This document shows positions 1-64,000 of a stretch of DNA of 64,000 nucleotides, in pieces. The stretch is taken from assembly GCF_001687335.1 (NCBI RefSeq), contig NZ_MAGO01000009.1:1-64000 (forward strand). Reading direction: 5' to 3'. The number at the start of each line of letters is the position of its first letter. The stretch's first letter is position 1. The notes beneath the pieces were generated by a model. That model saw only the letters and a list, made by a program, of their open reading frames with translations, was not told where the DNA came from and made no database searches. Made by a program: the position numbers and the translations under genes. The DNA comes from Dissulfuribacter thermophilus (GTDB taxonomy: Bacteria; Desulfobacterota; Dissulfuribacteria; Dissulfuribacterales; Dissulfuribacteraceae).

Positions 1-274
1 TTGGCGTCCAGGTGGAATACGGGTGTTCTTTTCGTCTGCTGAGGTTATTAGTTATGTTTTGAATCCTTTCTATTGAGTCAACAATTTGTTCTATTCTCCC
101 CCATAGTTGTTCTGGGAGATCTGGATCACCATCTTTTAACATCTTTAATAATTCTAGGTTCATGGAAACTATTTGGAGTGGTCCGTTTATGTTGTGGATC
201 ACTCCCTGCCAAAGACGGCCGATTAGAAAATCTCTAAACTGATTTCTGCAGAGTTTGTTCAATGTATCAGACAT
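1..274 (-). CDS. Sensor histidine kinase, N-terminal part (cut by left edge)
   Basis: The minus strand is open from an ATG at 274 to the window edge (about 91 codons). The first residues read MSDTLNKLCRNQFRDFL, followed by GVIHNINGPLQIVSMNLELL, which looks like the H-box of a HisKA-type kinase: His followed by Asn-x-x-x-Pro-Leu. A charged helical stretch (QLWGRIEQIVDSIERIQNI) follows, as in a dimerisation hairpin. The ATP-binding domain would lie outside the window. No membrane segment precedes the H-box, so this would be a soluble kinase. It starts 7 nt after the stop of the HD-GYP reading frame and is therefore probably the third gene of a signalling operon. The family call is inference from one motif. 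Confidence 0.6.
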   Translation of the reverse strand, partial: MSDTLNKLCRNQFRDFLIGRLWQGVIHNINGPLQIVSMNLELLKMLKDGDPDLPEQLWGRIEQIVDSIERIQNITNNLSRRKEHPYSTWTP

Positions 275-280
275 ATTATC

Positions 281-784
281 CTATATTACATCCAATCTTT
301 TTTGTTTATATGTGGTCAAAAAGATTTCCACTAGTTCTGGGTCAAACTGGGAACCAGCATTTTTTAATATTTCTTTAACAGCAAATTCAGGCTCCCTTGC
401 AGGTCGATATGGTCTATTGGAAGTAATTGCATCAAAGGTGTCAGCAATTGCAAGTATCCTTGCAAGTCGAGGGATCTCTTTTCTCTTAAGTCCATCGGGA
501 TATCCTTTCCCATCCCATCTCTCATGATGATGTCTGATAATTTGGGGTTCAATACTGAGAAGCCCCAATTTTTTAACAATTTTTTCTCCTATAATAGAGT
601 GCTTCTTTATTATTCCGTATTCTTCCGGGGTAAGCCTACCAGTCTTCATGAGGATCTCGTCCCTTATTCCAATCTTCCCAATATCGTGAAGTGAACCTGC
701 AAATTGGAGAATCTCTAGTTCTTCATCTTTGCATCCTGCCTGTTCTGCAATTTTTATGGAAATGGCAGTCACTCTCTGTGAGTG
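281..784 (-). CDS. HD-GYP phosphodiesterase domain, downstream part of a frameshifted gene
   Basis: This frame carries the full HD-GYP signature: HSQRV, LHDIGKIGI (the HD pair), HHHERWDGKGYPDGL (the GYP motif) and ADTFDAITSNRPYR. Known HD-GYP proteins hydrolyse cyclic di-GMP. The homologous part begins at the His codon at 784. An upstream ATG in this frame at 883 would add about 30 residues with no match to the family. The preceding REC-GAF frame ends its homology exactly where this one begins, with one orphan base (785) between AAG and CAC codons. The two frames were therefore almost certainly one gene: a 2-nt loss, a 1-nt gain, or a sequencing error separates them. Confidence 0.85.
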   Translation of the reverse strand, partial: HSQRVTAISIKIAEQAGCKDEELEILQFAGSLHDIGKIGIRDEILMKTGRLTPEEYGIIKKHSIIGEKIVKKLGLLSIEPQIIRHHHERWDGKGYPDGLKRKEIPRLARILAIADTFDAITSNRPYRPAREPEFAVKEILKNAGSQFDPELVEIFLTTYKQKRLDVI

Positions 785-1844
785 CCTTGGTATATGAGTC
801 TTTGGCCTCGAGAGTGCTGACAAGGGCAGTGAGTGTAGAATAAAGGTTGTAGCTGACACTTTCGTATAATAATAGATTTTCAATAGTGAGGCTGGCCCTC
901 TCAGTCAATAGGTGCAAAATAAATACTGCATCATCTTCAAGTATTACTCCAGGCCTGGGGCAGGCAATTGAAAGGACACCGAATATGTTTTTTTGGATGA
1001 AAAGTGGGATTGCTATTAGAGCGGCATCGCGTTTGGCACCGTCTACTGCGGGAATTAGGGTTGGAATTCCATCCTTAGCCACTTGAGCATATGGCAGGGG
1101 GCTGTCTGGATAGTGAATAGTCTCCAGCTCCGGATCATATAACCCCTTACTTGCCATTAGTATCATTTTTTGTTCATCTCTATTGATTACCCAAAAGAGC
1201 CCTTGTTCTGTTTGGGTAAGTGTGCAGGCCAGTTCAACAAGGGTATTATAAAGCTCTTTTGTACTCTTTGTCTTACTCAATGTGTCACTTATGGTGAAGA
1301 GAATTGCCTGTTCTTTTACCTTTTGTTGGAGTTTTTGGTTGGTTTCCTCAAGTGCCTTTTTTACCTGAAGTTCCCTGGATAAATAGACATTTTCCTTTAA
1401 AACTTTTCGTTCACCAGCGAGGCGCTCCAATGATACGCTGAGTTGATCAAGACTAAAGGGTTTCGCAAGGAAGTCTGAGGCCCCTGCCCTCATGGCCTGA
1501 ATTACTTTTTCACTGGATGGGTAGCCTGTAATAATTATTGCGACTATTGAGCGGTCCTTTTTCTTGACGCGTTTTACAAATTCAATACCGTCCATGCCCG
1601 GCATATTTATGTCTACAAGGACACCATCCAGTCCGCCTCCAAGACGGTGGATGGTGTTTAGGCCTTCGAAGGCATTTTCTGCCAAATAGACTTCAAAGGA
1701 ACCAAGGGCATGTAAGTATTCTTTTAAGGTCTCTCTGACAAGCCTCTCATCATCCACGATGAGGATCTTGAGTGGACTCTTATTGACCTTGGTGCGTACT
1801 ATATTGGGGGCACTTTTGTAGGGTATAGGCTGGTTGAGATCCAT
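785..1844 (-). CDS. Response regulator with REC and GAF domains, upstream part of a frameshifted REC-GAF-HD-GYP gene
   Basis: Residues about 25-140 are a REC domain (ILIVDDERLVRE, phospho-acceptor Asp in VDINMPGMDG, Lys in AKPFSLDQL). A coiled coil follows (about 145-190) and then a GAF domain (about 190-330). The family-like sequence stops at TLEAKDSYTK, after which this frame runs on into unrelated residues and stops at 723. The HD-GYP domain continues in another frame from 784. If intact, the product would be a phosphorylation- and ligand-controlled c-di-GMP phosphodiesterase (RpfG/PdeR-like layout). The ATG at 1844 lies 6 nt after the stop of the preceding regulator, so the genes are co-transcribed. 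Confidence 0.85.
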
Positions 1845-1849
1845 TTTTT

Positions 1850-2569
1850 TTACAGTGTCCCTATGAGTTTCTTTTTAAGCATTTGAAATTCATCTTCACT
1901 GATCAAACCCTGCTGCAGCAACTTCCCCAGGCGTTCAAGCTCTGTCAATGCCATTGAAGGGCTCATTGAAGGGCTTTTATAGGAGTCTGGAGGAATCCAG
2001 TCCATCCCATAGAGACCGTGAATTCCAAAGGATGTAGTAACTTCTTCTTTTGTCCCGTTGGTCTTGTCCTCTTTGGTTTCACATTTTGCCTTTTTAATTT
2101 CCTCCAATAAAAGCCTGTTTTCCCGTATGAGGTAAATGCGTTCGCATGCATTATCAACGCTAATCTTGAGCTCATCGAGCCTAAAGGGCTTTCTAAGATA
2201 GTCATATGCCCCTTCCTTTACAGCCTGGATCGCGGTTTCAAGAGAGGCATATCCGGTAATTATGATCATTAGTATGTCAGGATAGAGTTGTTTAGCTTTA
2301 TGCATTACCTCCATACCGTCAACCTCTGGCATCATGAGATCAGTGATCAGAAGGTCAAATCTTTTTTTCTTCAGTTTTTTTATTGCATCGAGCCCGTTAT
2401 TGACCACTGTAATTTCCCGATCATCACTTTGTAGTAATTCTACGAGGAGATCTCCGACGTTTTTTTCGTCCTCTGCAATGAGAATCTGGAGCTTGTCTTC
2501 AGGTTTTAAGGCCCTTGATTCCATTAAAGTCGTCCTTTCTCTCTGGAATTGATCAGCGGTCTCATGCAT
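1850..2569 (-). CDS. Response regulator with C-terminal SHOCT domain
   Basis: 239 aa. The REC domain covers residues about 27-145, with the acidic pocket in ILIAEDEKNV, phospho-Asp in LLITDLMMPEVDG, Thr in IIITGYAS and Lys in LRKPFRLDEL. A Lys/Glu-rich linker follows. The last 35 residues (ALTELERLGKLLQQGLISED onward) match the SHOCT pattern, a short helical oligomerisation module usually found at protein ends. There is no DNA-binding domain, so output is probably by protein contact. It is the first gene of the minus-strand signalling operon and is divergent from the gene at 2670. REC plus SHOCT is an uncommon pairing. Confidence 0.85.
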   Translation of the reverse strand: MHETADQFQRERTTLMESRALKPEDKLQILIAEDEKNVGDLLVELLQSDDREITVVNNGLDAIKKLKKKRFDLLITDLMMPEVDGMEVMHKAKQLYPDILMIIITGYASLETAIQAVKEGAYDYLRKPFRLDELKISVDNACERIYLIRENRLLLEEIKKAKCETKEDKTNGTKEEVTTSFGIHGLYGMDWIPPDSYKSPSMSPSMALTELERLGKLLQQGLISEDEFQMLKKKLIGTL

Positions 2570-2669
2570 TCATTCAATACCCTGTCTCCTGTTGTTATTA
2601 GAGCTAAATGTGATTAAGTTTAATTAAAATCAACGACATAGAATCTATAAATCTTTATCGGTAAAAGAG
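2570..2669. promoter_or_regulatory. Divergent intergenic region
   Basis: This 100-nt AT-rich gap separates the divergent signalling operon from the DUF6178-like gene, so promoters for both must lie here or inside the flanking genes. I could not pick a convincing -35/-10 pair. An AGAGGTGA Shine-Dalgarno-like stretch sits at 2666-2673. Confidence 0.4.
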
Positions 2670-4406
2670 GTGAGTGGCTTGAGCTTTTTTGAAGAAAAAA
2701 ATTTGGACTCATTTTTGACCCTACCTAGAGAGGAACAGGAAAGTATTGTTGCCCAGATGGAGCCTTCCGAGGTACTGAGTGTGTCTTTGATGCTGCCCTG
2801 GGAAAAGCGTCTGAATTTTCTAGAGATGAGCCCCAAGTTTGACGAGATAGTTGAGGCCTATCCAATTCAAGAGCTCTACTGGACTATAAAGGCCACTGGT
2901 CCTCGTGATGCCATTTCTGTTTTGAAGGCAATGTCTGCTTCGGCCTTGCAATTGGTTTTCGATCTGGAATGGTGGGAAAAAGATACGTTTAAGCCTTCAA
3001 AGGCCCTTACCTGGATGGTCCTTTTATTCGAGGCTGGAGAAGGAAAGGTAATTGAGTGGATAAACTACATATATGAGCGGGATGAGACCATATTACCTCT
3101 TTTGCTACGTTCTTTCATAGAAGTTTTAAAAAGGCCTGATGACATGGAAATTCAAGAGGCAAGGGATGTGCTGGCCCCATTTACCCTAGATGATTGCTAC
3201 TACATACGGTTTAATAATATTGAACTTCAACCTCTATGGGGGCGGTTTCTTGCAATTTTATATTCAGAGTCTCCTGGGAAATATAGGGATATTTTAGAGG
3301 CGATTTTGTGGGAGACGAGGCTAGAACAAATGGAGACTGCCTTTAAGTGGAGGCGCTCCAGACTCTCTGATTTTGGAATTCCTGACTATTATGAGGCAAT
3401 AGACATATTTGCCTTTGCACCTGGCATGAAGGTGCGAAAAGTCAATGTGGATTACCTTGACGCAGGTGCCCTTGGAACAGATTTGCCCATGAGTTTTATC
3501 CCCACAATTTATATGGAGGGTGCAAATTCCCTGCTTAAGGCCATTGAAGCCCTTAAGGGATCAGTTTTCATGGAGAGGATAGTCCATGAATGGATAGGAG
3601 TGGCCAACAAGATTTTAATAGCCCAGGGTACTCCTCTAGATGAACCTGAACGGTTGAAAGAGGCCCTACTGGAAGGGACATCACTGATAAATCTTGGTCT
3701 TGAATGTCTGTGTAGTGAGGAAGGAATGGGCCTTGAGGAAGGGCTCAAGACATCAGTGCTCGAGGATTTGGTAAGGCTGGGCCTCACCAGGGTGAAAGAG
3801 GCGGCGCAGCCAATATTTGAGTTGGCCAAAGATCCCAATAGTCCTCCTGAACTCTTTCATCTCCCAGATGGACTCAGGGAAAGGTGTGTAGCCTTGCTCA
3901 ATGAGCCTCCAAAGGTGTGGGATGACGAACGGTTCGTGATGCGTCCATTTACAAATGTCAAAGACCTGGAAGGTGTGCGAAGAGACGGTGAGATAGTCAG
4001 AGACCTCACAGATCTAATGGAATTTATCGTGCCTCATTGGAGCAGGTGGCCAGATGAAGTGTCTCTTGATGGAACTAATTTAAATGATCTGATGGAGTTC
4101 GATTTAGTTAAGGGTCTATTGACTGCCATGGGCAATTTTCTATTGAATGGCTCTAAAGAGGTGAGACCTATTCTAGAAAGGGACCTTTTTGAACTCTTTT
4201 CAAAATTTGAAGGGCTGAAAGGCCTAGATGATATTATAAGTTCAATGATCCCAGAATTGAAACGTAACTGTTCAGTATCATTTTTAGACTTTTTGGACAA
4301 AAAGATTCAAGAACTTTTGGAAGACTGGATTCTCATGGGAAGGCCTAGAGAAATCGATGGAAGGCTTATCCATGGGATACTGGTTAGATTGTCAGATCGT
4401 ACATGA
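2670..4406 (+). CDS. DUF6178-like conserved protein of unknown function
   Basis: 578 aa, soluble and acidic, with no signal peptide or membrane segment. It is rich in Leu, Glu and Trp and reads as an all-helical protein. Length and style (LPREEQESIVAQMEPSEVL near the start; an inner segment with FAFAPGMKVRKVNVDYLD) resemble the DUF6178 proteins of Desulfobacterota; this is recalled resemblance, not a search. GTG at 2670 is the longest start, but AGAGGTGA at 2666-2673 is better spaced for a TTG at 2679 (product LSFFEEKNLDSF). Its last 15 nt overlap tail-to-tail with the minus-strand LOG-family gene. No catalytic motif is recognised. Confidence 0.7.
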   Translation: MSGLSFFEEKNLDSFLTLPREEQESIVAQMEPSEVLSVSLMLPWEKRLNFLEMSPKFDEIVEAYPIQELYWTIKATGPRDAISVLKAMSASALQLVFDLEWWEKDTFKPSKALTWMVLLFEAGEGKVIEWINYIYERDETILPLLLRSFIEVLKRPDDMEIQEARDVLAPFTLDDCYYIRFNNIELQPLWGRFLAILYSESPGKYRDILEAILWETRLEQMETAFKWRRSRLSDFGIPDYYEAIDIFAFAPGMKVRKVNVDYLDAGALGTDLPMSFIPTIYMEGANSLLKAIEALKGSVFMERIVHEWIGVANKILIAQGTPLDEPERLKEALLEGTSLINLGLECLCSEEGMGLEEGLKTSVLEDLVRLGLTRVKEAAQPIFELAKDPNSPPELFHLPDGLRERCVALLNEPPKVWDDERFVMRPFTNVKDLEGVRRDGEIVRDLTDLMEFIVPHWSRWPDEVSLDGTNLNDLMEFDLVKGLLTAMGNFLLNGSKEVRPILERDLFELFSKFEGLKGLDDIISSMIPELKRNCSVSFLDFLDKKIQELLEDWILMGRPREIDGRLIHGILVRLSDRT

Positions 4407-5102
4407 ATTTTCATTGTTGTTTTCTTGAGAAATTGGTACAGCCTTTTGGATTACCTCGATTACCTGGTTTGGATCATCGAGGACATGGAAGATAGCCATG
4501 TCCTCATGGGAGATCATGTTATGACGAAGTACTGTTTTTTCTATCCAGTGGACCAGTCCCTTCCAGAAATCACTGCCCACTAATATTACTGGAAATGGTT
4601 CAATCTTCTTGGTCTGTATAAGGGTTATGGCCTCAAAAAATTCATCTAGGGTCCCAAATCCACCTGGTAGGCATATAAATGCTACGGCGTATTTGACGAG
4701 CATCACCTTTCTTATGAAGAAGTATCTGAAGTTAAGGCTAATTGTAGCATATGGATTAGGTTTTTGCTCGTGAGGTAGTTTTATGTTTAGACCAGCAGAT
4801 ATCCCTCCTGCCTCTCTGGCCCCCTTGTTTGCTGCTTCCATTATGCCGGGGCCACCTCCTGTAACTACATTATAGCCAGCTTTGACAAGGTCATAGGCAA
4901 TGGTCTCTGCCAACTGGTAGTAAGTCGAATCTGGTTCCTGTCTGGCTGAACCGAAAATGGCCACTGCAGGATAAATCCTACAGAGATCTTCAAACCCATC
5001 TACGAATTCGGCCATTATTCTGAAAAGACGCCACGATTCCCTTGCGTTTAGATCCTGTAGTACAAAACGGTCTTTTAGGTCTGGACTAGATTTTTTATTC
5101 AA
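4392..5102 (-). CDS. LOG-family (TIGR00730) Rossmann-fold nucleotide hydrolase
   Basis: 236 aa. It has the family hallmarks GGGPGIMEAANKGA (residues about 80-95) and PGGFGTLDEFFE (about 145-157, the PGGxGTxxE motif). Members of this family, often mislabelled lysine decarboxylase, cleave nucleoside 5-prime monophosphates to a base and ribose 5-phosphate. Bacterial members also act in nucleotide salvage. The N-terminal 35 residues (FVLQDLNARESWRLFRIMAE) match the longer subfamily, with a helical region ahead of the GSARQEPDSTYY segment. It is probably a monocistronic housekeeping gene. Substrate is not predictable. Confidence 0.85.
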   Translation of the reverse strand: MNKKSSPDLKDRFVLQDLNARESWRLFRIMAEFVDGFEDLCRIYPAVAIFGSARQEPDSTYYQLAETIAYDLVKAGYNVVTGGGPGIMEAANKGAREAGGISAGLNIKLPHEQKPNPYATISLNFRYFFIRKVMLVKYAVAFICLPGGFGTLDEFFEAITLIQTKKIEPFPVILVGSDFWKGLVHWIEKTVLRHNMISHEDMAIFHVLDDPNQVIEVIQKAVPISQENNNENSCTI

Positions 5103-5130
5103 TGGATTAAATCCCCCCTTTAGCTAGAAC

Positions 5131-5385
5131 CTAAATTCTGCAATTGGCGAGTTTGCCCAAGATGCGAGGCGCAAGGGGCGCAGACGTGCTCAGGCACTTC
5201 AAGCCCTTTGCAACAAAGCAGATTGGGCAAAATCGCCAATCCCGCAGGGCGGCAAAAGGGGGCAAAAAACACGGAATATGGATTCACCCAAAAAGTGAAT
5301 TTTAGGAAAGACCAAATATCTGCTAATTCCCTATTTAATCGTTCAAAATTCATTTTTTGCCCCCTTTTGCCGTGCAGGATTTAGG
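5131..5385. mobile_element. MITE-like element with inverted termini and 6-bp flanking duplication
   Basis: The termini ACCTAAATTCTGCA (5129-5142) and TGCAGGATTTAGGT (5373-5386) are inverted repeats with one mismatch. TAGAAC flanks both sides (5125-5130 and 5386-5391), as for a target duplication. Inside is a second inverted pair, CGGCAAAAGGGGGCAAAAAA at about 5251-5270 against its complement at about 5353-5371, and a core hairpin (AAGTGCCTGAGCAC read on the minus strand). There is no transposase, so it would be mobilised in trans. The right copy of TAGAAC includes the first base of the recO stop codon. The core resembles the repeats at 18.2 and 18.8 kb. Confidence 0.7.
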
Positions 5386-5390
5386 TAGAA

Positions 5391-6077
5391 CTATTTTGTC
5401 TGAATAGTTGCACTGGCTATTTGTCTAAGCACATAATAGGATTTAGGTTCCTTCTCAAGGTGTTTTAAATGCATTGCCTTGAGTAGTGCCCATGCCTCCT
5501 TTATATTTTGTTTGGACATCTTTAACCTATTTAATCTATTTAAAGGACTAATTTGGACAAAATCTAGGCATCTCAATGTCCCATCAGAAATGCGTAATCC
5601 ATTTTTTTTAAGGTTTGTCCACTCTGGCCCATAACCGACTATTTTTAATAAGCGAGTCTTAAAATACAGAGTCAATGTATATGGCTCCATACCCTGATTG
5701 AGCTCGTTGAGAAACCACAATAAAAGCTCAAAAATATCCCTTTCAGGAGACAGCTCTCGGGTCCACAGGTCTACTAATTCACAGCCAAGACCAGCACACG
5801 CAAACTTTATTGCATGATTTTTTATTTCGGGAAAGGTGTCTTTGGCCCCCACAGAATGCAGGTGATAGAGTCCCTCGGTCCTTGGGGGCTTCAGGGTTGC
5901 AACTAAATAATTCAAGTCTTCAAGGGCATTTAAAAATCTCTTTTTGCTCCTCTTAGCTCCCCTTGCTAGGGCCTTGATTTTTCCATGAGAAACAGTGAAG
6001 AGAGTGATAATTCTATGAGATTCCCCAAAGTCTTGGCCTTTGAGGACTATTGAGTCCGATTCAATAAGCTTCTCCAT
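5391..6077 (-). CDS. recO: DNA repair protein RecO
   Basis: 228 aa. The N-terminal OB-fold domain is recognisable (IVLKGQDFGESHRIITLFT, then GKIKALARGAKRSKKRF). The helical C-terminal part contains the family segment KTRLLKIVGYGP. RecO anneals ssDNA and loads RecA with RecR in the RecF pathway. The Cys4 zinc site of many RecO proteins is not present after GYGPEW, as in the E. coli type. The stop codon abuts a MITE-like insertion, so the last residues (ASATIQTK) may have been altered by it. The start at 6077 overlaps the RodZ-like gene by 17 nt, consistent with translational coupling. Confidence 0.88.
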   Translation of the reverse strand: MEKLIESDSIVLKGQDFGESHRIITLFTVSHGKIKALARGAKRSKKRFLNALEDLNYLVATLKPPRTEGLYHLHSVGAKDTFPEIKNHAIKFACAGLGCELVDLWTRELSPERDIFELLLWFLNELNQGMEPYTLTLYFKTRLLKIVGYGPEWTNLKKNGLRISDGTLRCLDFVQISPLNRLNRLKMSKQNIKEAWALLKAMHLKHLEKEPKSYYVLRQIASATIQTK

Positions 6078-6507
6078 CTTTTGAAGGAGGCCTCATTTGT
6101 AGAGTGGTATTCCCCGCTTTGGGAGGAGAAATTGCATCTTTATTCAAAGTTTCAAATGCAAAATAACCCAATATGATCGCGATGATTAGAATTAATAGAA
6201 AAATGCCAGTATTTTTTATCAAAGTTTTTGAATGATTTTCCTGTCCGGTCCCTTTTTCAGATTCTTCCTTAGATTTTTCTTCTTGGTAGCGGAGTAATAT
6301 TTCCTCTGGAGTTAGTCCTATAAACTCAGCATAACTTTTTAAGAATCCCTTGATAAATACCTCACCAGGGAGTTCATCCCATTTGCCGCTTTCCATATAT
6401 ATTAAGGATCTTTTAGGGATTTTAGTCCCTTCAGAAATTTCATCGAGGGAAATGCCTCGTAATTCTCTCTCCCTTTTTAGGTATTCACTTAGTTTTTCTG
6501 AGCCCAT
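6061..6507 (-). CDS. Short RodZ-like HTH membrane protein
   Basis: 148 aa. Residues about 5-75 form the Xre-type helix-turn-helix seen at the N terminus of RodZ (LKRERELRGISLDEISEGTK, then KRSLIYMESGKWDELPGEVF and GFLKSYAEFIGL). A charged linker follows, then one membrane segment (residues about 103-120, IFLLILIIAIILGYFAF). Only about 25 residues remain outside, so the periplasmic DUF4115 beta domain of RodZ is missing. RodZ links MreB filaments to the envelope; this version keeps only the cytoplasmic and membrane parts. It lies between a SurA-like gene and recO in one operon. Confidence 0.8.
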   Translation of the reverse strand: MGSEKLSEYLKRERELRGISLDEISEGTKIPKRSLIYMESGKWDELPGEVFIKGFLKSYAEFIGLTPEEILLRYQEEKSKEESEKGTGQENHSKTLIKNTGIFLLILIIAIILGYFAFETLNKDAISPPKAGNTTLQMRPPSKDGEAY

Positions 6508-6516
6508 TTTGACACA

Positions 6517-7449
6517 CTATAAGAGGATTCTAATGGAGGCCTTTTGCCTGAGTTCCTTGAGCCATTCTTCAAATTGTTGATTTAGCTTTTTCTTGAAAAG
6601 TAGATTTCTTATTTCCCTTTTTTGAGCATTTAAAGACTCTTCATTGGAACTAAGTATATCCTTGACTCTGAGTATGTGAAATCCTGTTTCAGTCTCAATT
6701 ATATTGGAAATTTCCCCCTTTTTTAGGTGTTTTACGTGTTCCTTTAAAAAAGGTGCCATCTCAGAGAGGGTGAATGAACCAATATCTTGAAACTTTTCCA
6801 TGACGGCATTTTGGGTCTGTGGCTCCTTAAGCTCTTTTAGGATTTTAAGGGCTTCTTTCTTAGCCTCTTCTCTAGTCCTATGTTGCCCATCAAAGCCGAT
6901 AAAAATATCTTGAAGCTCATAAATTGGTCCTTTTTTTAAATCCTTGAGAGGATGTTCCTTCAAATATGCCTCAATCTCTTCATCGGTTACCACAATCTTT
7001 CCCCTCACTTCAGAGGATATGAGCCTTGAATGTTCTATTTGTGTCCTGATTTCTTCCCTGTAAGCATCTAAGTCCTTTCCCTGTTTTTTCAATATGTCTT
7101 CCAGTTCCTTAATAGTGAGGCCGTTTGACTTCAAGATCTCGTCTAATGCTAGATCCACCTCTTTTTTTGATACCTTAATCCCCCTATCCTCTATTTCCTT
7201 TTTGATTAGATGTTGATCAATGACCTGTGGCAAAATCTGCGCCAGTAGTGTGTCATCCAGGGGCCTCCCTGTCTGTCCTGTTCGTCGGAGTATGTCTTTG
7301 GCCTTATCTTTGAGCTCTGATAGGGTTATGCAATCGTTATCTACAATGGCAACGATTCTGTCCACAATTTCCCCATATGTTGGACGGAGGATGATCGTGT
7401 GGGATATAAAAAAGGTGACAATTAGGACGAAAAACAGGTGTTTTTTCAT
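6517..7449 (-). CDS. SurA-like periplasmic peptidyl-prolyl isomerase
   Basis: About 310 aa. The ATG at 7449 is preferred: AAAGGAG precedes it by about 10 nt and the product begins MKKHLFFVLIVTFFISHTII, a signal peptide. A longer frame from 7482 would bury this signal. A SurA-type N-terminal domain follows (EIVDRIVAIVDNDCITLSEL), then one parvulin domain (residues about 175-275: GPIYELQDIFIG, KFQDIGSFTLSEM, ETETGFHILRVKDI). E. coli SurA has two parvulin domains; single-domain forms are common. The predicted role is chaperoning outer-membrane proteins. The gene follows mfd in the same direction. Confidence 0.87.
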   Translation of the reverse strand: MKKHLFFVLIVTFFISHTIILRPTYGEIVDRIVAIVDNDCITLSELKDKAKDILRRTGQTGRPLDDTLLAQILPQVIDQHLIKKEIEDRGIKVSKKEVDLALDEILKSNGLTIKELEDILKKQGKDLDAYREEIRTQIEHSRLISSEVRGKIVVTDEEIEAYLKEHPLKDLKKGPIYELQDIFIGFDGQHRTREEAKKEALKILKELKEPQTQNAVMEKFQDIGSFTLSEMAPFLKEHVKHLKKGEISNIIETETGFHILRVKDILSSNEESLNAQKREIRNLLFKKKLNQQFEEWLKELRQKASIRILL

Positions 7450-7478
7450 AAAGAAATAATCTCCTTTAAGTGTTATAT

Positions 7479-10400
7479 TCAATCGAGGCCACGTAAAATT
7501 TCTTTAAGCATAGAAAAAGAAGTAGTGATTGCAAGTCTTCCGTCAGGCATCAGGCTTCCTTTTCCACTTTTAACAAAGTTTACAACCTTCTCAAGGTTTG
7601 GAGGACCCTTTTCATCAAATGTCAAGATAAAACGTGTGTCTTTCTTTGTGTGCTGTTCATCGAGTCTTACGCAATGAATTTTCTTTAGGAGCAATTTCAA
7701 CTCTGTAATCGCAAAAAGATTTTCAGTTTCAACTGGTATTGGTCCATAAACATCGGATAAATAGGCCCTTTTTTCTTCAAGCTCTTGTGAATCTCTACAT
7801 TGACTAATAGTCCTGTAGAGCCTTAGGCGTTCTGAAACATCCTTACAGTATTCCTCAGGTATGTAGGCCGGAACCTTTAAGTTCACTTCAGGATGGATGC
7901 TTTCTTCAGGGGGAACACCCTTTAATTCATCCACAGCCTCTTTTAAGAGTTCAAGAAACAGATCATAGCCAACCTTGGCGATTTGTCCGGATTGAGCAGT
8001 GCCAAGGAGATTTCCCGCCCCTCTGATCTTTAGGTCTTCCATGGCAAGGGTAAGTCCGCCGCCTTTGGTCTCCATCTCTAGGACTGCCATAAGTCTTTTG
8101 CGGGCATCTTTTGGTATCTTGGCAATGTCTGGAACAAGGAGGTAAGCGTAGCCCTGTTCTGCTCCCCTTCCAACACGGCCTCTGAGCTGGTAGAGTTGAG
8201 CAAGGCCAAGGGTGTCTGCTCTGTGAATGAGCATTGTATTTGCAGAAGGTATGTCTATCCCGGATTCGATAATGGTGGTGCAGACAAGGCAATCTATCTC
8301 TCCCCGGATAAAACGTACCATAACGTCTTCAAGTTTAGACTCGTCCATCTGGCCATGGGCTACGTCTATCCTGGCCTCTGGGACAAGGGCCTTTAGTTTT
8401 TCCGCCATCCGTTCAATGCCTTTTACCCTATTGTAGACGTAAAATATCTGTCCACCCCGCTCAAGTTCTCTTCTAAATGCATCCTTTATAACTGGTGGAT
8501 CAAATTCAGATAGAAATGTCTTGACAGGACGTCTGTCTCTAGGCGGAGTTTCAATGACAGAAAGATCGCGAATGCCAAGAAGAGAAAGTTGTAGGGTCCT
8601 GGGAATGGGTGTGGCCGTTAGGCTTAGGCAATCTACATTTTTCTTGAGCTGCTTTAGCCTTTCTTTGTGTCGAACTCCAAAACGGTGTTCTTCATCAATG
8701 ATGAGCAATCCCAGGTCCTTAAAGGTACAGTCTGCCTGGAGTAACCTATGGGTCCCAATAACTATATCTACAGATCCATTTCTTACCCCTTCCAAGATCT
8801 CTCGCTGTTCTTTTCTGCTCTTTAATCTACTTATGGCAGCAATTTTTACTGGAAACCGTTTGAAACGCTCCCTGAATGTCCTTTCGTGTTGTTCAGCAAG
8901 GAGTGTTGTTGGAACGAGTACGCCTACCTGTTTTCCATTCTCAACTGCAAGAAATGCGGCACGCATTGCAACTTCGGTCTTACCAAAACCTACGTCTCCG
9001 CAAAGGAGCCTGTCCATAGGCTTTGGCGACTCCATGTCTTTAAGGATCTCAAAAGTAGCCCTTTTCTGGTCAGCAGTGTCTTCGTAGGGGAAATCTGCCT
9101 CAAACTCATGGTACATTGCATCCGGTGGATTGAAGGCATAGCCGCGTTGCACCTGCCTTAGGGCGTAGAGATCAACGAGTTCATTGGCAATTTCAAGGAT
9201 GGCCTTTTTGACGCGTTTTTTGGTGAGTTCCCAAGATGTTCCACCGAGTTTGTCGAGCCTTGGGACCTTGTCTTCAAGACCTTTGTATCGTTGGAGTAAT
9301 CCTATTCTGTCAACAGGTAGATAGAGTTTGTCTCCATCTCGATATTCGAGGAGTAAGTATTCTCCGGGTATGCCTCCTGCTTCTACAGTTTCAAGGGCCC
9401 TGAATATACCCAGACCAAAGTCTCTGTGGACCACTATGTCCCCTGGAGCCAGTTCTTCAAGCTCGACTGGGGCTATCTTCCTGGCTTTGGTTCTGGATAC
9501 GGACTTTTTCTTTCTCTCTTTTGGGGTTCCAAGGAATTCGTCTTCACTCAGGAAAGTTATGCCCTTTTCAACTATTGAAAAGCCAGATGACAGTTCACCC
9601 TCTACAAGATAGATGCCAGGATCATCAGGTAGGATCTCTATCGGCGCCTTTAAACTGGAGTCAAGCCCAAGGAGTTGGTGCTCAGGACTGATAGAGAGTA
9701 GAGAAGAAATCCTCTTTACAGTCTTTTCATTGGAACATGAAACAATTATGCGCTCCCCATCTCTGATCCTATTATTCAGGTGTTCGAGAAAAGGTGCTAT
9801 GGATTCTTTGCCTTTTCCAGTACTTGATATTATGGATATGTTGGTTGGAGGGGTCAGTTCGAGAGGGGCTTTTGGGATTCTCTCGACTGTATCTCTTTGC
9901 CCGATGTGAATCTCAAAGAGGGTCTTTTCTAGAGATACCTCTTTTTTACAAATGGCAATGGGCCTCTTTTTAAAGGCATCCTTTAGACCATCGACCGGGA
10001 GTATATACTCTTCCAATGAGCCAATTGGTGGAGGTAATTTGTCTTTTGCATCGTTGTATGCAGAGTTTGCACGTTCCCAAAAGATTGTAGCCTCCTCAAT
10101 TATGGAAGATACGTCATCCATTATAAAAAGGGCATTGTCTCCAATATAGTCGAGTAGGGTTTCGGGCCTATTGTATAAAATGGGTAAGAGGGAGAGGACA
10201 TTTTCCTCTATTATTCCCTCTCTAAGGGAATTCATGATTGTGACAACATCTTCTGAGGACCAGCCTATGGATTCAGCGCGCATTAAAAGCTGCTCACAAG
10301 CAGGACCTACAAGGTCTTTATTAAAAAAGACCTCGATACATGGGAGAAGAAACCATTGTTTTACTCTGCCTACTGACCTTTGGGTCTCGGGATCAAAGGT

Positions 10401-10976
10401 GCGGATCTCTTCGATGAAGTCACCAAAGAAGATTATTCTCAGAGGGAATTTTGTCCTTGGAGGGAAGATATCGAGGATATCACCGCGTTTCGAGAATTCA
10501 CCTACCTTTTCAACCCTGCGATTTTGTTCGTAGCCTGACTCAACAAGCCATCTTTCAATGGCATTTCTGTCGACCTCTTCCCCCTCCTCTAGATATTCAA
10601 GCCCCGCATTCAAGACGTCTTTCGGGACTGTGTATTCCATAACCGCCCTAACAGGGGTAATTATATGGATTTCTTCCTCTTTTCCCATTTCGAGTATTTC
10701 AAAGAGGGTGCTGATGCGTTCAGCTGAGATCTCAGCATCAGGAATCATGTGCACATATGGCAGTGTGAAACGATTGGGGTAAATAACTACAGGTTGCTTA
10801 AAGAAAAATTTAAGGTCCTTTGCCCTTTCTTCCGCGCTTTCCTGATCCTTTGTAATCCATACGAAAAACCTAAACCTATTGGGTAGACTCTCTTTATATT
10901 CTTTTAAGAGCCATGCCGCAGAAGATGGCCTATTTGAAAGGCCTTGTATGAAGATTAATAGATTTCTTGGGTCCAA
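7479..10976 (-). CDS. mfd: Transcription-repair coupling factor Mfd
   Basis: 1165 aa, normal length. Layout: UvrB-like N-terminal domains (to about 400), RNA-polymerase interaction domain (about 505-570, LAPGDIVVHRDFGLGIF), then a RecG-like superfamily 2 translocase with Walker A GDVGFGKT (about 665), DEEHRFGVRHKE motif II, SLTATPIPRTL motif III and QLRGRVGRG motif VI, and a C-terminal regulatory domain (about 1010-1100). Mfd removes polymerase stalled at lesions and recruits UvrA. The 3-prime end overlaps the first codons of the long SurA-like frame, and the gene lies between a hypothetical gene and surA in an apparent operon. Confidence 0.97.
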   Translation of the reverse strand: MDPRNLLIFIQGLSNRPSSAAWLLKEYKESLPNRFRFFVWITKDQESAEERAKDLKFFFKQPVVIYPNRFTLPYVHMIPDAEISAERISTLFEILEMGKEEEIHIITPVRAVMEYTVPKDVLNAGLEYLEEGEEVDRNAIERWLVESGYEQNRRVEKVGEFSKRGDILDIFPPRTKFPLRIIFFGDFIEEIRTFDPETQRSVGRVKQWFLLPCIEVFFNKDLVGPACEQLLMRAESIGWSSEDVVTIMNSLREGIIEENVLSLLPILYNRPETLLDYIGDNALFIMDDVSSIIEEATIFWERANSAYNDAKDKLPPPIGSLEEYILPVDGLKDAFKKRPIAICKKEVSLEKTLFEIHIGQRDTVERIPKAPLELTPPTNISIISSTGKGKESIAPFLEHLNNRIRDGERIIVSCSNEKTVKRISSLLSISPEHQLLGLDSSLKAPIEILPDDPGIYLVEGELSSGFSIVEKGITFLSEDEFLGTPKERKKKSVSRTKARKIAPVELEELAPGDIVVHRDFGLGIFRALETVEAGGIPGEYLLLEYRDGDKLYLPVDRIGLLQRYKGLEDKVPRLDKLGGTSWELTKKRVKKAILEIANELVDLYALRQVQRGYAFNPPDAMYHEFEADFPYEDTADQKRATFEILKDMESPKPMDRLLCGDVGFGKTEVAMRAAFLAVENGKQVGVLVPTTLLAEQHERTFRERFKRFPVKIAAISRLKSRKEQREILEGVRNGSVDIVIGTHRLLQADCTFKDLGLLIIDEEHRFGVRHKERLKQLKKNVDCLSLTATPIPRTLQLSLLGIRDLSVIETPPRDRRPVKTFLSEFDPPVIKDAFRRELERGGQIFYVYNRVKGIERMAEKLKALVPEARIDVAHGQMDESKLEDVMVRFIRGEIDCLVCTTIIESGIDIPSANTMLIHRADTLGLAQLYQLRGRVGRGAEQGYAYLLVPDIAKIPKDARKRLMAVLEMETKGGGLTLAMEDLKIRGAGNLLGTAQSGQIAKVGYDLFLELLKEAVDELKGVPPEESIHPEVNLKVPAYIPEEYCKDVSERLRLYRTISQCRDSQELEEKRAYLSDVYGPIPVETENLFAITELKLLLKKIHCVRLDEQHTKKDTRFILTFDEKGPPNLEKVVNFVKSGKGSLMPDGRLAITTSFSMLKEILRGLD

Positions 10977-10982
10977 TTTTCG

Positions 10983-11459
10983 TCAAAATATAGCAGCCTT
11001 TAGAGTTTCAGTCTGGAGATAGTAGCCATGGTCTTGAGGAAGTTCAAGGGCCTCCAAAGAGTAAATAATTTTTTTGGAGATTTTTTCAGGGATCGAGTCT
11101 TCTACTCCGATTTGGGTCAAAAGTGATTGCAAGGCCGCTTGTTTTTTTTGGCCCTCTTGTTTTATAAGCACATCCAGTTCTTTTTTTAACTCATTGAATT
11201 GACTGCTCAACAATAGATATAAATATTCTTTCTCTATTTTTTTATAACTGTCTTTTAGTATAATATTGTTTTTTGAAAATTCTTTTAATAATAAGGATAT
11301 CAAACTGTTATCATTAATCCAATAAAATGCAAATAGGTGAGTTATTACATAAGTCCTAAAAAAGAGCTCTTTATCTCTAAGATCTTTATTGAGAATTTTA
11401 CGAAAAGAGTGATCTAGACTTTGAAGGAGAGAGGATGCCAATTCATTGTGATCATACAT
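10983..11459 (-). CDS. Hypothetical protein, mostly helical
   Basis: 158 aa, unrecognised. It is rich in Leu, Lys, Ile and Glu and more AT-rich than its neighbours (runs such as SLISLLLKEFSKNNIILKDS). A likely coiled-coil stretch covers residues about 75-115 (SSQFNELKKELDVLIKQEGQ). There is no signal peptide or membrane segment. It ends 6 nt before the mfd start, so it probably leads the mfd-surA operon. The low GC could mean recent acquisition or weak constraint. Confidence 0.6.
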   Translation of the reverse strand: MYDHNELASSLLQSLDHSFRKILNKDLRDKELFFRTYVITHLFAFYWINDNSLISLLLKEFSKNNIILKDSYKKIEKEYLYLLLSSQFNELKKELDVLIKQEGQKKQAALQSLLTQIGVEDSIPEKISKKIIYSLEALELPQDHGYYLQTETLKAAIF

Positions 11460-11518
11460 ATTTTAATTTAAAAAAAGAAGTGCATTTATTGTCAAGGCCT
11501 ATTTTAAAAATTTCACTA

Positions 11519-11710
11519 ATAAACTATCGCGATTTCAACATCATCCGGCTTTTTTGTGACAGTGACGTTTACATTTTCTCCTTGTCTCAAGTTTCTGAAC
11601 TTAACACCGTGGGTATTTGAAGGGCTAAACCGCACGGTGTCAAGGCATGAAATGAGCAATTGTTCACAAAATAGGTCTCCATCAAAGTACTTGGGGCAAT
11701 GTTGGAGATT
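11519..11710 (-). pseudogene. Possible 3-prime remnant of a gene, truncated by a repeat
   Basis: On the minus strand an open tail reads CPKYFDGDLFCEQLLISCLD, then GVKFRNLRQGENVNVTVTKK, and ends VEIAIVY and a stop at 11519. The style is protein-like (alternating strands, no low complexity). Upstream the frame runs into the GC-rich structured repeat, and there is no credible start. I read it as the end of a gene cut by the repeat, but a chance open frame cannot be excluded. Confidence 0.25.
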
Positions 11711-11905
11711 GAACAAGAAGGAGATGTCTTTTGGCGAGGGTAGAGGAGCAGCATGTGGGTGGTGGGGTGAGGTGAGGTGGGATGGGCAGTACAACCCCTG
11801 TGGGACATGGTCTCACTTTTCGGACATGCTCCGCTCGGCCGACCTAGTCGGCATCCCTGCTGACAAGGTCGGGGCGTGCGTCCATGCACATCCCCTCAAC
11901 CCCTG
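11608..11905. repeat. Hairpin-rich repeat, copy 1 (partly degenerate)
   Basis: It shares with 18912-19350 the left end (ACACCGTGGGT), GTTGGAG..AAC.AGAAGGA, GGGATGGGCAG, GTGGGACATGGTCTCA and the hairpin CCGACCT..TCGGCA..AGGTCGG (11840-11874). The hairpin carries a G.T wobble where copy 2 has G-C. The right third of the element is absent and an extra segment of about 75 nt sits near 11630-11705. No conserved protein is encoded. Confidence 0.7.
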
Positions 11906-11908
11906 TAA

Positions 11909-12008
11909 TAAAGTTTTGAGTGTTGATTTTTGAGTTTTAAGTTGAAGGAATAGGGCTATTAAAGGCTGCTTCCTCTAACTCATAACTCAAAACTCAACAC
12001 TTTTAAAA
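11909..12008. repeat. CTCAACACTC-type repeat, inverted pair
   Basis: The left arm (11910-11950, AAGTTTTGAGTGTTGATTTT onward) is the reverse complement of the right arm (11970-12008, CTCATAACTCAAAACTCAAC onward), so the pair could form a long imperfect hairpin downstream of ftsY. The same words occur at 32057-32155 and, as two tandem units inside a gene, at 54249-54345. Confidence 0.75.
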
Positions 12009-12043
12009 GGTTGTGCCTTTGTCATCCGGAATGAAATTTCATT

Positions 12044-13027
12044 TCATTTACTAAAGAGCGCGTCGACGAAGACTTCTGGCTCAAAGGGTTCTAGGTCTTC
12101 CATCTTTTCGCCGATACCAATGAAGCGGATTGGTAATTTGAGTTCATTGGTAATGCTCACGACAATGCCACCTCTTGCCGTACCATCGAGTTTTGTGAGA
12201 ATGATCCCTGTGAGCGGAGTCACTTCGTGGAACTGTCTGGCCTGATTCAGGGCATTCTGACCAGTAGTTGCATCAAGTACCAAAAGCACTTCATGAGGCG
12301 CGCCATCTAGTCTCTTACCTATGACTTTCCTAATCTTTTTAAGCTCCTCCATTAGGTTGACCTTGGTATGGAGCCTTCCAGCAGTATCAATGAGTACTAC
12401 ATCGACCTGTCGTTTTAGAGCAGCCTGAATACCGTCAAAGGCAACTGCTGATGGATCGGCCCCAGGACTGTGGTGAATCACAGGTATGTCAAGGCGTTCT
12501 CCCCAGGTCTGGAGTTGTTCGATTGCTGCAGCCCTAAAGGTGTCTGAGGCAACAAACAAGACCTTTTTCCCTTGATTTTTTAGGTGATAACCCAGTTTTG
12601 CAATGGTAGTGGTCTTACCAACTCCATTTACGCCGACCATAAGTATGCAATAGGGAGTGGGCTCCCAGGGGATATCATGGTCAGTTACCTTTACCATAGA
12701 TGAAATGATTGCCTTAAGTCTAGTCTTTAGTGCCTCTCCATCTTGGAGTTCAGATCTCGCAACTTCACTCCTCACCTGTGAAAAGATTTCTTCAACTGTG
12801 CTTACACTGATATCTCCGGTTACAAGGAGCTCTTCTAGTTCATCTAGGAGTTCATCGTCGATTTTACTCTTCCCAAAGAGTAGGTCATCAACCTGTCTCA
12901 TGAAGCCCTTGCGGCTTTTTTCGAGCCTTAGCTTTAGTTTTGAGATCAGACCCTGAGATTCTTGTTTTTCTATTGTATTTGCAGTATGTTGCTCTTCTTT
13001 ATCTTTTTTAAAAAGTCTTCCAAGCAT
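12044..13027 (-). CDS. ftsY: Signal recognition particle receptor FtsY
   Basis: 327 aa. A short acidic/lysine-rich N-terminal part (MLGRLFKKDKEEQHTANTIE) precedes the NG domain. GTPase motifs are clear: G1 GVNGVGKTTT (about 128-137), DTAGRLHTKVNL (G3, about 215), TKLDGTARGG (G4 region, about 275), and the closing GIGEKMEDLEPFEPEVFVDA. FtsY docks ribosome-SRP complexes at the membrane translocon. The A domain is short compared with E. coli, as in many other phyla. The gene stands alone, with repeats on its downstream side and a divergent IHF-like gene upstream. Confidence 0.96.
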   Translation of the reverse strand: MLGRLFKKDKEEQHTANTIEKQESQGLISKLKLRLEKSRKGFMRQVDDLLFGKSKIDDELLDELEELLVTGDISVSTVEEIFSQVRSEVARSELQDGEALKTRLKAIISSMVKVTDHDIPWEPTPYCILMVGVNGVGKTTTIAKLGYHLKNQGKKVLFVASDTFRAAAIEQLQTWGERLDIPVIHHSPGADPSAVAFDGIQAALKRQVDVVLIDTAGRLHTKVNLMEELKKIRKVIGKRLDGAPHEVLLVLDATTGQNALNQARQFHEVTPLTGIILTKLDGTARGGIVVSITNELKLPIRFIGIGEKMEDLEPFEPEVFVDALFSK

Positions 13028-13185
13028 CTTTCTTAATCCTTTTGGGAATGTTTTATTGTCATGATTATATTGCTGATTGAAGAACAGCCATATATCTCAA
13101 TTGAATATTAGGTCTTGACTAGGAGCAAATATTAACGTAGTTAAAATTATTGTAAATACTGCAAGTTTTGAAATGGAGGTAAAAC

Positions 13186-13479
13186 GTGAATAAATCCCAG
13201 CTTATTGAAGCCCTCTCTCAAGAGACAGGCCTAAGCCGTGCAAATGCTGAGTTTATTGTAAATGAGGTATTTCAGGCCATGACAGAGGCCCTTGCTCAAG
13301 GTGAAGGGGTCGAGATCAGGGGATTTGGCAGCTTTTCTATCCGTGAATACGAGGCTTATGAAGGCAGAAACCCAAAGACAGGGGAAAAGATAAAGGTGCC
13401 TCCAAAGAAGTTGCCCTTTTTCAAAGTAGGAAAGGATCTGAGGGAAAGAGTGAAAAACAAGGTCCAGATGAAAGACTGA
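13186..13479 (+). CDS. IHF/HU-family DNA-bending protein (IHF-beta-like)
   Basis: 97 aa. Full HU/IHF fold: MNKSQLIEALSQETGLSRAN, then GVEIRGFGSFSIREYEAYEG and the DNA-intercalating arm GRNPKTGEKIKVPPKKLP. The RGFGSF and GRNPKTG segments are closer to IHF than HU, and the arm lacks insertions. It starts at GTG, supported by GGAGG about 6 nt upstream. It is divergent from ftsY, and TTGACT at about 13115 could be part of a promoter. Predicted role: nucleoid architecture and, as IHF, bending at sigma54 promoters and recombination sites. Confidence 0.93.
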   Translation: MNKSQLIEALSQETGLSRANAEFIVNEVFQAMTEALAQGEGVEIRGFGSFSIREYEAYEGRNPKTGEKIKVPPKKLPFFKVGKDLRERVKNKVQMKD

Positions 13480-13487
13480 TGAATTTA

Positions 13488-13889
13488 TTAACCCATCTCT
13501 TTTATTTTAATGCCATTTAACAGTAAAAGAGCTGCAGTTACGCCAATGACGGGTGAAAGCCCACAGGAAGGACTTTTAGACTTTAATATCGCACAGTTAA
13601 CCTGAAACATTTTGGCCAATTTCAATGCCTCTTTGGCCCCTTTCAAAAAGTATGGGGTTACGTCTTCTCCAGATTCTGAAATTACCTTGGCCTTGCCGTT
13701 TAAGACATCTATTCCATTACCATAAAGGATTGAGGCAGGGGGTCTTGGGGTTGGAAGCCCTCCTAATTGTTCTGGGCATATAGGAATTACATGCATATTG
13801 GCAAGGCCGCTCACCAATTCTGGAGCGGCCTTGGTCTTGCCATCATATCTAGTTTTGAGTCCTAAAAGACATGCGCTTACTATGATCAC
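13488..13889 (-). CDS. DUF523 family protein
   Basis: 133 aa. The sequence opens IIVSACLLGLKTRYDGKTK and contains VIPICPEQLGGLPTPRPPA, FLKGAKEALKLA and AILKSKSPSCG, the conserved Cys-containing segments of DUF523. Function of the family is not established; the spacing of Cys residues (CLLG, CPEQ, CG) suggests a metal or cluster site. It follows purM in the same direction with a gap of only 7 nt, so the two are probably co-transcribed. It ends tail-to-tail with the IHF-like gene. Confidence 0.85.
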   Translation of the reverse strand: MIIVSACLLGLKTRYDGKTKAAPELVSGLANMHVIPICPEQLGGLPTPRPPASILYGNGIDVLNGKAKVISESGEDVTPYFLKGAKEALKLAKMFQVNCAILKSKSPSCGLSPVIGVTAALLLLNGIKIKEMG

Positions 13890-13896
13890 AGGGTCT

Positions 13897-14949
13897 TTAG
13901 ATATTCTCTATAACTACCTGAGGTTCTTCATTTTTTCTTGGAGCAATATATCCTATGGAAAATGCCTTTTCATCCATTGCCTGTATTTGGAAGAGGACAT
14001 CTTTGGCATCTTGTTCAGGAACCACCAATATCATTCCTATGCCGCAGTTGAATGTCCTGAACATCTCCTCCTTTGAAATGTCACCGCGCTCTTGCAAGAA
14101 ATTGAATATCGGAGGCATTGGCCATGATCCTTTTTTGATCACAGCCTTACAAGACGATGGAAGGATCCTTGGGATGTTGTCGAAAAATCCTCCGCCTGTG
14201 ATGTGTACAATTCCCTTAATGGGAGAGCCTGCCTTCAAGAGATGGAGTACTACTGGAACATAGATTTTAGTCGGTACTAATAGTTCGTCTGCAACGGTTT
14301 TGCCATCAAATCCTGGTATTTCGTCGTGTATCTTTAGACCCAATTCATCGAAAAAGATCTTTCTTACAAGCGAGTAGCCATTTGAGTGAATACCATTTGA
14401 AGCCAGACCTATTAAGACGTTTCCAACTCCGATTTCTGACCCATCAATGATCTTATTCCGTTCCACTACGCCCACTACGAAGCCTGCTAGGTCGTATTCA
14501 CCAACTTGGTATAGACCTGGCATTTCAGCGGTTTCCCCACCTATGAGGGCACAACCTGCCTCTTTGCAACCATCGGCAATGCCTTTGATTACTGCTTCTG
14601 CAACTTGATTTTCCAGTTGTCCTGTAGAGAAGTAGTCCAGGAAAAAGAGTGGGCTGGCTCCACAGACAACTATATCGTTCACACACATGGCAACCAGATC
14701 GATGCCAATTGTATCATGTCGATTAGCCATTATGGCAATCTTTATCTTTGTGCCGACCCCGTCTGTGGATGCAACCAGAACTGGTTCTTTATACTGTTCA
14801 GTATCTAAGGCAAAAAGGCCGCTAAAACCCCCAATCTCTGTTAATACTCCACGCTTGAATGTGGAGGTCACTATAGGTTTAATGGCCTCAATCAGGGCAT
14901 TGGCCTTATCTATGTTGACTCCTGCTTCTTCGTATCTGCTCTTCTTCAA
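13897..14949 (-). CDS. purM: Phosphoribosylformylglycinamidine cyclo-ligase PurM
   Basis: AIR synthetase of purine synthesis. Family segments: YEEAGVNIDKANALIEAIK, STDGVGTKIKIA, DIVVCGASPLFFLDYF, GGETAEMPGLY and HITGGGFFDNIPR. The frame stays open to a TTG at 15000, but AAAGGAG followed by 8 nt and a TTG at 14949 gives a 350-aa product starting at KKSRYEEAG, close to the usual 345 aa, so I prefer it. ATG at 14982 has no Shine-Dalgarno. It follows glnE directly and precedes a DUF523 gene, all on the minus strand. Confidence 0.93.
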   Translation of the reverse strand: MKKSRYEEAGVNIDKANALIEAIKPIVTSTFKRGVLTEIGGFSGLFALDTEQYKEPVLVASTDGVGTKIKIAIMANRHDTIGIDLVAMCVNDIVVCGASPLFFLDYFSTGQLENQVAEAVIKGIADGCKEAGCALIGGETAEMPGLYQVGEYDLAGFVVGVVERNKIIDGSEIGVGNVLIGLASNGIHSNGYSLVRKIFFDELGLKIHDEIPGFDGKTVADELLVPTKIYVPVVLHLLKAGSPIKGIVHITGGGFFDNIPRILPSSCKAVIKKGSWPMPPIFNFLQERGDISKEEMFRTFNCGIGMILVVPEQDAKDVLFQIQAMDEKAFSIGYIAPRKNEEPQVVIENI

Positions 14950-15002
14950 GACGCCTGCTCCTTTATCTGCTATTTCTACCATTTTGACATAGGAAGTCAA
15001 TG

Positions 15003-17747
15003 TTAATAAAAAATTTTTAACATTACAAATTCCTTCATTTCCTTAATCCATGGACTGAGTTTTATCTCTAAGGTCCTGCCTTCGAGATAGCGCTGATTGA
15101 TTATGCCCAGATAATTTTCATAGATTTCCATGAGGTTTTTGGCATCGGTTTCAGGGATTATGCCAAATTCCTCAAAGCGTTCAAGTAGACCCATAGTGCT
15201 GGTCTCTTCGATCAACTGTGGGAATCTATTGGCATTTAAGAGGCAATAAAACTGCACCAAAAATTCTATGTCTGTGACTCCACCCAGGTCATTTTTTACG
15301 TGAAATAGTCCTTTTGGGGTTTTCCCCTTGGATTGAAGCATCTTATATCGCATATCACGTAATTCTTGGACAAGGGTTCCCTCATCTCTTGGACGTATTA
15401 AGACCTCTTTTCGAATGTCGCTGAATTTTTTTGCAAGTTTTTCACATCCTGAAACTGGCCTTGCCCTTATTAGGGCTTGGTGCTCCCATGTCCATGCTTG
15501 AGTCTTCTGATAATTGTGGAATGCCTCTATAGAGCTTACGAGTACCCCTGATGATCCGTTGGGTCTTAGGCGCATATCAACTTCATAAAGGCGTCCAGAT
15601 GGGGTCAAGGTAGTGAGAATGTGGATTATTCTTTGTCCAATTCGGGAAAAGAATATGGACGAATCCCCTTTTCTTTTTAGGTCGTAAAGGAAGACTAAAT
15701 CTAGGTCTGAAGCAAAAGTGAGTTCACGACTTCCGAGTTTACCATATCCGATGATCAAGAAGTCCTGTAAGAGTTTTCTCTGTGTTCCATCTCCTTGTGG
15801 CGAATCAAACCGCTTTGCAACGTGTAGCCACGCCTCCTTTGATACCTCGTTTAAAATTAACTCGGCAAGTTCTGTGAGTCCAAGGCAAATTTCTCGAGCC
15901 CGTATCCCCTTTTCAAGGCCCAGATAGGCGAACTGGAAGGTCTGATTGTGTTTGAAGTGCCTTAGACCCTCCATGAAGCCCTCCAGATCCCCTGGTTCAA
16001 TTCCTTTTAAGGCTATTTCCAGGGTCTTTTTAAGTCCATTTTTATTGGGCAGATCCCCTATAGTCTCAATTGAAATTAGGGAGTCTATTACCCCTGGGTG
16101 AGTACAAATATGACGTGTGATCCACGGGGATTCCCCTGCAAATTGCGCTAGGTTTTTTAGCACATTTGGATTTTCTGCAAAGAGGGCCAGGTAAAATCCT
16201 CGGCGTCCAATTGCCTCTAGGACTTCTAGAGATCTGAGGAGTGCAGTGTCCGGATCTTTCAACTCAGGTGCAATATTTATCAAGCTGGCTATGATACGCC
16301 TCAAAAAGGTCCTAGATCTCTCAGTCATCGCCTTAACTGTACGGGATGATTTGAGGCTTAGGATCCGTCCATAGATTGTTTCAGGGGAATTGAACCCCAG
16401 ACTTTCCAGGAGATTTAGCACATTTTCTTTGTCAAGGGCTCCATCCCATAGTGCTAAAATGTCTTGGTGGCGGCCTGAACTTTGGGTAACGTCTGAGCTG
16501 TTTTCCTGAAAAAGCCCCTTAAAGTGTGTTTCTATTTTTTTTCTTTCCTGGTCAATCGTGGTTGTCAAGGCATCTTTGGAGTCCATTCCTAGGACTTTAG
16601 CTAGCTCTTCAAGCTCATTTGATGAGCTGGGGAGGACATGCACCTGTTGATCATCTTTTTCCTGAAGTGTGTGTTCTAGCTTTCGAAGAAAGAGGTATGC
16701 TTCTTTTAATTCGTCACAGGTTGATTTGGGCAGTAGTCCATTCCCCTTGATAGTATTTAAGGCCTTTAGGGTAGACTGGCACATGAGCTCTGGCTGTTTT
16801 CCTCCATGAATTAGCTGAAATGCCTGGACCAAGAACTCCACCTCTCTTATGCCACCTGGCCCCAACTTTATGTTGTCCAAGAGCCTTTTTTGTCTGGATT
16901 CCTGCTCGATTAAGGCCTTCATCTCTCTAAGGGATTCCAAAGCCCCGTAGTCAAGATACTTGCGATATATGAATGGCCTGAGTCTTTTTAAGAGTAGCGC
17001 CCCAGAGTCCAAATCCCCGGCAACTGGTCTTGCTTTGATCAGGGCATAACGTTCCCATTCCCGACCATGGATCTCGTAATAGGCCTCCATTTGGTCGAAG
17101 CTCATACACAAGGGCCCGCTTTCACCAAAAGGTCTCAATCTTGTATCAATCCTGAAACAAAAACCATCCTCTGTTACAGTCCCAATTATCTTGACAAGAT
17201 CCCTGCACAGATGCTCAAAGAATTCTTGGTTGGTAATGGGGTGCTTGTGATCAGTCCTTCCCTTTTGTGGATATGCAAATATGAGGTCGATGTCTGAGGA
17301 GAAGTTAAGTTCTTCTCCTCCTAGCTTTCCCATTCCAAAGACAACGAGGTCCTGAGTCACTCCCTCTGAGGAAAGGGGAGGGCCGAATTTTTTTTGGAGA
17401 TTATGGGTCAAAAAATCGACTGTGATGCCTAGAATAAATTCTGCAAGTACAGTCAAATCCATCATTGTTTCAATGGGATCTGCCATGTTGGCGAGATCCC
17501 TCCAGGCAATTCGAACCATCTCGCGCGCCCTAAAGAGCCTGATGGCCTTCATAAAGGCACCAGGTTCAGAAAAATTTTCTTTCCCAAGGAGGGATTGGGC
17601 GTTTTTATAACGCGTGGTCGGGTCTCTATCCATATAAGACGTGGATAAGTCGCCGGACTCTACTAGATCTTTGAGGATATGGGGATGGCGATCTATGGTT
17701 CGCTTTATAAATCTCGAATAGGAGCAGATTTTTTGTTTAACATCCAC
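15003..17747 (-). CDS. glnE: Glutamine synthetase adenylyl-/deadenylyltransferase GlnE
   Basis: 914 aa, slightly short of the 945 aa of E. coli. Two nucleotidyltransferase domains are seen: the N-terminal with FGMGKLGGEELNFSSDIDLI (about 150-170) and the C-terminal with GYGKLGSRELTFASDLDLVF (about 675-695). Each is followed by a helical domain (GPGGIREVEFLVQAFQ and NDLGGVTDIEFLVQFY). It modifies and de-modifies glutamine synthetase under PII control. The start overlaps a small upstream frame by 11 nt. A nitrogen-control function is therefore expected although glnA/glnB are not in the window. Confidence 0.96.
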   Translation of the reverse strand: MDVKQKICSYSRFIKRTIDRHPHILKDLVESGDLSTSYMDRDPTTRYKNAQSLLGKENFSEPGAFMKAIRLFRAREMVRIAWRDLANMADPIETMMDLTVLAEFILGITVDFLTHNLQKKFGPPLSSEGVTQDLVVFGMGKLGGEELNFSSDIDLIFAYPQKGRTDHKHPITNQEFFEHLCRDLVKIIGTVTEDGFCFRIDTRLRPFGESGPLCMSFDQMEAYYEIHGREWERYALIKARPVAGDLDSGALLLKRLRPFIYRKYLDYGALESLREMKALIEQESRQKRLLDNIKLGPGGIREVEFLVQAFQLIHGGKQPELMCQSTLKALNTIKGNGLLPKSTCDELKEAYLFLRKLEHTLQEKDDQQVHVLPSSSNELEELAKVLGMDSKDALTTTIDQERKKIETHFKGLFQENSSDVTQSSGRHQDILALWDGALDKENVLNLLESLGFNSPETIYGRILSLKSSRTVKAMTERSRTFLRRIIASLINIAPELKDPDTALLRSLEVLEAIGRRGFYLALFAENPNVLKNLAQFAGESPWITRHICTHPGVIDSLISIETIGDLPNKNGLKKTLEIALKGIEPGDLEGFMEGLRHFKHNQTFQFAYLGLEKGIRAREICLGLTELAELILNEVSKEAWLHVAKRFDSPQGDGTQRKLLQDFLIIGYGKLGSRELTFASDLDLVFLYDLKRKGDSSIFFSRIGQRIIHILTTLTPSGRLYEVDMRLRPNGSSGVLVSSIEAFHNYQKTQAWTWEHQALIRARPVSGCEKLAKKFSDIRKEVLIRPRDEGTLVQELRDMRYKMLQSKGKTPKGLFHVKNDLGGVTDIEFLVQFYCLLNANRFPQLIEETSTMGLLERFEEFGIIPETDAKNLMEIYENYLGIINQRYLEGRTLEIKLSPWIKEMKEFVMLKIFY

Positions 17748-17949
17748 GATTTTTCAAGAGTTCCTCTATTAAGAGATTTTGAACTTCGTAAGGGGAAAGA
17801 CCGGTCTCGTTAACCTCCATCCATACACACCTTCTAAAGGCCCTCGCAAGATCTGCCCTAACGATGATCTTCAATTCTTCTTTGGGTTCATTATATAAAT
17901 CTTTTTCTCTTTCATCCCAATCTTTCATCTCTAATGGAGATAGGTACAT
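17737..17949 (-). CDS. Small hypothetical protein upstream of glnE
   Basis: 70 aa, unrecognised: acidic N terminus (MKDWDEREKDLYNEPKEELK) and a helical C terminus (LSPYEVQNLLIEELLKNRGC). It overlaps the glnE start by 11 nt in the same direction, which favours a real, translationally coupled gene. The ATG at 17949 lacks a Shine-Dalgarno; an internal ATG (residue 8) is also possible. Confidence 0.45.
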   Translation of the reverse strand: MYLSPLEMKDWDEREKDLYNEPKEELKIIVRADLARAFRRCVWMEVNETGLSPYEVQNLLIEELLKNRGC

Positions 17950-18193
17950 GTTGGAAAATGTGACGTCAAGGGGAGATTTTGTGTGTAAAAATTCGCATTA
18001 GAAATTCAGAATTTATACAAAAAGAGATTGACACTTACCAGCAGGTGTCGTAAGGTTGTCTGAAACTTTGGGGAGCTACTTAAGATCACTCAAGTTCTTC
18101 TAGTAATTCCTCTGGTTTTAGATTTTATTTTTTGTGGAATTAGGTTTTGTGACAGATTTTTCTTTTCAATGCCCGCCTTTACGGCTTATCTCA

Positions 18194-18342
18194 ATCAGTG
18201 TCCATCCCAGAATGGTCCTTTTATTTGATGGCTGCGTTGCTCGTCAGCGACAAGCGTTCACCTACTCTAGGTGCACCCGCCTCTTGCGCTATCTCATGCC
18301 TTGCCTTCGAATTAAAAGTCTCATCCTGGGAAAAACACTATT
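18194..18342. mobile_element. MITE-like element of about 150 bp
   Basis: Imperfect inverted termini: AGTGTCCATCCCAGAATG (18198-18215) against the complement of the segment ending CATCCTGGGAAAAACACT (about 18322-18339). The core has GGCTGCGTTGCTCGTC, a hairpin CACCTACTCTAGGTG, and CTTGCGCTATCTCATGCCTT. The core style is shared with 5131-5385 and 18785-18895. No coding capacity. It fills the gap between the glnE operon and the RRM gene. Confidence 0.6.
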
Positions 18343-18431
18343 CAGAAAATTTCGTGGGAAAAACATTGTTTGAAGAAATTATCAAGAATTTCCCCTTTAG
18401 GGGATAGATTAAAAATATAAGGAGACTTATT

Positions 18432-18698
18432 ATGAAACTCTACATTGGAAACCTACCATTTAGCTCAACTGAGTCAGAAGTTCGTGCGCTTTTGGAAGAA
18501 CACGGTGAGATTCAGTCATTTGATTGGTTGATCGATAGAGAGACCGGCAGATGCCGTGGATTCTGCTTTGCAGAAATGGAAAACGCTGCAGCTGATTCAG
18601 TTATCAAGGCATTAAATGGAAAGGAGTTTGGTGGTAGAACCATAAAGGTCAACGAGGCACGTCCTCGCCAGCCACGTAGAAGACAGAATTGGTATTAA
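18432..18698 (+). CDS. RNA-binding protein with a single RRM domain
   Basis: 88 aa, one RRM fold. RNP2 is LYIGNLPF (residues 3-10) and RNP1 is CRGFCFAEM (about 42-50), followed by ALNGKEFGGRTIKVNEARP and a short Arg-rich tail ending NWY. These small proteins resemble the cyanobacterial Rbp cold-shock family and bind single-stranded RNA. AAGGAG sits 7 nt before the ATG. The gene is isolated, with its own terminator 47 nt downstream, so it is monocistronic. Confidence 0.93.
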   Translation: MKLYIGNLPFSSTESEVRALLEEHGEIQSFDWLIDRETGRCRGFCFAEMENAAADSVIKALNGKEFGGRTIKVNEARPRQPRRRQNWY

Positions 18699-18744
18699 TT
18701 TGACAAACTCTGTAATTGCAGAATTTGGGTCTAAGATGAGAACA

Positions 18745-18777
18745 AGGGTGGAGAATTTTTCCACCCTTTTTTTTATA
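18745..18777 (+). terminator. Rho-independent terminator of the RRM gene
   Basis: A 9-bp stem, AAGGGTGGA with TCCACCCTT, closes a 7-nt loop and is followed by a run of T residues. It lies 47 nt after the RRM stop codon. Confidence 0.9.
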
Positions 18778-18784
18778 ATGGCCC

Positions 18785-18895
18785 CCAACGAAGTTGCGTA
18801 TTTGCTCACAGGGCACCGCATCTACAGCGTTGTCGGGCATTCGACGTACAAGGAAGTACGCCTTCATGCCCTCCGCCCACCCCCATTCTCTCTCC
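18785..18895. repeat. Desulfobacterota-style intergenic repeat core
   Basis: The segment has ATCTACAGCGTTGTCGGGC, a hairpin GACGTACAAGGAAGTACG, and CTTCATGCCCTCCGCC. The order of words (CGTTG, short hairpin with GTAC arms, CATGCCCTCCGCC) matches a repeat type I recall from related genomes and is parallel to the cores at 18.2 and 5.2 kb. Ends are not sharply defined. Confidence 0.45.
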
Positions 18896-18911
18896 CAAAG
18901 CTGGTCCTATC

Positions 18912-19350
18912 ACACACTTGACACCGTGGGTCTTTGTTGGAGGCCAAACGAGAAGGAAATGCCCCCTAAGAGATGCAAGAAGAGCAGTGAGTGGGAATGG
19001 AGCGCTATGGGATAGGAATGGACGGGATGGGCAGCGCAGCCCCCGTGGGACATGGTCTCAGTCTTCGTACATGCTCCGCTTGGCCGACCTAGTCGGCATC
19101 CCTGCCGACAAGGTCGGGGCATGCGTCCATGCATGCCCCCTCAGCCCCTTCGGGGCTTCGGGCCTATTTGCGCTCCGCATGTCCTGTTCGACCAAACCGT
19201 CCCCCAGGGGTTGCGCTGTCCTTCTGGCCGTCTCCTACTTTGTGCTGTACACCCACTGTTTTATTAAATGGGCTTTTGTTGTAAGGGCTGGAAGTTCCAG
19301 CCTCCCTCAATCCCCCTTTGGGGCTGGCTCTTGTACACACTTGACACCGT
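18912..19350. repeat. Hairpin-rich repeat, copy 2 (most complete), flanked by 16-bp direct repeats
   Basis: ACACACTTGACACCGT occurs at 18912-18927 and again at 19335-19350. Between them are GTGGGACATGGTCTCA (19045-19060), the hairpin CCGACCTagTCGGCA with TGCCGAcaAGGTCGG (19084-19117), GGGGCATGC/GCATGCCCC (about 19115-19138), AGCCCC/GGGGCT (19143-19157) and ACCAAACCGT. Read on the minus strand it aligns with copy 3 across all hairpins. Frames that stay open through it do so in several phases, as expected of GC-rich structured DNA rather than a gene. Confidence 0.8.
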
Positions 19351-19383
19351 CATGAAAATTTTTTTAGCAAACGAGGTTAATGT

Positions 19384-19690
19384 ATGAAAAATAAAGGGAA
19401 AAGCCCATTATGGCCTTTGGATCAGCGGTTTGGTAAAAGGTCGGAGGCGTCTCTAAAACGGAACGGTTTGGTCGAGCTTACGTGTGCGAAGCGAAACAGG
19501 CCCGAGGCCCTGAAAGGGCCAAGGGGGCGTGCATGGACGCACGCCCCGGCCTTATGGGCATGGATGCCCATTAGGCCGGCCCAGTGGAGCACGGAGGAAA
19601 AAGCGAGACCATGTTCCGTTTGGAGCGCATCCGACCAAAGAAAAAGCCCTTTTGCAAATAGCTGTCTGCCGGCAGGCCTATTTGCCCCTT
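19384..19690. repeat. Hairpin-rich repeat, copy 3 (opposite orientation)
   Basis: Read on the plus strand this matches the reverse complement of copy 2: AAAAGCCCATT, ACGGTTTGGTCGA, GGCCC/GGGCC, GGGGCGTGC-ATGGAC-GCACGCCCC, GGCCTtATGGGCAT/ATGCCCATtAGGCC and GAGACCATGTTCC. Compared with copy 2, paired positions change together: GACCT/AGGTC becomes GGCCT/AGGCC, and GCATGC/GCATGC becomes GCGTGC/GCACGC. A last hairpin, GCAAATAG..CTGCCGGCAG..CTATTTGC, closes it at about 19652-19686. Confidence 0.8.
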
Positions 19691-19791
19691 TTCGCAGTGC
19701 ATAATTTGGGATAATTGTAGGGGCGAGGTCCCTTGCTGTCTATTGGCGATGATACTCTTGAATTATAATTTAACAGTTGTATTTGATTGAA

Positions 19792-20889
19792 ATGGCGAAG
19801 ACTTTTAAAACAGTACATATCATCGGAAGTAAGACCATGGGCGGTGCAGAGCGTTTTTGTTTTAGGCTCATTAGCGCCCTAAATGAGTTTGGTACAGACT
19901 GTATTGCCTTTGTTAGGAAGGGAAGTGAGGTAGAAAAGAGCCTACCAGAAGCAGTATCATATCTAGGTCTTCCTATGAGAACGGTCTGGGATCCGTTATC
20001 CATGATACAAATCAAGAGGGCCATAAGGCGGATTTCACCAACGGTGGTGCAGACCTACATGGGGAGGGCTACGAGATTAACACGGCTCAAAAAGGGCCAA
20101 TTACCCATTCACGTTTCGAGGCTTGGTGGTTATTACAAATTAAACGGATATAGACATGCCCACGCCTGGGTTGTGAATACCAAAGGCTTGTGTGACTATT
20201 TGATTTCCAATGGTTTCCCAAAAGATAGGGTGTTTTACGTACCAAATTTCGTGGAGGAAGTGGATCCTGAAAAGATAGGTTCCAAGGAACAGCTTAGAAA
20301 AGAGTTGGGTATACCTCTTGATGCATGGCTTTTGGTAACAGCTGGCAGATTCATTCCGGTAAAGGGGCATCAATATCTGATAGATGCCTTTTTAGATCTC
20401 CCGAAGCGCATTCGCAATAGGCCACTTTATCTGGCTATACTTGGTGATGGTCCGCTCAAAGGACAGTATCTTGAAAAGATAAAGGGCACTGGGTACGAAG
20501 AGAGGATCATTTTTCCAGGCTGGGTTAACCAGCCGGAAAGATACTATATTGCCTCGGATATGATAGTCTTTCCAAGTCTCGAGATGGAGACCCTGGGAAA
20601 TGTGATTCTAGAGGCCTGGGCCATGAAGCGTCCTGTGGTCACCAGTTCCTTTCGAGGGGCAAGAGAAATTACTGAGGACAAAATGGACGCCATCAGAGTG
20701 CCATGTAATGACTCCCATGCCTTGAAGAAGGCGATTCATAGTCTCTTAGATGATGATGGGATGAGAGTTGAGCTGGCATTGGCAGGACATGCCAAGATAA
20801 ACAGTCAGTTTTCCAAGGGAGTTGTTTTAAAGAGATATCATGAGATTTATGAAGAACTGACATCACAGATTATAAGGGCTGGTTCATGA
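19792..20889 (+). CDS. GT4-type glycosyltransferase
   Basis: About 365 aa. The N-terminal Rossmann half has HIIGSKTMGGAERFCFRLIS, and the C-terminal half LVTAGRFIPVKGHQYLIDAF, ILGDGPLKGQYL, FPGWVNQPERYY and FPSLEMETLGNVILEAWAMK, the donor-site E-x7-E region of GT4. Predicted to transfer a sugar from a nucleotide donor to a lipid-linked or surface glycan in the cytoplasm. I start at ATG 19792; the TTG at 19777 has no better signal. It overlaps the following deacetylase gene by 4 nt (ATGA), so the two are coupled. Confidence 0.9.
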   Translation: MAKTFKTVHIIGSKTMGGAERFCFRLISALNEFGTDCIAFVRKGSEVEKSLPEAVSYLGLPMRTVWDPLSMIQIKRAIRRISPTVVQTYMGRATRLTRLKKGQLPIHVSRLGGYYKLNGYRHAHAWVVNTKGLCDYLISNGFPKDRVFYVPNFVEEVDPEKIGSKEQLRKELGIPLDAWLLVTAGRFIPVKGHQYLIDAFLDLPKRIRNRPLYLAILGDGPLKGQYLEKIKGTGYEERIIFPGWVNQPERYYIASDMIVFPSLEMETLGNVILEAWAMKRPVVTSSFRGAREITEDKMDAIRVPCNDSHALKKAIHSLLDDDGMRVELALAGHAKINSQFSKGVVLKRYHEIYEELTSQIIRAGS

Positions 20890-21617
20890 GAGGCATATCC
20901 ATCCTGATGTATCACCAGATTGGTCCATTCTCCTCCATGAGGGAACATCGTTCTACATATTGTCATCACAAGAGATTTGCCTTACAGATGTTTTATTTGA
21001 GGATCTTGGGCTACAGAGTCCTTGATTTCGATACTGTCCTGAGGTGTATAAAGGGCGAGGAAGAGGTCCCACCTAGGGCTGTTGCCCTCACTTTTGATGA
21101 CGGATATGAAAATTTTTATGAGTATGCCTATCCTGTACTCAGACGGTATGGATTCCCTGCAATTGTTTACCTCCTTTCCGGCTACCTTGGTAAGGAAGCC
21201 AGTTGGTTTAAAAAGGATGGAAGATCAACTCCACCCATAATGTCTGAAGAGAGAATTAAACAGTTAATGGACAAGGGAATTAGTTTTGGCAGCCATGGAG
21301 TGACCCATCTCAAGCTTGGAGAGGCCTCTGACGAGGAGATCTATTTTGAGGTCCGAGAGAGTAAAAAGGTGCTGGAGGAAAAATTTAAGAGGCCTTTCAG
21401 GCATTTTTGCTATCCATACGGTAGTTTTGATAAAAGGGCGATCCAGATTGTGAAAGAGGCAGGATTTGATAGCGCGGTGAGCTGCGTTAGAGGTTCAGCG
21501 TACCCTGGAGACCATCTGTATCAGCTTCCCAGAAAAGCAATTTCATATGGTGACAGTATCTTGGGATTTATTTGGAAATTGCATATGAAAAATAGGCGAA
21601 AACTGCCTGAGATCTAA
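20886..21617 (+). CDS. Polysaccharide deacetylase (NodB domain)
   Basis: 243 aa. Carbohydrate esterase 4 motifs: TFDDGYENF (motif 1, catalytic and metal Asp), SHGVTHLKLG (motif 2, two His ligands) and CYPYGSFDKRA (motif 3). It opens ISILMYHQIGPFSSMREH, without a signal peptide, so it acts on a cytoplasmic or membrane-bound glycan intermediate. Similar pairs of GT4 and deacetylase genes occur in lipopolysaccharide and capsule loci. It is coupled to the upstream glycosyltransferase by a 4-nt overlap. Confidence 0.9.
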   Translation: MRGISILMYHQIGPFSSMREHRSTYCHHKRFALQMFYLRILGYRVLDFDTVLRCIKGEEEVPPRAVALTFDDGYENFYEYAYPVLRRYGFPAIVYLLSGYLGKEASWFKKDGRSTPPIMSEERIKQLMDKGISFGSHGVTHLKLGEASDEEIYFEVRESKKVLEEKFKRPFRHFCYPYGSFDKRAIQIVKEAGFDSAVSCVRGSAYPGDHLYQLPRKAISYGDSILGFIWKLHMKNRRKLPEI

Positions 21618-21633
21618 AGGAAATTAAATCAGT

Positions 21634-22425
21634 TCAATCCTTTGACTGGATACGATTGGCGAGCCTCACGAATTCCTCCACAGACAGGCATTCGGGTCTT
21701 ATTTCAGGGGATATATCTGTATCATTGAAGATGTTATCCAAGGGTTCTTGTCCTGAAAGATCCTTCAATGCATTTTTGATCTTTTTTCTCCTCTTTTGAA
21801 ATGCGGTCTTAACTACTCTTTTGAAAAAAGATGCATCCTTTAATGGATATTCAGGGTCTTTTTTGTCCATTCTCAAGACAGTGGAAAATACCTTAGGCCT
21901 GGGGTTAAATGCTGTGGGAGGCACAATGAAAAGTCTCTGGAGGGAAAAACAATAGCCTAGCAATACGCTGAGTACGCCATAGTCTTTATTCCCTGGGGAG
22001 GAGAGGAGTCTTTCTCCCACTTCGCGTTGAACCATGACTACGGCTGCCTTTACCCAAAGCCTCTCATCAAAGAATTTTGCCATCATCGGCCCAGATATGT
22101 TGTATGGAAGGTTGGAGACAATCTTAAGGGGGCCGTCAGTCTCTTTCGCCAGTTCCTCAAAGGAACATTTCAGCATGTCGTGCCTTCTGATCTCGAGGTT
22201 AGGTAATTTGAGATTTTCCAGGAAAGAAATCGCTCTGTGGTCAATTTCAATGGCAATGACCTTTTTTGCCTGGCTACACAGATGGGTAGTAAGGGCCCCT
22301 AGCCCAGGACCGAGTTCTATAATCACCTCGTCCCTTGAGATCTGAGCTGCCTTCACGATGTTTTGGGCGATATTTTTGTCGATTAGAAAGTGTTGTCCCA
22401 ATCCCTTAATGGGCTTTGGTTTCAT
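21634..22425 (-). CDS. rsmA: 16S rRNA dimethyladenosine transferase RsmA (KsgA)
   Basis: 263 aa. Opens KPIKGLGQHFLIDKNIAQNI, then motif I IIELGPGLGALTTHL, the catalytic SNLPYNISGPMMAKF (NLPY, about residue 100), and the C-terminal helical domain with TAFQKRRKKIKNALK. It dimethylates two adjacent adenines in helix 45 of 16S rRNA. The ATG at 22425 overlaps the DUF2062 stop by 4 nt. It is the third gene of a tsaD-DUF2062-rsmA operon, and its 3-prime end faces the polysaccharide deacetylase. Confidence 0.96.
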   Translation of the reverse strand: MKPKPIKGLGQHFLIDKNIAQNIVKAAQISRDEVIIELGPGLGALTTHLCSQAKKVIAIEIDHRAISFLENLKLPNLEIRRHDMLKCSFEELAKETDGPLKIVSNLPYNISGPMMAKFFDERLWVKAAVVMVQREVGERLLSSPGNKDYGVLSVLLGYCFSLQRLFIVPPTAFNPRPKVFSTVLRMDKKDPEYPLKDASFFKRVVKTAFQKRRKKIKNALKDLSGQEPLDNIFNDTDISPEIRPECLSVEEFVRLANRIQSKD

Positions 22426-23009
22426 GGAATTTCCCTTTTGGCTTTTGTCTTGAGGAATTTTTCATAACGCCTTTTTTGGCGATATACATACCATTTTATA
22501 TAGGAAAAATAAGCCAAGATAGCAAAAGGTGAGGCCAGGATGCAGCCACCAAGGGTCATGGACATAATAAAAAAAGTCCCTTTTTCAGCAATGAGTTTTG
22601 CACCTTCCAATATTGAGGCATGTCTTAAGACAGTCAAGAGTCCTTCGATCTCTTGCCATGAGCCAAGGCCAGAGCCAAATAAAAACTCTCCAATCTTCCA
22701 TGAAAGATAGTATTCAATGGGTATGCTGATGGGATTACTCACAAGCCAGTTTGAAATAACTGCAGCAATGAGATTTGCCCTGAATATCCCGCAGAATATG
22801 ATGATGAGAATGGTGTGAAATGGAATTGTTGGGGTAATGCCAACGAAGGTGCCCACGGCGATGCCACGAGCAATTACCACGGGATCTCCCTTAAGTCTTA
22901 GGAGTTTAATCCACTGATATCGTAAGGCCCTTACAGGTCTAAAACCCCTTTTGGCCCTGGGCGGCCTATTATTAGAGGGCACGGGAGTAGGCATCTGCGG
23001 CTGAGTCAA
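22422..23009 (-). CDS. DUF2062 membrane protein
   Basis: 195 aa. The DUF2062 core is clear: RALRYQWIKLLRLKGDPVVI, ARGIAVGTFVGITPTIPFHT, then NWLVSNPISIPIEYYLSWKI. Two to four hydrophobic segments are seen (about residues 50-85, 95-110 and 155-175), with a basic Arg/Lys-rich C terminus (YRQKRRYEKFLKTKAKREIP). Function is unknown; members often sit beside envelope or tRNA-modification genes. It overlaps tsaD by 38 nt and rsmA by 4 nt, which argues for translational coupling. Confidence 0.88.
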   Translation of the reverse strand: MTQPQMPTPVPSNNRPPRAKRGFRPVRALRYQWIKLLRLKGDPVVIARGIAVGTFVGITPTIPFHTILIIIFCGIFRANLIAAVISNWLVSNPISIPIEYYLSWKIGEFLFGSGLGSWQEIEGLLTVLRHASILEGAKLIAEKGTFFIMSMTLGGCILASPFAILAYFSYIKWYVYRQKRRYEKFLKTKAKREIP

Positions 23010-23991
23010 TGGTTATCCCCCTTTTTAGCATTTCAAGCCCCAGAGACGCCACCATTGCTGCATTGTCTGTACATAATAGAGGGCTGGGAACTAGGAATTG
23101 AATTTTGCGTCTTTGGGCTTCTGTCTCTAAGGCATCCCTTAACCTCTTGTTTGCCGCAACTCCTCCTGACAGGACTATTGTATCCAAGGAGTATTCCTGT
23201 GCTGCTCGAATGGCCTTATCAACAATTACCTCTACAACTGCCTCTTCAAATGATGCAGCCACATCTTCCGTAGGTACATCTTGACCGGCATTTTTAATCT
23301 TTCGAATGGTATTTATCACTGCGGTCTTGAGGCCACTAAAGCTAAAATCGTAAGGGGTTTCGGCCAATCGGGCCCTAGGAAAGGCAAATCTTGTTCTATC
23401 TCCTTTTTCAGCCAGCTTGCTTATGATTGGGCCGCCTGGATAAGGGAGCCCAAGGACCTTTGCAACCTTGTCGAATGCCTCGCCTGCAGCATCGTCCCTA
23501 GTTTGTCCCAGGAGTTCGTATTGTATGGCATCCCTTACTATGTAGATACTAGTATGTCCACCTGAAACTATGACTCCGATGTGAGGAAATGGGCAAGATG
23601 GATGTTCAAGGTATATTGCATGGAGGTGGGCATGTACATGATTGACTCCAACAAGTGGGAGTTTTCTTGTGGCAGAAATTGCCTTTGCAAAGGAAAGCCC
23701 AACTACCAAGGCCCCAATTAGTCCGGGCCCCTGGGTAACGGCAATGCAATCTACGTCGTCTAGGGTGATATTTGCATCAGACAGGGCCTTTTCTACAACT
23801 GGCACTATATTTTTCAAATGGTGTCTGCTTGCAAGTTCAGGGACAACACCACCGTAGACGCTGTGGATCTTGACCTGAGACGATACGACGTTTGATAGGA
23901 CCCTATTAGGGGCCTTTAAAACTGCAGCAGCAGTCTCATCACAGGAGGTTTCAATTCCAAGAATGATTTTATTTTCGTTTGCTCTTGACAT
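22972..23991 (-). CDS. tsaD: tRNA N6-threonylcarbamoyladenosine transferase TsaD
   Basis: About 339 aa. It opens IILGIETSCDETAAAVLK, with the iron-binding HVHAHLHAIYLE (about 110), the ASKHA nucleotide segments VSGGHTSIYIV and VLSGGVAANKRL, and a final CTDNAAMVASLGLEMLKRG. I choose ATG 23991 (MSRANENK), which has AAAAGG six bases upstream, over a TTG at 24015. TsaD with TsaB/E and TsaC makes t6A37 on tRNAs reading ANN codons. A tsaC gene lies at 39.6 kb. The promoter must lie near the opposite-strand tRNA-Arg. Confidence 0.96.
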   Translation of the reverse strand: MSRANENKIILGIETSCDETAAAVLKAPNRVLSNVVSSQVKIHSVYGGVVPELASRHHLKNIVPVVEKALSDANITLDDVDCIAVTQGPGLIGALVVGLSFAKAISATRKLPLVGVNHVHAHLHAIYLEHPSCPFPHIGVIVSGGHTSIYIVRDAIQYELLGQTRDDAAGEAFDKVAKVLGLPYPGGPIISKLAEKGDRTRFAFPRARLAETPYDFSFSGLKTAVINTIRKIKNAGQDVPTEDVAASFEEAVVEVIVDKAIRAAQEYSLDTIVLSGGVAANKRLRDALETEAQRRKIQFLVPSPLLCTDNAAMVASLGLEMLKRGITIDSAADAYSRAL

Positions 23992-24025
23992 AAAAGCCTT
24001 TTCTGTGGTATCCAAGAGGCGCCGT

Positions 24026-24101
24026 GCCCCCGTAGCTCAGGGGATAGAGCACAGGATTCCTAATCCTGGTGTCGCACGTTCGAATCGTGCCGGGGGCACC
24101 A
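24026..24101 (+). tRNA. tRNA-Arg (anticodon CCU)
   Basis: Acceptor GCCCCCG (24026-24032) pairs with CGGGGGC (24091-24097), followed by A and a genomically encoded CCA. The D-arm starts TAGCTCAG, the anticodon stem CAGGA/TCCTG encloses TTCCTAA with anticodon CCT at 24059-24061, and the T-loop reads GTTCGAATC. It decodes AGG. It sits between the divergent starts/ends of tsaD and acs on the other strand. Confidence 0.97.
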
Positions 24102-24120
24102 GCTTTTTCCTCTCTCAGTT

Positions 24121-26022
24121 TTAATCTTCCAAAGTCGATGTATCCCCTATTTCCAAACCTAACTCTTGGGCTCTTAATAGCCTGCGCATGATCTTTCCAG
24201 ACCTCGTTTTTGGAAGTTTTTCTACAAATTCAACAAATTTTGGCGTTGCAATAGGGCCGAGTTCGTGCCTGACGTGTTGTATTATGGTCTTTCTAAGGCC
24301 GTCTGAGGGAGACTTGTCAGCGCGAAGTACTACGAAGACCTTGATCACTTCACCTTTTATGTCGTCTGGGATTCCAATAGCGGCGGCCTCAGCAACGGCT
24401 GGGTGACTTACCAGGGCATTTTCTATGTCTGCAGTGCCAATCCTGTGTCCTGCCACATTGAGCACGTCATCAGAGCGACCGAGGACTGAAAAATATCCCT
24501 CTTCATCGCACACTGCAATATCTCCGGTGCAATAGCAATTGGGGATAACGTTCCAGATCTCTTTATATCTTTCAGGATCACCATAGATGGTGCGCATCAT
24601 ATAGGGCAGGGGTTGACGAAGTACCAGGTTTCCGCCTTGGCCTGCTGGAACAGGATTACCCGCTTCATCAACGACGTCTGCAACAACGCCTGGCATGGGC
24701 TTTCCAGCACGCCCTGGTTTGTTGGGCATAGCAGGCATGGTACCAAGAATAGGAGATGCCACTTCAGTCTGCCAGAAATTGTCAATGCAGTGGCCATTAT
24801 TTTCAAGGATTACCTTTTGGGCAAAGTTCCATGCCTCGGGATTGAGTGGCTCTCCAGCAGAGGCAAGGATTCTGAGGGTAGATCTGTCATATTTTTTGAT
24901 GTGTTCTTCTCCAAACCTCATGAACATACGTATGGCAGTGGGGGCTGTAAACATCACTGAGACCCCATATTTTTGTACCATCTCCCATACCACTCCTGGA
25001 TGAGGGTAATCTGGTGCGCCTTCTCTTATGAGTATGGTAGCTCCTGCGCAAAGAGGGCCATAAACTATGTAGGAATGACCGACTATCCAGCCAATATCAG
25101 AAGTGGACCAGTAGACGTCTTTGTCCTTCACGTCAAAGAAGGCCTTTGTGAGATAATAAGTCCCAACCATGAATCCCCCATGGACGTGGACCACTCCCTT
25201 GGGCTTTCCTGTCGTACCCGAGGTGTAGAGGATGAAAAGGGGATCTTCTGAGTCCATGACTTCAGCAGGGCAGTGGTGAGAGTGGGAATTTAATAGTTCC
25301 CAGAAGTCATATTCCCATTCGCTCAATTCAATCTTCGGCTCCTGTCTCCTTAAGACTATAATATTTTCCACAAAGTCCAGGTCTTTTACTGCCTCATCCA
25401 CAGTGGCCTTTAGCCTTACGACCTTCCCCCTCCTGTATCCAATGTCGGCACAGATGACCATCTTGGCCTTGGAGTCCAATATCCTGGACATTAACGCCCC
25501 AGAACCCATCCCAGCATAGACTACGGAATGGATGGCGCCAATACGGGCACATGCTAGCATTGCAATGATGCCTTCAATGGTCAGGGGCATGTAGATTACC
25601 ACCCTGTCTCCCTTTTTGATCCCCTTGGCCTTAAGGGCATTGGCGAATTGGTTTACCCTGTCTCGTAATTGTCCGTAGGTGGCAACGAGTTCTTCACCTT
25701 CTTCAGAGAGCCAGATAATCGCCACCTTGTTCCTGCGCCAGGAATCAGCATGCCTGTCTAGGGCGTTGACTGTGATGTTGGTCTTACCGCCTATAAACCA
25801 CTTGTGGTGTGGAAGATTGATTTCTCTTACCTTTTCCCAGGGCTCAAACCACACGAGTTCATTGGCAATCTGCCCCCAAAAGCCTTCAGGATCCCTTATT
25901 GAATAGGCATAAACAGAATCATAATCTTTGATAAAGGCTTCTTCTATCACTCGCTGCGGAGGGACGATCTTCTCGTCTATCTTGGTCAGGGCCTCAATTT
26001 CTTGCTTAAAATTTTTTCCCAT
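24121..26022 (-). CDS. acs: Acetyl-CoA synthetase
   Basis: About 633 aa. ANL-superfamily motifs: YTSGTTGKPKGVVHVHGG (P-loop), NFWQTEVASPI (A5-type), YCTGDIAVCDEEGYFSVLGR, and the C-terminal KTRSGKIMRRLLR with the lysine that is acetylated in other Acs enzymes. The WYFEPWEKV-like acetyl-CoA synthetase N terminus is seen as LVWFEPWEKVREINLPHHKW. GGGAGG just upstream supports ATG 26022; a GTG at 26034 would bury it. It activates acetate with ATP and CoA, useful for acetate uptake or oxidation in an anaerobe. Monocistronic. Confidence 0.95.
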   Translation of the reverse strand: MGKNFKQEIEALTKIDEKIVPPQRVIEEAFIKDYDSVYAYSIRDPEGFWGQIANELVWFEPWEKVREINLPHHKWFIGGKTNITVNALDRHADSWRRNKVAIIWLSEEGEELVATYGQLRDRVNQFANALKAKGIKKGDRVVIYMPLTIEGIIAMLACARIGAIHSVVYAGMGSGALMSRILDSKAKMVICADIGYRRGKVVRLKATVDEAVKDLDFVENIIVLRRQEPKIELSEWEYDFWELLNSHSHHCPAEVMDSEDPLFILYTSGTTGKPKGVVHVHGGFMVGTYYLTKAFFDVKDKDVYWSTSDIGWIVGHSYIVYGPLCAGATILIREGAPDYPHPGVVWEMVQKYGVSVMFTAPTAIRMFMRFGEEHIKKYDRSTLRILASAGEPLNPEAWNFAQKVILENNGHCIDNFWQTEVASPILGTMPAMPNKPGRAGKPMPGVVADVVDEAGNPVPAGQGGNLVLRQPLPYMMRTIYGDPERYKEIWNVIPNCYCTGDIAVCDEEGYFSVLGRSDDVLNVAGHRIGTADIENALVSHPAVAEAAAIGIPDDIKGEVIKVFVVLRADKSPSDGLRKTIIQHVRHELGPIATPKFVEFVEKLPKTRSGKIMRRLLRAQELGLEIGDTSTLED

Positions 26023-26130
26023 AGTTCCTCCCACTCGATTATGATAATCTTTTAAAAATTTACTTCATTTGGGTAATCGCAAATTTGAATTTAAGCAAGA
26101 GATTAGTTTGAATTGGTAGGAGATAAGATT

Positions 26131-26862
26131 ATGAATCAGAGAGAAATTCCGTTAGATGAGAGGATAATCTTCGCACTCGACGTCCCCTCAAAGAAGTTGG
26201 CCCAAGAGTGGGTGAGACGCCTGGAGGGAGAGGTCAGGTTTTTCAAGGTAGGGCTCGAGCTCTTTTCCTCTGCGGGTCCGGACATTGTAGAGTGGTTGAT
26301 TGGGCAAAACTTTAAGGTGATGTTGGATTTAAAGTTTTTCGACGTTCCAGAGACTGTTAAGCGGGCCGTAGCGAATCTAAAGGGCACGGGCATAAGCTTT
26401 TTGACAGTCCATGGCTTCAAGTCAGTTGTTCAGGCAGCCCTTGAGGCAGATCCAGACTTTGAACTATTGGCAGTGACTGTGCTTACCAGTTTCTCAGAAG
26501 AGGATAAGAAAGATCTTGGCATTGGCGAGGCACGTACAATTCAAGACGTAGTCCTTGAGAGGGCTAAAGGTGCAGTAGCCCTAGGGTGCCATGGTATAGT
26601 CTGCTCTCCTAGGGAACTGGTGCTACTTCGTAAGGAATTGGGGTTTGACTTCAAATGTGTGACTCCAGGTATTCGGCCATCTTTTTCCTCTAAGGTTATT
26701 CAACGAGACGATCAGGCAAGGACCGAGACTCCTGGTGTGGCAATTTCTTCAGGGGCTGATCATATAGTGATTGGTAGGCCTATAAGGAATGCCGAAGATC
26801 CAGTGGGAGCCGCTCGTCTTATAAAACAAGAAATTTTAAATTATCTTAAAAGCCCATCTTGA
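26131..26862 (+). CDS. pyrF: Orotidine 5-prime-phosphate decarboxylase PyrF
   Basis: About 243 aa. It opens DERIIFALDVPSKKLAQEWV, has the catalytic MLDLKFFDVPETV (the Asp-x-Lys-x-x-Asp triad region, about residue 65-77), TVHGFKSVVQAALE, CVTPGIRPS and IVIGRPIRNAEDPVGAARLI. The last step of UMP synthesis. TAGGAGAT lies 6 nt upstream of ATG 26131, which I prefer to an upstream TTG at 26113. A tRNA-Phe follows 40 nt downstream on the same strand, possibly in the same transcript. Confidence 0.96.
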   Translation: MNQREIPLDERIIFALDVPSKKLAQEWVRRLEGEVRFFKVGLELFSSAGPDIVEWLIGQNFKVMLDLKFFDVPETVKRAVANLKGTGISFLTVHGFKSVVQAALEADPDFELLAVTVLTSFSEEDKKDLGIGEARTIQDVVLERAKGAVALGCHGIVCSPRELVLLRKELGFDFKCVTPGIRPSFSSKVIQRDDQARTETPGVAISSGADHIVIGRPIRNAEDPVGAARLIKQEILNYLKSPS

Positions 26863-26902
26863 CAAATATCTCATGCTTGGGAATAATGCAGACACAATTT
26901 GA

Positions 26903-26978
26903 GCCGGGATAGCTCAGTCGGTAGAGCAGTGGACTGAAAATCCACGTGTCCCCCGTTCGATTCGGGGTCCCGGCACCA
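26903..26978 (+). tRNA. tRNA-Phe (anticodon GAA)
   Basis: Acceptor GCCGGGA (26903-26909) pairs with TCCCGGC (26968-26974), then A and encoded CCA. Anticodon stem GTGGA/TCCAC encloses CTGAAAA with GAA at 26936-26938. The T-loop reads GTTCGATTC. Confidence 0.97.
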
Positions 26979-26986
26979 GAAAATTC

Positions 26987-27020
26987 AGGCACTTACGAGT
27001 TTTCGTAAGTGCCTTTTTTA
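26987..27020 (+). terminator. Rho-independent terminator after tRNA-Phe
   Basis: Perfect 12-bp stem AGGCACTTACGA/TCGTAAGTGCCT, 4-nt loop GTTT, followed by TTTTTA. It ends the pyrF/tRNA-Phe transcript. Confidence 0.95.
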
Positions 27021-27328
27021 ATGAGAGATAACTCAGAGATAACCAGTGTGCGAAAATAAATTCTAGAATTTTTTCTAATCGATTCTTAGAAAACTGTCCA
27101 ATTCCCTCAACTAAATCAATTCTGTTGACCGTATATATCTGTGAAATCAGCCTATTCCATATCAAGAAGGACATTCGTCAACAACAAGATTACAAGTAGG
27201 CCAGACTATGATCCATCTTATGACATAAGCCTGGAGCCATGGTGTGTGGACAGGCCTGCACTGTGTGGTAATTTTGTAGACATTGGAGTCGTGGAACTGG
27301 AAGGGCCTTTCCTCATCGAGTATTTAAC
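27021..27328. other. Intergenic stretch without recognised gene
   Basis: About 308 nt between the tRNA-Phe terminator and nrdG. It contains no hairpin-T terminator, no tRNA 3-prime duplicate and no integrase. A 63-codon plus-strand frame from a GTG at 27141 has no Shine-Dalgarno and no recognisable product. Confidence 0.5.
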
Positions 27329-27937
27329 TTAACTAATAAAATGTCTTGATTTTAAAGAAGGAGAGGGCCTATAGGCCTGGACAATATGTTTAGAGTCTTT
27401 AGGGAGCCAACGCCTTATCTCTTGGATATCTAATTCATTAAGGAGGCCAGGGACCAAGGTGGTCCTGAAGAGGTGGGATATGTTGCTTTTTGAAATGATT
27501 TCTATTGAACGCTTTATAACAGATGTATCCACCTTGCATCCTGAAAGCTTTTCATATTTTCTCCATGGGGCCTTGACATCCATTGCAATGAAGTCCAGTA
27601 GCCCCATTTGAATGAGTTGGTCGAGGACCCTAGGTCTGCTTCCGTTTGTATCAAGTTTGATTTCGAATCCAAGCCTCTTAATCTCCTGAAGGAAAAAAGG
27701 GAGATCTGGGTGTATGGTTGGCTCTCCTCCTGAGATCACTACTGCCTTAAGCCGTCCCCTCCTTTTTGATAGAAACTCCAATACTTTTACCATCTCGTTT
27801 GAGCCATGTCCTGTGGGAATTAGCCCACTGTTATGGCAAAAGGGACAGGCAAAATTACAACCCTGGGTAAACACGATTGCTGCAACCCTTCCTGGATAGT
27901 CTGAGAGGGTAAATGGTGTGAGGCCTCCGATTTCCAT
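27329..27937 (-). CDS. nrdG: Anaerobic ribonucleotide reductase activating protein NrdG
   Basis: 202 aa radical SAM enzyme. It opens IGGLTPFTLSDYPGRVAAIV, with the cluster motif CNFACPFCHN (CxxxCxxC, residues about 26-33) and the SAM-binding ISGGEPTIHPDLP. Length and start fit the NrdG-like activase that installs the glycyl radical in NrdD. It lies 7 nt after the nrdD stop on the same strand, confirming the partner. It works only under anaerobic conditions because the cluster and radical are oxygen-sensitive. Confidence 0.93.
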   Translation of the reverse strand: MEIGGLTPFTLSDYPGRVAAIVFTQGCNFACPFCHNSGLIPTGHGSNEMVKVLEFLSKRRGRLKAVVISGGEPTIHPDLPFFLQEIKRLGFEIKLDTNGSRPRVLDQLIQMGLLDFIAMDVKAPWRKYEKLSGCKVDTSVIKRSIEIISKSNISHLFRTTLVPGLLNELDIQEIRRWLPKDSKHIVQAYRPSPSLKSRHFIS

Positions 27938-27944
27938 TTCTATA

Positions 27945-30071
27945 TCAGACTGAGAATCTGGATCTTATGGTGAATTCTGCCTGTTTCCCATCGTTCCACT
28001 GGTTGACTGGCCTGAGGTAGCCCACTACTCGTGAGTATATTTCGGTAGATGCCCCGCATTTTGGGCATTGTAGCTGCTCGCCTTCAAGGTATCCGTGGCT
28101 CGGGCATATGGAAAACGAAGGCGTGATAGTGAAGTAGGGGAGGGAATAGTTCTCGCACACCATTCGGACGAAATCCTTCACTGCCTGGGGGTCTGGGGCT
28201 GCCTCTCCCAAAAAGACATGAAGTACTGTACCGCCAGTGTATCTTGACTGAAGGGGTTCTTGCAGATCCAGGACCTGAATGATGTCGTCAGTAAAATCAA
28301 CAGGCAGATGGGTGGAATTGGTGTAAAATGGGGTATCGGTCTTTTCCATGTTTGCTATCTTGATCCCTGGAAATCGTTTGGTGTCTAGCTTGGCGAGCCT
28401 GTATGCAGTCCCCTCGCCAGGAGTTGCCTCTAGATTGTAGAGGTTGCCAGTCTCCTCTTGAAAACGCACGAGCACGTCCTTCATAAAATCCAAGACTCTT
28501 GCGGCAAAGGCCACGGCTTCAGGGTCTGAGAGGTCTTTCCCAAACATATTCAGGCACGCCTCGTTCATACCTATGAGCCCTATGGTGGAAAAGTGATTGG
28601 ACCAATAATTTCCGTGTCGCTCTTTGATGTGCCGTAGGTAAAACTTGGTATATGGATAAAGTCCTTGCTCTGAAAATCTTTCTAGGACCTTTCGTTTGCA
28701 TTCAAGACTGGTCCTCGATATCTCCATCATGCGCTCAAGCTGTTCCAGGAATTCTGCTTCACTGTTTGACCTATAACCTATGGCAGCCATGTTGATAGTG
28801 ACCACACCTATGGAGCCTGTAAGGGGATTTGCTCCAAAGAGGCCTCCGCCCTTTTTTTCAAGTGCTCGGACGTCGAGCCTGAGACGGCAACACATAGAAC
28901 GGGCATCGTCTGGAGACATGTCAGAGGTGACAAAATTTGCGAAGTAAGGGATGCCATATCTTGCTGTGACCTCCCATAGTCTAGAAAGTCCAGGGTTTTC
29001 CCAGTCAAAGTCTGGGGTTATGTTGTATGTGGGAATGGGAAACGTGAACACCCTACCCCTTGCATCGCCTTCAGACATCACCTCTAAGAAGGCCTGGTTA
29101 AGCATGTTCATTTCTTCCTGGAATTCACCATATGTCTCTGGTTTGAATTCACCTCCAATAACCACCCGCTGATCCTTCAGTGTCTTTGGGGGCTCGAGAT
29201 CCATGGTGAGGTTCGTAAAAGGCGTTTGGAATCCCACGCGGGTGGGAACGTTTAGGTTGAATACGAATTCCTGAAGCGCTTGTTTGACCTCACGATATGT
29301 GAGTTTGTCGTACCTTATAAATGGTGCCAGCAGTGTGTCAAAATTTGAAAAGGCCTGCGCACCTGCAGCCTCCCCTTGAAGGGTATAAAAGAAGTTGACT
29401 ATCTGGCCCAGGGCACTACGAAAGTGCCTTGCAGGGCTGCTTTCAGCCTTTCCTGGGGCCCCTCTGAAGCCGGACATTAAAAGGTCTTGAAGATCCCAGC
29501 CAACACAGTACACGGACAACAGACCAAGGTCATGGATGTGAATGTCGCCTCTAAGATGCGCCTCTCGTACCTCTGGGGTGTATATCTTATTGAGCCAATA
29601 GGTCTTTGTGACCTCGCTCGATACATAGTTGTTGAGGCCTTGGAGGGAATAGGCCATATTGCTGTTTTCTCGAACCTTCCAGTCCAATCTTTCCAGATAG
29701 TTCTCTATAAGGTCAATGTCGGCCTTTTGTACCATCTGTCGGATTCTGGCGTGCTGGTCTCGGTAAAGAATGTAGGCCTTTGCAGTCTTTTTGAATGGAG
29801 AGGCCAGGAGCACCTCTTCAACAAGGTCCTGTATCTCCTCAACACTTGGCATTACGTCTGCGAATACAGCCTGGGCGAGGGTGAGTACCCTTATGGTCAG
29901 GCGCTTTGCCTCCACGTCTCCAAATTCGCCAGTGGCACGGCCTGCCTTTAGTATGGCTGTGGTAATCTTTGTTGAGTCAAAAGGGACTATGCGTCCATCC
30001 CGTTTGATGATTTTGTCGAACACAAATATAGGTGAATCCTCTGCTGCAAATACTCTGTCTTTGGACTGCAT
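27945..30071 (-). CDS. nrdD: Anaerobic ribonucleoside-triphosphate reductase NrdD
   Basis: 708 aa. An N-terminal ATP-cone (about 15-105: IIKRDGRIVPFDSTKITTAI) is followed by the ten-stranded barrel (SNMAYSLQGLNNYVSSEV; double Cys in RSMCCRLRLDV). The C terminus has the zinc knuckle CPSHGYLEGEQLQCPKCG and the glycyl-radical loop SRVVGYLRPVNQWNDGKQ, where the Gly of VVGY is the radical site. It makes dNTPs without oxygen. No other ribonucleotide reductase is in the window. The downstream nrdG is its activase. Confidence 0.96.
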   Translation of the reverse strand: MQSKDRVFAAEDSPIFVFDKIIKRDGRIVPFDSTKITTAILKAGRATGEFGDVEAKRLTIRVLTLAQAVFADVMPSVEEIQDLVEEVLLASPFKKTAKAYILYRDQHARIRQMVQKADIDLIENYLERLDWKVRENSNMAYSLQGLNNYVSSEVTKTYWLNKIYTPEVREAHLRGDIHIHDLGLLSVYCVGWDLQDLLMSGFRGAPGKAESSPARHFRSALGQIVNFFYTLQGEAAGAQAFSNFDTLLAPFIRYDKLTYREVKQALQEFVFNLNVPTRVGFQTPFTNLTMDLEPPKTLKDQRVVIGGEFKPETYGEFQEEMNMLNQAFLEVMSEGDARGRVFTFPIPTYNITPDFDWENPGLSRLWEVTARYGIPYFANFVTSDMSPDDARSMCCRLRLDVRALEKKGGGLFGANPLTGSIGVVTINMAAIGYRSNSEAEFLEQLERMMEISRTSLECKRKVLERFSEQGLYPYTKFYLRHIKERHGNYWSNHFSTIGLIGMNEACLNMFGKDLSDPEAVAFAARVLDFMKDVLVRFQEETGNLYNLEATPGEGTAYRLAKLDTKRFPGIKIANMEKTDTPFYTNSTHLPVDFTDDIIQVLDLQEPLQSRYTGGTVLHVFLGEAAPDPQAVKDFVRMVCENYSLPYFTITPSFSICPSHGYLEGEQLQCPKCGASTEIYSRVVGYLRPVNQWNDGKQAEFTIRSRFSV

Positions 30072-30193
30072 TTTCTCTCCTTTTTTGATTTTAATACATG
30101 ATGTTGGTGGCTATATCTATGAGGGCACAATATATCGTGCGTAATCGTTAAGTCAATCACTTTTTAGGGATTGGGTGATGAGATGAGATGGGG

Positions 30194-30226
30194 GTAGAGG
30201 GGTTAGCTTATATTGCTAACCCCTAC
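30194..30226. terminator. Perfect hairpin downstream of the amphi-Trp gene
   Basis: GGGGTTAGC (30199-30207) pairs with GCTAACCCC (30215-30223) around a 7-nt loop, extended by GTAG/CTAC with a bulge. No clear T-run follows on either strand, so it could be a weak terminator or a small palindromic repeat. Confidence 0.45.
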
Positions 30227-30251
30227 AAATAAGACCTTATTGGTGTCAAAA

Positions 30252-30521
30252 TTAATTTATCACTACACCGCCTGGCTCCTCTCCACCTTCAGTCCATTCA
30301 AGTTCGATCTCAAGGGAGTATTTTTTCTTGTGTTTCACTTCTTCCTCCACCTTGATCTCGAGGACCATATTCTCCGGCAGAGAGACTTCGACACTCTGTG
30401 CATTATTGCTTAGACTCACTTTGCCCTCTTCCACCTTGTCAGCAATGAGGCGGAGGATTCCGGCGATCTCAGACCTGTTTTTTCTCTCCTCACTCTTGAA
30501 AAGTATTGTTTCACGTCCCAT
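30252..30521 (-). CDS. amphi-Trp domain protein
   Basis: About 89 aa. The layout is that of amphi-Trp domain proteins: N-terminal helical part (SEERKNRSEIAGILRLIADK), then a strand-turn-strand stretch (GKVSLSNNAQSVEVSLPENM) and a charged amphipathic C terminus ending in LEWTEGGEEPGG. Their role is unknown; they are common in anaerobes and archaea. AAGGAGGT precedes ATG 30521, which makes this start secure over a longer frame from 30536. The gene is monocistronic, between nrdD and a radical SAM gene. Confidence 0.8.
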   Translation of the reverse strand: MGRETILFKSEERKNRSEIAGILRLIADKVEEGKVSLSNNAQSVEVSLPENMVLEIKVEEEVKHKKKYSLEIELEWTEGGEEPGGVVIN

Positions 30522-30658
30522 AGTGACCTCCTTCATATAATTACAAACGGATTAAAATGGTTTGTTTTTAGAGAAAATTGTTCTTCTAACATACAATTAT
30601 CACTTATTGCCTTTGTGCAAGCCAATATGAAGGGCAAAAGGAACCATGACTAATGGCA

Positions 30659-31714
30659 TCAAATGTTGAATAATTTTGATCTGGAGCGGATTCTTCTCTT
30701 GGGTGAATCTTCATTTTTGTTCTGGCTTTGGAGTGAATAATCTGGACACAGTGGTCTCAAGCCCGCTTCTTGTAAAAGCCTTTGACAGTCTCGGACAGAG
30801 AGACCTCGTCCTTCCTCGGTGTTTTCTCTGGTATCCCTGGGGTTGGAGGCTGTCTCTGCCCATACGATATTAGCACCGGCCATAAGAGAGGGCATGTTGG
30901 GCTCATGGGTACAATTGAACGGAGTCCCCATATAGAGACCGATGGCCGCGACAACAAGAGACAGTTCCATTTCAGTAATGGTCCCTTTCTCATAGAGCCG
31001 AGAGCCGGCAATGGGTATTCGTCTCATTGCCCCGCTGAATACAGCACCGTATTGCCTTCCTACCTTGGCTGCGGCTACTATGTCTTCAGGGGTATGTTCT
31101 GGACCTAGGGGCTCCACACAATACGTAAGAATAAGTCCGGCATCTTTAGCCGCCTCGATGGTTTCTATTCTCCTTTTAACCGCAATACCAGTATCCAACC
31201 CTTCCCTAAGGCGAACCGTATGATAGACACCGACAAAACCGGCCTCTTTTAGGGCCATGGCCTCCTGGTCGGTGAAATCTTTAATGTTGGCCACCAATGG
31301 GGTTTCAGGTTTGAGGGCCTTTTTTACAGCATAGGCATATTCAAAAAAACGATCCATGGGAAAATCAGCCGTAATCATGAGGTAGATGGCATTTGCACCA
31401 TCGGCCTCCATACGAAGGGCCAAATCAACGGCTGCCTCTAGACCTATTTCTTTATTTTCTTTAAAGACACCACTACCTTTGCCAAAGCTACAGAAGCCAC
31501 AATCCATAGGACAGGGAGCTACATTTATCCCTATTTGGCCATGGACCTCGGCCAGACCGCCATTGGCCTCAAAGGTAAGTCGTCGGGCCAGATAGAGCAG
31601 ATGATAGTATTCCTCTGACCCCGGCCGGACTTGATAGAGAAGGGCTCTAAGATCATCGTCTGAAAGCCTTTGCCCATCTTTAGCCTTTTTGAAAATTTCG
31701 TTGAGCTGTCTCAT
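30659..31714 (-). CDS. Radical SAM enzyme, BioB/HydE-like family, specificity unknown
   Basis: 351 aa. Short helical N terminus with LSDDDLRALLYQ, as in BioB-like enzymes (residues about 17-28), then the cluster motif APCPMDCGFCSFGKG (CxxxCxxC, about 68-75). The barrel segments EADGANAIYLM, ITADFPMDRFFEYA, CVEPLGPEHTPEDIV and SGAMRRIPIAGSRLYEKGTI follow. The RRIPIAGSR stretch resembles biotin-synthase-type active-site loops, but the partner Cys residues of BioB's auxiliary cluster are not evident. It stands alone, so context gives no substrate. The last 25 residues are basic and poorly conserved. Confidence 0.75.
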   Translation of the reverse strand: MRQLNEIFKKAKDGQRLSDDDLRALLYQVRPGSEEYYHLLYLARRLTFEANGGLAEVHGQIGINVAPCPMDCGFCSFGKGSGVFKENKEIGLEAAVDLALRMEADGANAIYLMITADFPMDRFFEYAYAVKKALKPETPLVANIKDFTDQEAMALKEAGFVGVYHTVRLREGLDTGIAVKRRIETIEAAKDAGLILTYCVEPLGPEHTPEDIVAAAKVGRQYGAVFSGAMRRIPIAGSRLYEKGTITEMELSLVVAAIGLYMGTPFNCTHEPNMPSLMAGANIVWAETASNPRDTRENTEEGRGLSVRDCQRLLQEAGLRPLCPDYSLQSQNKNEDSPKRRIRSRSKLFNI

Positions 31715-31780
31715 TTTTATTGTCTCCTGTTTTCAATAATGAATCCTATGTGTTAGGGCGTCATTTTGTCATATACATAT

Positions 31781-31960
31781 CTAATTTCTAATGGAACTGT
31801 TTTGGGATAAAGGTTTGACTCTAATTCCCTGTGATGCCACGACCTTATAGTCTTTAGCCATAAGATGATCTCCAAGGAGTTGGACAAGGTTATTGATAAC
31901 AGCATTTTGTTTTCCCATGGGGGCTAATTCTATTTTACCGTGAAAATACCCGTTCTTCAG
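31781..31960 (-). pseudogene. Possible 3-prime gene remnant
   Basis: The minus strand reads KNGYFHGKIELAPMGKQNAV, INNLVQLLGDHLMAKDYKVV and ASQGIRVK before a stop at 31781. It looks like the end of a real protein. The upstream part runs straight into the repeat at about 31960, and no continuation is found beyond it. I could not assign a family. A gene truncated by repeat insertion is the favoured reading. Confidence 0.3.
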
Positions 31961-32172
31961 CTTCTGCCTTCTCCCTTCTTCCTAATCTTAATAGGTAGAA
32001 GGGAGAAGGTAAAAGCAGGCCCTGCCAGTACCCAAGCCAGAGGCCCTCCCTTCTAGCTTCAACTCAAAACTTCCAAAGCTCTTTTCCTTCAACTCAACAC
32101 TCAACACTTCTGAAATGCTCAACACTCAACACTTAAAACTCAACACTTTTAAAAAGCTTCTCCCTTCTCCCT
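31960..32172. repeat. Inverted-repeat element with nested CTCAACACTC repeat
   Basis: It has a hairpin CCTTCTCCCTTCT/AGAAGGGAGAAGG, then AGCAGGCCCTGCCAGTACCC and AGCCAGAGGCC, and closes with AGCTTCTCCCTTCTCCCTTT. The words TGCCAGTACC and AG.GGCC recur at 41026-41062. Between them, 32057-32155 holds CTTCAACTCAAAAC- and CTCAACACTCAACACTT-type words, i.e. one repeat nested in another. Confidence 0.55.
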
Positions 32173-32513
32173 TTATGGCATTAGGAGAATCTACGCTCCA
32201 CTCTGTTTGCTTTATAGGCTCAATGGGGTTTGGCCTATGGAGTATGTAAGAGTCGTCCTCTTTGAGAGACAAACTTATAAAGGAAAATGCTTTAGGTCAA
32301 ATCGGAAAAATAAATGATTGATAAGGTAGGAGATAGGAAATATCAAGCAAATCTTATTAGAGGTGCCACTTGGCATATATACGCCTTTTTCAAAATAGAT
32401 TTTCTTTATCGTCATAGATAAAAGGATTGGTAATTTCAATTTGATTTATCGATTTTGCCTAATATTTTAAGTCATTATTTTTAAACCCCAGCACTTTCTA
32501 AAGAGACTAAAAG

Positions 32514-34172
32514 ATGTATCAGGACAAAAACATCGCCGTTGTAATTCCAGCCCTAAATGAGGCTGAAACTATAGGCCAGGTAGTTAGATCTTTGCCCGAG
32601 TTTGTAGATCAAGTAGTAGTGGCTGATAATGGTTCACAAGATCAAACAGCTCAAGAGGCCAGAAGGGCAGGGGCAGTGGTAGTTTTTGCTAGGCAGCGGG
32701 GTTACGGCTCTGCCTGCCTGGCTGCCATAGAATACCTTAGCCTAAGAAGGCCGGATATTATTGTGTTTATGGATGGAGATGGCAGTGATGATCCCGAACA
32801 GATGGAAGATCTCCTCCGCCCCATAGTCGAGAGCCGATGTGATCTTGTTTTGGCAAGTAGGACTCTGGGTAAGGTAGAGTCTGGGGCCATGACTCCTGTT
32901 CAGAAATTTGGAAACCAAATGGCCTCTTGGCTCATAGACCTTATCTGGGCTAGGAAATTTACAGACCTTGGTCCATATCGTGCCATTTCTTGGTCGGCAT
33001 TAAAGAGCCTTCAGATGTCAGATCCCGATTATGGCTGGACTGTTGAGATGCAGATCAAGTCCGCCCGTCTCGGATTGAGAGTCAAGGAGATCCCAGCCAA
33101 CTATCGACAACGACAGGGGGGCCAATCCAAGGTCAGTGGTACAATCATGGGAAGTTGTCTGGCAGGGTGGAAAATCATCAGTTGGATAGTGAAGGAGGCC
33201 CTAAGAGACAGAAAATATCTCTCTTTGGGCTTTATCAGCTACTTGGCCATAATTGGTTTGATCCTGGCTTATTTTTATAATAAACCCCTCTTTAATATAC
33301 GTGGCCAGGTGGTGTACCTGACAGACTTTTTAGTCTTTAGCTATGTTTTTGTCTTTGGCCTTTATCGTTTTTTTTCGAAGGATCATCCATACCAAAAGAT
33401 TCGCATCCATGTGATAGTCTGGCTTTATTTGATCTTTTGGGGGATTATGCCCTATTTCTTTGGCCTAAAGGTCCCAACCTTAGGTGGTGGAATGGTCCTT
33501 TGGCCAGCCATTCACGTCATAGGTTCGGTCATGTTCTTCATCTACGGTCTTTTAATGATCTTTTTCGGACGAAGACTTGACTGCGGTTGGAACTGTCCTT
33601 GCGTAGCAACCAGAGAGACTGTTGGTTTTGCATTTAGGCGAATGACAGCCCGAGGCAAGTTTTGGTGGCGTTTGAGATATCTGAAATATGCCTTTTTGGC
33701 CCTACTTCTGGTCTATCTTGGATATCTCTTATTTGATCCTACCAATGCCTATCAAAAGGTGGGAGGCTTTTATTATAAGATGCTCACCAATACCTATTAT
33801 CTCAGCTATCTTTTTCTGCCTCTTTGGGGGAACCGAAGTTACTGTCGAGTGATGTGCCCCTATGCCGCGCTTTGGGGTATTTACAGCTATCTGGGATTTT
33901 TCCGCATAGAGGCTAATAGCCATAAATGCACAGGATGCGGTCTCTGTGAGACTGTCTGCGATATGGGAATCCCCATTCGAGAATATGTAAGCAAGGGCAA
34001 AATAAGGACTGTGGAGTGTATGGGATGTGGCCGCTGCGTTAACATATGTCCTAAAGGGGCCTTGGAAATCAAAAGCGCTTGGGCCTATCTTGAAAGACCC
34101 TTTGGAAAGTTCTTAACAAACTTGGGGCTTAAAGGACTATCTTTTCCCTCTAAAAAGGTTAGGCTTCGTTGA
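32514..34172 (+). CDS. Fusion of a GT2 glycosyltransferase with a NapH/CcoG-like membrane polyferredoxin
   Basis: 552 aa in one frame. Residues 1-225 are a DPM-like GT2 domain: IAVVIPALNEAETIGQVVRS, VADNGSQDQTAQEARRAG, the DxD-type VFMDGDGSDDPEQ, and EMQIKSARLGLRVKEIPANY. About 5-7 membrane segments follow (from about 238). The polyferredoxin part has CGWNCPC (about 361), CRVMCPYAALWG (about 453), and two 4Fe-4S sites, CTGCGLCETVCDMG and CMGCGRCVNICPKG (about 480 and 510). A sugar transferase on one side and an electron-transfer membrane module on the other is unusual. Function is not predictable; no signal peptide is seen. Confidence 0.8.
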   Translation: MYQDKNIAVVIPALNEAETIGQVVRSLPEFVDQVVVADNGSQDQTAQEARRAGAVVVFARQRGYGSACLAAIEYLSLRRPDIIVFMDGDGSDDPEQMEDLLRPIVESRCDLVLASRTLGKVESGAMTPVQKFGNQMASWLIDLIWARKFTDLGPYRAISWSALKSLQMSDPDYGWTVEMQIKSARLGLRVKEIPANYRQRQGGQSKVSGTIMGSCLAGWKIISWIVKEALRDRKYLSLGFISYLAIIGLILAYFYNKPLFNIRGQVVYLTDFLVFSYVFVFGLYRFFSKDHPYQKIRIHVIVWLYLIFWGIMPYFFGLKVPTLGGGMVLWPAIHVIGSVMFFIYGLLMIFFGRRLDCGWNCPCVATRETVGFAFRRMTARGKFWWRLRYLKYAFLALLLVYLGYLLFDPTNAYQKVGGFYYKMLTNTYYLSYLFLPLWGNRSYCRVMCPYAALWGIYSYLGFFRIEANSHKCTGCGLCETVCDMGIPIREYVSKGKIRTVECMGCGRCVNICPKGALEIKSAWAYLERPFGKFLTNLGLKGLSFPSKKVRLR

Positions 34173-34269
34173 TCGCCAACTCTTAAAATATTTATGAGAC
34201 CACATCAAGTGAAACTGGCCAGTACATACTAGTTGACAATCCCCACATCTCAAAAGTAATTTTCCGCCT

Positions 34270-34989
34270 ATGCTTATATCCCTTAGATACAAATTTCTTT
34301 TTATACATATTGCAAAGACAGGCGGTACCAGTATACGCTCCGCCCTTCAACGCTACAGGTGGAGGGACCCGAGTGCGTGGTTTTCCGCTATCTGTAATCG
34401 CATGAGTAAACTGTGGGGCCACAGGATAGGAGTAAAGATCCCTAGACATGCTAAGGCGATTGCTGCAAAGGAACTCCTTCCCCACGAGACCTTTTATCAG
34501 CTCTTTAAGTTTGCCTTTGTTAGAAACCCCTGGGACTTACAGGTGAGCTCATGGCATCACATAAGGCGAGAAAGACCCCATATTATCCCAGAAAGTGTTA
34601 AGACTTTCGAGGATTTTATTAAATGGAAGCTGGATGAGGATAGACCCTATCATTATATAATCGATACATCTATTGAGCTTCAATGGAATTATCTTATTGA
34701 TCTGGATGGAACTCCTATTGTGGATTTTGTAGGGAGATATGAGCACCTAGTGGATCATTTTGAAAAGGCGTGCACCAAGGCCGGTATTGTTCCGCCGCCT
34801 CTTCCCCATAAAAGGCGTGCAACTGGAAGAATGCGCGACTATAGGGCCTACTACAATGATAGGCTTGCCGAAATGATTGAAAAACATTTTAAAAAAGACA
34901 TAGACTCCCTGGGATACTCATTTGACAAGGTGGCACCAGAGGAACCTATGGAATTCAACCTGACCTTCAGGCAAAAGCGACCTCAATAG
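34270..34989 (+). CDS. Sulfotransferase family protein
   Basis: 239 aa. The PAPS-binding 5-prime phosphosulfate loop is FLFIHIAKTGGTSIRSALQR (residues about 9-28), and the 3-prime phosphate site is KFAFVRNPWDLQVSSW (about 82-97). Members transfer sulfate from PAPS to surface carbohydrates. It overlaps radA tail-to-tail by 23 nt. It starts about 100 nt after the GT2-polyferredoxin fusion in the same direction and could share its transcript, suggesting a glycan-modifying role for both, though the gap has no obvious promoter or terminator. Confidence 0.8.
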   Translation: MLISLRYKFLFIHIAKTGGTSIRSALQRYRWRDPSAWFSAICNRMSKLWGHRIGVKIPRHAKAIAAKELLPHETFYQLFKFAFVRNPWDLQVSSWHHIRRERPHIIPESVKTFEDFIKWKLDEDRPYHYIIDTSIELQWNYLIDLDGTPIVDFVGRYEHLVDHFEKACTKAGIVPPPLPHKRRATGRMRDYRAYYNDRLAEMIEKHFKKDIDSLGYSFDKVAPEEPMEFNLTFRQKRPQ

Positions 34990-36343
34990 CGTCTCTAAGG
35001 CCTGTAACACCAACTAGGTTCTCCTGGGTTTTGTCCTCTCTGAGCATGTCAACAAATGGTATTACTGCCTTAGAAAATCCAAGACGCTGCGCCTCATTTA
35101 TACGTAAGTCCCAGAAACTTACGGGTCTTATCTCTCCTGAAAGCCCTACTTCGCCAAATACGATCAGATCATTGGGCAGTGGCTGATCTCGAAGGCTTGA
35201 GACCAAGGACAGACAAAGAGCAAGGTCAGTAGCTGTTTCCTGTATCTTCATACCTCCTACAACATTCACAAAGACATCCTTGTCAAAAAAAGGCATGTCA
35301 AGGCGTTTTTCAAGAATGGCAAGCATTAGGGCAAGCCTGTTGGAATCAATACCAATCGTGGTCCTCCGTGGAACAGCTAGATATGAATGGCTTACAAGTG
35401 CCTGTATCTCAACGAGGATTGGGCGTGTCCCCTGCATGACAGGAACGATTACGCTGCCTGGTACAGAGGAGGGGCGAAGGCTTAAAAAAAATTCAGATGG
35501 GTTTGGGACGTCTCTGAGCCCTGATTCTGTCATCTCAAAGACTCCAACTTCATGGGTTGCGCCAAACCTGTTTTTAACCGTACGAAGGAGTCTAAAGTTT
35601 TCAGTCCGTTGGCCTTCAAAGAGTAAAACCGTATCTACCATGTGCTCTAATACCCTTGGCCCTGCAATCACGCCTTCTTTTGTTACATGTCCTACTATGG
35701 CCACTGGTGCCCCACCGCCCTTTGCGATTTCCATCAGTCTCCTCGAGGCCTCTCTTACCTGGCTTACAGTGCCGGGGGCAGACTGTATGTCTGGAGATAT
35801 CATTGTCTGAATCGAGTCTATTACTATAAAGTCTGGGGAGAGTTCAAAGATGGCCTTTTCAACCTGTAAAATGTCGGTTTCGGCCAAAAGCCACAGGCCT
35901 TCTGGGACATCACTTTGGAGTCTTTGAGCGCGCATTCGAATCTGACCTGGGGATTCTTCTCCACTTACGTAGAGCACCTTCAAGCCCATAGAGGCCAGTC
36001 TAAAAAGGACCTGCAGTAGTAGAGTGGATTTGCCAATTCCTGGCTCACCTCCTATTAGAATGAGACTTCCTGGTACAAATCCACCTCCAAGGACCCTGTC
36101 GAGTTCTATGGACCCTGTTTTCAAGCGCGTTATGTCATCTTCGGCTTCAACGGTTTTAAGTTGAACAGGATTGGCTGTGGAACGCGACCTTGGCCCATGG
36201 GCTGCCCCCTTCTTGGTTCTGTTTTTTAAGACCTCTTCAAAGGTATTCCAAGAACCACAATCCGGACATCTACCGAGCCACCTCGATTCTTCGTGGCCAC
36301 ACTGGGAGCATATGAATACAGATGTAGTGAGTGCCCGTTTCAT
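34967..36343 (-). CDS. radA: DNA repair protein RadA
   Basis: 458 aa. N-terminal zinc finger CSQCGHEESRWLGRCPDCGSWN, then the RecA-like ATPase with Walker A GGEPGIGKSTLLLQ (about 98), Walker B FIVIDSIQTM (about 180), the RadA signature KNRFGATHEVGVFEM (about 255), and a Lon-like C-terminal domain (GSVIVPVMQGTRPIL through FGEVGLSGEIRPVS). RadA promotes branch migration in recombination. It starts 12 nt after the stop of the histidine kinase and may be co-transcribed with it. Confidence 0.96.
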   Translation of the reverse strand: MKRALTTSVFICSQCGHEESRWLGRCPDCGSWNTFEEVLKNRTKKGAAHGPRSRSTANPVQLKTVEAEDDITRLKTGSIELDRVLGGGFVPGSLILIGGEPGIGKSTLLLQVLFRLASMGLKVLYVSGEESPGQIRMRAQRLQSDVPEGLWLLAETDILQVEKAIFELSPDFIVIDSIQTMISPDIQSAPGTVSQVREASRRLMEIAKGGGAPVAIVGHVTKEGVIAGPRVLEHMVDTVLLFEGQRTENFRLLRTVKNRFGATHEVGVFEMTESGLRDVPNPSEFFLSLRPSSVPGSVIVPVMQGTRPILVEIQALVSHSYLAVPRRTTIGIDSNRLALMLAILEKRLDMPFFDKDVFVNVVGGMKIQETATDLALCLSLVSSLRDQPLPNDLIVFGEVGLSGEIRPVSFWDLRINEAQRLGFSKAVIPFVDMLREDKTQENLVGVTGLRDAIEVAFA

Positions 36344-36354
36344 GTCTCGTCCCC

Positions 36355-37626
36355 CTAATTTAATGGAATCTCAATGGTTATACGTGTGCCTTTGCCCTTA
36401 TCAGAATCAATTTTTATTTTGCCGTTCATTAGATCGGTAAGCCTCTTGACAATGGCAAGGCCTAGTCCTGTTCCTTTGGTCTTGGTGGTAAAAAAGGGAA
36501 CAAAGAGCTTTGCCTGAAGATCTTTTGGAATTCCAGGACCGTTGTCCGCTACCACGAGTTGAAGGGCATTTTTGTGAGCAGACACCATGACGTCAACTTT
36601 CGGACCCTCGGGATCACTGGTATGGTTCGCGGCATCCAGGGCATTTTGTAGGAGGTTTAGGACAATTTGTCTTAGGGCCTCCTTGTCGAGATTGACCTTT
36701 TGGGCCCTTTGGAAGGTAATTTTCACATTCTTATCCGGGGTGAGTAACTCTGCCTCCTTTTTCAATTCTGACACAAACTCTTTTACTGAAAATGGTTCTG
36801 GCCTGATGCTCAATGGTTTTGAGTATATGAGGAGATTTGTGGTCAATCTCTCGAGTCTGGTGGCCTCATTGACAATAATAGAGAAATCCTCCCGTTCTTC
36901 CTCGCTTTCGGCTGTTTCTTGGTAAACTTGAGCAAAGCCCTTGATGCTGCTCAGGGGATTCCTGATTTCATGGGCTAAAACTGCGGCCATCTCTCCAAGG
37001 GCTGCCATTTTCTCCTTTTCCCTTAATTCTTCTTCGAGACGTAGGGCCTTGAGCCAAAAACGTAAGAAAAAGGCTGTAAATCCCCATAAAAGCACAATAG
37101 AGATACCAATTAATATCAATTGAAAATTTGCCCTTCTTACAATGGCCTCGGCAGGATAAGGGTGGAGAGCGACCCTGAGGCAATAGATCTTGGATTCATT
37201 TTCCACGTGAAGGGTAATGGGGAAATCGAGGATGAACACCTTTTCTCCGGTTGCAAGGCGCTCTGAGTGCACTGACATGTGTTTTGTCTTAAAAGTTTCG
37301 ATAATGGTTGGCTTTTCATCGTATATGCCAATGAGGTTGGGATTGGAATGAAGCACTATTATGAGGTTTTGATCATAGAGTGCAAGATATGCCACATCAT
37401 CCCATCTAGGGCGCGAAAGCATGTCGTTGAAGAGCTGTTGTTTGAGACCGAAGCGTTCAAGTGTAAAACTAACGCTAAGAGCAATATCTGTCGCCTTGGT
37501 CTGTAACAGGTTCTTGGAGCCATCTACAGAGATCCTATAGGTGCCTATAGCACTAAGGACTGCTAGAACAGAAAAAAGTAGTAGAAGGAAGAATACTGAA
37601 CATGTTAGAAGAGGTTGTTTTTTCAC
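36355..37626 (-). CDS. Membrane sensor histidine kinase (ZraS/AtoS-like)
   Basis: 423 aa. Membrane segment 1 is FFLLLLFSVLAVLSAIGTY (about 12-30), a periplasmic sensor of about 140 residues follows, then segment 2 (LILIGISIVLLWGFTAFFLR). The HisKA H-box is MAALGEMAAVLAHEIRNPLS (about 212-231), and the ATPase has VADNGPGIPKDL and KTKGTGLGLAIVKRLTD. No HAMP or PAS domain is obvious. No response regulator is adjacent, so it is an orphan. Upstream it is divergent from the purD-purE fusion. The signal it senses is unknown. Confidence 0.9.
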   Translation of the reverse strand: MKKQPLLTCSVFFLLLLFSVLAVLSAIGTYRISVDGSKNLLQTKATDIALSVSFTLERFGLKQQLFNDMLSRPRWDDVAYLALYDQNLIIVLHSNPNLIGIYDEKPTIIETFKTKHMSVHSERLATGEKVFILDFPITLHVENESKIYCLRVALHPYPAEAIVRRANFQLILIGISIVLLWGFTAFFLRFWLKALRLEEELREKEKMAALGEMAAVLAHEIRNPLSSIKGFAQVYQETAESEEEREDFSIIVNEATRLERLTTNLLIYSKPLSIRPEPFSVKEFVSELKKEAELLTPDKNVKITFQRAQKVNLDKEALRQIVLNLLQNALDAANHTSDPEGPKVDVMVSAHKNALQLVVADNGPGIPKDLQAKLFVPFFTTKTKGTGLGLAIVKRLTDLMNGKIKIDSDKGKGTRITIEIPLN

Positions 37627-37731
37627 AGCCTTATAATATGGTAAATAATACGTTTGTCTAGAGCTTCTAGTTGGTTTAGCTCACTAGACGGACATAGCCA
37701 GAAAGGAAGATTATGAATGTTAGGAGGCGTC

Positions 37732-39516
37732 ATGGCAAAGCATAAGGTATTGGTTGTAGGTTCTGGGGGTAGAGAGCATGCCCTCTGCTGGAAACTCTCC
37801 CTTAGTCCCCATATTGAAGAAGTAATATGTGCCCCAGGAAATTCTGGAATTGGGATGCACGCCCGTTGCGTAGACGTTTCTGCCGACGACATCAAGGGAT
37901 TGGCAAAACTAGCTGAAGAAGAGGGCGTATATTTAACAGTGGTTGGACCAGAGGCCCCGCTAGCATTAGGGATTGTAGATGAGTTTGAAAAGAGGGGGCT
38001 CAGGATCTTTGGCCCTAATAGTGGTGCTGCTCAGATAGAGGCGAGCAAGGTCTTTACAAAGAATCTCCTTGACAAATATGGAATTCCAACAGGTGCATTT
38101 CAGGTTTTTGAAGATCCAAAGGAGGCAGAGGGCTATATAGAGTACATAGACATGCCGGTTGTGCTAAAGGCCGATGGCCTTGCTGCTGGAAAAGGGGTCA
38201 TAATATGCCAGACAAAGGAGGCTGCCAAGGATGCGCTCATGCGCATCATGGTAAACAAAGAGTTTGGTGAGGCTGGGAAAAGACTTGTAGTTGAAGAATT
38301 CCTAAAGGGTGAAGAGGCCTCTTTTATGGCTATAACCGATGGAAAGACCACTCTGCCTCTGGCCACTTCCCAGGACCACAAAGCTGTATTTGACGGTGAT
38401 ACAGGTCCAAATACAGGTGGTATGGGTGCCTATAGCCCTGCGCCTGTAGTCGATCCAAGACTCTTTGACGTGACTATGGAAATCATTATTTCTCCCACCA
38501 TAAAGGCCATGGAGCAGGAAGGGGTCCCATACAGAGGAGTGCTATACGGGGGACTAATCATAGACAACAGCCAGCCCAAGGTACTTGAATACAATTGCAG
38601 GTTTGGTGATCCTGAAGCACAGCCAATCTTGATGAGATTAAAGAGCGACCTCTTTGAGGTTATAGAAGCTGCAATGGAAGGGAGACTCCATGAAATCGAG
38701 CTTGAGTGGGACGACAGGGCTGCGGTATGCATTGTGCTGGCCTCCAAAGGCTATCCTGGTCCCTATGAAAAGGGAAAAGAGATTCACGGCCTTGAAGAAG
38801 TCAAAAAGATGGAGGACGTCTTTTGCTTCCACGCTGGCACCAGGGAAGAAGGAGGCAAGTTTTATACAAATGGCGGGAGAGTCCTTGGGGTAACTGCATT
38901 GGGTGACACCATAGAAGACGCCATAAACAGGGCCTATGAGGCCGTGGAGTTGATTTCCTGGGAGGGCATGCATTACAGGCTGGATATAGGTCAAAAGGCC
39001 CTCAAATATCCAACATCCAGAAGGGATAACACCCCAAAGGTTGGCATCTTGATGGGAAGCCCTTCAGATATGGGTATTATGAATGAGGCCAAAAAGACCC
39101 TTGAAGAGCTTGGCATAGCCTGTGAGATGCATTGTATCTCTGCGCACAGGTCCCCAGAACTTGCAGCCCAATATGCAAAGAATGCCAGACAAAGAGGGAT
39201 AAAGGTCCTGATTGCCGGTGCAGGCATGGCAGCGCACCTTGCAGGAGCCCTTGCAGCACACTCGCCTCTGCCTGTAATCGGCGTTCCCATCGATTCCTCT
39301 TCCCTAGGTGGACTTGATGCCCTTTTATCCACTGTCCAGATGCCTCCTGGTGTTCCAGTGGGCACTGTGGGGATTGGAAAAGCTGGTGCAAAGAATGCCG
39401 CAATACTCGCTGCCCAAATACTTGCTGTGGGAGATCAAGGGGTTCAAAGGAGGATACTGTCTCTCAAAGAGGCAATGAGAAGGCGTATTGAAGAAGGTTC
39501 AAAGTTTAAGGTTTAA
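37732..39516 (+). CDS. purD: PurD-PurE fusion (phosphoribosylamine-glycine ligase and NCAIR mutase)
   Basis: 594 aa. Residues 1-420 are a complete GARS (PurD): VLVVGSGGREHALCWKLSLS, PTGAFQVFEDPKEAEGYI, VLKADGLAAGKGVIICQT and EYNCRFGDPEAQPILMRL. From about 430 to the end is PurE: VGILMGSPSDMGIMNEAKKT, CISAHRSPELAAQYAKNARQ, IAGAGMAAHLAGALAAHSPL, and GVPIDSSSLGGLDALLSTVQ, the class I (mutase) type with both catalytic His and Ser present. TTAGGAGGCGTC precedes ATG 37732. The two steps are not consecutive in the pathway (2 and 6), so the fusion probably fixes stoichiometry or operon order. Confidence 0.93.
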   Translation: MAKHKVLVVGSGGREHALCWKLSLSPHIEEVICAPGNSGIGMHARCVDVSADDIKGLAKLAEEEGVYLTVVGPEAPLALGIVDEFEKRGLRIFGPNSGAAQIEASKVFTKNLLDKYGIPTGAFQVFEDPKEAEGYIEYIDMPVVLKADGLAAGKGVIICQTKEAAKDALMRIMVNKEFGEAGKRLVVEEFLKGEEASFMAITDGKTTLPLATSQDHKAVFDGDTGPNTGGMGAYSPAPVVDPRLFDVTMEIIISPTIKAMEQEGVPYRGVLYGGLIIDNSQPKVLEYNCRFGDPEAQPILMRLKSDLFEVIEAAMEGRLHEIELEWDDRAAVCIVLASKGYPGPYEKGKEIHGLEEVKKMEDVFCFHAGTREEGGKFYTNGGRVLGVTALGDTIEDAINRAYEAVELISWEGMHYRLDIGQKALKYPTSRRDNTPKVGILMGSPSDMGIMNEAKKTLEELGIACEMHCISAHRSPELAAQYAKNARQRGIKVLIAGAGMAAHLAGALAAHSPLPVIGVPIDSSSLGGLDALLSTVQMPPGVPVGTVGIGKAGAKNAAILAAQILAVGDQGVQRRILSLKEAMRRRIEEGSKFKV

Positions 39517-39632
39517 CCCAAATTTTGTACTTCGTTGAAGGGGCTCAGAGGAACTGATGTAGTTAAAGCCCATGTCAACTTTGTGCGGGAGTGAAGGGGA
39601 ATAATCTGGGTTGGGACCTTGAAGGCAAGTAC

Positions 39633-40235
39633 ATGACCTCACTAATTGGGACATCAATCAAGAAAGCGGCAAGAATAATAAGAGATGGAGGCGTCGTAGC
39701 CTTTCCTACAGAGACCAGTTATGGCCTAGGCGCCTCCATTTACCATAGTGAGGCGTTAAAGACCATTTATGATCTCAAAGAGCGTCCAGAAGAAAAGCCC
39801 CTTTTAGTCCTGATCTCACGTTTGGATGATCTGAAAAAGGTAACAGAACGGATTCCAGATGAGGCGAGGGCCATGATAGAACGCTTTTGGCCTGGCCCCC
39901 TTACAATACTTTTTGACGCATTGCCTGGGCTGGACAATAGATTGAAGAATCCCCAGGGCAAGATAGCAGTAAGGCTTACTTCTCATCCAATAGCCAGGGA
40001 ACTCATCGAGGCCAGTGGCATTCCCATTACAGGTACCAGTGCAAACCCTTCTGGTGCCCCACCTGCAAGGTCTCCGCAAGAGGTGTTAGGCAATCTTAAA
40101 TCAAACCTTTTAGTCTATATCCTTGACGGAGGTGTTTTGCCATTAAGCCCGCCAAGTACCATCGTTGATCCTTCAACGTCTCCGCCTACCGTGTTGAGAG
40201 AAGGGGTCATCAAGACAGAAGATATTCTGTCTTGA
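39633..40235 (+). CDS. tsaC: L-threonylcarbamoyladenylate synthase (TsaC/Sua5 family)
   Basis: About 200 aa, the short TsaC form without the Sua5 C-terminal domain. It has GGVVAFPTETSYGLGASIYH (ATP/threonine site), YDLKERPEEKPLLVLISRLD, FWPGPLTILFDALPGLDNRL, AVRLTSHPIARELIE, GIPITGTSANPSGAPPARSP and a closing STIVDPSTSPPTVLREGVI. It makes the threonylcarbamoyl-AMP used by TsaD for t6A37. GAAGG 7 nt before ATG 39633 supports this start over a GTG at 39591. It may share a transcript with purD-purE (117 nt gap). Confidence 0.94.
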   Translation: MTSLIGTSIKKAARIIRDGGVVAFPTETSYGLGASIYHSEALKTIYDLKERPEEKPLLVLISRLDDLKKVTERIPDEARAMIERFWPGPLTILFDALPGLDNRLKNPQGKIAVRLTSHPIARELIEASGIPITGTSANPSGAPPARSPQEVLGNLKSNLLVYILDGGVLPLSPPSTIVDPSTSPPTVLREGVIKTEDILS

Positions 40236-40935
40236 CGTTTGAAAGGGCTCTCATGATTATTCCTCTTGCGTCCGGGTTGAGTTTGTAGACACCTTGTAAA
40301 AGGTCTTTGACCTCCTGTCTTTTAGACTTTCCAGCAGAAGGACAGGGGTTTTCTGAGGTTGGAAGACCGAGTTCAAGGGAGAGGGCCCCGATTTTTCCCT
40401 TGGGGATAAATGCAAGGGGTCTTATGATGGTGATGAGGCCTTTGAACATGACTTGTTTAGGCACCATTGTACTGAGTTCCCCACTGAAGAGGAGGTTCAG
40501 GAAAAAGGTTTCAATAATGTCGTCTTGATTGTGCCCAAGGCAGAGTTTGTTACAACCAAAGGCATGGGTCAGCTCAAAAAGGCGTTTTCTCCTGAGCATG
40601 GCGCATAGAAAACAGGGGCTCTTTTTCCTGTTAAATGGGCTATGGGCAAGGATCCCATAATTTGTGTCTTCAATGTGATAAGACAGCCCCTCTTTGGAAA
40701 AGTAATCTTCTAATATGGCCCTTGTGTCTCCTCCAAATCCCATATCCAGATATACAGGGAGGATACTAAAGCTGATTGGCGCCTTTTTTTGCCACTGCCT
40801 TAGAAAATACAGGGCTACAAGGCTATCTTCTCCACCTGAAACTGCAACGAGTATCTTGTCTCCATGTTCCAATAACCCATAGGTGTGTATACACTTTCCT
40901 ACAAGTCGATTTACCTCTTTTTTGAGAAAGGACAT
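40210..40935 (-). CDS. TtcA-type tRNA 2-thiolation enzyme (PP-loop ATPase)
   Basis: 241 aa. PP-loop SGGEDSLVALYFL (residues about 33-45), the CxxC of PCFLCAMLRRKRLFELTH (about 108), GHNQDDIIETFFLNLLF (about 134-150), and SENPCPSAGKS with a third Cys. These are the features of TtcA, which uses an Fe-S cluster to thiolate C32 of tRNA. The match is better than to TilS, which lacks the CxxC. It overlaps tsaC tail-to-tail by 26 nt. Three cysteines (two in CxxC, one later) could hold the cluster. Confidence 0.88.
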   Translation of the reverse strand: MSFLKKEVNRLVGKCIHTYGLLEHGDKILVAVSGGEDSLVALYFLRQWQKKAPISFSILPVYLDMGFGGDTRAILEDYFSKEGLSYHIEDTNYGILAHSPFNRKKSPCFLCAMLRRKRLFELTHAFGCNKLCLGHNQDDIIETFFLNLLFSGELSTMVPKQVMFKGLITIIRPLAFIPKGKIGALSLELGLPTSENPCPSAGKSKRQEVKDLLQGVYKLNPDARGIIMRALSNVKTEYLLS

Positions 40936-41398
40936 ATCAACTCCAAATGCTATATTTTTCCTGTGAAAAATACGTGCTTCCCGCTCTTTACATAAGGTAG
41001 AAGGAAGAAGGTAGAAGGTAGAAGCAAGTATTGCCAGTACCGAAAGTCAGTGGCCAAAGGGCATAGGGTCTGAAGTTCCAGATTGCCGGCTTCTCCCTTC
41101 TCCCTCTTTTCCCGTTTCATCCTACGGGGTGTGCTAATTAACACATGAACGTTTAAAAAATTAGCCCTCATGTGACCCCCTTGCATTTGCTCCTTAATTC
41201 ATGTATTGGGAAGAATTGAACTTGATGTCTCTAAATTCGGAATAGGTCACACATGGGTTGACACTTTTCAAAATGGCTTCGTCTGTCTGTGACCATGTAA
41301 AACAGGCCCTCTGTCTTCTTTGTTTACTGGGCTGACGCAGACGGACACGGAAAATTAATTCTGTGCTAAAATCACATAACAGGGACTGATTGTAGCTC
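40936..41398. repeat. Inverted-repeat element in a gap before mltG
   Basis: At about 40985-41120 an inverted pair (GAAGGAAGAAGGTAGAAGGT against CTTCTCCCTTCTCCCTCT) flanks AGCAAGTATTGCCAGTACCG and AGTCAGTGGCCAAAGGG. The core matches the element near 32.0 kb (TGCCAGTACC, AG.GGCC). The remaining 280 nt to mltG hold no gene; TTGACACTTT at about 41257 could belong to a promoter but no -10 stands out. Confidence 0.55.
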
Positions 41399-42424
41399 AT
41401 GAAAAAGGGTCTTTGGTCAATATGGATATTTTTTATACTTCTATTCCTTTTCATCGCAGCAATAACATATTACAAGCGGTCGCTTGAACCTGTTTCAGTT
41501 AGTGATAACTCCACAATTTTTACTGTGGAAAAAGGTAGCACCCTCAATGAAGTTGCCCAAGGATTAAAAGAGAAAAATCTGATAAGATCAAGACTCGCTT
41601 TTCGCCTTCTTACTCTTTTTCAAGGAAAAGAAAGAGAAATAAAGGCGGGGAAATATATCTTAAGTCCGTCCATGTCTTCTGCAGAGATTCTTCAGGCTTT
41701 AGTTGAGGGTCGTGAAATACGCTATGTCATAACTATTCCGGAAGGGAAAAATATGTATGATGTGGCAAAACTACTGGAAGAGGCTGGACTGTTTCCAAGA
41801 TCTGAATTCTTGAAAGAGGCAAAAAACAAAAAGCTGCTTAAATCTCTCGGAGTGCCTGGGGACACTGTTGAAGGCTTTTTATTCCCAGATACATATTTCG
41901 TCTCAGCAGGTTTAAACGCCACAGAGGTTATAGAGATATTTGTAAAGAGATTTTGGCAAGTATGGAAGGAAAATGGATTCGATGAAAAGATAAAAGAAAC
42001 AGATCTTGGGATAAAAGAAGTAGTGATACTGGCGTCAATTGTAGAAAAAGAGGCCCTTTTGCCCAAAGAGCGTCCTCTGATCGCATCAGTATTTTTGAAT
42101 AGATTGAAAAAAGGTATGCGACTCCAGGCAGATCCGACGGTTCGTTATGGGCTGCTGGTAGATAAGGGGATCTATCCGAGAAGGCTTCGTACCAGGCATC
42201 TTAGGTATAAAAGCCCTTATAATACTTATATCATAAAGGGGTTGCCAAAGGGCCCTATTTGTAATCCAGGTGTTCAGTCAATCAGAGCAGTTTTGGAGCC
42301 AGTAAAATCAGACTATCTTTATTTTGTTTCCATGAACAACGGGGCCCACAAGTTTTCCAAGACCCTTGAAGAACACAATAGGGCGGTTTATCGTTATCAG
42401 ATTAAAAAATTGCGTCCTAAGTAA
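41399..42424 (+). CDS. mltG: Endolytic murein transglycosylase MltG
   Basis: 341 aa. One N-terminal membrane segment (residues about 7-24, IWIFFILLFLFIAAITYY), a LysM-like stretch with FTVEKGSTLNEVAQGLKEKN, and the YceG domain with catalytic Glu in ASIVEKEALLPKERPLIASV, LQADPTVRYGL, and GLPKGPICNPGVQSIRAVLE. MltG cuts nascent glycan strands near the membrane and sets their length. It sits 200 nt upstream of mraZ on the same strand, but a promoter lies between, so it is a separate unit. An envelope gene beside the dcw cluster fits its role. Confidence 0.94.
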   Translation: MKKGLWSIWIFFILLFLFIAAITYYKRSLEPVSVSDNSTIFTVEKGSTLNEVAQGLKEKNLIRSRLAFRLLTLFQGKEREIKAGKYILSPSMSSAEILQALVEGREIRYVITIPEGKNMYDVAKLLEEAGLFPRSEFLKEAKNKKLLKSLGVPGDTVEGFLFPDTYFVSAGLNATEVIEIFVKRFWQVWKENGFDEKIKETDLGIKEVVILASIVEKEALLPKERPLIASVFLNRLKKGMRLQADPTVRYGLLVDKGIYPRRLRTRHLRYKSPYNTYIIKGLPKGPICNPGVQSIRAVLEPVKSDYLYFVSMNNGAHKFSKTLEEHNRAVYRYQIKKLRPK

Positions 42425-42555
42425 AAATGTACCACTTCTTCCCACCTCTCTAAAAATGAAAGAAATAACAAGGTTGGCGGAGATTTTGGCAAGATTTTTA
42501 AAGATTATATAGCTAATATAGCAGACTTTAGCCCCTTTTTTTGATAAAAAACCCC

Positions 42556-42585
42556 TTGACACTCCCCTTTTGTTTTTCCTATAGT
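42556..42585 (+). promoter_or_regulatory. Sigma70-like promoter of the dcw cluster
   Basis: TTGACA at 42556-42561 and TATAGT at 42580-42585, with an 18-nt spacer. It is followed closely by the MraZ-box array and the mraZ GTG at 42623. The -35 is perfect and the -10 close to consensus. Confidence 0.75.
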
Positions 42586-42593
42586 GGTAACTA

Positions 42594-42618
42594 GTGGGCT
42601 AAAGTGGGAAAAAGGGGG
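42594..42618 (+). promoter_or_regulatory. MraZ operator (three direct repeats, 10-nt spacing)
   Basis: GTGGG (42594-42598), GTGGG (42604-42608) and GGGGG (42614-42618) are spaced exactly 10 nt, separated by CTAAA and AAAAA. This is the array of TGGG-type boxes bound by MraZ in other bacteria to repress its own operon. It starts about 9 nt downstream of the -10 element, at or just after the likely transcription start, and overlaps the mraZ Shine-Dalgarno. Confidence 0.8.
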
Positions 42619-42622
42619 AGCT

Positions 42623-43063
42623 GTGTTCCGCGGGAAATCCATACATTCTCTGGATGCTAAGGGACGGCTCAGTATCCCTGCACGGTTCAAGGAGGTGCTT
42701 AAAAGTAAATATTCGGAAAAACTGTTCGTTACAAACCAGGTAAAATGCTTAGTTGCCTATCCTTATGAAGAGTGGAGGAAGATTGAAGAGCGTTTCTTAG
42801 GTCACCCCCTTCCGCCCCCAAAAATTCAACAATTTCAAAGGTATTTTGTTGCATCTGCAGTTGAGTGCAAGCTAGATTCACATGGGCGTATACTCATTCC
42901 TGCTACTTTGAGGGATGAAGTGGAAATAGAAAAGGAAGTAGTCCTACTGGGAATGCTTGATCACTTCGAGATTTGGAGCAGGGATAAATTAGAACAAGAA
43001 TTGAAGATCGTAAAAGAACAGTTTGATGAATACAGTAGCTTTGTCTCAGATAATACAAAATAA
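42623..43063 (+). CDS. mraZ: Transcriptional regulator MraZ
   Basis: 146 aa from GTG 42623 (AAGGGGGAGCT gives the ribosome site). Two MraZ/SpoVT-like halves: RGKSIHSLDAKGRLSIPARF (residues 3-22) and AVECKLDSHGRILIPATLRD (about 81-100), each with the DxxGR motif. It binds repeats upstream of itself and represses or tunes the dcw operon. A longer frame from 42584 would read through the operator and is rejected. The 3-prime end overlaps the start of rsmH. Confidence 0.95.
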   Translation: MFRGKSIHSLDAKGRLSIPARFKEVLKSKYSEKLFVTNQVKCLVAYPYEEWRKIEERFLGHPLPPPKIQQFQRYFVASAVECKLDSHGRILIPATLRDEVEIEKEVVLLGMLDHFEIWSRDKLEQELKIVKEQFDEYSSFVSDNTK

Positions 43064-43979
43064 ATCGAATCCGGAGGACCTACCTCACGTTCCTGTAATG
43101 GAAGAAGAGGTGTTGAGGCTCCTTGCTGAAATCAGGCCAAGATCCGTAGCTGATGGCACCTGTGGAGCAGGTGGACATGCACATACACTTTTGGAAAACG
43201 TGTCATCTATTGAGAGATATTTTTGCATTGACTGGGATAAGAATGCCTTAAGTATCGCCAGAAAGAGACTGAACTCGCACAAAAATAGGGTGGAATTCGT
43301 TCATTCAAACTTTAGACACATCCCGCAACTCATTCCCGCCTATGGCATATCAAAACTCGATGCCATTTTATTGGATCTGGGGCTGTCAACCATGCATCTT
43401 ACGTCTAGCGGTAGGGGATTCAGTTTCACAAAGGATGAACCACTGGACATGCGCATGGACGACTCGGAACCTACAACAGCACTCGATCTCATCAATAACC
43501 TTTCAGAGGCCCAGTTAGCCGCACTCATCAGGGAGTACGGCGAGGAAAAATGGGCTAAAAAGATCGCAGGGGTAGTGAAAGACTACTGTGAGCACACCTC
43601 TATTCCCACGAGTAAAGGCCTTGCAGAGGCTATTAAGCGCGCAATACCAAGGCGTTTTCATCCCAAAAGAATCCACCCTGCAACTCGCACGTTTCAGGCG
43701 CTCAGGATCGCTCTCAATCGAGAACTCGATAACCTTAAAGTGGCCCTACATGACTTTCCAAACATCTTGAATGAGGGTGGAAGATTCCTTGTTATTTCAT
43801 TCCATTCTCTGGAAGACAGGCTCGTAAAACACAGCTTCAAAAATGACCCACGCATGCGTCCCATAACAAAACGGCCTCTCAGGCCAACTAGCCAGGAAAT
43901 AACTGTAAATCCAAAGGCAAGGAGTGCAAAACTTAGATGCGCTGAGAGGATCAGCGCTGAGGAGGTAAATAATGTTTAG
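43026..43979 (+). CDS. rsmH: 16S rRNA (cytosine-1402) N4-methyltransferase RsmH (MraW)
   Basis: 317 aa. HVPVMEEEVLRLLAEIRPRS, SAM motif ADGTCGAGGHAHTLLE, DAILLDLGLSTMHL and FSFTKDEPLDMRMDDSEPTT, ending with RFLVISFHSLEDRLVKHSFK. It methylates C1402 of 16S rRNA. It overlaps mraZ by about 38 nt and ftsL by 8 nt, typical coupling in dcw clusters. The ATG at 43026 has only a weak ribosome site; a TTG at 43023 is equally possible. Confidence 0.96.
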   Translation: MNTVALSQIIQNKSNPEDLPHVPVMEEEVLRLLAEIRPRSVADGTCGAGGHAHTLLENVSSIERYFCIDWDKNALSIARKRLNSHKNRVEFVHSNFRHIPQLIPAYGISKLDAILLDLGLSTMHLTSSGRGFSFTKDEPLDMRMDDSEPTTALDLINNLSEAQLAALIREYGEEKWAKKIAGVVKDYCEHTSIPTSKGLAEAIKRAIPRRFHPKRIHPATRTFQALRIALNRELDNLKVALHDFPNILNEGGRFLVISFHSLEDRLVKHSFKNDPRMRPITKRPLRPTSQEITVNPKARSAKLRCAERISAEEVNNV

Positions 43980-44316
43980 CAGGGCCGCTTCATTAAAAAC
44001 AGCCAGATTGCAGTCCACCCACAGGCTTAGAACCAGACAGAGATCTGGGGCAAGGAGTACCATATCTCTGAGAGAGATGGGGCTAATATTTATTTCAGTC
44101 GTCCTTTTTGGATTGAGCGTGGTAACAGGATACGAGATCAAAAGTGTATCCAAAGAGATCTCGACCTACAGGGAGGAACTGAAGGCCTTCGGTGAAGAGG
44201 AGGAGAGACTAAAAGGGGAGTTGGCGCGCTTTACTGAAAAGACGCGCTTGGAGAAAATAGGAAGGGCCCTTGGCCTACATCCTCCCAAGAAAAGCCAAAT
44301 CGTCCACATCAAATAG
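43972..44316 (+). CDS. ftsL: Cell division protein FtsL
   Basis: 114 aa. Basic cytoplasmic tail (about 35 residues, with RLRTRQRSGARS), one membrane segment (LREMGLIFISVVLFGLSVVTGY, residues about 33-54), then a coiled coil (SVSKEISTYREELKAFGEEE onward). The order and position between rsmH and the PBP gene identify it; FtsL sequence is otherwise weakly conserved. FtsL with FtsB and FtsQ activates the septal synthase FtsWI, which makes the degeneracy of its neighbour notable. Confidence 0.85.
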   Translation: MFSRAASLKTARLQSTHRLRTRQRSGARSTISLREMGLIFISVVLFGLSVVTGYEIKSVSKEISTYREELKAFGEEEERLKGELARFTEKTRLEKIGRALGLHPPKKSQIVHIK

Positions 44317-44327
44317 AGGGGACATCC

Positions 44328-45560
44328 ATGAAAAGGAATAGAAAAAAGACAAGACGACCCCAAATCCCCTTCCTCTCATTGTTGGTGGTACTCCTTGTTC
44401 CCCTATTTTGTTTCTTGTTTAGGGGACCTGAAACTGAAATAGAGGCCAATACTGGGCCTAACTACGTTCCAATACGTGGAAATATATTTGACAGGACTGG
44501 GACATTGCTCGCCTATAGTAAAAAAGACCCCAGTGGAGCAGTAAAACGGATTTACCCTTACGGCGACATGGCCAAGGCCATTATTGGTGAGGTGGATTCA
44601 TGGGGAAGGGGTATATTTGGTGCAGAGCTCTTGATGGATGAGGTCTTGTTATCCCAAAAAGACATCAGTCTTACCCTCGAAAGAGAGGTTCAGATCACGT
44701 CAGAAGAAGTCCTCAATATGCAAATGGCCAAATTTAATGCCACCTTTGGCTGTTTTATAATGATGGATGCAAATACTGGAGAAATCCTTGCCCTTTCAAC
44801 TAGGTCTAAGCTTAAGGAAGACGAGGCACACATAGGTGAACCACTTTATCTCAAACCACTTTTTCATCCAGGGCTGCTCTCAATCCCAATCAGATGGTTA
44901 CGGGAAAATGAAGAATTTGATGAAGACAATCTCAAGAGTGGGCATAAGTGGGTTGACATAGATAGTGGCCAAAGCCTCTGGTCCCCCTGGACTAAATCCA
45001 CTCTGCAACGTTTTTTAGATGAAAAGAGGTCAGTAACAAAAGAACTAATTGATTTGGGTTTTGGAGATGGTAATGGAAAGGTGCCTATCTACACCTACAA
45101 TATCTTTGAGGAAGACTTCAAATCCTCTCCCCTAAATATTCTCAGGGCCTTCGCATCCTTAATTAACGATAATGGATTGATCTCTCCATATTTTATCAAC
45201 ACCCTAGACTTTCCATCTGAAAAGCGAGCCATACCGTGGCTTGATCAGAAAAAGAGAGAATCTCTTAGAGAGCTCTTGTCTGGTTTCTCTACTCCTTCCA
45301 TAGCAAGCGTTTGGTGGAAGAAGGAAGAGACATCAGGATCAAAGAGGTGCGAGATTATTGCATTGGGTTATTGGCCAAGGCAATCTCCCAAGGTGGTTTA
45401 CATAACCGCCATTAAAGGCGCATCCTATGATCCTATTCAAAGGCCTGGGATACTAAGCAGAGCCAGACGTGCACTCAAGCTCGGAGCAGCATTACCTGAG
45501 GAAAAAATACTCTCTTATAGGGTAGGCGGAGAAGGTGACGTTAAAAAAGTCGTCCAATAA
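44328..45560 (+). CDS. FtsI-like penicillin-binding protein without transpeptidase motifs (pseudoenzyme)
   Basis: 410 aa, against about 570-650 for active FtsI. The N-terminal membrane segment (about 12-32), the RGNIFDRTGTLLAY dimerisation motif (about 51-64) and YPYGDMAKAIIGEVDSWG are retained, but the pedestal is short. In the transpeptidase fold MMDANTGEILALSTR is clear, then the place of PGSTFK reads HPGLLSIPIRW: Ser and Lys are Leu and Ile. No Ser-x-Asn is found near FLDEKRSVTKELIDLGFGDG, and the KTGT strand is replaced (SGSKRCEIIALGYWPRQ). It overlaps murE by 26 nt. Gene position is that of ftsI; activity is unlikely. Confidence 0.85.
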   Translation: MKRNRKKTRRPQIPFLSLLVVLLVPLFCFLFRGPETEIEANTGPNYVPIRGNIFDRTGTLLAYSKKDPSGAVKRIYPYGDMAKAIIGEVDSWGRGIFGAELLMDEVLLSQKDISLTLEREVQITSEEVLNMQMAKFNATFGCFIMMDANTGEILALSTRSKLKEDEAHIGEPLYLKPLFHPGLLSIPIRWLRENEEFDEDNLKSGHKWVDIDSGQSLWSPWTKSTLQRFLDEKRSVTKELIDLGFGDGNGKVPIYTYNIFEEDFKSSPLNILRAFASLINDNGLISPYFINTLDFPSEKRAIPWLDQKKRESLRELLSGFSTPSIASVWWKKEETSGSKRCEIIALGYWPRQSPKVVYITAIKGASYDPIQRPGILSRARRALKLGAALPEEKILSYRVGGEGDVKKVVQ

Positions 45561-47070
45561 GAGCTCGCTGGGTGTTCCAGTTAAGCCCTTTTGTCTCAAG
45601 ACCAAAGAATTGGTTCGAGGTCTTGGTGATCTAGTAGTCTCTATCCACGGTGAACTACCACCTGATATCAAGGGGATTGCAATTGATTCCAGACAGGTAA
45701 GGCAAGGCTACCTTTTTGTTGCCATAAGGGGGGAACGCAGTTCTGGCGAAGAATATATTGAACATGCCGTTAGAAATGGCGCCAATATGGTGATTCTTCC
45801 AGAAGGTGCAGGCATCCCTAAATATATTTCGTCCATATTGAGTCGAGACACAAAGGCCTGTGCCGGGATTGCAGCAAGCCTGTTTTATGGAAACCCAACA
45901 GAGAGTTGCCCTGTTGTGGCTGTTACCGGTACCAATGGTAAGACCACTTTTACTTATCTTATGGAAGCCATTTTAAAAGAGGCAGGACTGAGGCCAGGGG
46001 TCATTGGTACTGTGAATTATAGACTAGGGTCACTTTCGTGGCCCGCTCCCCTTACAACTCCTGATCCTGTGACTCTTCAAAGGACAATACGGGAAATGAT
46101 AACAAATGGCGCGGACTCCATAATTATGGAGGCATCAAGCCATGCATTGGATCAAAAGCGTCTTTGGGGTTCCAAGATTAGGTGTGCTGTATTCACCAAT
46201 ATGACCAGAGATCATTTGGACTATCACAAGACAATGGACAATTATTTTTTGGCAAAACAAAGCCTCTTTTCAGACTATTGTCCAGAGGTCTCTGTGTTCA
46301 ATATTGACGATCCCTATGGGAAGACCATGTATCTTCATTCAAGGGGTGAAAGCATTACCTATGCAATTGACAATGAGGCCGATATTAGGCCAAAGAAACT
46401 CAATATCGACATAAATGGCATTTATATGGCCATAGACCTCTATGGGAAGACTGTCTCTATTACTTCTGAGCTCATTGGTAAATTCAATGTCTACAACATA
46501 CTTGCCGCTGTGTCTGCTGCTATATCCATGGAGATTCCTTCCCATGCCATTCAAATGGGAATAGCCAAGTGCAGGAACATACCTGGCAGGATGGAGCGAG
46601 TGGCTAGCGACTCTTCTATAATGGCTTTTGTAGACTATGCCCATACTCCAGATGCAGTGGAACGAATATTGAAAGAGATTAGTCTCCTTGGACCAAGACG
46701 TGTAATAACTGTCTTGGGATGTGGAGGTGACAGAGACAGGGGGAAAAGGCCTCTTATGGGGGCTATAGCATCCAGGCTTTCTGATATAGCGGTTTTTACC
46801 ACTGACAATCCAAGGTCTGAAGACCCTCTGAGGATCATTGATGACATGCTCCATGGCGTTAGTGACAGGGATCGGATGAGAGAATCAATAAAGGTCATTC
46901 CCGACAGAGAAGAGGCAATTTTCTGGGCAATTGAACAGGCGAAGACCGGGGATGCAGTCTTGGTTTTGGGTAAGGGGCATGAAACTTGTCAGATAATTGA
47001 CAATCAAAAGATATATTTTGATGATAGGGTGATTTTAAAAAGGGCATTAGAGGAAAAGTTGTCATGTTGA
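45535..47070 (+). CDS. murE: UDP-MurNAc-tripeptide synthetase MurE (meso-DAP type)
   Basis: 511 aa. GIAIDSRQVRQGYLFVAIRG, P-loop VAVTGTNGKTTFTYLMEAIL (about 127-146), MEASSHALDQKRLWG, VFTNMTRDHLDYHKTMDNYF and the DNPRSEDPLRI motif that reads meso-diaminopimelate rather than lysine. It adds DAP to UDP-MurNAc-L-Ala-D-Glu, giving a Gram-negative type stem. It starts at a GTG inside the FtsI-like gene (26-nt overlap) and overlaps murF by 7 nt. Confidence 0.96.
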   Translation: MTLKKSSNKSSLGVPVKPFCLKTKELVRGLGDLVVSIHGELPPDIKGIAIDSRQVRQGYLFVAIRGERSSGEEYIEHAVRNGANMVILPEGAGIPKYISSILSRDTKACAGIAASLFYGNPTESCPVVAVTGTNGKTTFTYLMEAILKEAGLRPGVIGTVNYRLGSLSWPAPLTTPDPVTLQRTIREMITNGADSIIMEASSHALDQKRLWGSKIRCAVFTNMTRDHLDYHKTMDNYFLAKQSLFSDYCPEVSVFNIDDPYGKTMYLHSRGESITYAIDNEADIRPKKLNIDINGIYMAIDLYGKTVSITSELIGKFNVYNILAAVSAAISMEIPSHAIQMGIAKCRNIPGRMERVASDSSIMAFVDYAHTPDAVERILKEISLLGPRRVITVLGCGGDRDRGKRPLMGAIASRLSDIAVFTTDNPRSEDPLRIIDDMLHGVSDRDRMRESIKVIPDREEAIFWAIEQAKTGDAVLVLGKGHETCQIIDNQKIYFDDRVILKRALEEKLSC

Positions 47071-48587
47071 AGGTCTCACAAAATCTCCCCGAATATAAAG
47101 ATATCCCTGAGTCACAGGCTGGAGCTGCCTCCTCCTTTGGAGGTCAGAGGGAAAACCCCTTTGAACAGCGTAGGACAGGTCCTATAGGCTGTAGTCTTGA
47201 AAAATTAGCCGTAATTACAAGGGGAAAAATCGTAAATGGTGCCCCAAGCATAGAGATTGGCCCCATTGCCACTGATACACGATTTATTGAGCCAGGTGAT
47301 GCATTCTTGGCACTCAAAGGAGAAAGGTTTGATGCCCATGATTTTCTCGGTGAAGCTGTAAAGAATGGGGCAAGACTCCTAATAGTAGAATTTATACCCG
47401 AAGACTTTGTCATTAACTCCATACCTTGTCTTGTGGTAGAGGATACATTGGAAGCACTTCTTTCTATTGCCGCATGGTACAGAAAAAAACTGGCCTTAAA
47501 ATCAATTTGTATAACCGGAAGTTGTGGCAAAACGTCGACGAAAGAGCTTGTTACGAAGATATATGAAGGATCCTTTGAAGTCATATCTACCTATAAAAAT
47601 TTCAATAATCTTGTAGGCCTCCCCATAACCATATTGAATGCCAAAAGTTTTCATGAATGGGGCGTATTTGAACTGGGAATGAATCAACCAGGAGAGATTG
47701 AAAGGCTTACTCGAGTGGCAATGCCTGATATAGCCCTAATCACCAACATAGCCCCAGCTCACCTCGAGGGGCTTAGGGAAATAGAAGGTGTTGCCAAGGA
47801 GAAAGCAAGGCTCTTTCAAAATCTCAGAGACGATTCCGTGGCCTGCGTAAATTTAGATGATCCATTCATAAAAAAATATGCCTCTAATATCCATTGTAAA
47901 AAGATTGGTTATTCTCTCGAAGGGCAAAAAAGTCCTGAAACTAAAGAGTTTGTAAGGCTTGTGTCGTGGAGACCCAATGGTTTTGGCACTAGCTTTGTCG
48001 TTGAAGTAAACGGTGTCAGGGAGGAATTTTACAGTCTTCTTCCAGGCCTTGGGAACCTTCAGAATTTGATTGCGGCAATCTGTGTGGGGATTGCAGGAGG
48101 TATTGACTTAAAAATTATAAAAGAGGCCATAAAGAGGGCAAAGCCAATGCCTGGAAGGCTGTTTATTACAAAGATGGGGGATTGGACAGTAATAGATGAT
48201 ACTTATAATGCAAATCCCGCGTCTATGAAAAATGCCCTGGCAACTCTGGCCCTCTGGTCTGAGAGCGAATTTCGTTGCGCAGTCCTAGGAGACATGTTTG
48301 AGCTTGGAGAAAGTGCCAGTCACTATCACTTTGAAATGGGAAAATACGCTGCGTCTACGGGAATATCAATGATTTTAGCTGCTGGAACCTATGCAAAAGA
48401 CATTTTAAGAGGAGCAAGCCAAGCCTGTATGAGTGAGGAAAAATGTCTCATGTTTGAGGATACTGATTCACTTTTTAACTATATAAAAGAACAAGCCAGC
48501 AAGTTGTTTCCAAGGGATGCCTGGATACTTGTGAAAGGCTCCAGGGGAATGAGGATGGAAAAGATCATTGATGCATTGAGAAGGTGA
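47064..48587 (+). CDS. murF: UDP-MurNAc-tripeptide:D-Ala-D-Ala ligase MurF
   Basis: 507 aa. An N-terminal extension of about 45 residues ([20 protein letters not shown]) precedes the Mur N-domain ([20 protein letters not shown]). P-loop [20 protein letters not shown] (about 151), [20 protein letters not shown] and the C-domain [40 protein letters not shown] are intact. It makes the pentapeptide precursor. The extension is not found in most MurF, and an internal start cannot be ruled out. It overlaps murE by 7 nt. Confidence 0.95.
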
Positions 48588-48597
48588 AAGAGAGGCT

Positions 48598-49677
48598 ATG
48601 CTGTACCATCTCCTAATACCCCTTCAAGACTTGTGCCCAGTGTTCAATGTCTTCAGGTACATTACCTTTAGGGCCATTTATGCTGCAATATTTGCCATGG
48701 CCATCGTCCTTTTTTTGGGGCCGTGGTTCATAGAAAAGATGCGGCGGCTCAAGGCGGGCCAGACCATTCGCGTAGAGGGACCAAAGACTCACCTGAAAAA
48801 AGAAGGTACACCTAGTATGGGGGGGCTCCTTATCATTGGGGCTGTAACCGTCTCCACACTACTTTGGGCAAACCTAAAAAATGTGTACATATGGCTTGTC
48901 TTATGGATATTGGTGTCGTTCGGTTGTATTGGCCTCATTGATGACCTAAAAAAGATAAGACTCAAGGATTCACGGGGACTTGCCGGTAGGTGGAAGCTGG
49001 TTTTTCAAATACTCATCTCGTTAATTTTCGGCATGGTGCTGTACAAGTTTGATTTGTTGGATACGAGGTTGAGTGTCCCTTTTTTCAAGAATCTACATCC
49101 TGACCTTGGCGTCTTTTACTGGCCCTTTATAGTACTAGTAATAACAGGTGCTTCCAATGCAGTAAACCTCACAGATGGTCTTGATGGTCTGGCCATTGGT
49201 CCTTTCATAATATGTGCCGCTGTCTACGGTCTGTTTGTGTATTTAGCAGGCCACTTTGAACTAGCACGATACCTGCTGATCCCTCATGTCAAAGGGGCTG
49301 GAGAGATCTCAATTTTTTGCGGGGCACTGGTGGGGGCAGGATTAGGATTTTTGTGGTACAATTCCTATCCTGCTGAAATCTTTATGGGAGACGTAGGTAG
49401 TCTTTCCCTTGGAGGGAGTCTCGGTGCCGTGGCCGTAATTGTTAAGCAAGAGCTACTGCTTTTGATAGTAGGGGGCATTTTTGTTGTCGAGGCGCTCTCT
49501 GTGATGTTACAGGTGGCCTATTTCAAGACAACAGGTGGTAAGAGAATTTTCAGGATGGCTCCCATACATCACCATTTTGAATTAAAGGGATGGCCTGAGC
49601 CAAAGGTAATAGTGCGGTTTTGGATTTTAGCTGTCATCTTGGGACTGCTGGGAGTGAGTACGTTAAAGTTAAGATAG
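48598..49677 (+). CDS. mraY: Phospho-MurNAc-pentapeptide translocase MraY
   Basis: 359 aa, polytopic (about ten membrane segments). [40 protein letters not shown] (the DD pair), [16 protein letters not shown] (DGLDGL) and the closing [20 protein letters not shown]. It transfers phospho-MurNAc-pentapeptide to undecaprenyl phosphate, making lipid I at the inner face of the membrane. It starts 10 nt after murF. Sequence and length are normal. Confidence 0.97.
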
Positions 49678-49702
49678 AAAGGGATTGAATAGACGTAGGG
49701 CA

Positions 49703-51076
49703 ATGAAAAAGCTTGCTGTTCTAGGCATAGGCAAAAGCGGGATTTCTGCTGCTCGTTGGGCAGTCAAGATGGACTTTGAGTGCGTCTTGAGCGATAAAAG
49801 GCCCAAAGATCAATGGCCCAAAGACCTCCTCGAGTGGTGTGAGGCCAAAGGGGTCGTAGTGGATTTTGGGGAGCACAGTGAAGATAAAATATTGACCTCA
49901 GATGTGATCTGTCCTAGCCCAGGGATACCACATGACATTCCCATACTTGAGGAGGCAAGGCGCCTCAATATCCCCATTGTTGGTGAGGCTTGCCTTGGAG
50001 TAAGCCTTTGGAAGGGGCCAAAGATAGGTATTACCGGAACTAATGGTAAGACTACTGTAACCACCCTTGTGGGACAGATGTTGAAAGAGTCTGGTGTCCC
50101 AGTCTTTGTTGGGGGAAATATTGGTAATCCAATACTGGAACAGGTGGATTCCGTTCCTCCAGGCACAGTACTGGTTGCTGAGATTAGCAGTTTTCAGTTA
50201 GACCTTTTTCCATGGGAACGGGATAGTTATCAATTACCGCAACCAGTTTTCGATGTGGCGGTCCTCCTCAATGTTGCCCAGGATCACCTGGAACGATATG
50301 AGGACTTTGACGCATACGCCAAGAGCAAGGCTAGGATATTTCAGTTTCAGGACAGATCGGGGTGGGCCATAACAGGAGAAGATGAACTGGCACTGTTGAA
50401 GGGGCTAGGTGTGGTGCCTAAGGCAAGGACAATAGTGATTAAGTCCTCTAGTCTAGGCCCAAAGACCTCAGTGCTCACGATTATGTGGCCAGAGGGTGGG
50501 GAAGAAGACTATGACCTCAGTAAGGTCAATTTGCCAGGAGAACACAACATCTCTAACCTATATGCAGCCATTACCGCATCCAGGTTAATGGGGGCGAAGA
50601 TTTCGGTTATTCAAAGGGTTATAGAGAGATTTAAACTCCCTAAAAGCAGGCTTGAATTGGTGAAAACAGTAAAGGGTGTGAAGTTTATTAATGATTCTAA
50701 GGCGACGAATCTCCACGCCACCCTGGCCGCTATTAGATCTATTGATGCACCAATAGTTTTAATAGCCGGAGGCCTAGGAAAGGGACAGGACTTCAGTCTA
50801 TTAAGGGAACAAAACGTTCAAAATAGAGTAAAGGCGGCAGTACTAATGGGGAGTTCAGCAGAAGATCTGAAGCGTAGTTTAGGCAACGTGCCTTGTTTTT
50901 TGGTCAATGGGAAAGGTGATGGATGGCAGAAGATGGAAGAGGCAGTGAAACTTGCCTTTTCAAAAGCTGAAGATGGGGATGTGGTGCTATTGTCCCCAGC
51001 GTGTGCAAGTTTCGACCTTTTTGGCGGATATGAAGAAAGGGGTGAGGCCTTTAGAGATGCAGTCAAACGGCTCTAA
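49703..51076 (+). CDS. murD: UDP-MurNAc-L-alanine:D-glutamate ligase MurD
   Basis: About 457 aa. KKLAVLGIGKSGISAARWAV, CPSPGIPHDIPILEEARRLN, P-loop GITGTNGKTTVTTLVGQMLK (about 112-131), SSFQLDLFPWERDSYQL, LLNVAQDHLERYEDFDAY and LLSPACASFDLFGGYEERGE. It adds D-glutamate to UDP-MurNAc-L-Ala. I start at ATG 49703; a TTG at 49685 has AAAGGGA only 2 nt before it. In most bacteria ftsW would follow here, but the next gene, murG, starts 76 nt downstream. Confidence 0.95.
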   Translation: MKKLAVLGIGKSGISAARWAVKMDFECVLSDKRPKDQWPKDLLEWCEAKGVVVDFGEHSEDKILTSDVICPSPGIPHDIPILEEARRLNIPIVGEACLGVSLWKGPKIGITGTNGKTTVTTLVGQMLKESGVPVFVGGNIGNPILEQVDSVPPGTVLVAEISSFQLDLFPWERDSYQLPQPVFDVAVLLNVAQDHLERYEDFDAYAKSKARIFQFQDRSGWAITGEDELALLKGLGVVPKARTIVIKSSSLGPKTSVLTIMWPEGGEEDYDLSKVNLPGEHNISNLYAAITASRLMGAKISVIQRVIERFKLPKSRLELVKTVKGVKFINDSKATNLHATLAAIRSIDAPIVLIAGGLGKGQDFSLLREQNVQNRVKAAVLMGSSAEDLKRSLGNVPCFLVNGKGDGWQKMEEAVKLAFSKAEDGDVVLLSPACASFDLFGGYEERGEAFRDAVKRL

Positions 51077-51152
51077 CCCCATTACAATCAATCCTTTTAC
51101 TGGTAGCCCTGGCATGCTGTTTCAGATGCGTTACGGAGACTGCGAAGGCACA

Positions 51153-52307
51153 ATGTCTAGCCATAGAGCACCCGACAGCAATGCAGATGGGCTGGGCGGT
51201 GATCGTTTGTCAAATAGGCTTAACGTGGCCGTGGCAGGTGGCGGGACCGGAGGACATATCTTTCCTGGTGTCGCCATTCTAAGAGCGCTCGAGGCCTTGA
51301 GACCTCTCAATATCCTATGGATAGGAACTGGAAAAGAAGTGGAAAGACAGATCCTTGAATCGTTGACTATAGAGTATACAGAACTCAAGGTCCGGCCATT
51401 TCACGGAGCTGGATTGGGTAGTTTGATTAGGGCAATTACAACGCTACCCATTTCTATATCGAGGGCCCGTTCCATTTTGAAGGATTTCAATCCCAATGTA
51501 GTCCTTGGTATCGGTGGATATGTGGCGGGTCCAGTCATGATCGCTGCGAGAAGCCTCAATATACCACTTGTGATTCATGAACAAAATGTCATACCAGGCC
51601 TTACAAATCGTCTTGGAGCCAGATTTGCTCAAAAGATATTCATTAGTTTCAAGGGATCGCAGAGTTGGTTCCCTGGGGGCAAATCAATACTTACTGGAAA
51701 CCCCGTTAGAGAGGAGTTTTTAAAACTCAATAAACACGATGATGGCAAAGAGTATGCTTCAAGGCCAAAACACATACTGGTGATTGGCGGCAGTCAAGGG
51801 GCCAGGGCCATAAACAGGCTAGCCACATGTGCTTTAGCTATCCTTGCCAAATCAGGAATAGATCTGGAAGTCATTCATCAGACCGGTAAACAGGACCAGG
51901 AATATACTAGAAGGGTGTATAGAGAAGCTGGAATCAAGGCATCGGTATATGGATTCATCAATGATATGGCCAGTGCCTATGCCTGGGCAGATCTCGTGGT
52001 TTCTAGGGCAGGTGCTGGCACTTGTGCCGAGCTTTCAGTTACGGGGACACCGTCTATATTGATACCTTATCCTCATGCTGCCTCTAGCCACCAGGAGGCA
52101 AATGCCAAGGAGCTTGAAAGCTGTGGTGCATCTATTACATTCCGCGAAAACGAGGTGGGTCCAGAAAGACTTGCTTCAACAATTCAGGCCCTGTTGTTAG
52201 ATACTGAAAGGCTGAGCCAGATGAGGCAGGCTGCGAGATCCATTGCGCAGCCATACGCAGCGAAGACCATTGCAGAGCAAATTCTGAAGATTGTGGAGGA
52301 AGCGTAA
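51153..52307 (+). CDS. murG: UDP-GlcNAc:lipid I GlcNAc transferase MurG
   Basis: 384 aa. The start at ATG 51153 (GAAGG 5 nt upstream) leaves a 27-residue lead before the GT-B fold: NVAVAGGGTGGHIFPGVAIL (G-rich loop 1), PLVIHEQNVIPGLTNRLGAR, VIGGSQGARAINRLATCALA (UDP site), YAWADLVVSRAGAGTCAELS and PYPHAASSHQEANAKELES. It makes lipid II. A longer frame begins inside murD but would repeat nothing known. Lead residues SSHRAPDSNADGLGGDRLSN are low-complexity and probably unstructured. Confidence 0.95.
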   Translation: MSSHRAPDSNADGLGGDRLSNRLNVAVAGGGTGGHIFPGVAILRALEALRPLNILWIGTGKEVERQILESLTIEYTELKVRPFHGAGLGSLIRAITTLPISISRARSILKDFNPNVVLGIGGYVAGPVMIAARSLNIPLVIHEQNVIPGLTNRLGARFAQKIFISFKGSQSWFPGGKSILTGNPVREEFLKLNKHDDGKEYASRPKHILVIGGSQGARAINRLATCALAILAKSGIDLEVIHQTGKQDQEYTRRVYREAGIKASVYGFINDMASAYAWADLVVSRAGAGTCAELSVTGTPSILIPYPHAASSHQEANAKELESCGASITFRENEVGPERLASTIQALLLDTERLSQMRQAARSIAQPYAAKTIAEQILKIVEEA

Positions 52308-52312
52308 TTAGG

Positions 52313-53719
52313 ATGTACAGAAAGATTAGGAAACATCATATACATTTTGTAGGTATCGGCGGAATTGGAATGAGCGCTATTGCCAGCGTGTTGTTGGAAC
52401 TGGGCTATAAGGTCTCTGGATCGGATATTAGGCATTCGTCTACGATCCAGAGGTTAGTCAAACTGGGCGCTCATATTTCTATTGGACACAAACCAGAGAA
52501 TGTACACGGAGCAGACGTAGTAGTTACCTCCAGTGCTGTCTCAAAACAAAACCCTGAAGTATTGGAGGCAATGCGTGTTCAGATCCCCATCATCCCAAGG
52601 GCGCAGATGTTGGCAGAACTCATGCGTCTCAAGAGATTTGGTGTGGCAGTTTCAGGTACCCACGGTAAGACATCAACGACCTCAATGATTGGTGCTGTTC
52701 TTGAGGCAGCAAATATTGATCCAACCCTCATTATTGGAGGGCAGGTGAAGTCCCTGGGGACCAATGCCAGATGGGGAAGGGGTGAATTTTTAGTTGCTGA
52801 GGCAGATGAAAGTGACGGAAGTTTTCTATATCTCACCCCTTCGATTGCAGTAGTGACCAATATCGAAGAAGAACACCTGGATTATTATAAAGACCTTGAG
52901 CACATCAAACAGACATTTACTAACTTTTTGAAAAAGGTCCCTTTTTACGGAGCTGCAATAATCTGTGGGGATGATCCGAATCTCCTGGAATGTGCAAAAT
53001 TTATCAAGAAACGCACTATAACTTATGGTGTATCAGAGGGTAACTATATCCAGGCAAAGAATATCCAATACAAAGGCTATGGTTCAAGTTTTGAAGTGTG
53101 GAAAGATAATGAGTTTCTCGGAGACATCACCCTCAAGGTCCCAGGTCTACATAATGTGAGGAACAGCCTTGCAGCCATAGGGGTTGGCCTTGAATTAGAA
53201 TTACCCTTTGAGGTCATACGCAGTGGTCTTGAACGCTATAGAGGAGTGGGTAGGCGCTTTGAGATCCTGCTGGATACTGAAGAACTGACACTTGTTGATG
53301 ACTATGCACATCATCCAACAGAGATTCAGGCCACTCTCAAGGCAGCAAGGGCATGTTTTCCAGGAAGGCGGCTGGTAGTCCTATTTGAACCCCATCGATA
53401 CAGTAGGACCTTGGCATTGATGGACGCATTTCAAACGTGTTTTGATGAAGCAGATAGGTTGTATTTGACTGAAATTTATCCAGCAAGTGAGAAACCCATT
53501 GTAGGTATAACAGGAAGACGGTTGGCCTCTACAATCCAACAGAAATGGGGTGGTGAGGTCCAGTTTGTCCAAGATCCTTTTTTGCTACCGGAAAAGGTCA
53601 TGGAAGATATTAAGCCAGGAGATGTGATTCTAACTCTTGGCGCAGGAAACATGGGCAAGATTGGAAAGACGATTGCGGAGCTTGTAAATGAACAAAAGGC
53701 CATCAAGGCAACTATTTGA
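52313..53719 (+). CDS. murC: UDP-MurNAc:L-alanine ligase MurC
   Basis: 468 aa. HIHFVGIGGIGMSAIASVLL, VTSSAVSKQNPEVLEA, P-loop VSGTHGKTSTTSMIGAVLEA (about 110-129), LVAEADESDGSFLYLTPSIA, EEHLDYYKDL, and the C-domain DDYAHHPTEIQATLKAARAC, LFEPHRYSRTLALMDAFQTC. It is the first committed ligase of the stem peptide. It starts 5 nt after murG and overlaps murB by 32 nt. No unusual features. Confidence 0.97.
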   Translation: MYRKIRKHHIHFVGIGGIGMSAIASVLLELGYKVSGSDIRHSSTIQRLVKLGAHISIGHKPENVHGADVVVTSSAVSKQNPEVLEAMRVQIPIIPRAQMLAELMRLKRFGVAVSGTHGKTSTTSMIGAVLEAANIDPTLIIGGQVKSLGTNARWGRGEFLVAEADESDGSFLYLTPSIAVVTNIEEEHLDYYKDLEHIKQTFTNFLKKVPFYGAAIICGDDPNLLECAKFIKKRTITYGVSEGNYIQAKNIQYKGYGSSFEVWKDNEFLGDITLKVPGLHNVRNSLAAIGVGLELELPFEVIRSGLERYRGVGRRFEILLDTEELTLVDDYAHHPTEIQATLKAARACFPGRRLVVLFEPHRYSRTLALMDAFQTCFDEADRLYLTEIYPASEKPIVGITGRRLASTIQQKWGGEVQFVQDPFLLPEKVMEDIKPGDVILTLGAGNMGKIGKTIAELVNEQKAIKATI

Positions 53720-54701
53720 AAAAATATATACCCAGTTAAAGGGCATTCCAGATATTTGGGTGAAGAGGGATAGCAATCTCTCTTCGCTAACAACCTTCAA
53801 GATTGGAGGTGATGCAAGACTTTGGATTGCGCCCCTATCTGTGGATGCCTTGGTATCGTGCCTTGGGCTGCTAAAAGACAATGAGATTGACTTTCACATT
53901 CTAGGTGGGGGTAGCAATGTAATCATCTCTGACCATGGTGTTGATTGCGTTTTAGATACCAGGGGACTTGCCTGGATCAAGAGCATAGGTGAAGGACAGT
54001 ATGAAGTGGGGGCTGGATTCTCCCTTAAAAGATTAGTTGCCCTTTCAGTTAAGAATGGGTTAAGCGGCTGCGAGGGGCTTGCCGGCATCCCCGGGAGTGT
54101 AGGTGGGGCAATTGCAATGAATGCTGGGGGAAAAAACGTCGCCATTGGAGACTTGGTTACCCATTTACTTATTGCTGATTCAGGCGGTACAAGATGGATT
54201 CCCAGAGAAAAAGTGCAGTTTGGCTATAGAAAGTGCGTGATCGAAGACCGTTCCTTCAACTCAACACTCAACACCCAAAACTCAAAACTTTTAATGGAGC
54301 GTTCCTTCAACTCAACACTCAACACTCAAAACTCAAAACTTATCATTGCTGGGGCCAGGATTTCCCTGCAAAAATCAAGGGAACGAATAGTTAGGGATTA
54401 TGTTTTGTCTATAATGGATCGGCGAAAAAAGACACAGCCTTTAGGTAAACCCAGTGCCGGTTGCATATTTAAAAATCCTCGCTCCACCCCTGCTGGAAAA
54501 CTTATTGAGATGGCAGGGTTGAAGGGAATGCAATGTGGCGGGGCAGCTGTGTCTGTCAAACATGCCAATTTTATAGTGAACCTTGATAGAGCAAGGGCAC
54601 AGGATGTAGTTGATCTTATAAAACGTGTGAGGGAAAAGGTATTTGAGAATTTTAATGTCTTGTTGGAACCTGAGGTAAAAACTATGGGAGTGAGTCTTTG
54701 A
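53688..54701 (+). CDS. murB: UDP-N-acetylenolpyruvoylglucosamine reductase MurB, with in-frame repeat insertion
   Basis: 337 aa. FAD-domain segments LTTFKIGGDARLWIAPLSVD, ILGGGSNVIISDHGV, GLAGIPGSVGGAIAMNAGGK, FGYRKCVIED and, near the C terminus, PSAGCIFKNPRSTPAGKLIE with the catalytic Ser region. Between IED and IIAGARISL sit two copies of RSFNSTLNTQNSKLL-type sequence, absent from normal MurB, encoded by 51-nt tandem units at 54249-54345. The insert falls in a loop between family strands and keeps the frame, so the enzyme is probably still active. GGAG 7 nt before ATG 53688 supports the start. Confidence 0.93.
   Translation: MNKRPSRQLFEKIYTQLKGIPDIWVKRDSNLSSLTTFKIGGDARLWIAPLSVDALVSCLGLLKDNEIDFHILGGGSNVIISDHGVDCVLDTRGLAWIKSIGEGQYEVGAGFSLKRLVALSVKNGLSGCEGLAGIPGSVGGAIAMNAGGKNVAIGDLVTHLLIADSGGTRWIPREKVQFGYRKCVIEDRSFNSTLNTQNSKLLMERSFNSTLNTQNSKLIIAGARISLQKSRERIVRDYVLSIMDRRKKTQPLGKPSAGCIFKNPRSTPAGKLIEMAGLKGMQCGGAAVSVKHANFIVNLDRARAQDVVDLIKRVREKVFENFNVLLEPEVKTMGVSL
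54249..54345 (+). repeat. Two tandem 51-nt CTCAACACTC-type units inside murB
   Basis: Units begin at 54249 and 54300 with CGTTCCTTCAACTCAACACT and share AACTCAACACTCAACAC.C and AAAACTCAAAACTT. The same words make up the intergenic repeats at 11909-12008 and 32057-32155. 51 nt is divisible by three, so the MurB frame is kept. Confidence 0.85.
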
Positions 54702-55501
54702 AAGCTGTAAGGCAAACATACAGGAAGAAGACAAAGGCAAAAAAGACTGTTAGGCCACAGGTTCTGGTGGCTGTGCTCTTTATCGCCATTTTAATTGTTG
54801 GCGGAACGTATGGTATACGTCTGGGCTGGAAATGGTTGCACTCCACTCCCTTGTTTGCGGTTCAGGAAATTAAGATAAATGGGATAAATAGGGTCAAGAA
54901 ACAATGGGTGCTCCACGCCATTGATTTAAAGGACGGCGAGAACATACTGGGCCTAAAGAAGGAGGACATTAAAGAGCGTATTTTAGAGAATCCGTGGATA
55001 AAGTCTTTAAAAATTTCAACTGATTTCCCACATACCCTGGTGATAGACATCGTTGAAAGACGTGCAATAGCTTTCTTAAAGGACAGAGGTAAGACCTATC
55101 TATTGGATTCGGATGGCGAGATCTTTAAGGTTGCCGAGGGAAAGGAGGCAGATGGTCTGATAGAAATAGAGGGGATAAAAGCCTCTGGTAATGGTGACAG
55201 GACCATAAAATATGTAGGAACGTTTAAGGAGTTTGTGAGACTTGTAAATAAGCGTGGCAGGATACTTTGCGAAAGGAACATCAAATCTGTGGGATTTGAT
55301 GGAAAATCCATGGTGGTCACAACAAGGGGCTCTAGAATTCCCCTTGTGTTTTCCCTGGATCAGGGCTTGAAGGTCCAGTTTAAGAGGGCAGAATCAATAT
55401 TATTTCACCTTTACTCTTCGGGCAAATATAGGCATGTAAAGATTGTAAATCTTTCAGTAGGTAAGAACATGGCATTGGCTTTTATGGATAAGAGGGTATG
55501 A
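54698..55501 (+). CDS. ftsQ: Cell division protein FtsQ
   Basis: 267 aa. A basic cytoplasmic tail (RQTYRKKTKAKKTVRP), one membrane segment (VLVAVLFIAILIVGGTYGIR, residues about 23-42), then a POTRA domain (LFAVQEIKINGINRVKKQWV, then ENILGLKKEDIKERILENPW and TDFPHTLVIDIVERRAIAFL). The C-terminal beta domain ends KIVNLSVGKNMALAFM. FtsQ scaffolds FtsB/FtsL at the divisome. It starts at a TTG that overlaps the murB stop (TTGA). Confidence 0.93.
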   Translation: MKAVRQTYRKKTKAKKTVRPQVLVAVLFIAILIVGGTYGIRLGWKWLHSTPLFAVQEIKINGINRVKKQWVLHAIDLKDGENILGLKKEDIKERILENPWIKSLKISTDFPHTLVIDIVERRAIAFLKDRGKTYLLDSDGEIFKVAEGKEADGLIEIEGIKASGNGDRTIKYVGTFKEFVRLVNKRGRILCERNIKSVGFDGKSMVVTTRGSRIPLVFSLDQGLKVQFKRAESILFHLYSSGKYRHVKIVNLSVGKNMALAFMDKRV

Positions 55502-55502
55502 G

Positions 55503-56747
55503 ATGGGAGATATGAGTCGAATGGGCTCAACACCTGACAGTGATATAATCGTTGGTCTCGATATTGGCACAACCAAGATATGTGCCCTGGTTGGGGTGCT
55601 GACTGAAGACGGAGTTGAGGTTGTGGGAGTGGGAACCCACCCATCAGTAGGGCTACGAAAAGGGGTTGTGGTAAATATCGAGAGCACAGTCAATTCAATT
55701 CAGAGGGCCGTTGAAGAGGCCGAACTCATGGCTGGCTGTGAGATCTCACAGGTCTTGATAGGTATTGCAGGCAGCCACATTAAAGGGTTCAACAGTCATG
55801 GTGTCATTGCCATAAAGGGAGAGGAAGTCACAGAAGATGACGTAAATCGTGTGATCGAGGCTGCAAAGGCAGTGGCGATCCCTCTGGACAGAGAACTCAT
55901 TCATTGTCTTCCACAGGAATACATTGTAGACGATCAGGGCGGAATTTCAGACCCAGTTGGCATGACAGGGGTTCGACTTGAGGCCAAGGTTCACATTGTA
56001 ACTGGGGCAGTGACAGCAGCGCAAAATCTCATTAAGTGTGCCAATAGGGCTGGACTCGACGTAGAAGATATTGTGCTTCAACCTCTGGCCTCTGCTCATG
56101 CAACGCTTACCAGCGAGGAAAAGGACCTTGGTGTAGCGTTGATAGACTTTGGAGGTGGGACCACAGATCTGGCCATATTTACTGAAGGGACTATTAAACA
56201 TACTTCTGTCCTTGGACTCGGTGGCAACAATCTCACAAATGACATTGCAGTTGGATTAAGGACTCCAATGACAGAGGCGGAGAAAATAAAACTAAGATTT
56301 GGAAGTTGTCTAAGTTCCTATGTCAAGAAGGATGAGATGATAGAGGTGCCGAGTGTTGGGGGCAGAAAACCAAGACTCCTATCCCGACATATACTTGCAG
56401 AGATCTTGGAGCCGAGGGTTGAAGAGATACTATCACTGCTTGAACAGGAGATTAGGCGTACGGAATTCAAGGATCTTTTGGCCTCTGGGGTCGTGATTAC
56501 AGGGGGATCAGCGTTACTCCCTGGAATGGCCGAGATTGCAGACCAGATCTTTGATCTGCCGACCCGTATTGGCTTTCCAAAGGGCATCACTGGTCTCACT
56601 GATATTATAAACGGCCCTCAGTTTGCTACTGCTGTTGGATTGCTACTTCATGGTGCGAAAAAGGCCCCAAAAAGAAAATTCAGGATACGGGACAGGAATA
56701 TCTTTAACAGGGTGACCTCAAGAATGAAATCTTGGTTCAGGATTTGA
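55503..56747 (+). CDS. ftsA: Cell division protein FtsA
   Basis: 414 aa. Actin-like: IIVGLDIGTTKICALVGVLT (phosphate 1), VLIGIAGSHIKGFNSHGVIA (1C domain), ALIDFGGGTTDLAIFTEGTI (phosphate 2), VVITGGSALLPGMAEIADQI (adenosine) and a C-terminal amphipathic stretch NRVTSRMKSWFRI that anchors FtsZ to the membrane. It starts 1 nt after ftsQ. Sequence and length are normal. Confidence 0.97.
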   Translation: MGDMSRMGSTPDSDIIVGLDIGTTKICALVGVLTEDGVEVVGVGTHPSVGLRKGVVVNIESTVNSIQRAVEEAELMAGCEISQVLIGIAGSHIKGFNSHGVIAIKGEEVTEDDVNRVIEAAKAVAIPLDRELIHCLPQEYIVDDQGGISDPVGMTGVRLEAKVHIVTGAVTAAQNLIKCANRAGLDVEDIVLQPLASAHATLTSEEKDLGVALIDFGGGTTDLAIFTEGTIKHTSVLGLGGNNLTNDIAVGLRTPMTEAEKIKLRFGSCLSSYVKKDEMIEVPSVGGRKPRLLSRHILAEILEPRVEEILSLLEQEIRRTEFKDLLASGVVITGGSALLPGMAEIADQIFDLPTRIGFPKGITGLTDIINGPQFATAVGLLLHGAKKAPKRKFRIRDRNIFNRVTSRMKSWFRI

Positions 56748-56768
56748 TTAATTGATTGGAGGGTTGAG

Positions 56769-57986
56769 ATGAGCTTTGAATTTGTGGAATCTGATCTTTC
56801 TGCAAAGATTAGAGTAATAGGTGTAGGTGGTGGCGGCGGTAATGCCGTTAACAATATGATTGAATCCAATCTTAGAGGAGTAGATTTTATAGCTGCAAAT
56901 ACAGATGCCCAGGCCCTGGATCGCTCCAAGGCTGGGGTCAAGATTCAGCTCGGTAAAGGGCTTACTAAAGGCCTTGGAGCAGGGGCCAGGCCTGAGATCG
57001 GAAGAGAAGCAGCTGAAGAGAGTGCTGAAGAGGTGCGTGCTGCCCTTGAGGGAAGTGACATGGTCTTTATCACAGCTGGCATGGGAGGTGGAACTGGAAC
57101 AGGAGGGGCCCCTGTAATTGCGGAGATCAGTAAGGAGCTAGGGGCACTTACAGTGGCAGTGGTTACCAAGCCATTTCTGTTTGAGGGAAAGAGGCGTCGA
57201 GAGATCGCGGAACGCGGCCTCGAGGAGTTGAGGAAGGTAGTGGACACTATCATTACCATACCTAATGATAGGTTACGTAGCCTTGCAGATTCAAAGACGC
57301 CGTTTTTCCAGCTCTTCAAAAAGGCAGACGAAGTGCTCTATTACGCGGTAAGGGGTATCTCAGATCTAATCGTGGTGCAGGGCTATGTAAACGTCGATTT
57401 TGCCGATGTGAGGACAGTCATGTCAGAGATGGGGCTGGCATTGATGGGGACTGGCATGGCACGAGGAGAGAGACGTGCAATAGAGGCCGTTCGTATGGCA
57501 ATAGCCAATCCACTCCTAGAAGACATCACCATAAGTGGTGCAAGGGGAATATTGATGAATATTACTGCGAGCCCAGATACTCTTACGTGGGAAGAGGTCG
57601 AACAGGCCTCCACACTTATACACGATGAGGCCCATGAGGATGCGAACATAATTTGGGGAACAGTATTTGATGAGAGTATTGGAGATGAGATCAGGGTTAC
57701 AGTGATCGCTACTGGAATAGGAGGAGAGGCTGAACAGGCAGAGCCAATGGTGGTAAATGTAAAGTCCCAGAGGGAAAATGATGTCCATGGAGATCCAAGG
57801 GGATTGACTGACCAGGGCGTAAAGATATATACAACCCGGGACGAACCCAGTGTAATAAGAATAGATGACCTCAGAGGTGGGGTGGTCACCAGGAAAAAGA
57901 CAAACGAAGTCCCATTGAAAGGACTCGACGAAATAGATGAGGACGAGTTAGAGGTCCCTACTTTTTTGAGGAAAAAGGCAGACTAG
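56769..57986 (+). CDS. ftsZ: Cell division GTPase FtsZ
   Basis: 405 aa. [20 protein letters not shown], the tubulin signature [20 protein letters not shown] (about 103), [20 protein letters not shown] and the synergy-loop segment [21 protein letters not shown] variable linker of about 60 residues leads to the C-terminal tip [15 protein letters not shown], the site bound by FtsA/ZipA-type partners. GGAGGG 8 nt upstream sets the start. It is the last gene of the dcw cluster. Confidence 0.98.
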
Positions 57987-57987
57987 G

Positions 57988-58029
57988 GGCTAGGCAGCCC
58001 TTTGTATGTGTTCACAAAGGGCCCTAGCC
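57988..58029. terminator. Hairpin between ftsZ and convergent glmM
   Basis: GGCTAGG (57988-57994) pairs with CCTAGCC (58023-58029), and GCCCTTTGT (57997-58005) with ACAAAGGGC (58014-58022), around an 8-nt loop. Only CA separates the two helices on the left arm. It also encodes the last residues of GlmM. No long T-run follows, but its place between convergent genes suggests a two-way terminator. Confidence 0.6.
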
Positions 58030-59402
58030 ACCTCTGTTATGTAATCGTGGTCTTCTCCTTCCACCATGACCCTGATGACGGGTTCTGTCCCAGAGGGTCT
58101 TATCAAAATTCTGCCTCTGCCCTTAAATTCTTCCTCAAAAGACGACACCAGGTCTCCTAGGCCTGGTATTTCATGCACTGCCTTCCTCTCTCGTACCCTT
58201 ACATTTTCTAATACCTGGGGAAAACATTCCATGACCTTTGCCAGTTCAGAGAGAGGTCTTTCTGTAGTCTGCATAACAGATAAGACCTGGAGAGCAGCAA
58301 GTATGCCATCTCCAGTAGTAATGTGATCCATGAATATAAGATGCCCGCTTTGTTCGCCACCAAAGTTGTAGCCATTTTTACGCATTTCCTCGACAACGTA
58401 TCGATCTCCGACCTTTGTCCTCACGAGCCTTGCTCCCATTGAAGAAAGGGCGAGTTCTAGCCCCATATTACTCATGACAGTTGCCACAACGGTATTTTTA
58501 TTGAGATTACCCTGTTCCATTAAATACTTGGCACAGATGGCCATGATGTGATCACCATCAACGACCTTGCCCTTTTCATCTATTATTATGACCCGATCGC
58601 CATCACCATCAAAGGCAACCCCGATGTGTGCGTCATATTCCTGAACTGCATTTCTTAAGGGACCCAGGCATAGGGCACCGCAGCCCTCGTTTATGTTGGT
58701 TCCATTGGGACTTACACCTATTTTTATGACCCTAGCCCCTAGCTCTTCAAAAACCTGAGGTGCAACTTTATAGGTGGCACCATTTGCACAGTCTATTACC
58801 ATTTTGATGCCATCGAGGGTGAGGTGCCTTGGGAAGGTATTTTTTAGAAATACGATGTAGCGTCCTGGGGCATCGTCTATTCTAAAGGCCTTACCAACAT
58901 CTGTTCCAGTTGGCCTCATACATTTGGAAAATAGGCCTGAATCCTGTCCTATGAATTCTGTGCCACGGTGTCGTTGCTCTTTTGAGGAGTCTTCTAGAAT
59001 CTTTATCAGATTTTCTATGTCATCTTCTATATCGTCTGGCAGCTTAAAGCCATCTCCAGAAAAAATCTTTATTCCGTTGTCATCGAAGGGATTGTGCGAT
59101 GCAGATATGACAACTCCTGCATCTGCCCTCATGTTGGCAGTGAGAAAGGCAATTGCTGGTGTGGGCATTGGGCCAACAAGAAGGGCATCAACACCCATTG
59201 AACATATTCCAGACACCAGCGCATTTTCAAACATGTAGCCCGAAATCCTGGTATCCTTTCCAATGAGTATCTTCCGGTGCTTAACTCCATTTTCTCTGAA
59301 GAGGCATGCCACTGCCTGGCCAATCCTTAAGGCAATATCCACCGTCATTGGGTAGATGTTTGCCTTTCCCCTAACACCATCCGTTCCAAAAAGCCTTGCC
59401 AT
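57990..59402 (-). CDS. glmM: Phosphoglucosamine mutase GlmM
   Basis: 470 aa. [20 protein letters not shown], active Ser in [20 protein letters not shown], the metal site [14 protein letters not shown], and [30 protein letters not shown] lies just before ATG 59402. Between the second and third family blocks an extra stretch of about 20 residues ([20 protein letters not shown]) precedes [20 protein letters not shown]. It makes glucosamine-1-phosphate for UDP-GlcNAc. It follows cdaR as in the Firmicutes cdaA-cdaR-glmM operon. Confidence 0.95.
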
Positions 59403-59414
59403 ATCCACCTCCAA

Positions 59415-60338
59415 CTATTTTTGTGCTTCTTTGACAGTAACAGTAATAGTTTCTGGTATGATTCGTTTTAATTTAAAGCCATCTGGTACTGTGACAACAG
59501 GGCTGACCTTGTGTTTGCCTGGCTCAAGGGTCCTAGAATCTATCTCCACGAGTATGTCCCTCGGTTCAAGCTGTTTGAGACCAATTTTGGGTCCTTCAAG
59601 TACTGCTGATACAACTTTTGGCCAAAATTTAAATTTTTTGGGGCCTCGGTGTATCACTGGAATGTGTGTAATACGGCGTTCGCCTTGTACAGGGCCTATA
59701 TTGACGATTATCTTGACAGAACCGGTGTCAACAGGGCTCGCATGTATCTTTCCCAGATCCAGGGCCACGGTTCTTTCTATTGTTGAGGTTGCTCCTCCAA
59801 TATCAATTGGCAGAGTGTCGATCTTTTGCAGACGCATGAGTTCCTTTTCTGGTCCTATGAGGAGGACTTCGCTTGGATCTACCATAATATTAATTATTTT
59901 GAAGTATTCATTGGGTTTTCCGTTTACCACTGGGTGGACCAAAACCCTCTTTCTGAGGAGGTGATCCAATTCGATCTCAATATTTTGAGGATTTATCCTC
60001 ATCACTCTGATGCCAGCAGGAAGTGGAATGCTGTCTGGGGTAATATGGACTAAAAATTTCCCTGGTACTGCCCCTTTCAAGTCTATAACTCGGCTAATAC
60101 CTTGAGTGGCCACAGCCCTTATAAGGCTCCTTGGTCCATAGACCCGGACGTCTATATAGGAGGGCACATCGTTGGCTACTACAAGATTGGAAGGAATGTT
60201 TACGAGTTCAACAGGCAGGGAGATTGTAATTTCTGCTTTTTCTTCCCCTACTACGAAGAACCAAAGCATTATGGCAAACGCCAGTGACAGAATTTTTAGG
60301 CCGAGATTTTTGGTCATCCGAGGAGCTTCCTCCTCCAC
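59415..60338 (-). CDS. YbbR-domain protein CdaR (regulator of CdaA)
   Basis: 307 aa. One N-terminal membrane segment (residues about 10-27, LGLKILSLAFAIMLWFFVVG), then three or four YbbR repeats (EITISLPVELVNIPSNLVVA, then the VDVRVYGPRSLIRAV-like YIDVRVYGPRSLIRAVATQG, VLVHPVVNGKPNEYFKIINI and KVSPVVTVPDGFKLKRIIP). YbbR proteins (CdaR) regulate the c-di-AMP synthase CdaA in Firmicutes. It starts inside cdaA (25-nt overlap) and ends 13 nt before glmM's start. Confidence 0.92.
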   Translation of the reverse strand: MEEEAPRMTKNLGLKILSLAFAIMLWFFVVGEEKAEITISLPVELVNIPSNLVVANDVPSYIDVRVYGPRSLIRAVATQGISRVIDLKGAVPGKFLVHITPDSIPLPAGIRVMRINPQNIEIELDHLLRKRVLVHPVVNGKPNEYFKIINIMVDPSEVLLIGPEKELMRLQKIDTLPIDIGGATSTIERTVALDLGKIHASPVDTGSVKIIVNIGPVQGERRITHIPVIHRGPKKFKFWPKVVSAVLEGPKIGLKQLEPRDILVEIDSRTLEPGKHKVSPVVTVPDGFKLKRIIPETITVTVKEAQK

Positions 60339-61114
60339 CAGGGCTTGTCATTTTCTTCAATGGAAAATGCATTGTGCAGGATTCGTCTTAGTAGACTTGA
60401 GTCAATATTTCTGGTCAATTTTCCATCCATTGCAACTGATATGGAACCTGTCTCCTCTGATACCACTACGGCAACAGCGTCTGTCTGCTCAGTAATTCCA
60501 ATGGCAGCCCTGTGTCTGGTGCCAAGTTGGCGATCGATATAAGGACTTGTGGACAGAGGCAGCACGCAGCCGGCCACTGTGAGTCTACCCTTCTGGATGA
60601 TAACAGCACCATCATGGAGGGGCGATTCTTTATTAAAAATGGACTCAAGGAGACTCTTTGAGACCTCTGCATCAAGGAGGACTCCTGAATCTATATGGTC
60701 ATTGAGTCCTACGCGCCTTTCCATGACAATGAGGGCTCCAGTCTTTGAGGAACTTAGGGAAGAGGCGGCCTTTGCAATCTCTTCAAGGGTATGAAAGGTC
60801 TTTATCCTCATTCGGATAAATGGAGTTTGCCCCATTTGAGTTAGGGCCCTTCGAATATCATCCTGAAATATTATGACTATTAGCAGGAATAATGAACTTA
60901 GGATAGTACCAAGTAGCCAGTGTAGGGTATAGAGTTGCAACCACCTTGCAGCAAAATAGATCACTGTTATAAGGGCAAGGCCAGCTGCCATTTGCACGGC
61001 CCTTGTCCCACGAATGAGGAGGATGACCCTGTAGATGATAAAGGCCACAACCAGTATGTCCACTAGGTCCTGCCACCTTAATACCGGTATGTAGCCCTGT
61101 ATCACCTGAAACAT
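60314..61114 (-). CDS. cdaA: Diadenylate cyclase CdaA
   Basis: 266 aa. Three N-terminal membrane segments (residues about 15-85, including DILVVAFIIYRVILLIRGTR). The DAC domain has DGAVIIQKGRLTVAGCVLPL (DGA motif), LGTRHRAAIGITEQTDAVAV (RHR motif) and a closing SEETGSISVAMDGKLTRNID. It makes c-di-AMP from two ATP. The N-terminal membrane anchor and following CdaR gene are those of the CdaA type. Operon ftsH-folP-cdaA-cdaR-glmM. Confidence 0.95.
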   Translation of the reverse strand: MFQVIQGYIPVLRWQDLVDILVVAFIIYRVILLIRGTRAVQMAAGLALITVIYFAARWLQLYTLHWLLGTILSSLFLLIVIIFQDDIRRALTQMGQTPFIRMRIKTFHTLEEIAKAASSLSSSKTGALIVMERRVGLNDHIDSGVLLDAEVSKSLLESIFNKESPLHDGAVIIQKGRLTVAGCVLPLSTSPYIDRQLGTRHRAAIGITEQTDAVAVVVSEETGSISVAMDGKLTRNIDSSLLRRILHNAFSIEENDKPWWRRKLLG

Positions 61115-61117
61115 CGC

Positions 61118-62053
61118 CTATTTCCTGCAAATGCTCATATGTTGTCCATTTCTTACATGTTCCATAAGTGCTTCTACCACCTGGAGAAGTCTTCGTGTCC
61201 AATCCACGTTGTGGACCCTTACGATATCTGCTCCCCTAATGACTGACCAGGCAACAGCACCAAGGGTAGGAATGTCTCTTTCTTTGGGGTCCTTTAGGCC
61301 AGTTATCTCACCGAGAAATGATTTTCTTGAAACTCCTATGAGTACCTTTGCACCAAGAGACTTAAAATAATCAAGGTTTGCAAGGAGTTCTAGGTTGTGA
61401 TTAAGACGTTTTCCAAATCCAATACCAGGATCGACTATGGCCATCTCTCGTGAGATTCCAAGGCTCTCTATATAGTTCAGTCTCTCCTCGAGGAAGTCGT
61501 AGACTTCTTTGACACAGTCGTTATATGAAGGGGCTACCTGCATATCCCTTGGCGTTCCCTTCATGTGCATTAGGCATACCGGACACTTAAAATCCTTAAT
61601 GACCTCTGCCATGTCAGGATCTGCCCTTAGGGCGCTAACGTCATTCACTATGTCTGCCCCAACACTGAGTGCAGCACGGGCCACTCCGGCCTTTTGGGTA
61701 TCGACAGATATCAGAGTCTTGGTCCTCTTGCGTATTTCTTTTATTACCGGTATGACTCGTCTCTTTTCTTCTTCCAGGTCCACAGGCTCTGAAAAAGGCC
61801 TTGTAGATTCTCCTCCTATATCGAGTATGTCTGCTCCTGCCTCTAGGAGTGACATAGCGTGTGAGACGGCCTTTTCTGTCTGAAGAAAGAGGCCGCCATC
61901 TGAAAATGAGTCGGGGGTACAATTAACTACCCCCATAATGAGGATCTTTTTTTGCGAGTTCAGAGGGGACCTACTCTCCTCTTCATACCCTGGTAGTGAC
62001 CTTTGCTGTGAGTAGTTAGCTGTTTTTTTTTCTATCACGCCTCTTGGGAACAC
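61118..62053 (-). CDS. folP: Dihydropteroate synthase FolP
   Basis: Up to 311 aa. [20 protein letters not shown] (the pABA/pterin loop; about 34-53), [74 protein letters not shown] and [13 protein letters not shown]. It condenses pABA with the pterin in folate synthesis. The start at 62053 lies inside ftsH (19 nt overlap); a GTG at 62038 that overlaps the ftsH stop (GTGA) would shorten it by 5 residues and is an alternative. Confidence 0.94.
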
Positions 62054-63870
62054 CTCTTCATTATTTCGTCGATATCTTTTGCTGTAAGCGTTTCCTTTTC
62101 AAGTAGAGCATTTGCTATGCCATGTAGGCAATCTATGTGTGTCTCAATAATCTCCTTTGCCTTATTGTAAGCACTAAGTACCAGTTTTCTAACCTCTTCA
62201 TCTATTTGCTTGGCCGTCTCCTCGCTGTAGTCTTTTACCTGGCCAAAGTCCTTGCCAAGGAAAATGTGCTCTTCATGTTTGCCAAATGCTACTGGGCCAA
62301 ATTCATCGCTCATACCCCAGTTACACACCATTTTTCTTGCAAGATCAGTGACCCTTTCTATGTCGTTTCCTGCACCTGTTGTGAAGTCATTTAGGACTAA
62401 TTCTTCAGCCACTCTACCTCCAAGGAGTATAGAGAGTTTATTTGCGAGATAACTCCTCGGATATGTGTGCCTATCATCTTCTGGCAGCTGCTGGGTAATA
62501 CCCAGAGCCCTTCCCCTTGGTATAATGCTCACCTTGTGTATGGGATCAGAGCCTGGAAGTAGTTTTGCGACCAATGTGTGTCCTGCTTCGTGGTAGGCAG
62601 TGGTGCGCTTTTCTTCCTCTGAAAGTATCATGCTCTTTCTTTCTGCACCCATCAATACCTTGTCTTTGGCCTTTTCAAAGTCATCCATTCCAACAGTATT
62701 TTTATTGGCACGTGCAGCCAAAAGGGCTGCCTCATTTACCAGATTTTCCAGGTCAGCCCCTGAAAATCCAGGAGTGCCCTTTGCGATAACGGATAGGTCC
62801 ACTTCTTTTGCCAATGGTATCTTTCTGGCGTGAACCTTGAGGATCTGCTCTCTTCCTCTGAGGTCTGGAACAGGCACTGTGACTTGCCTATCGAATCTAC
62901 CAGGCCTGAGGAGTGCTGGATCCAAGACATCTGGCCTGTTTGTGGCTGCAATGACAATTACTCCTTCAGAGGTCTCAAAACCATCCATCTCCACAAGGAG
63001 CTGATTTAATGTCTGTTCTCTTTCATCGTGACCTCCTCCAAGGCCTGCGCCCCTGTGACGTCCAACAGCATCGATTTCATCTATGAAGATTATGCACGGG
63101 GCATTCTTTTTGGCCTGTACAAAGAGGTCCCTTACGCGGGATGCTCCGACTCCCACAAACATTTCTACGAAATCGGATCCGCTTATGCTGAAAAAGGGAC
63201 ATCCTGCTTCTCCTGCAATGGCCTTTGCAAGGAGGGTTTTGCCAGTACCCGGTGGCCCTACAAGGAGTACTCCCTTGGGCGGTCTGCCTCCTAGGCGTGT
63301 GAATTTTTGTGGATCTTTCAGAAAGTCGATTATCTCAGTGAGTTCTTCCTTTGCCTCATCAACGCCAGCTACATCCTCGAACTTAACCTTTATGTTCTGG
63401 CCAGTCAGCATCTTTGCCCGACTCCTGCCAAAGCTCATGGCCCTTCCACCGCCGCCTTGCATTTGCCTCATAAAGAATATCCATACTCCAATGAGGAGGA
63501 GCATTGGGAACCATGAGACCAGGAGGGTCATATACCAAGGAGTGTCTTCCTTAGGCTTTACTTTTATTATTACCTTTTTTTCCTTTAACAATTTGAAGAG
63601 GTCTTGATCTTGATATGGAATGGCAGTCCTAAAAGGACTCTGGTTTACGAATTGACCTCTCACCCTTTCGTTTTCTATTGTTACTTTAGCAACCTCACCC
63701 TTGTTAACATATGTCAAAAAATCCGTATAACTGATCTCTGGTATGGAGTTTTGGGGTTTACTGAAAAGATTAAAGAGAAAAACCACAACGAGGCCAATGA
63801 CTAGCCAGAGGCTGAGGTTTTTATAGAAAGCGTTCAAGAAATTATCCTCCTTATTATTCTTCTTCTTCAT
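62035..63870 (-). CDS. ftsH: ATP-dependent zinc metalloprotease FtsH
   Basis: About 611 aa. Two membrane segments (residues about 17-32, [18 protein letters not shown]; and about 110-127), the AAA domain with Walker [21 protein letters not shown] (about 207), Walker [29 protein letters not shown], and the zinc site HEAGH (about 430). It degrades membrane proteins and, in other bacteria, LpxC. ATG 63870 (GAAGG 2 nt upstream) and TTG 63879 are both possible; neither ribosome site is ideal. Confidence 0.97.
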
Positions 63871-63887
63871 AACCTTCAATCCCGTCT

Positions 63888-64000
63888 TTAATTTTGATAT
63901 AATAATTCAAATTCTTTTTTAATTTCAGGCCCTGGTTCCCAGGAAAGTTTGAGCACTTCTTCGGTTGTTTGGCGCACCTTATGAGATTCTGATACTTCGA
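63888..64000 (-). CDS. 3-prime end of a gene upstream of ftsH (cut by right edge)
   Basis: The minus-strand frame entering from the edge reads [20 protein letters not shown], then [16 protein letters not shown] and a stop at 63888. Codon use looks coding, and the stop is 9-18 nt before the ftsH start, as expected of an operon. The sequence is too short to name; tilS often sits before ftsH in related genomes, but this fragment does not show it. Confidence 0.5.

Follow-up and report, generated by a model that had tools for sequence, protein, structure and literature searches.

Whether the gene standing in the ftsI slot of a dcw cluster still encodes a septal transpeptidase, and what builds the septum if it does not, is the question raised by an open reading frame of 410 codons (44328..45560, forward strand) in the window, a stretch of 64,000 nucleotides from the genome of Dissulfuribacter thermophilus. 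The FtsW-FtsI pair is treated as the near-universal synthase of the septal wall, and FtsI as a universal target of beta-lactams. The cluster in the window is ordered mraZ-rsmH-ftsL-ftsI-murE-murF-mraY-murD-murG-murC-murB-ftsQ-ftsA-ftsZ, and the sequence-only reading of this locus had taken the product of its ftsI-slot gene (hereafter pseudo-ftsI) for a penicillin-binding protein (PBP) that has lost its active site.

The gene in the ftsI slot and its product

The pseudo-ftsI frame opens with ATG and is flanked on the same strand by ftsL (43972..44316), which is retained but divergent (NCBIfam ftsL_broad, 3.7e-05, below its cut-off), and by murE (45535..47070, identified by family match), the next gene of the cluster. 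The proposed coupling of the gene to murE by overlap holds if murE starts at the GTG at 45535, a start that is unproven. Further downstream, ftsQ (54698..55501, with a POTRA domain scoring over its cut-off), ftsA (55503..56747) and ftsZ (56769..57986) are all retained on the forward strand. Several other features of the coding sequences were observed. The heptamer AACTCAA repeats in frame within murB (54258-54340), resulting in a doubled RSFNSTLNTQNSKL peptide, and similar repeats lie at 32093-32141 and 11911-11995 of the window (10 matches versus 0.06 expected), while the frame at 37717-39516 reads on sequence inspection as a PurD-PurE fusion. In the f2 genus, murE and murF share one long open frame (loci L042 and L049, about 11870-14800; 1061 and 1027 codons), which may represent a MurE-MurF fusion.

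An alignment with 24 live FtsI sequences bore out the absence of all three catalytic motifs, SxxK, SxN and KTG. The place of EPGSTFK is taken by HPGLLSIP, and within the hexapeptide PGLLSI that replaces the catalytic PGSTFK (44868..44885, forward strand), Leu183 and Ile186 occupy columns that are Ser and Lys in at least 90% of the aligned sequences. The SxN segment is deleted, and no K[TS]G was found in the KTG columns of this alignment, which hold gaps or unrelated residues. The stray SKLK (residues 160-163) and KSG (203-205) are out of register and have no PG before them. In addition, neither PG[SA]xxK nor S[SC]N[IV] occurs in any other reading frame of the locus, and the sole [KR]TGT is the RTGT within the N-terminal IFDRTG motif. 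The product scored under the Pfam cut-offs for both the Transpeptidase domain (14.9 bits versus 22.1) and the PBP_dimer domain (19.8 bits versus 24.4), and much of the N-terminal pedestal head as well as the C-terminal PASTA domain is missing.

What is left is nonetheless recognizable as FtsI. A transmembrane helix is predicted at residues 13-41 (44364..44450, forward strand; an AlphaFold2 helix over the hydrophobic stretch PFLSLLVVLLVPLFCFLF), followed by the pedestal pieces RGNIFDRTG, RIYPYG and GRGIFGAE (44475..44675, forward strand), which were placed by alignment columns; residues R50, G51, D55, R74, Y76, P77, G87, G98 and E100 fall in columns that are invariant in live FtsI too. The transpeptidase domain begins with beta-strands around FIMMDANTGEILALSTR (44745..44807, forward strand; Pfam Transpeptidase residues 141-160, pLDDT 84-85). 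The AlphaFold2 model, built with 25 sequences, has a mean pLDDT of 58.4 and is confident in the transmembrane helix, the pedestal and part of the transpeptidase core, with residues 163-265 below 50. This partly low-confidence model matched PBP3/FtsI structures in Foldseek at E 8e-16 (probability 1.00, TMq 0.49). Thus the earlier statement that the transpeptidase fold is otherwise readable stands as far as the fold match goes, but not for the pedestal head and the PASTA domain, which are gone, nor for the sub-threshold Transpeptidase domain. Taken together, the product resembles FtsI/PBP3 in its dcw position between ftsL and murE, its membrane anchor, its pedestal motifs and its PBP3-like fold, and differs in lacking the catalytic Ser, Lys and Asn, the KTG strand, the head, the PASTA domain, Pfam scores at the gathering level and, in its genome, an FtsW partner. 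These comparisons support the view that 44328-45560 encodes a former FtsI, predicted from its sequence to be without transpeptidase activity.

Loss of FtsW and the state of FtsI in relatives

The order Dissulfuribacterales (class Dissulfuribacteria, phylum Desulfobacterota) was represented by 46 genomes, including the window genome. The three motifs were absent from all 34 of its readable FtsI-slot proteins, which span ten families and form one sequence family together with the window gene. By comparison, a GTDB-wide control scan gave 80 FtsI loci, every one with PGSxxK, and the FtsI motifs, PGSxxK included, were found in 10/10 FtsW-bearing members of the phylum, one of which has a split reading frame. 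The genomes of the order are drafts, with the exception of the one-contig genome of Dissulfurimicrobium hydrothermale (G006), published for strain Sh68 at 2,025,450 bp (PMC8780430); this hybrid-assembled complete genome is among those with a dead FtsI. A contrast of 34 dead proteins out of 34 in the order with 80 live ones out of 80 elsewhere is explained neither by chance nor by a sequencing slip.

The partner of FtsI is missing as well. The window genome (2.52 Mb, 99.97% complete, a draft of 27 contigs) contains a single SEDS protein, RodA, encoded in an mreB-mreC-mreD-mrdA-rodA operon, and no ftsW was found in it. The ftsW gene, which exceeds 1 kb, is normally preceded by murD. In the window, murD (49685..51076, forward strand, from the reading of the dcw cluster) is followed immediately by murG (51153..52307, forward strand), and the junction between them (51077..51152, with the ATG at 51153 taken as the murG start) is too short for ftsW. 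The same direct succession was seen in the eleven other genomes of the order read at this position, D. hydrothermale included, whereas in those phylum members that possess FtsW, its gene lies at the murD-murG junction and FtsI is live. RodA is alone in 45 of the 46 genomes (44 of 45 besides the window genome); G032, an 89%-complete draft, shows no SEDS protein, and G015 carries a 16-bit scrap beside RodA. In a SEDS tree, the twelve dcw-encoded FtsW proteins grouped in one clade (support 1.0); the lone SEDS proteins of the FtsW-less genomes all fell outside it, with known RodA. A relocation of FtsW within the window genome was therefore rejected, since its only SEDS protein is RodA by both tree and context, and gaps in drafts cannot account for a loss common to the 46 genomes of the order. 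With FtsW gone too, it is the FtsWI synthase as a whole, and not one PBP, that has changed. The pseudoenzyme reading, which is backed by the alignment, the Pfam scores, the relatives and the fold match, is essentially right but too limited, as it missed the absence of ftsW.

This condition is not a quirk of one order. Seven more families of the phylum (f25, f28, f34, f37, f57, f66 and f68) have RodA only, and FtsI was dead or gutted in all 14 FtsW-less genomes examined outside the order. The FtsI slot holds a full-length protein without motifs in f25, f28 and f66, a shortened one in f68, a pedestal only in f37, and, in f34 and f57, nothing but a transmembrane segment and a PASTA domain; in these last two families, the protein was identified as FtsI by its position and by that domain. 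In a tree of ten dcw proteins, the order and f37, f68, f25 and f66 formed one FtsW-less clade (0.99), with f28 near it and f34 plus f57 elsewhere, amid FtsW-bearing genomes, which indicates at least two losses of FtsW. About 98 of 394 phylum genomes with completeness of at least 95% (roughly a quarter, by hand count) belong to families in which nearly all members have a single SEDS protein that scores as RodA-like; the FtsI-slot readings leave out families f78, f90, f97, f113, f114 and f118 of this census.

In view of these data, two readings in which the window genome would keep a working enzyme lose nearly all of their probability. That a normal FtsI is hidden by a sequencing error, a frameshift or a mis-assembly might be entertained for a draft of 27 contigs, but it is refuted by the relatives, as the same state recurs in 34 genomes of ten families, one of them complete and hybrid-assembled; the lack of the motifs from the other frames and a genome-wide count of only two live transpeptidases also speak against it, and we give it practically no weight. 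The earlier exclusion of a frameshift or fusion thus proved sound. The product might, alternatively, still act as a transpeptidase or bind peptidoglycan or beta-lactams through rearranged residues, and the conservation of the domain-core stretches GFGD, SPLNILRAF and PKVVYI would fit such an activity. However, no Ser or Lys lies in register, and the regions of SxxK, SxN and KTG, which differ among relatives, are either deleted or impossible to align; this makes the reading very improbable.

Selection on the FtsI remnant and construction of the septum

The sequence-only reading had left the choice between a scaffold role and a relic being lost, and had supposed that the gene is under some constraint. 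The latter was confirmed by dN/dS ratios (Nei-Gojobori) of 0.24-0.42 across all 25 close pairs. In the pair G003/G013, for instance, the ratio was 0.263 for ftsI, versus 0.254 for ftsQ, 0.237 for murD, 0.060 for ftsA and 0.580 for ftsL. These values place pseudo-ftsI under purifying selection comparable to that on its neighbours in the divisome. Such selection supports some role for the dead protein without specifying which one.

Two transpeptidases of the window genome are live, namely MrdA/PBP2 (PGSIFK, SCD, KTGT) and one class A PBP1 (PGSAFK, SRN, KTGT). The whole-genome search revealed no second live class B PBP besides MrdA, so that a replacement of this kind was rejected. L,D-transpeptidases were likewise rejected as a general substitute because the window genome has no YkuD protein; the other 45 genomes of the order all carry one to five of them. 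Most f2 and f9 genomes possess a short live transpeptidase of 410-470 aa with SxxK, SxN and K[TS]G (loci L073 1380-2687, L074 1495-2907 and L076 1164-2396), and no PBP dimerisation domain was detected in the one such protein scanned. As this protein is absent from f1, and missing from the window genome, it too was rejected as a general substitute. With two live transpeptidases and no YkuD protein, septal synthesis is left by elimination to PBP1A, to RodA-PBP2 or to both, which agrees with the earlier expectation that septal cross-linking would depend on another PBP.

The most likely explanation, to which we assign a probability of roughly 0.7, is that the dead FtsI is kept as a non-catalytic, membrane-anchored part of the divisome, and that PBP1A and/or RodA-PBP2 builds the septum. 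Through its transmembrane helix and pedestal, the protein would stay in the FtsQ(L)-FtsA-FtsZ assembly, where it may help to place or activate the substitute synthase at mid-cell. In our view the class A PBP, which has its own glycosyltransferase and transpeptidase domains, is a little more likely than not to be the main septal synthase; it is slightly favoured by the precedent of Clostridioides difficile and by G136, in which SEDS, MrdA and MreB were not found. This member of f25 (contigs C33, C29 and C75) is a 99%-complete draft, congeneric with G059, with a dead FtsI and several class A PBPs. It may lack SEDS-class B PBP pairs altogether, or the absence may reflect one assembly gap, as a single break in a draft, if it fell on a contiguous operon, could conceal all three genes. 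In the one-contig genome G059, rodA is split over two reading frames (C1:137697-138757), whether by real decay or by sequencing error, so that no SEDS gene would remain intact.

A RodA-PBP2 pair borrowed from the elongasome may be the alternative septal synthase or a partner in the work, which we regard as an open possibility short of an even chance. We regard in the same tentative way the reading that this pair makes the septal peptidoglycan and that the dead FtsI docks it to FtsQL as an adaptor. No SEDS-class B PBP pair survives other than RodA and MrdA, nearly all of the FtsW-less genomes checked retain both, and the minimal genomes (the window genome G000, f37, f68 and G071 of f34) have just one class A PBP beside them. 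Against this stand G136 and the broken rodA of G059, which suggest that one branch or more can do without RodA-PBP2, and C. difficile, the known case without FtsWI, which relies on a class A PBP. A stronger form of the idea, that the dead FtsI is a dedicated adaptor recruiting or switching on RodA-PBP2 at the septum, so that one pair makes side wall and septum throughout a class of Gram-negative rods, and that the phylum evolved this arrangement two or more times, seems rather unlikely. Finally, pseudo-ftsI could be a decaying relic that has no present role and is held by its place in an essential operon. Erosion does appear stepwise, from the loss of head and PASTA in the window genome to the transmembrane segment plus PASTA of f34 and f57 and the bare pedestal of f37, and such eroded genes imply that the constraint may concern a minor function. 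Nevertheless, dN/dS is well under 1 in 25 of 25 close pairs, the frame is open in nearly every genome, and the gene persists in two or more FtsW-less lineages that are independent of each other, which renders a relic improbable. Of the two earlier options, therefore, retention for a role is favoured by the order-wide dead state and the dN/dS values, the scaffold itself being our inference, while decay fits the remnants of f34, f57 and f37 better than it fits the window genome.

Comparison with known divisomes

Division without FtsWI has been described in C. difficile, where a class A PBP is used (PMC10693644, PMC12539705); the second of these papers introduced it as the first example of a bacterium dividing in the absence of FtsW-FtsI. 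The likeness is considerable, as both systems have no functional FtsW or FtsI (in C. difficile, for vegetative division), retain FtsQ and FtsL, and have one class A PBP together with RodA-PBP2. However, C. difficile retains catalytic dcw synthases, SpoVE and SpoVD, for sporulation, whereas the Dissulfuribacteria are Gram-negative, have ftsW deleted and carry an FtsI that is a dead shell class-wide. In Bacillus subtilis, an inactive PBP2B (S309A) still supports division when PBP3 is present (PMC5656894), which establishes for FtsI-type PBPs that a structural role is separable from catalysis. A catalytically dead protein of this type can thus hold a structural place in the divisome; yet the S309A protein is a laboratory mutant accompanied by FtsW and PBP3, whereas the state in Dissulfuribacterales is natural and ancient. 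Within the phylum, a study of cable bacteria reported that ftsW, ftsN and zipA are missing from four Desulfobulbaceae genomes, and took FtsI as the active septal synthase (PMC7873302); that study describes neither the inactivation of FtsI nor how far the FtsW loss extends. In the open-access papers searched, we found no report of an inactive FtsI or of a class-wide loss of FtsW in these bacteria.

Throughout the lineage, FtsWI catalysis has been lost and the FtsI shell retained; with no functional FtsW or FtsI and with FtsZ, FtsA and FtsQ kept, the divisome is independent of FtsWI. An entire Gram-negative class is thus without FtsW, with FtsI dead at every such locus read and the gene for its shell under selection. 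These lineages represent natural, repeated knock-outs of FtsWI catalysis, in which the structural role of FtsI can be separated from its catalytic one, and their division is predicted to be insensitive to FtsI-specific drugs such as aztreonam.
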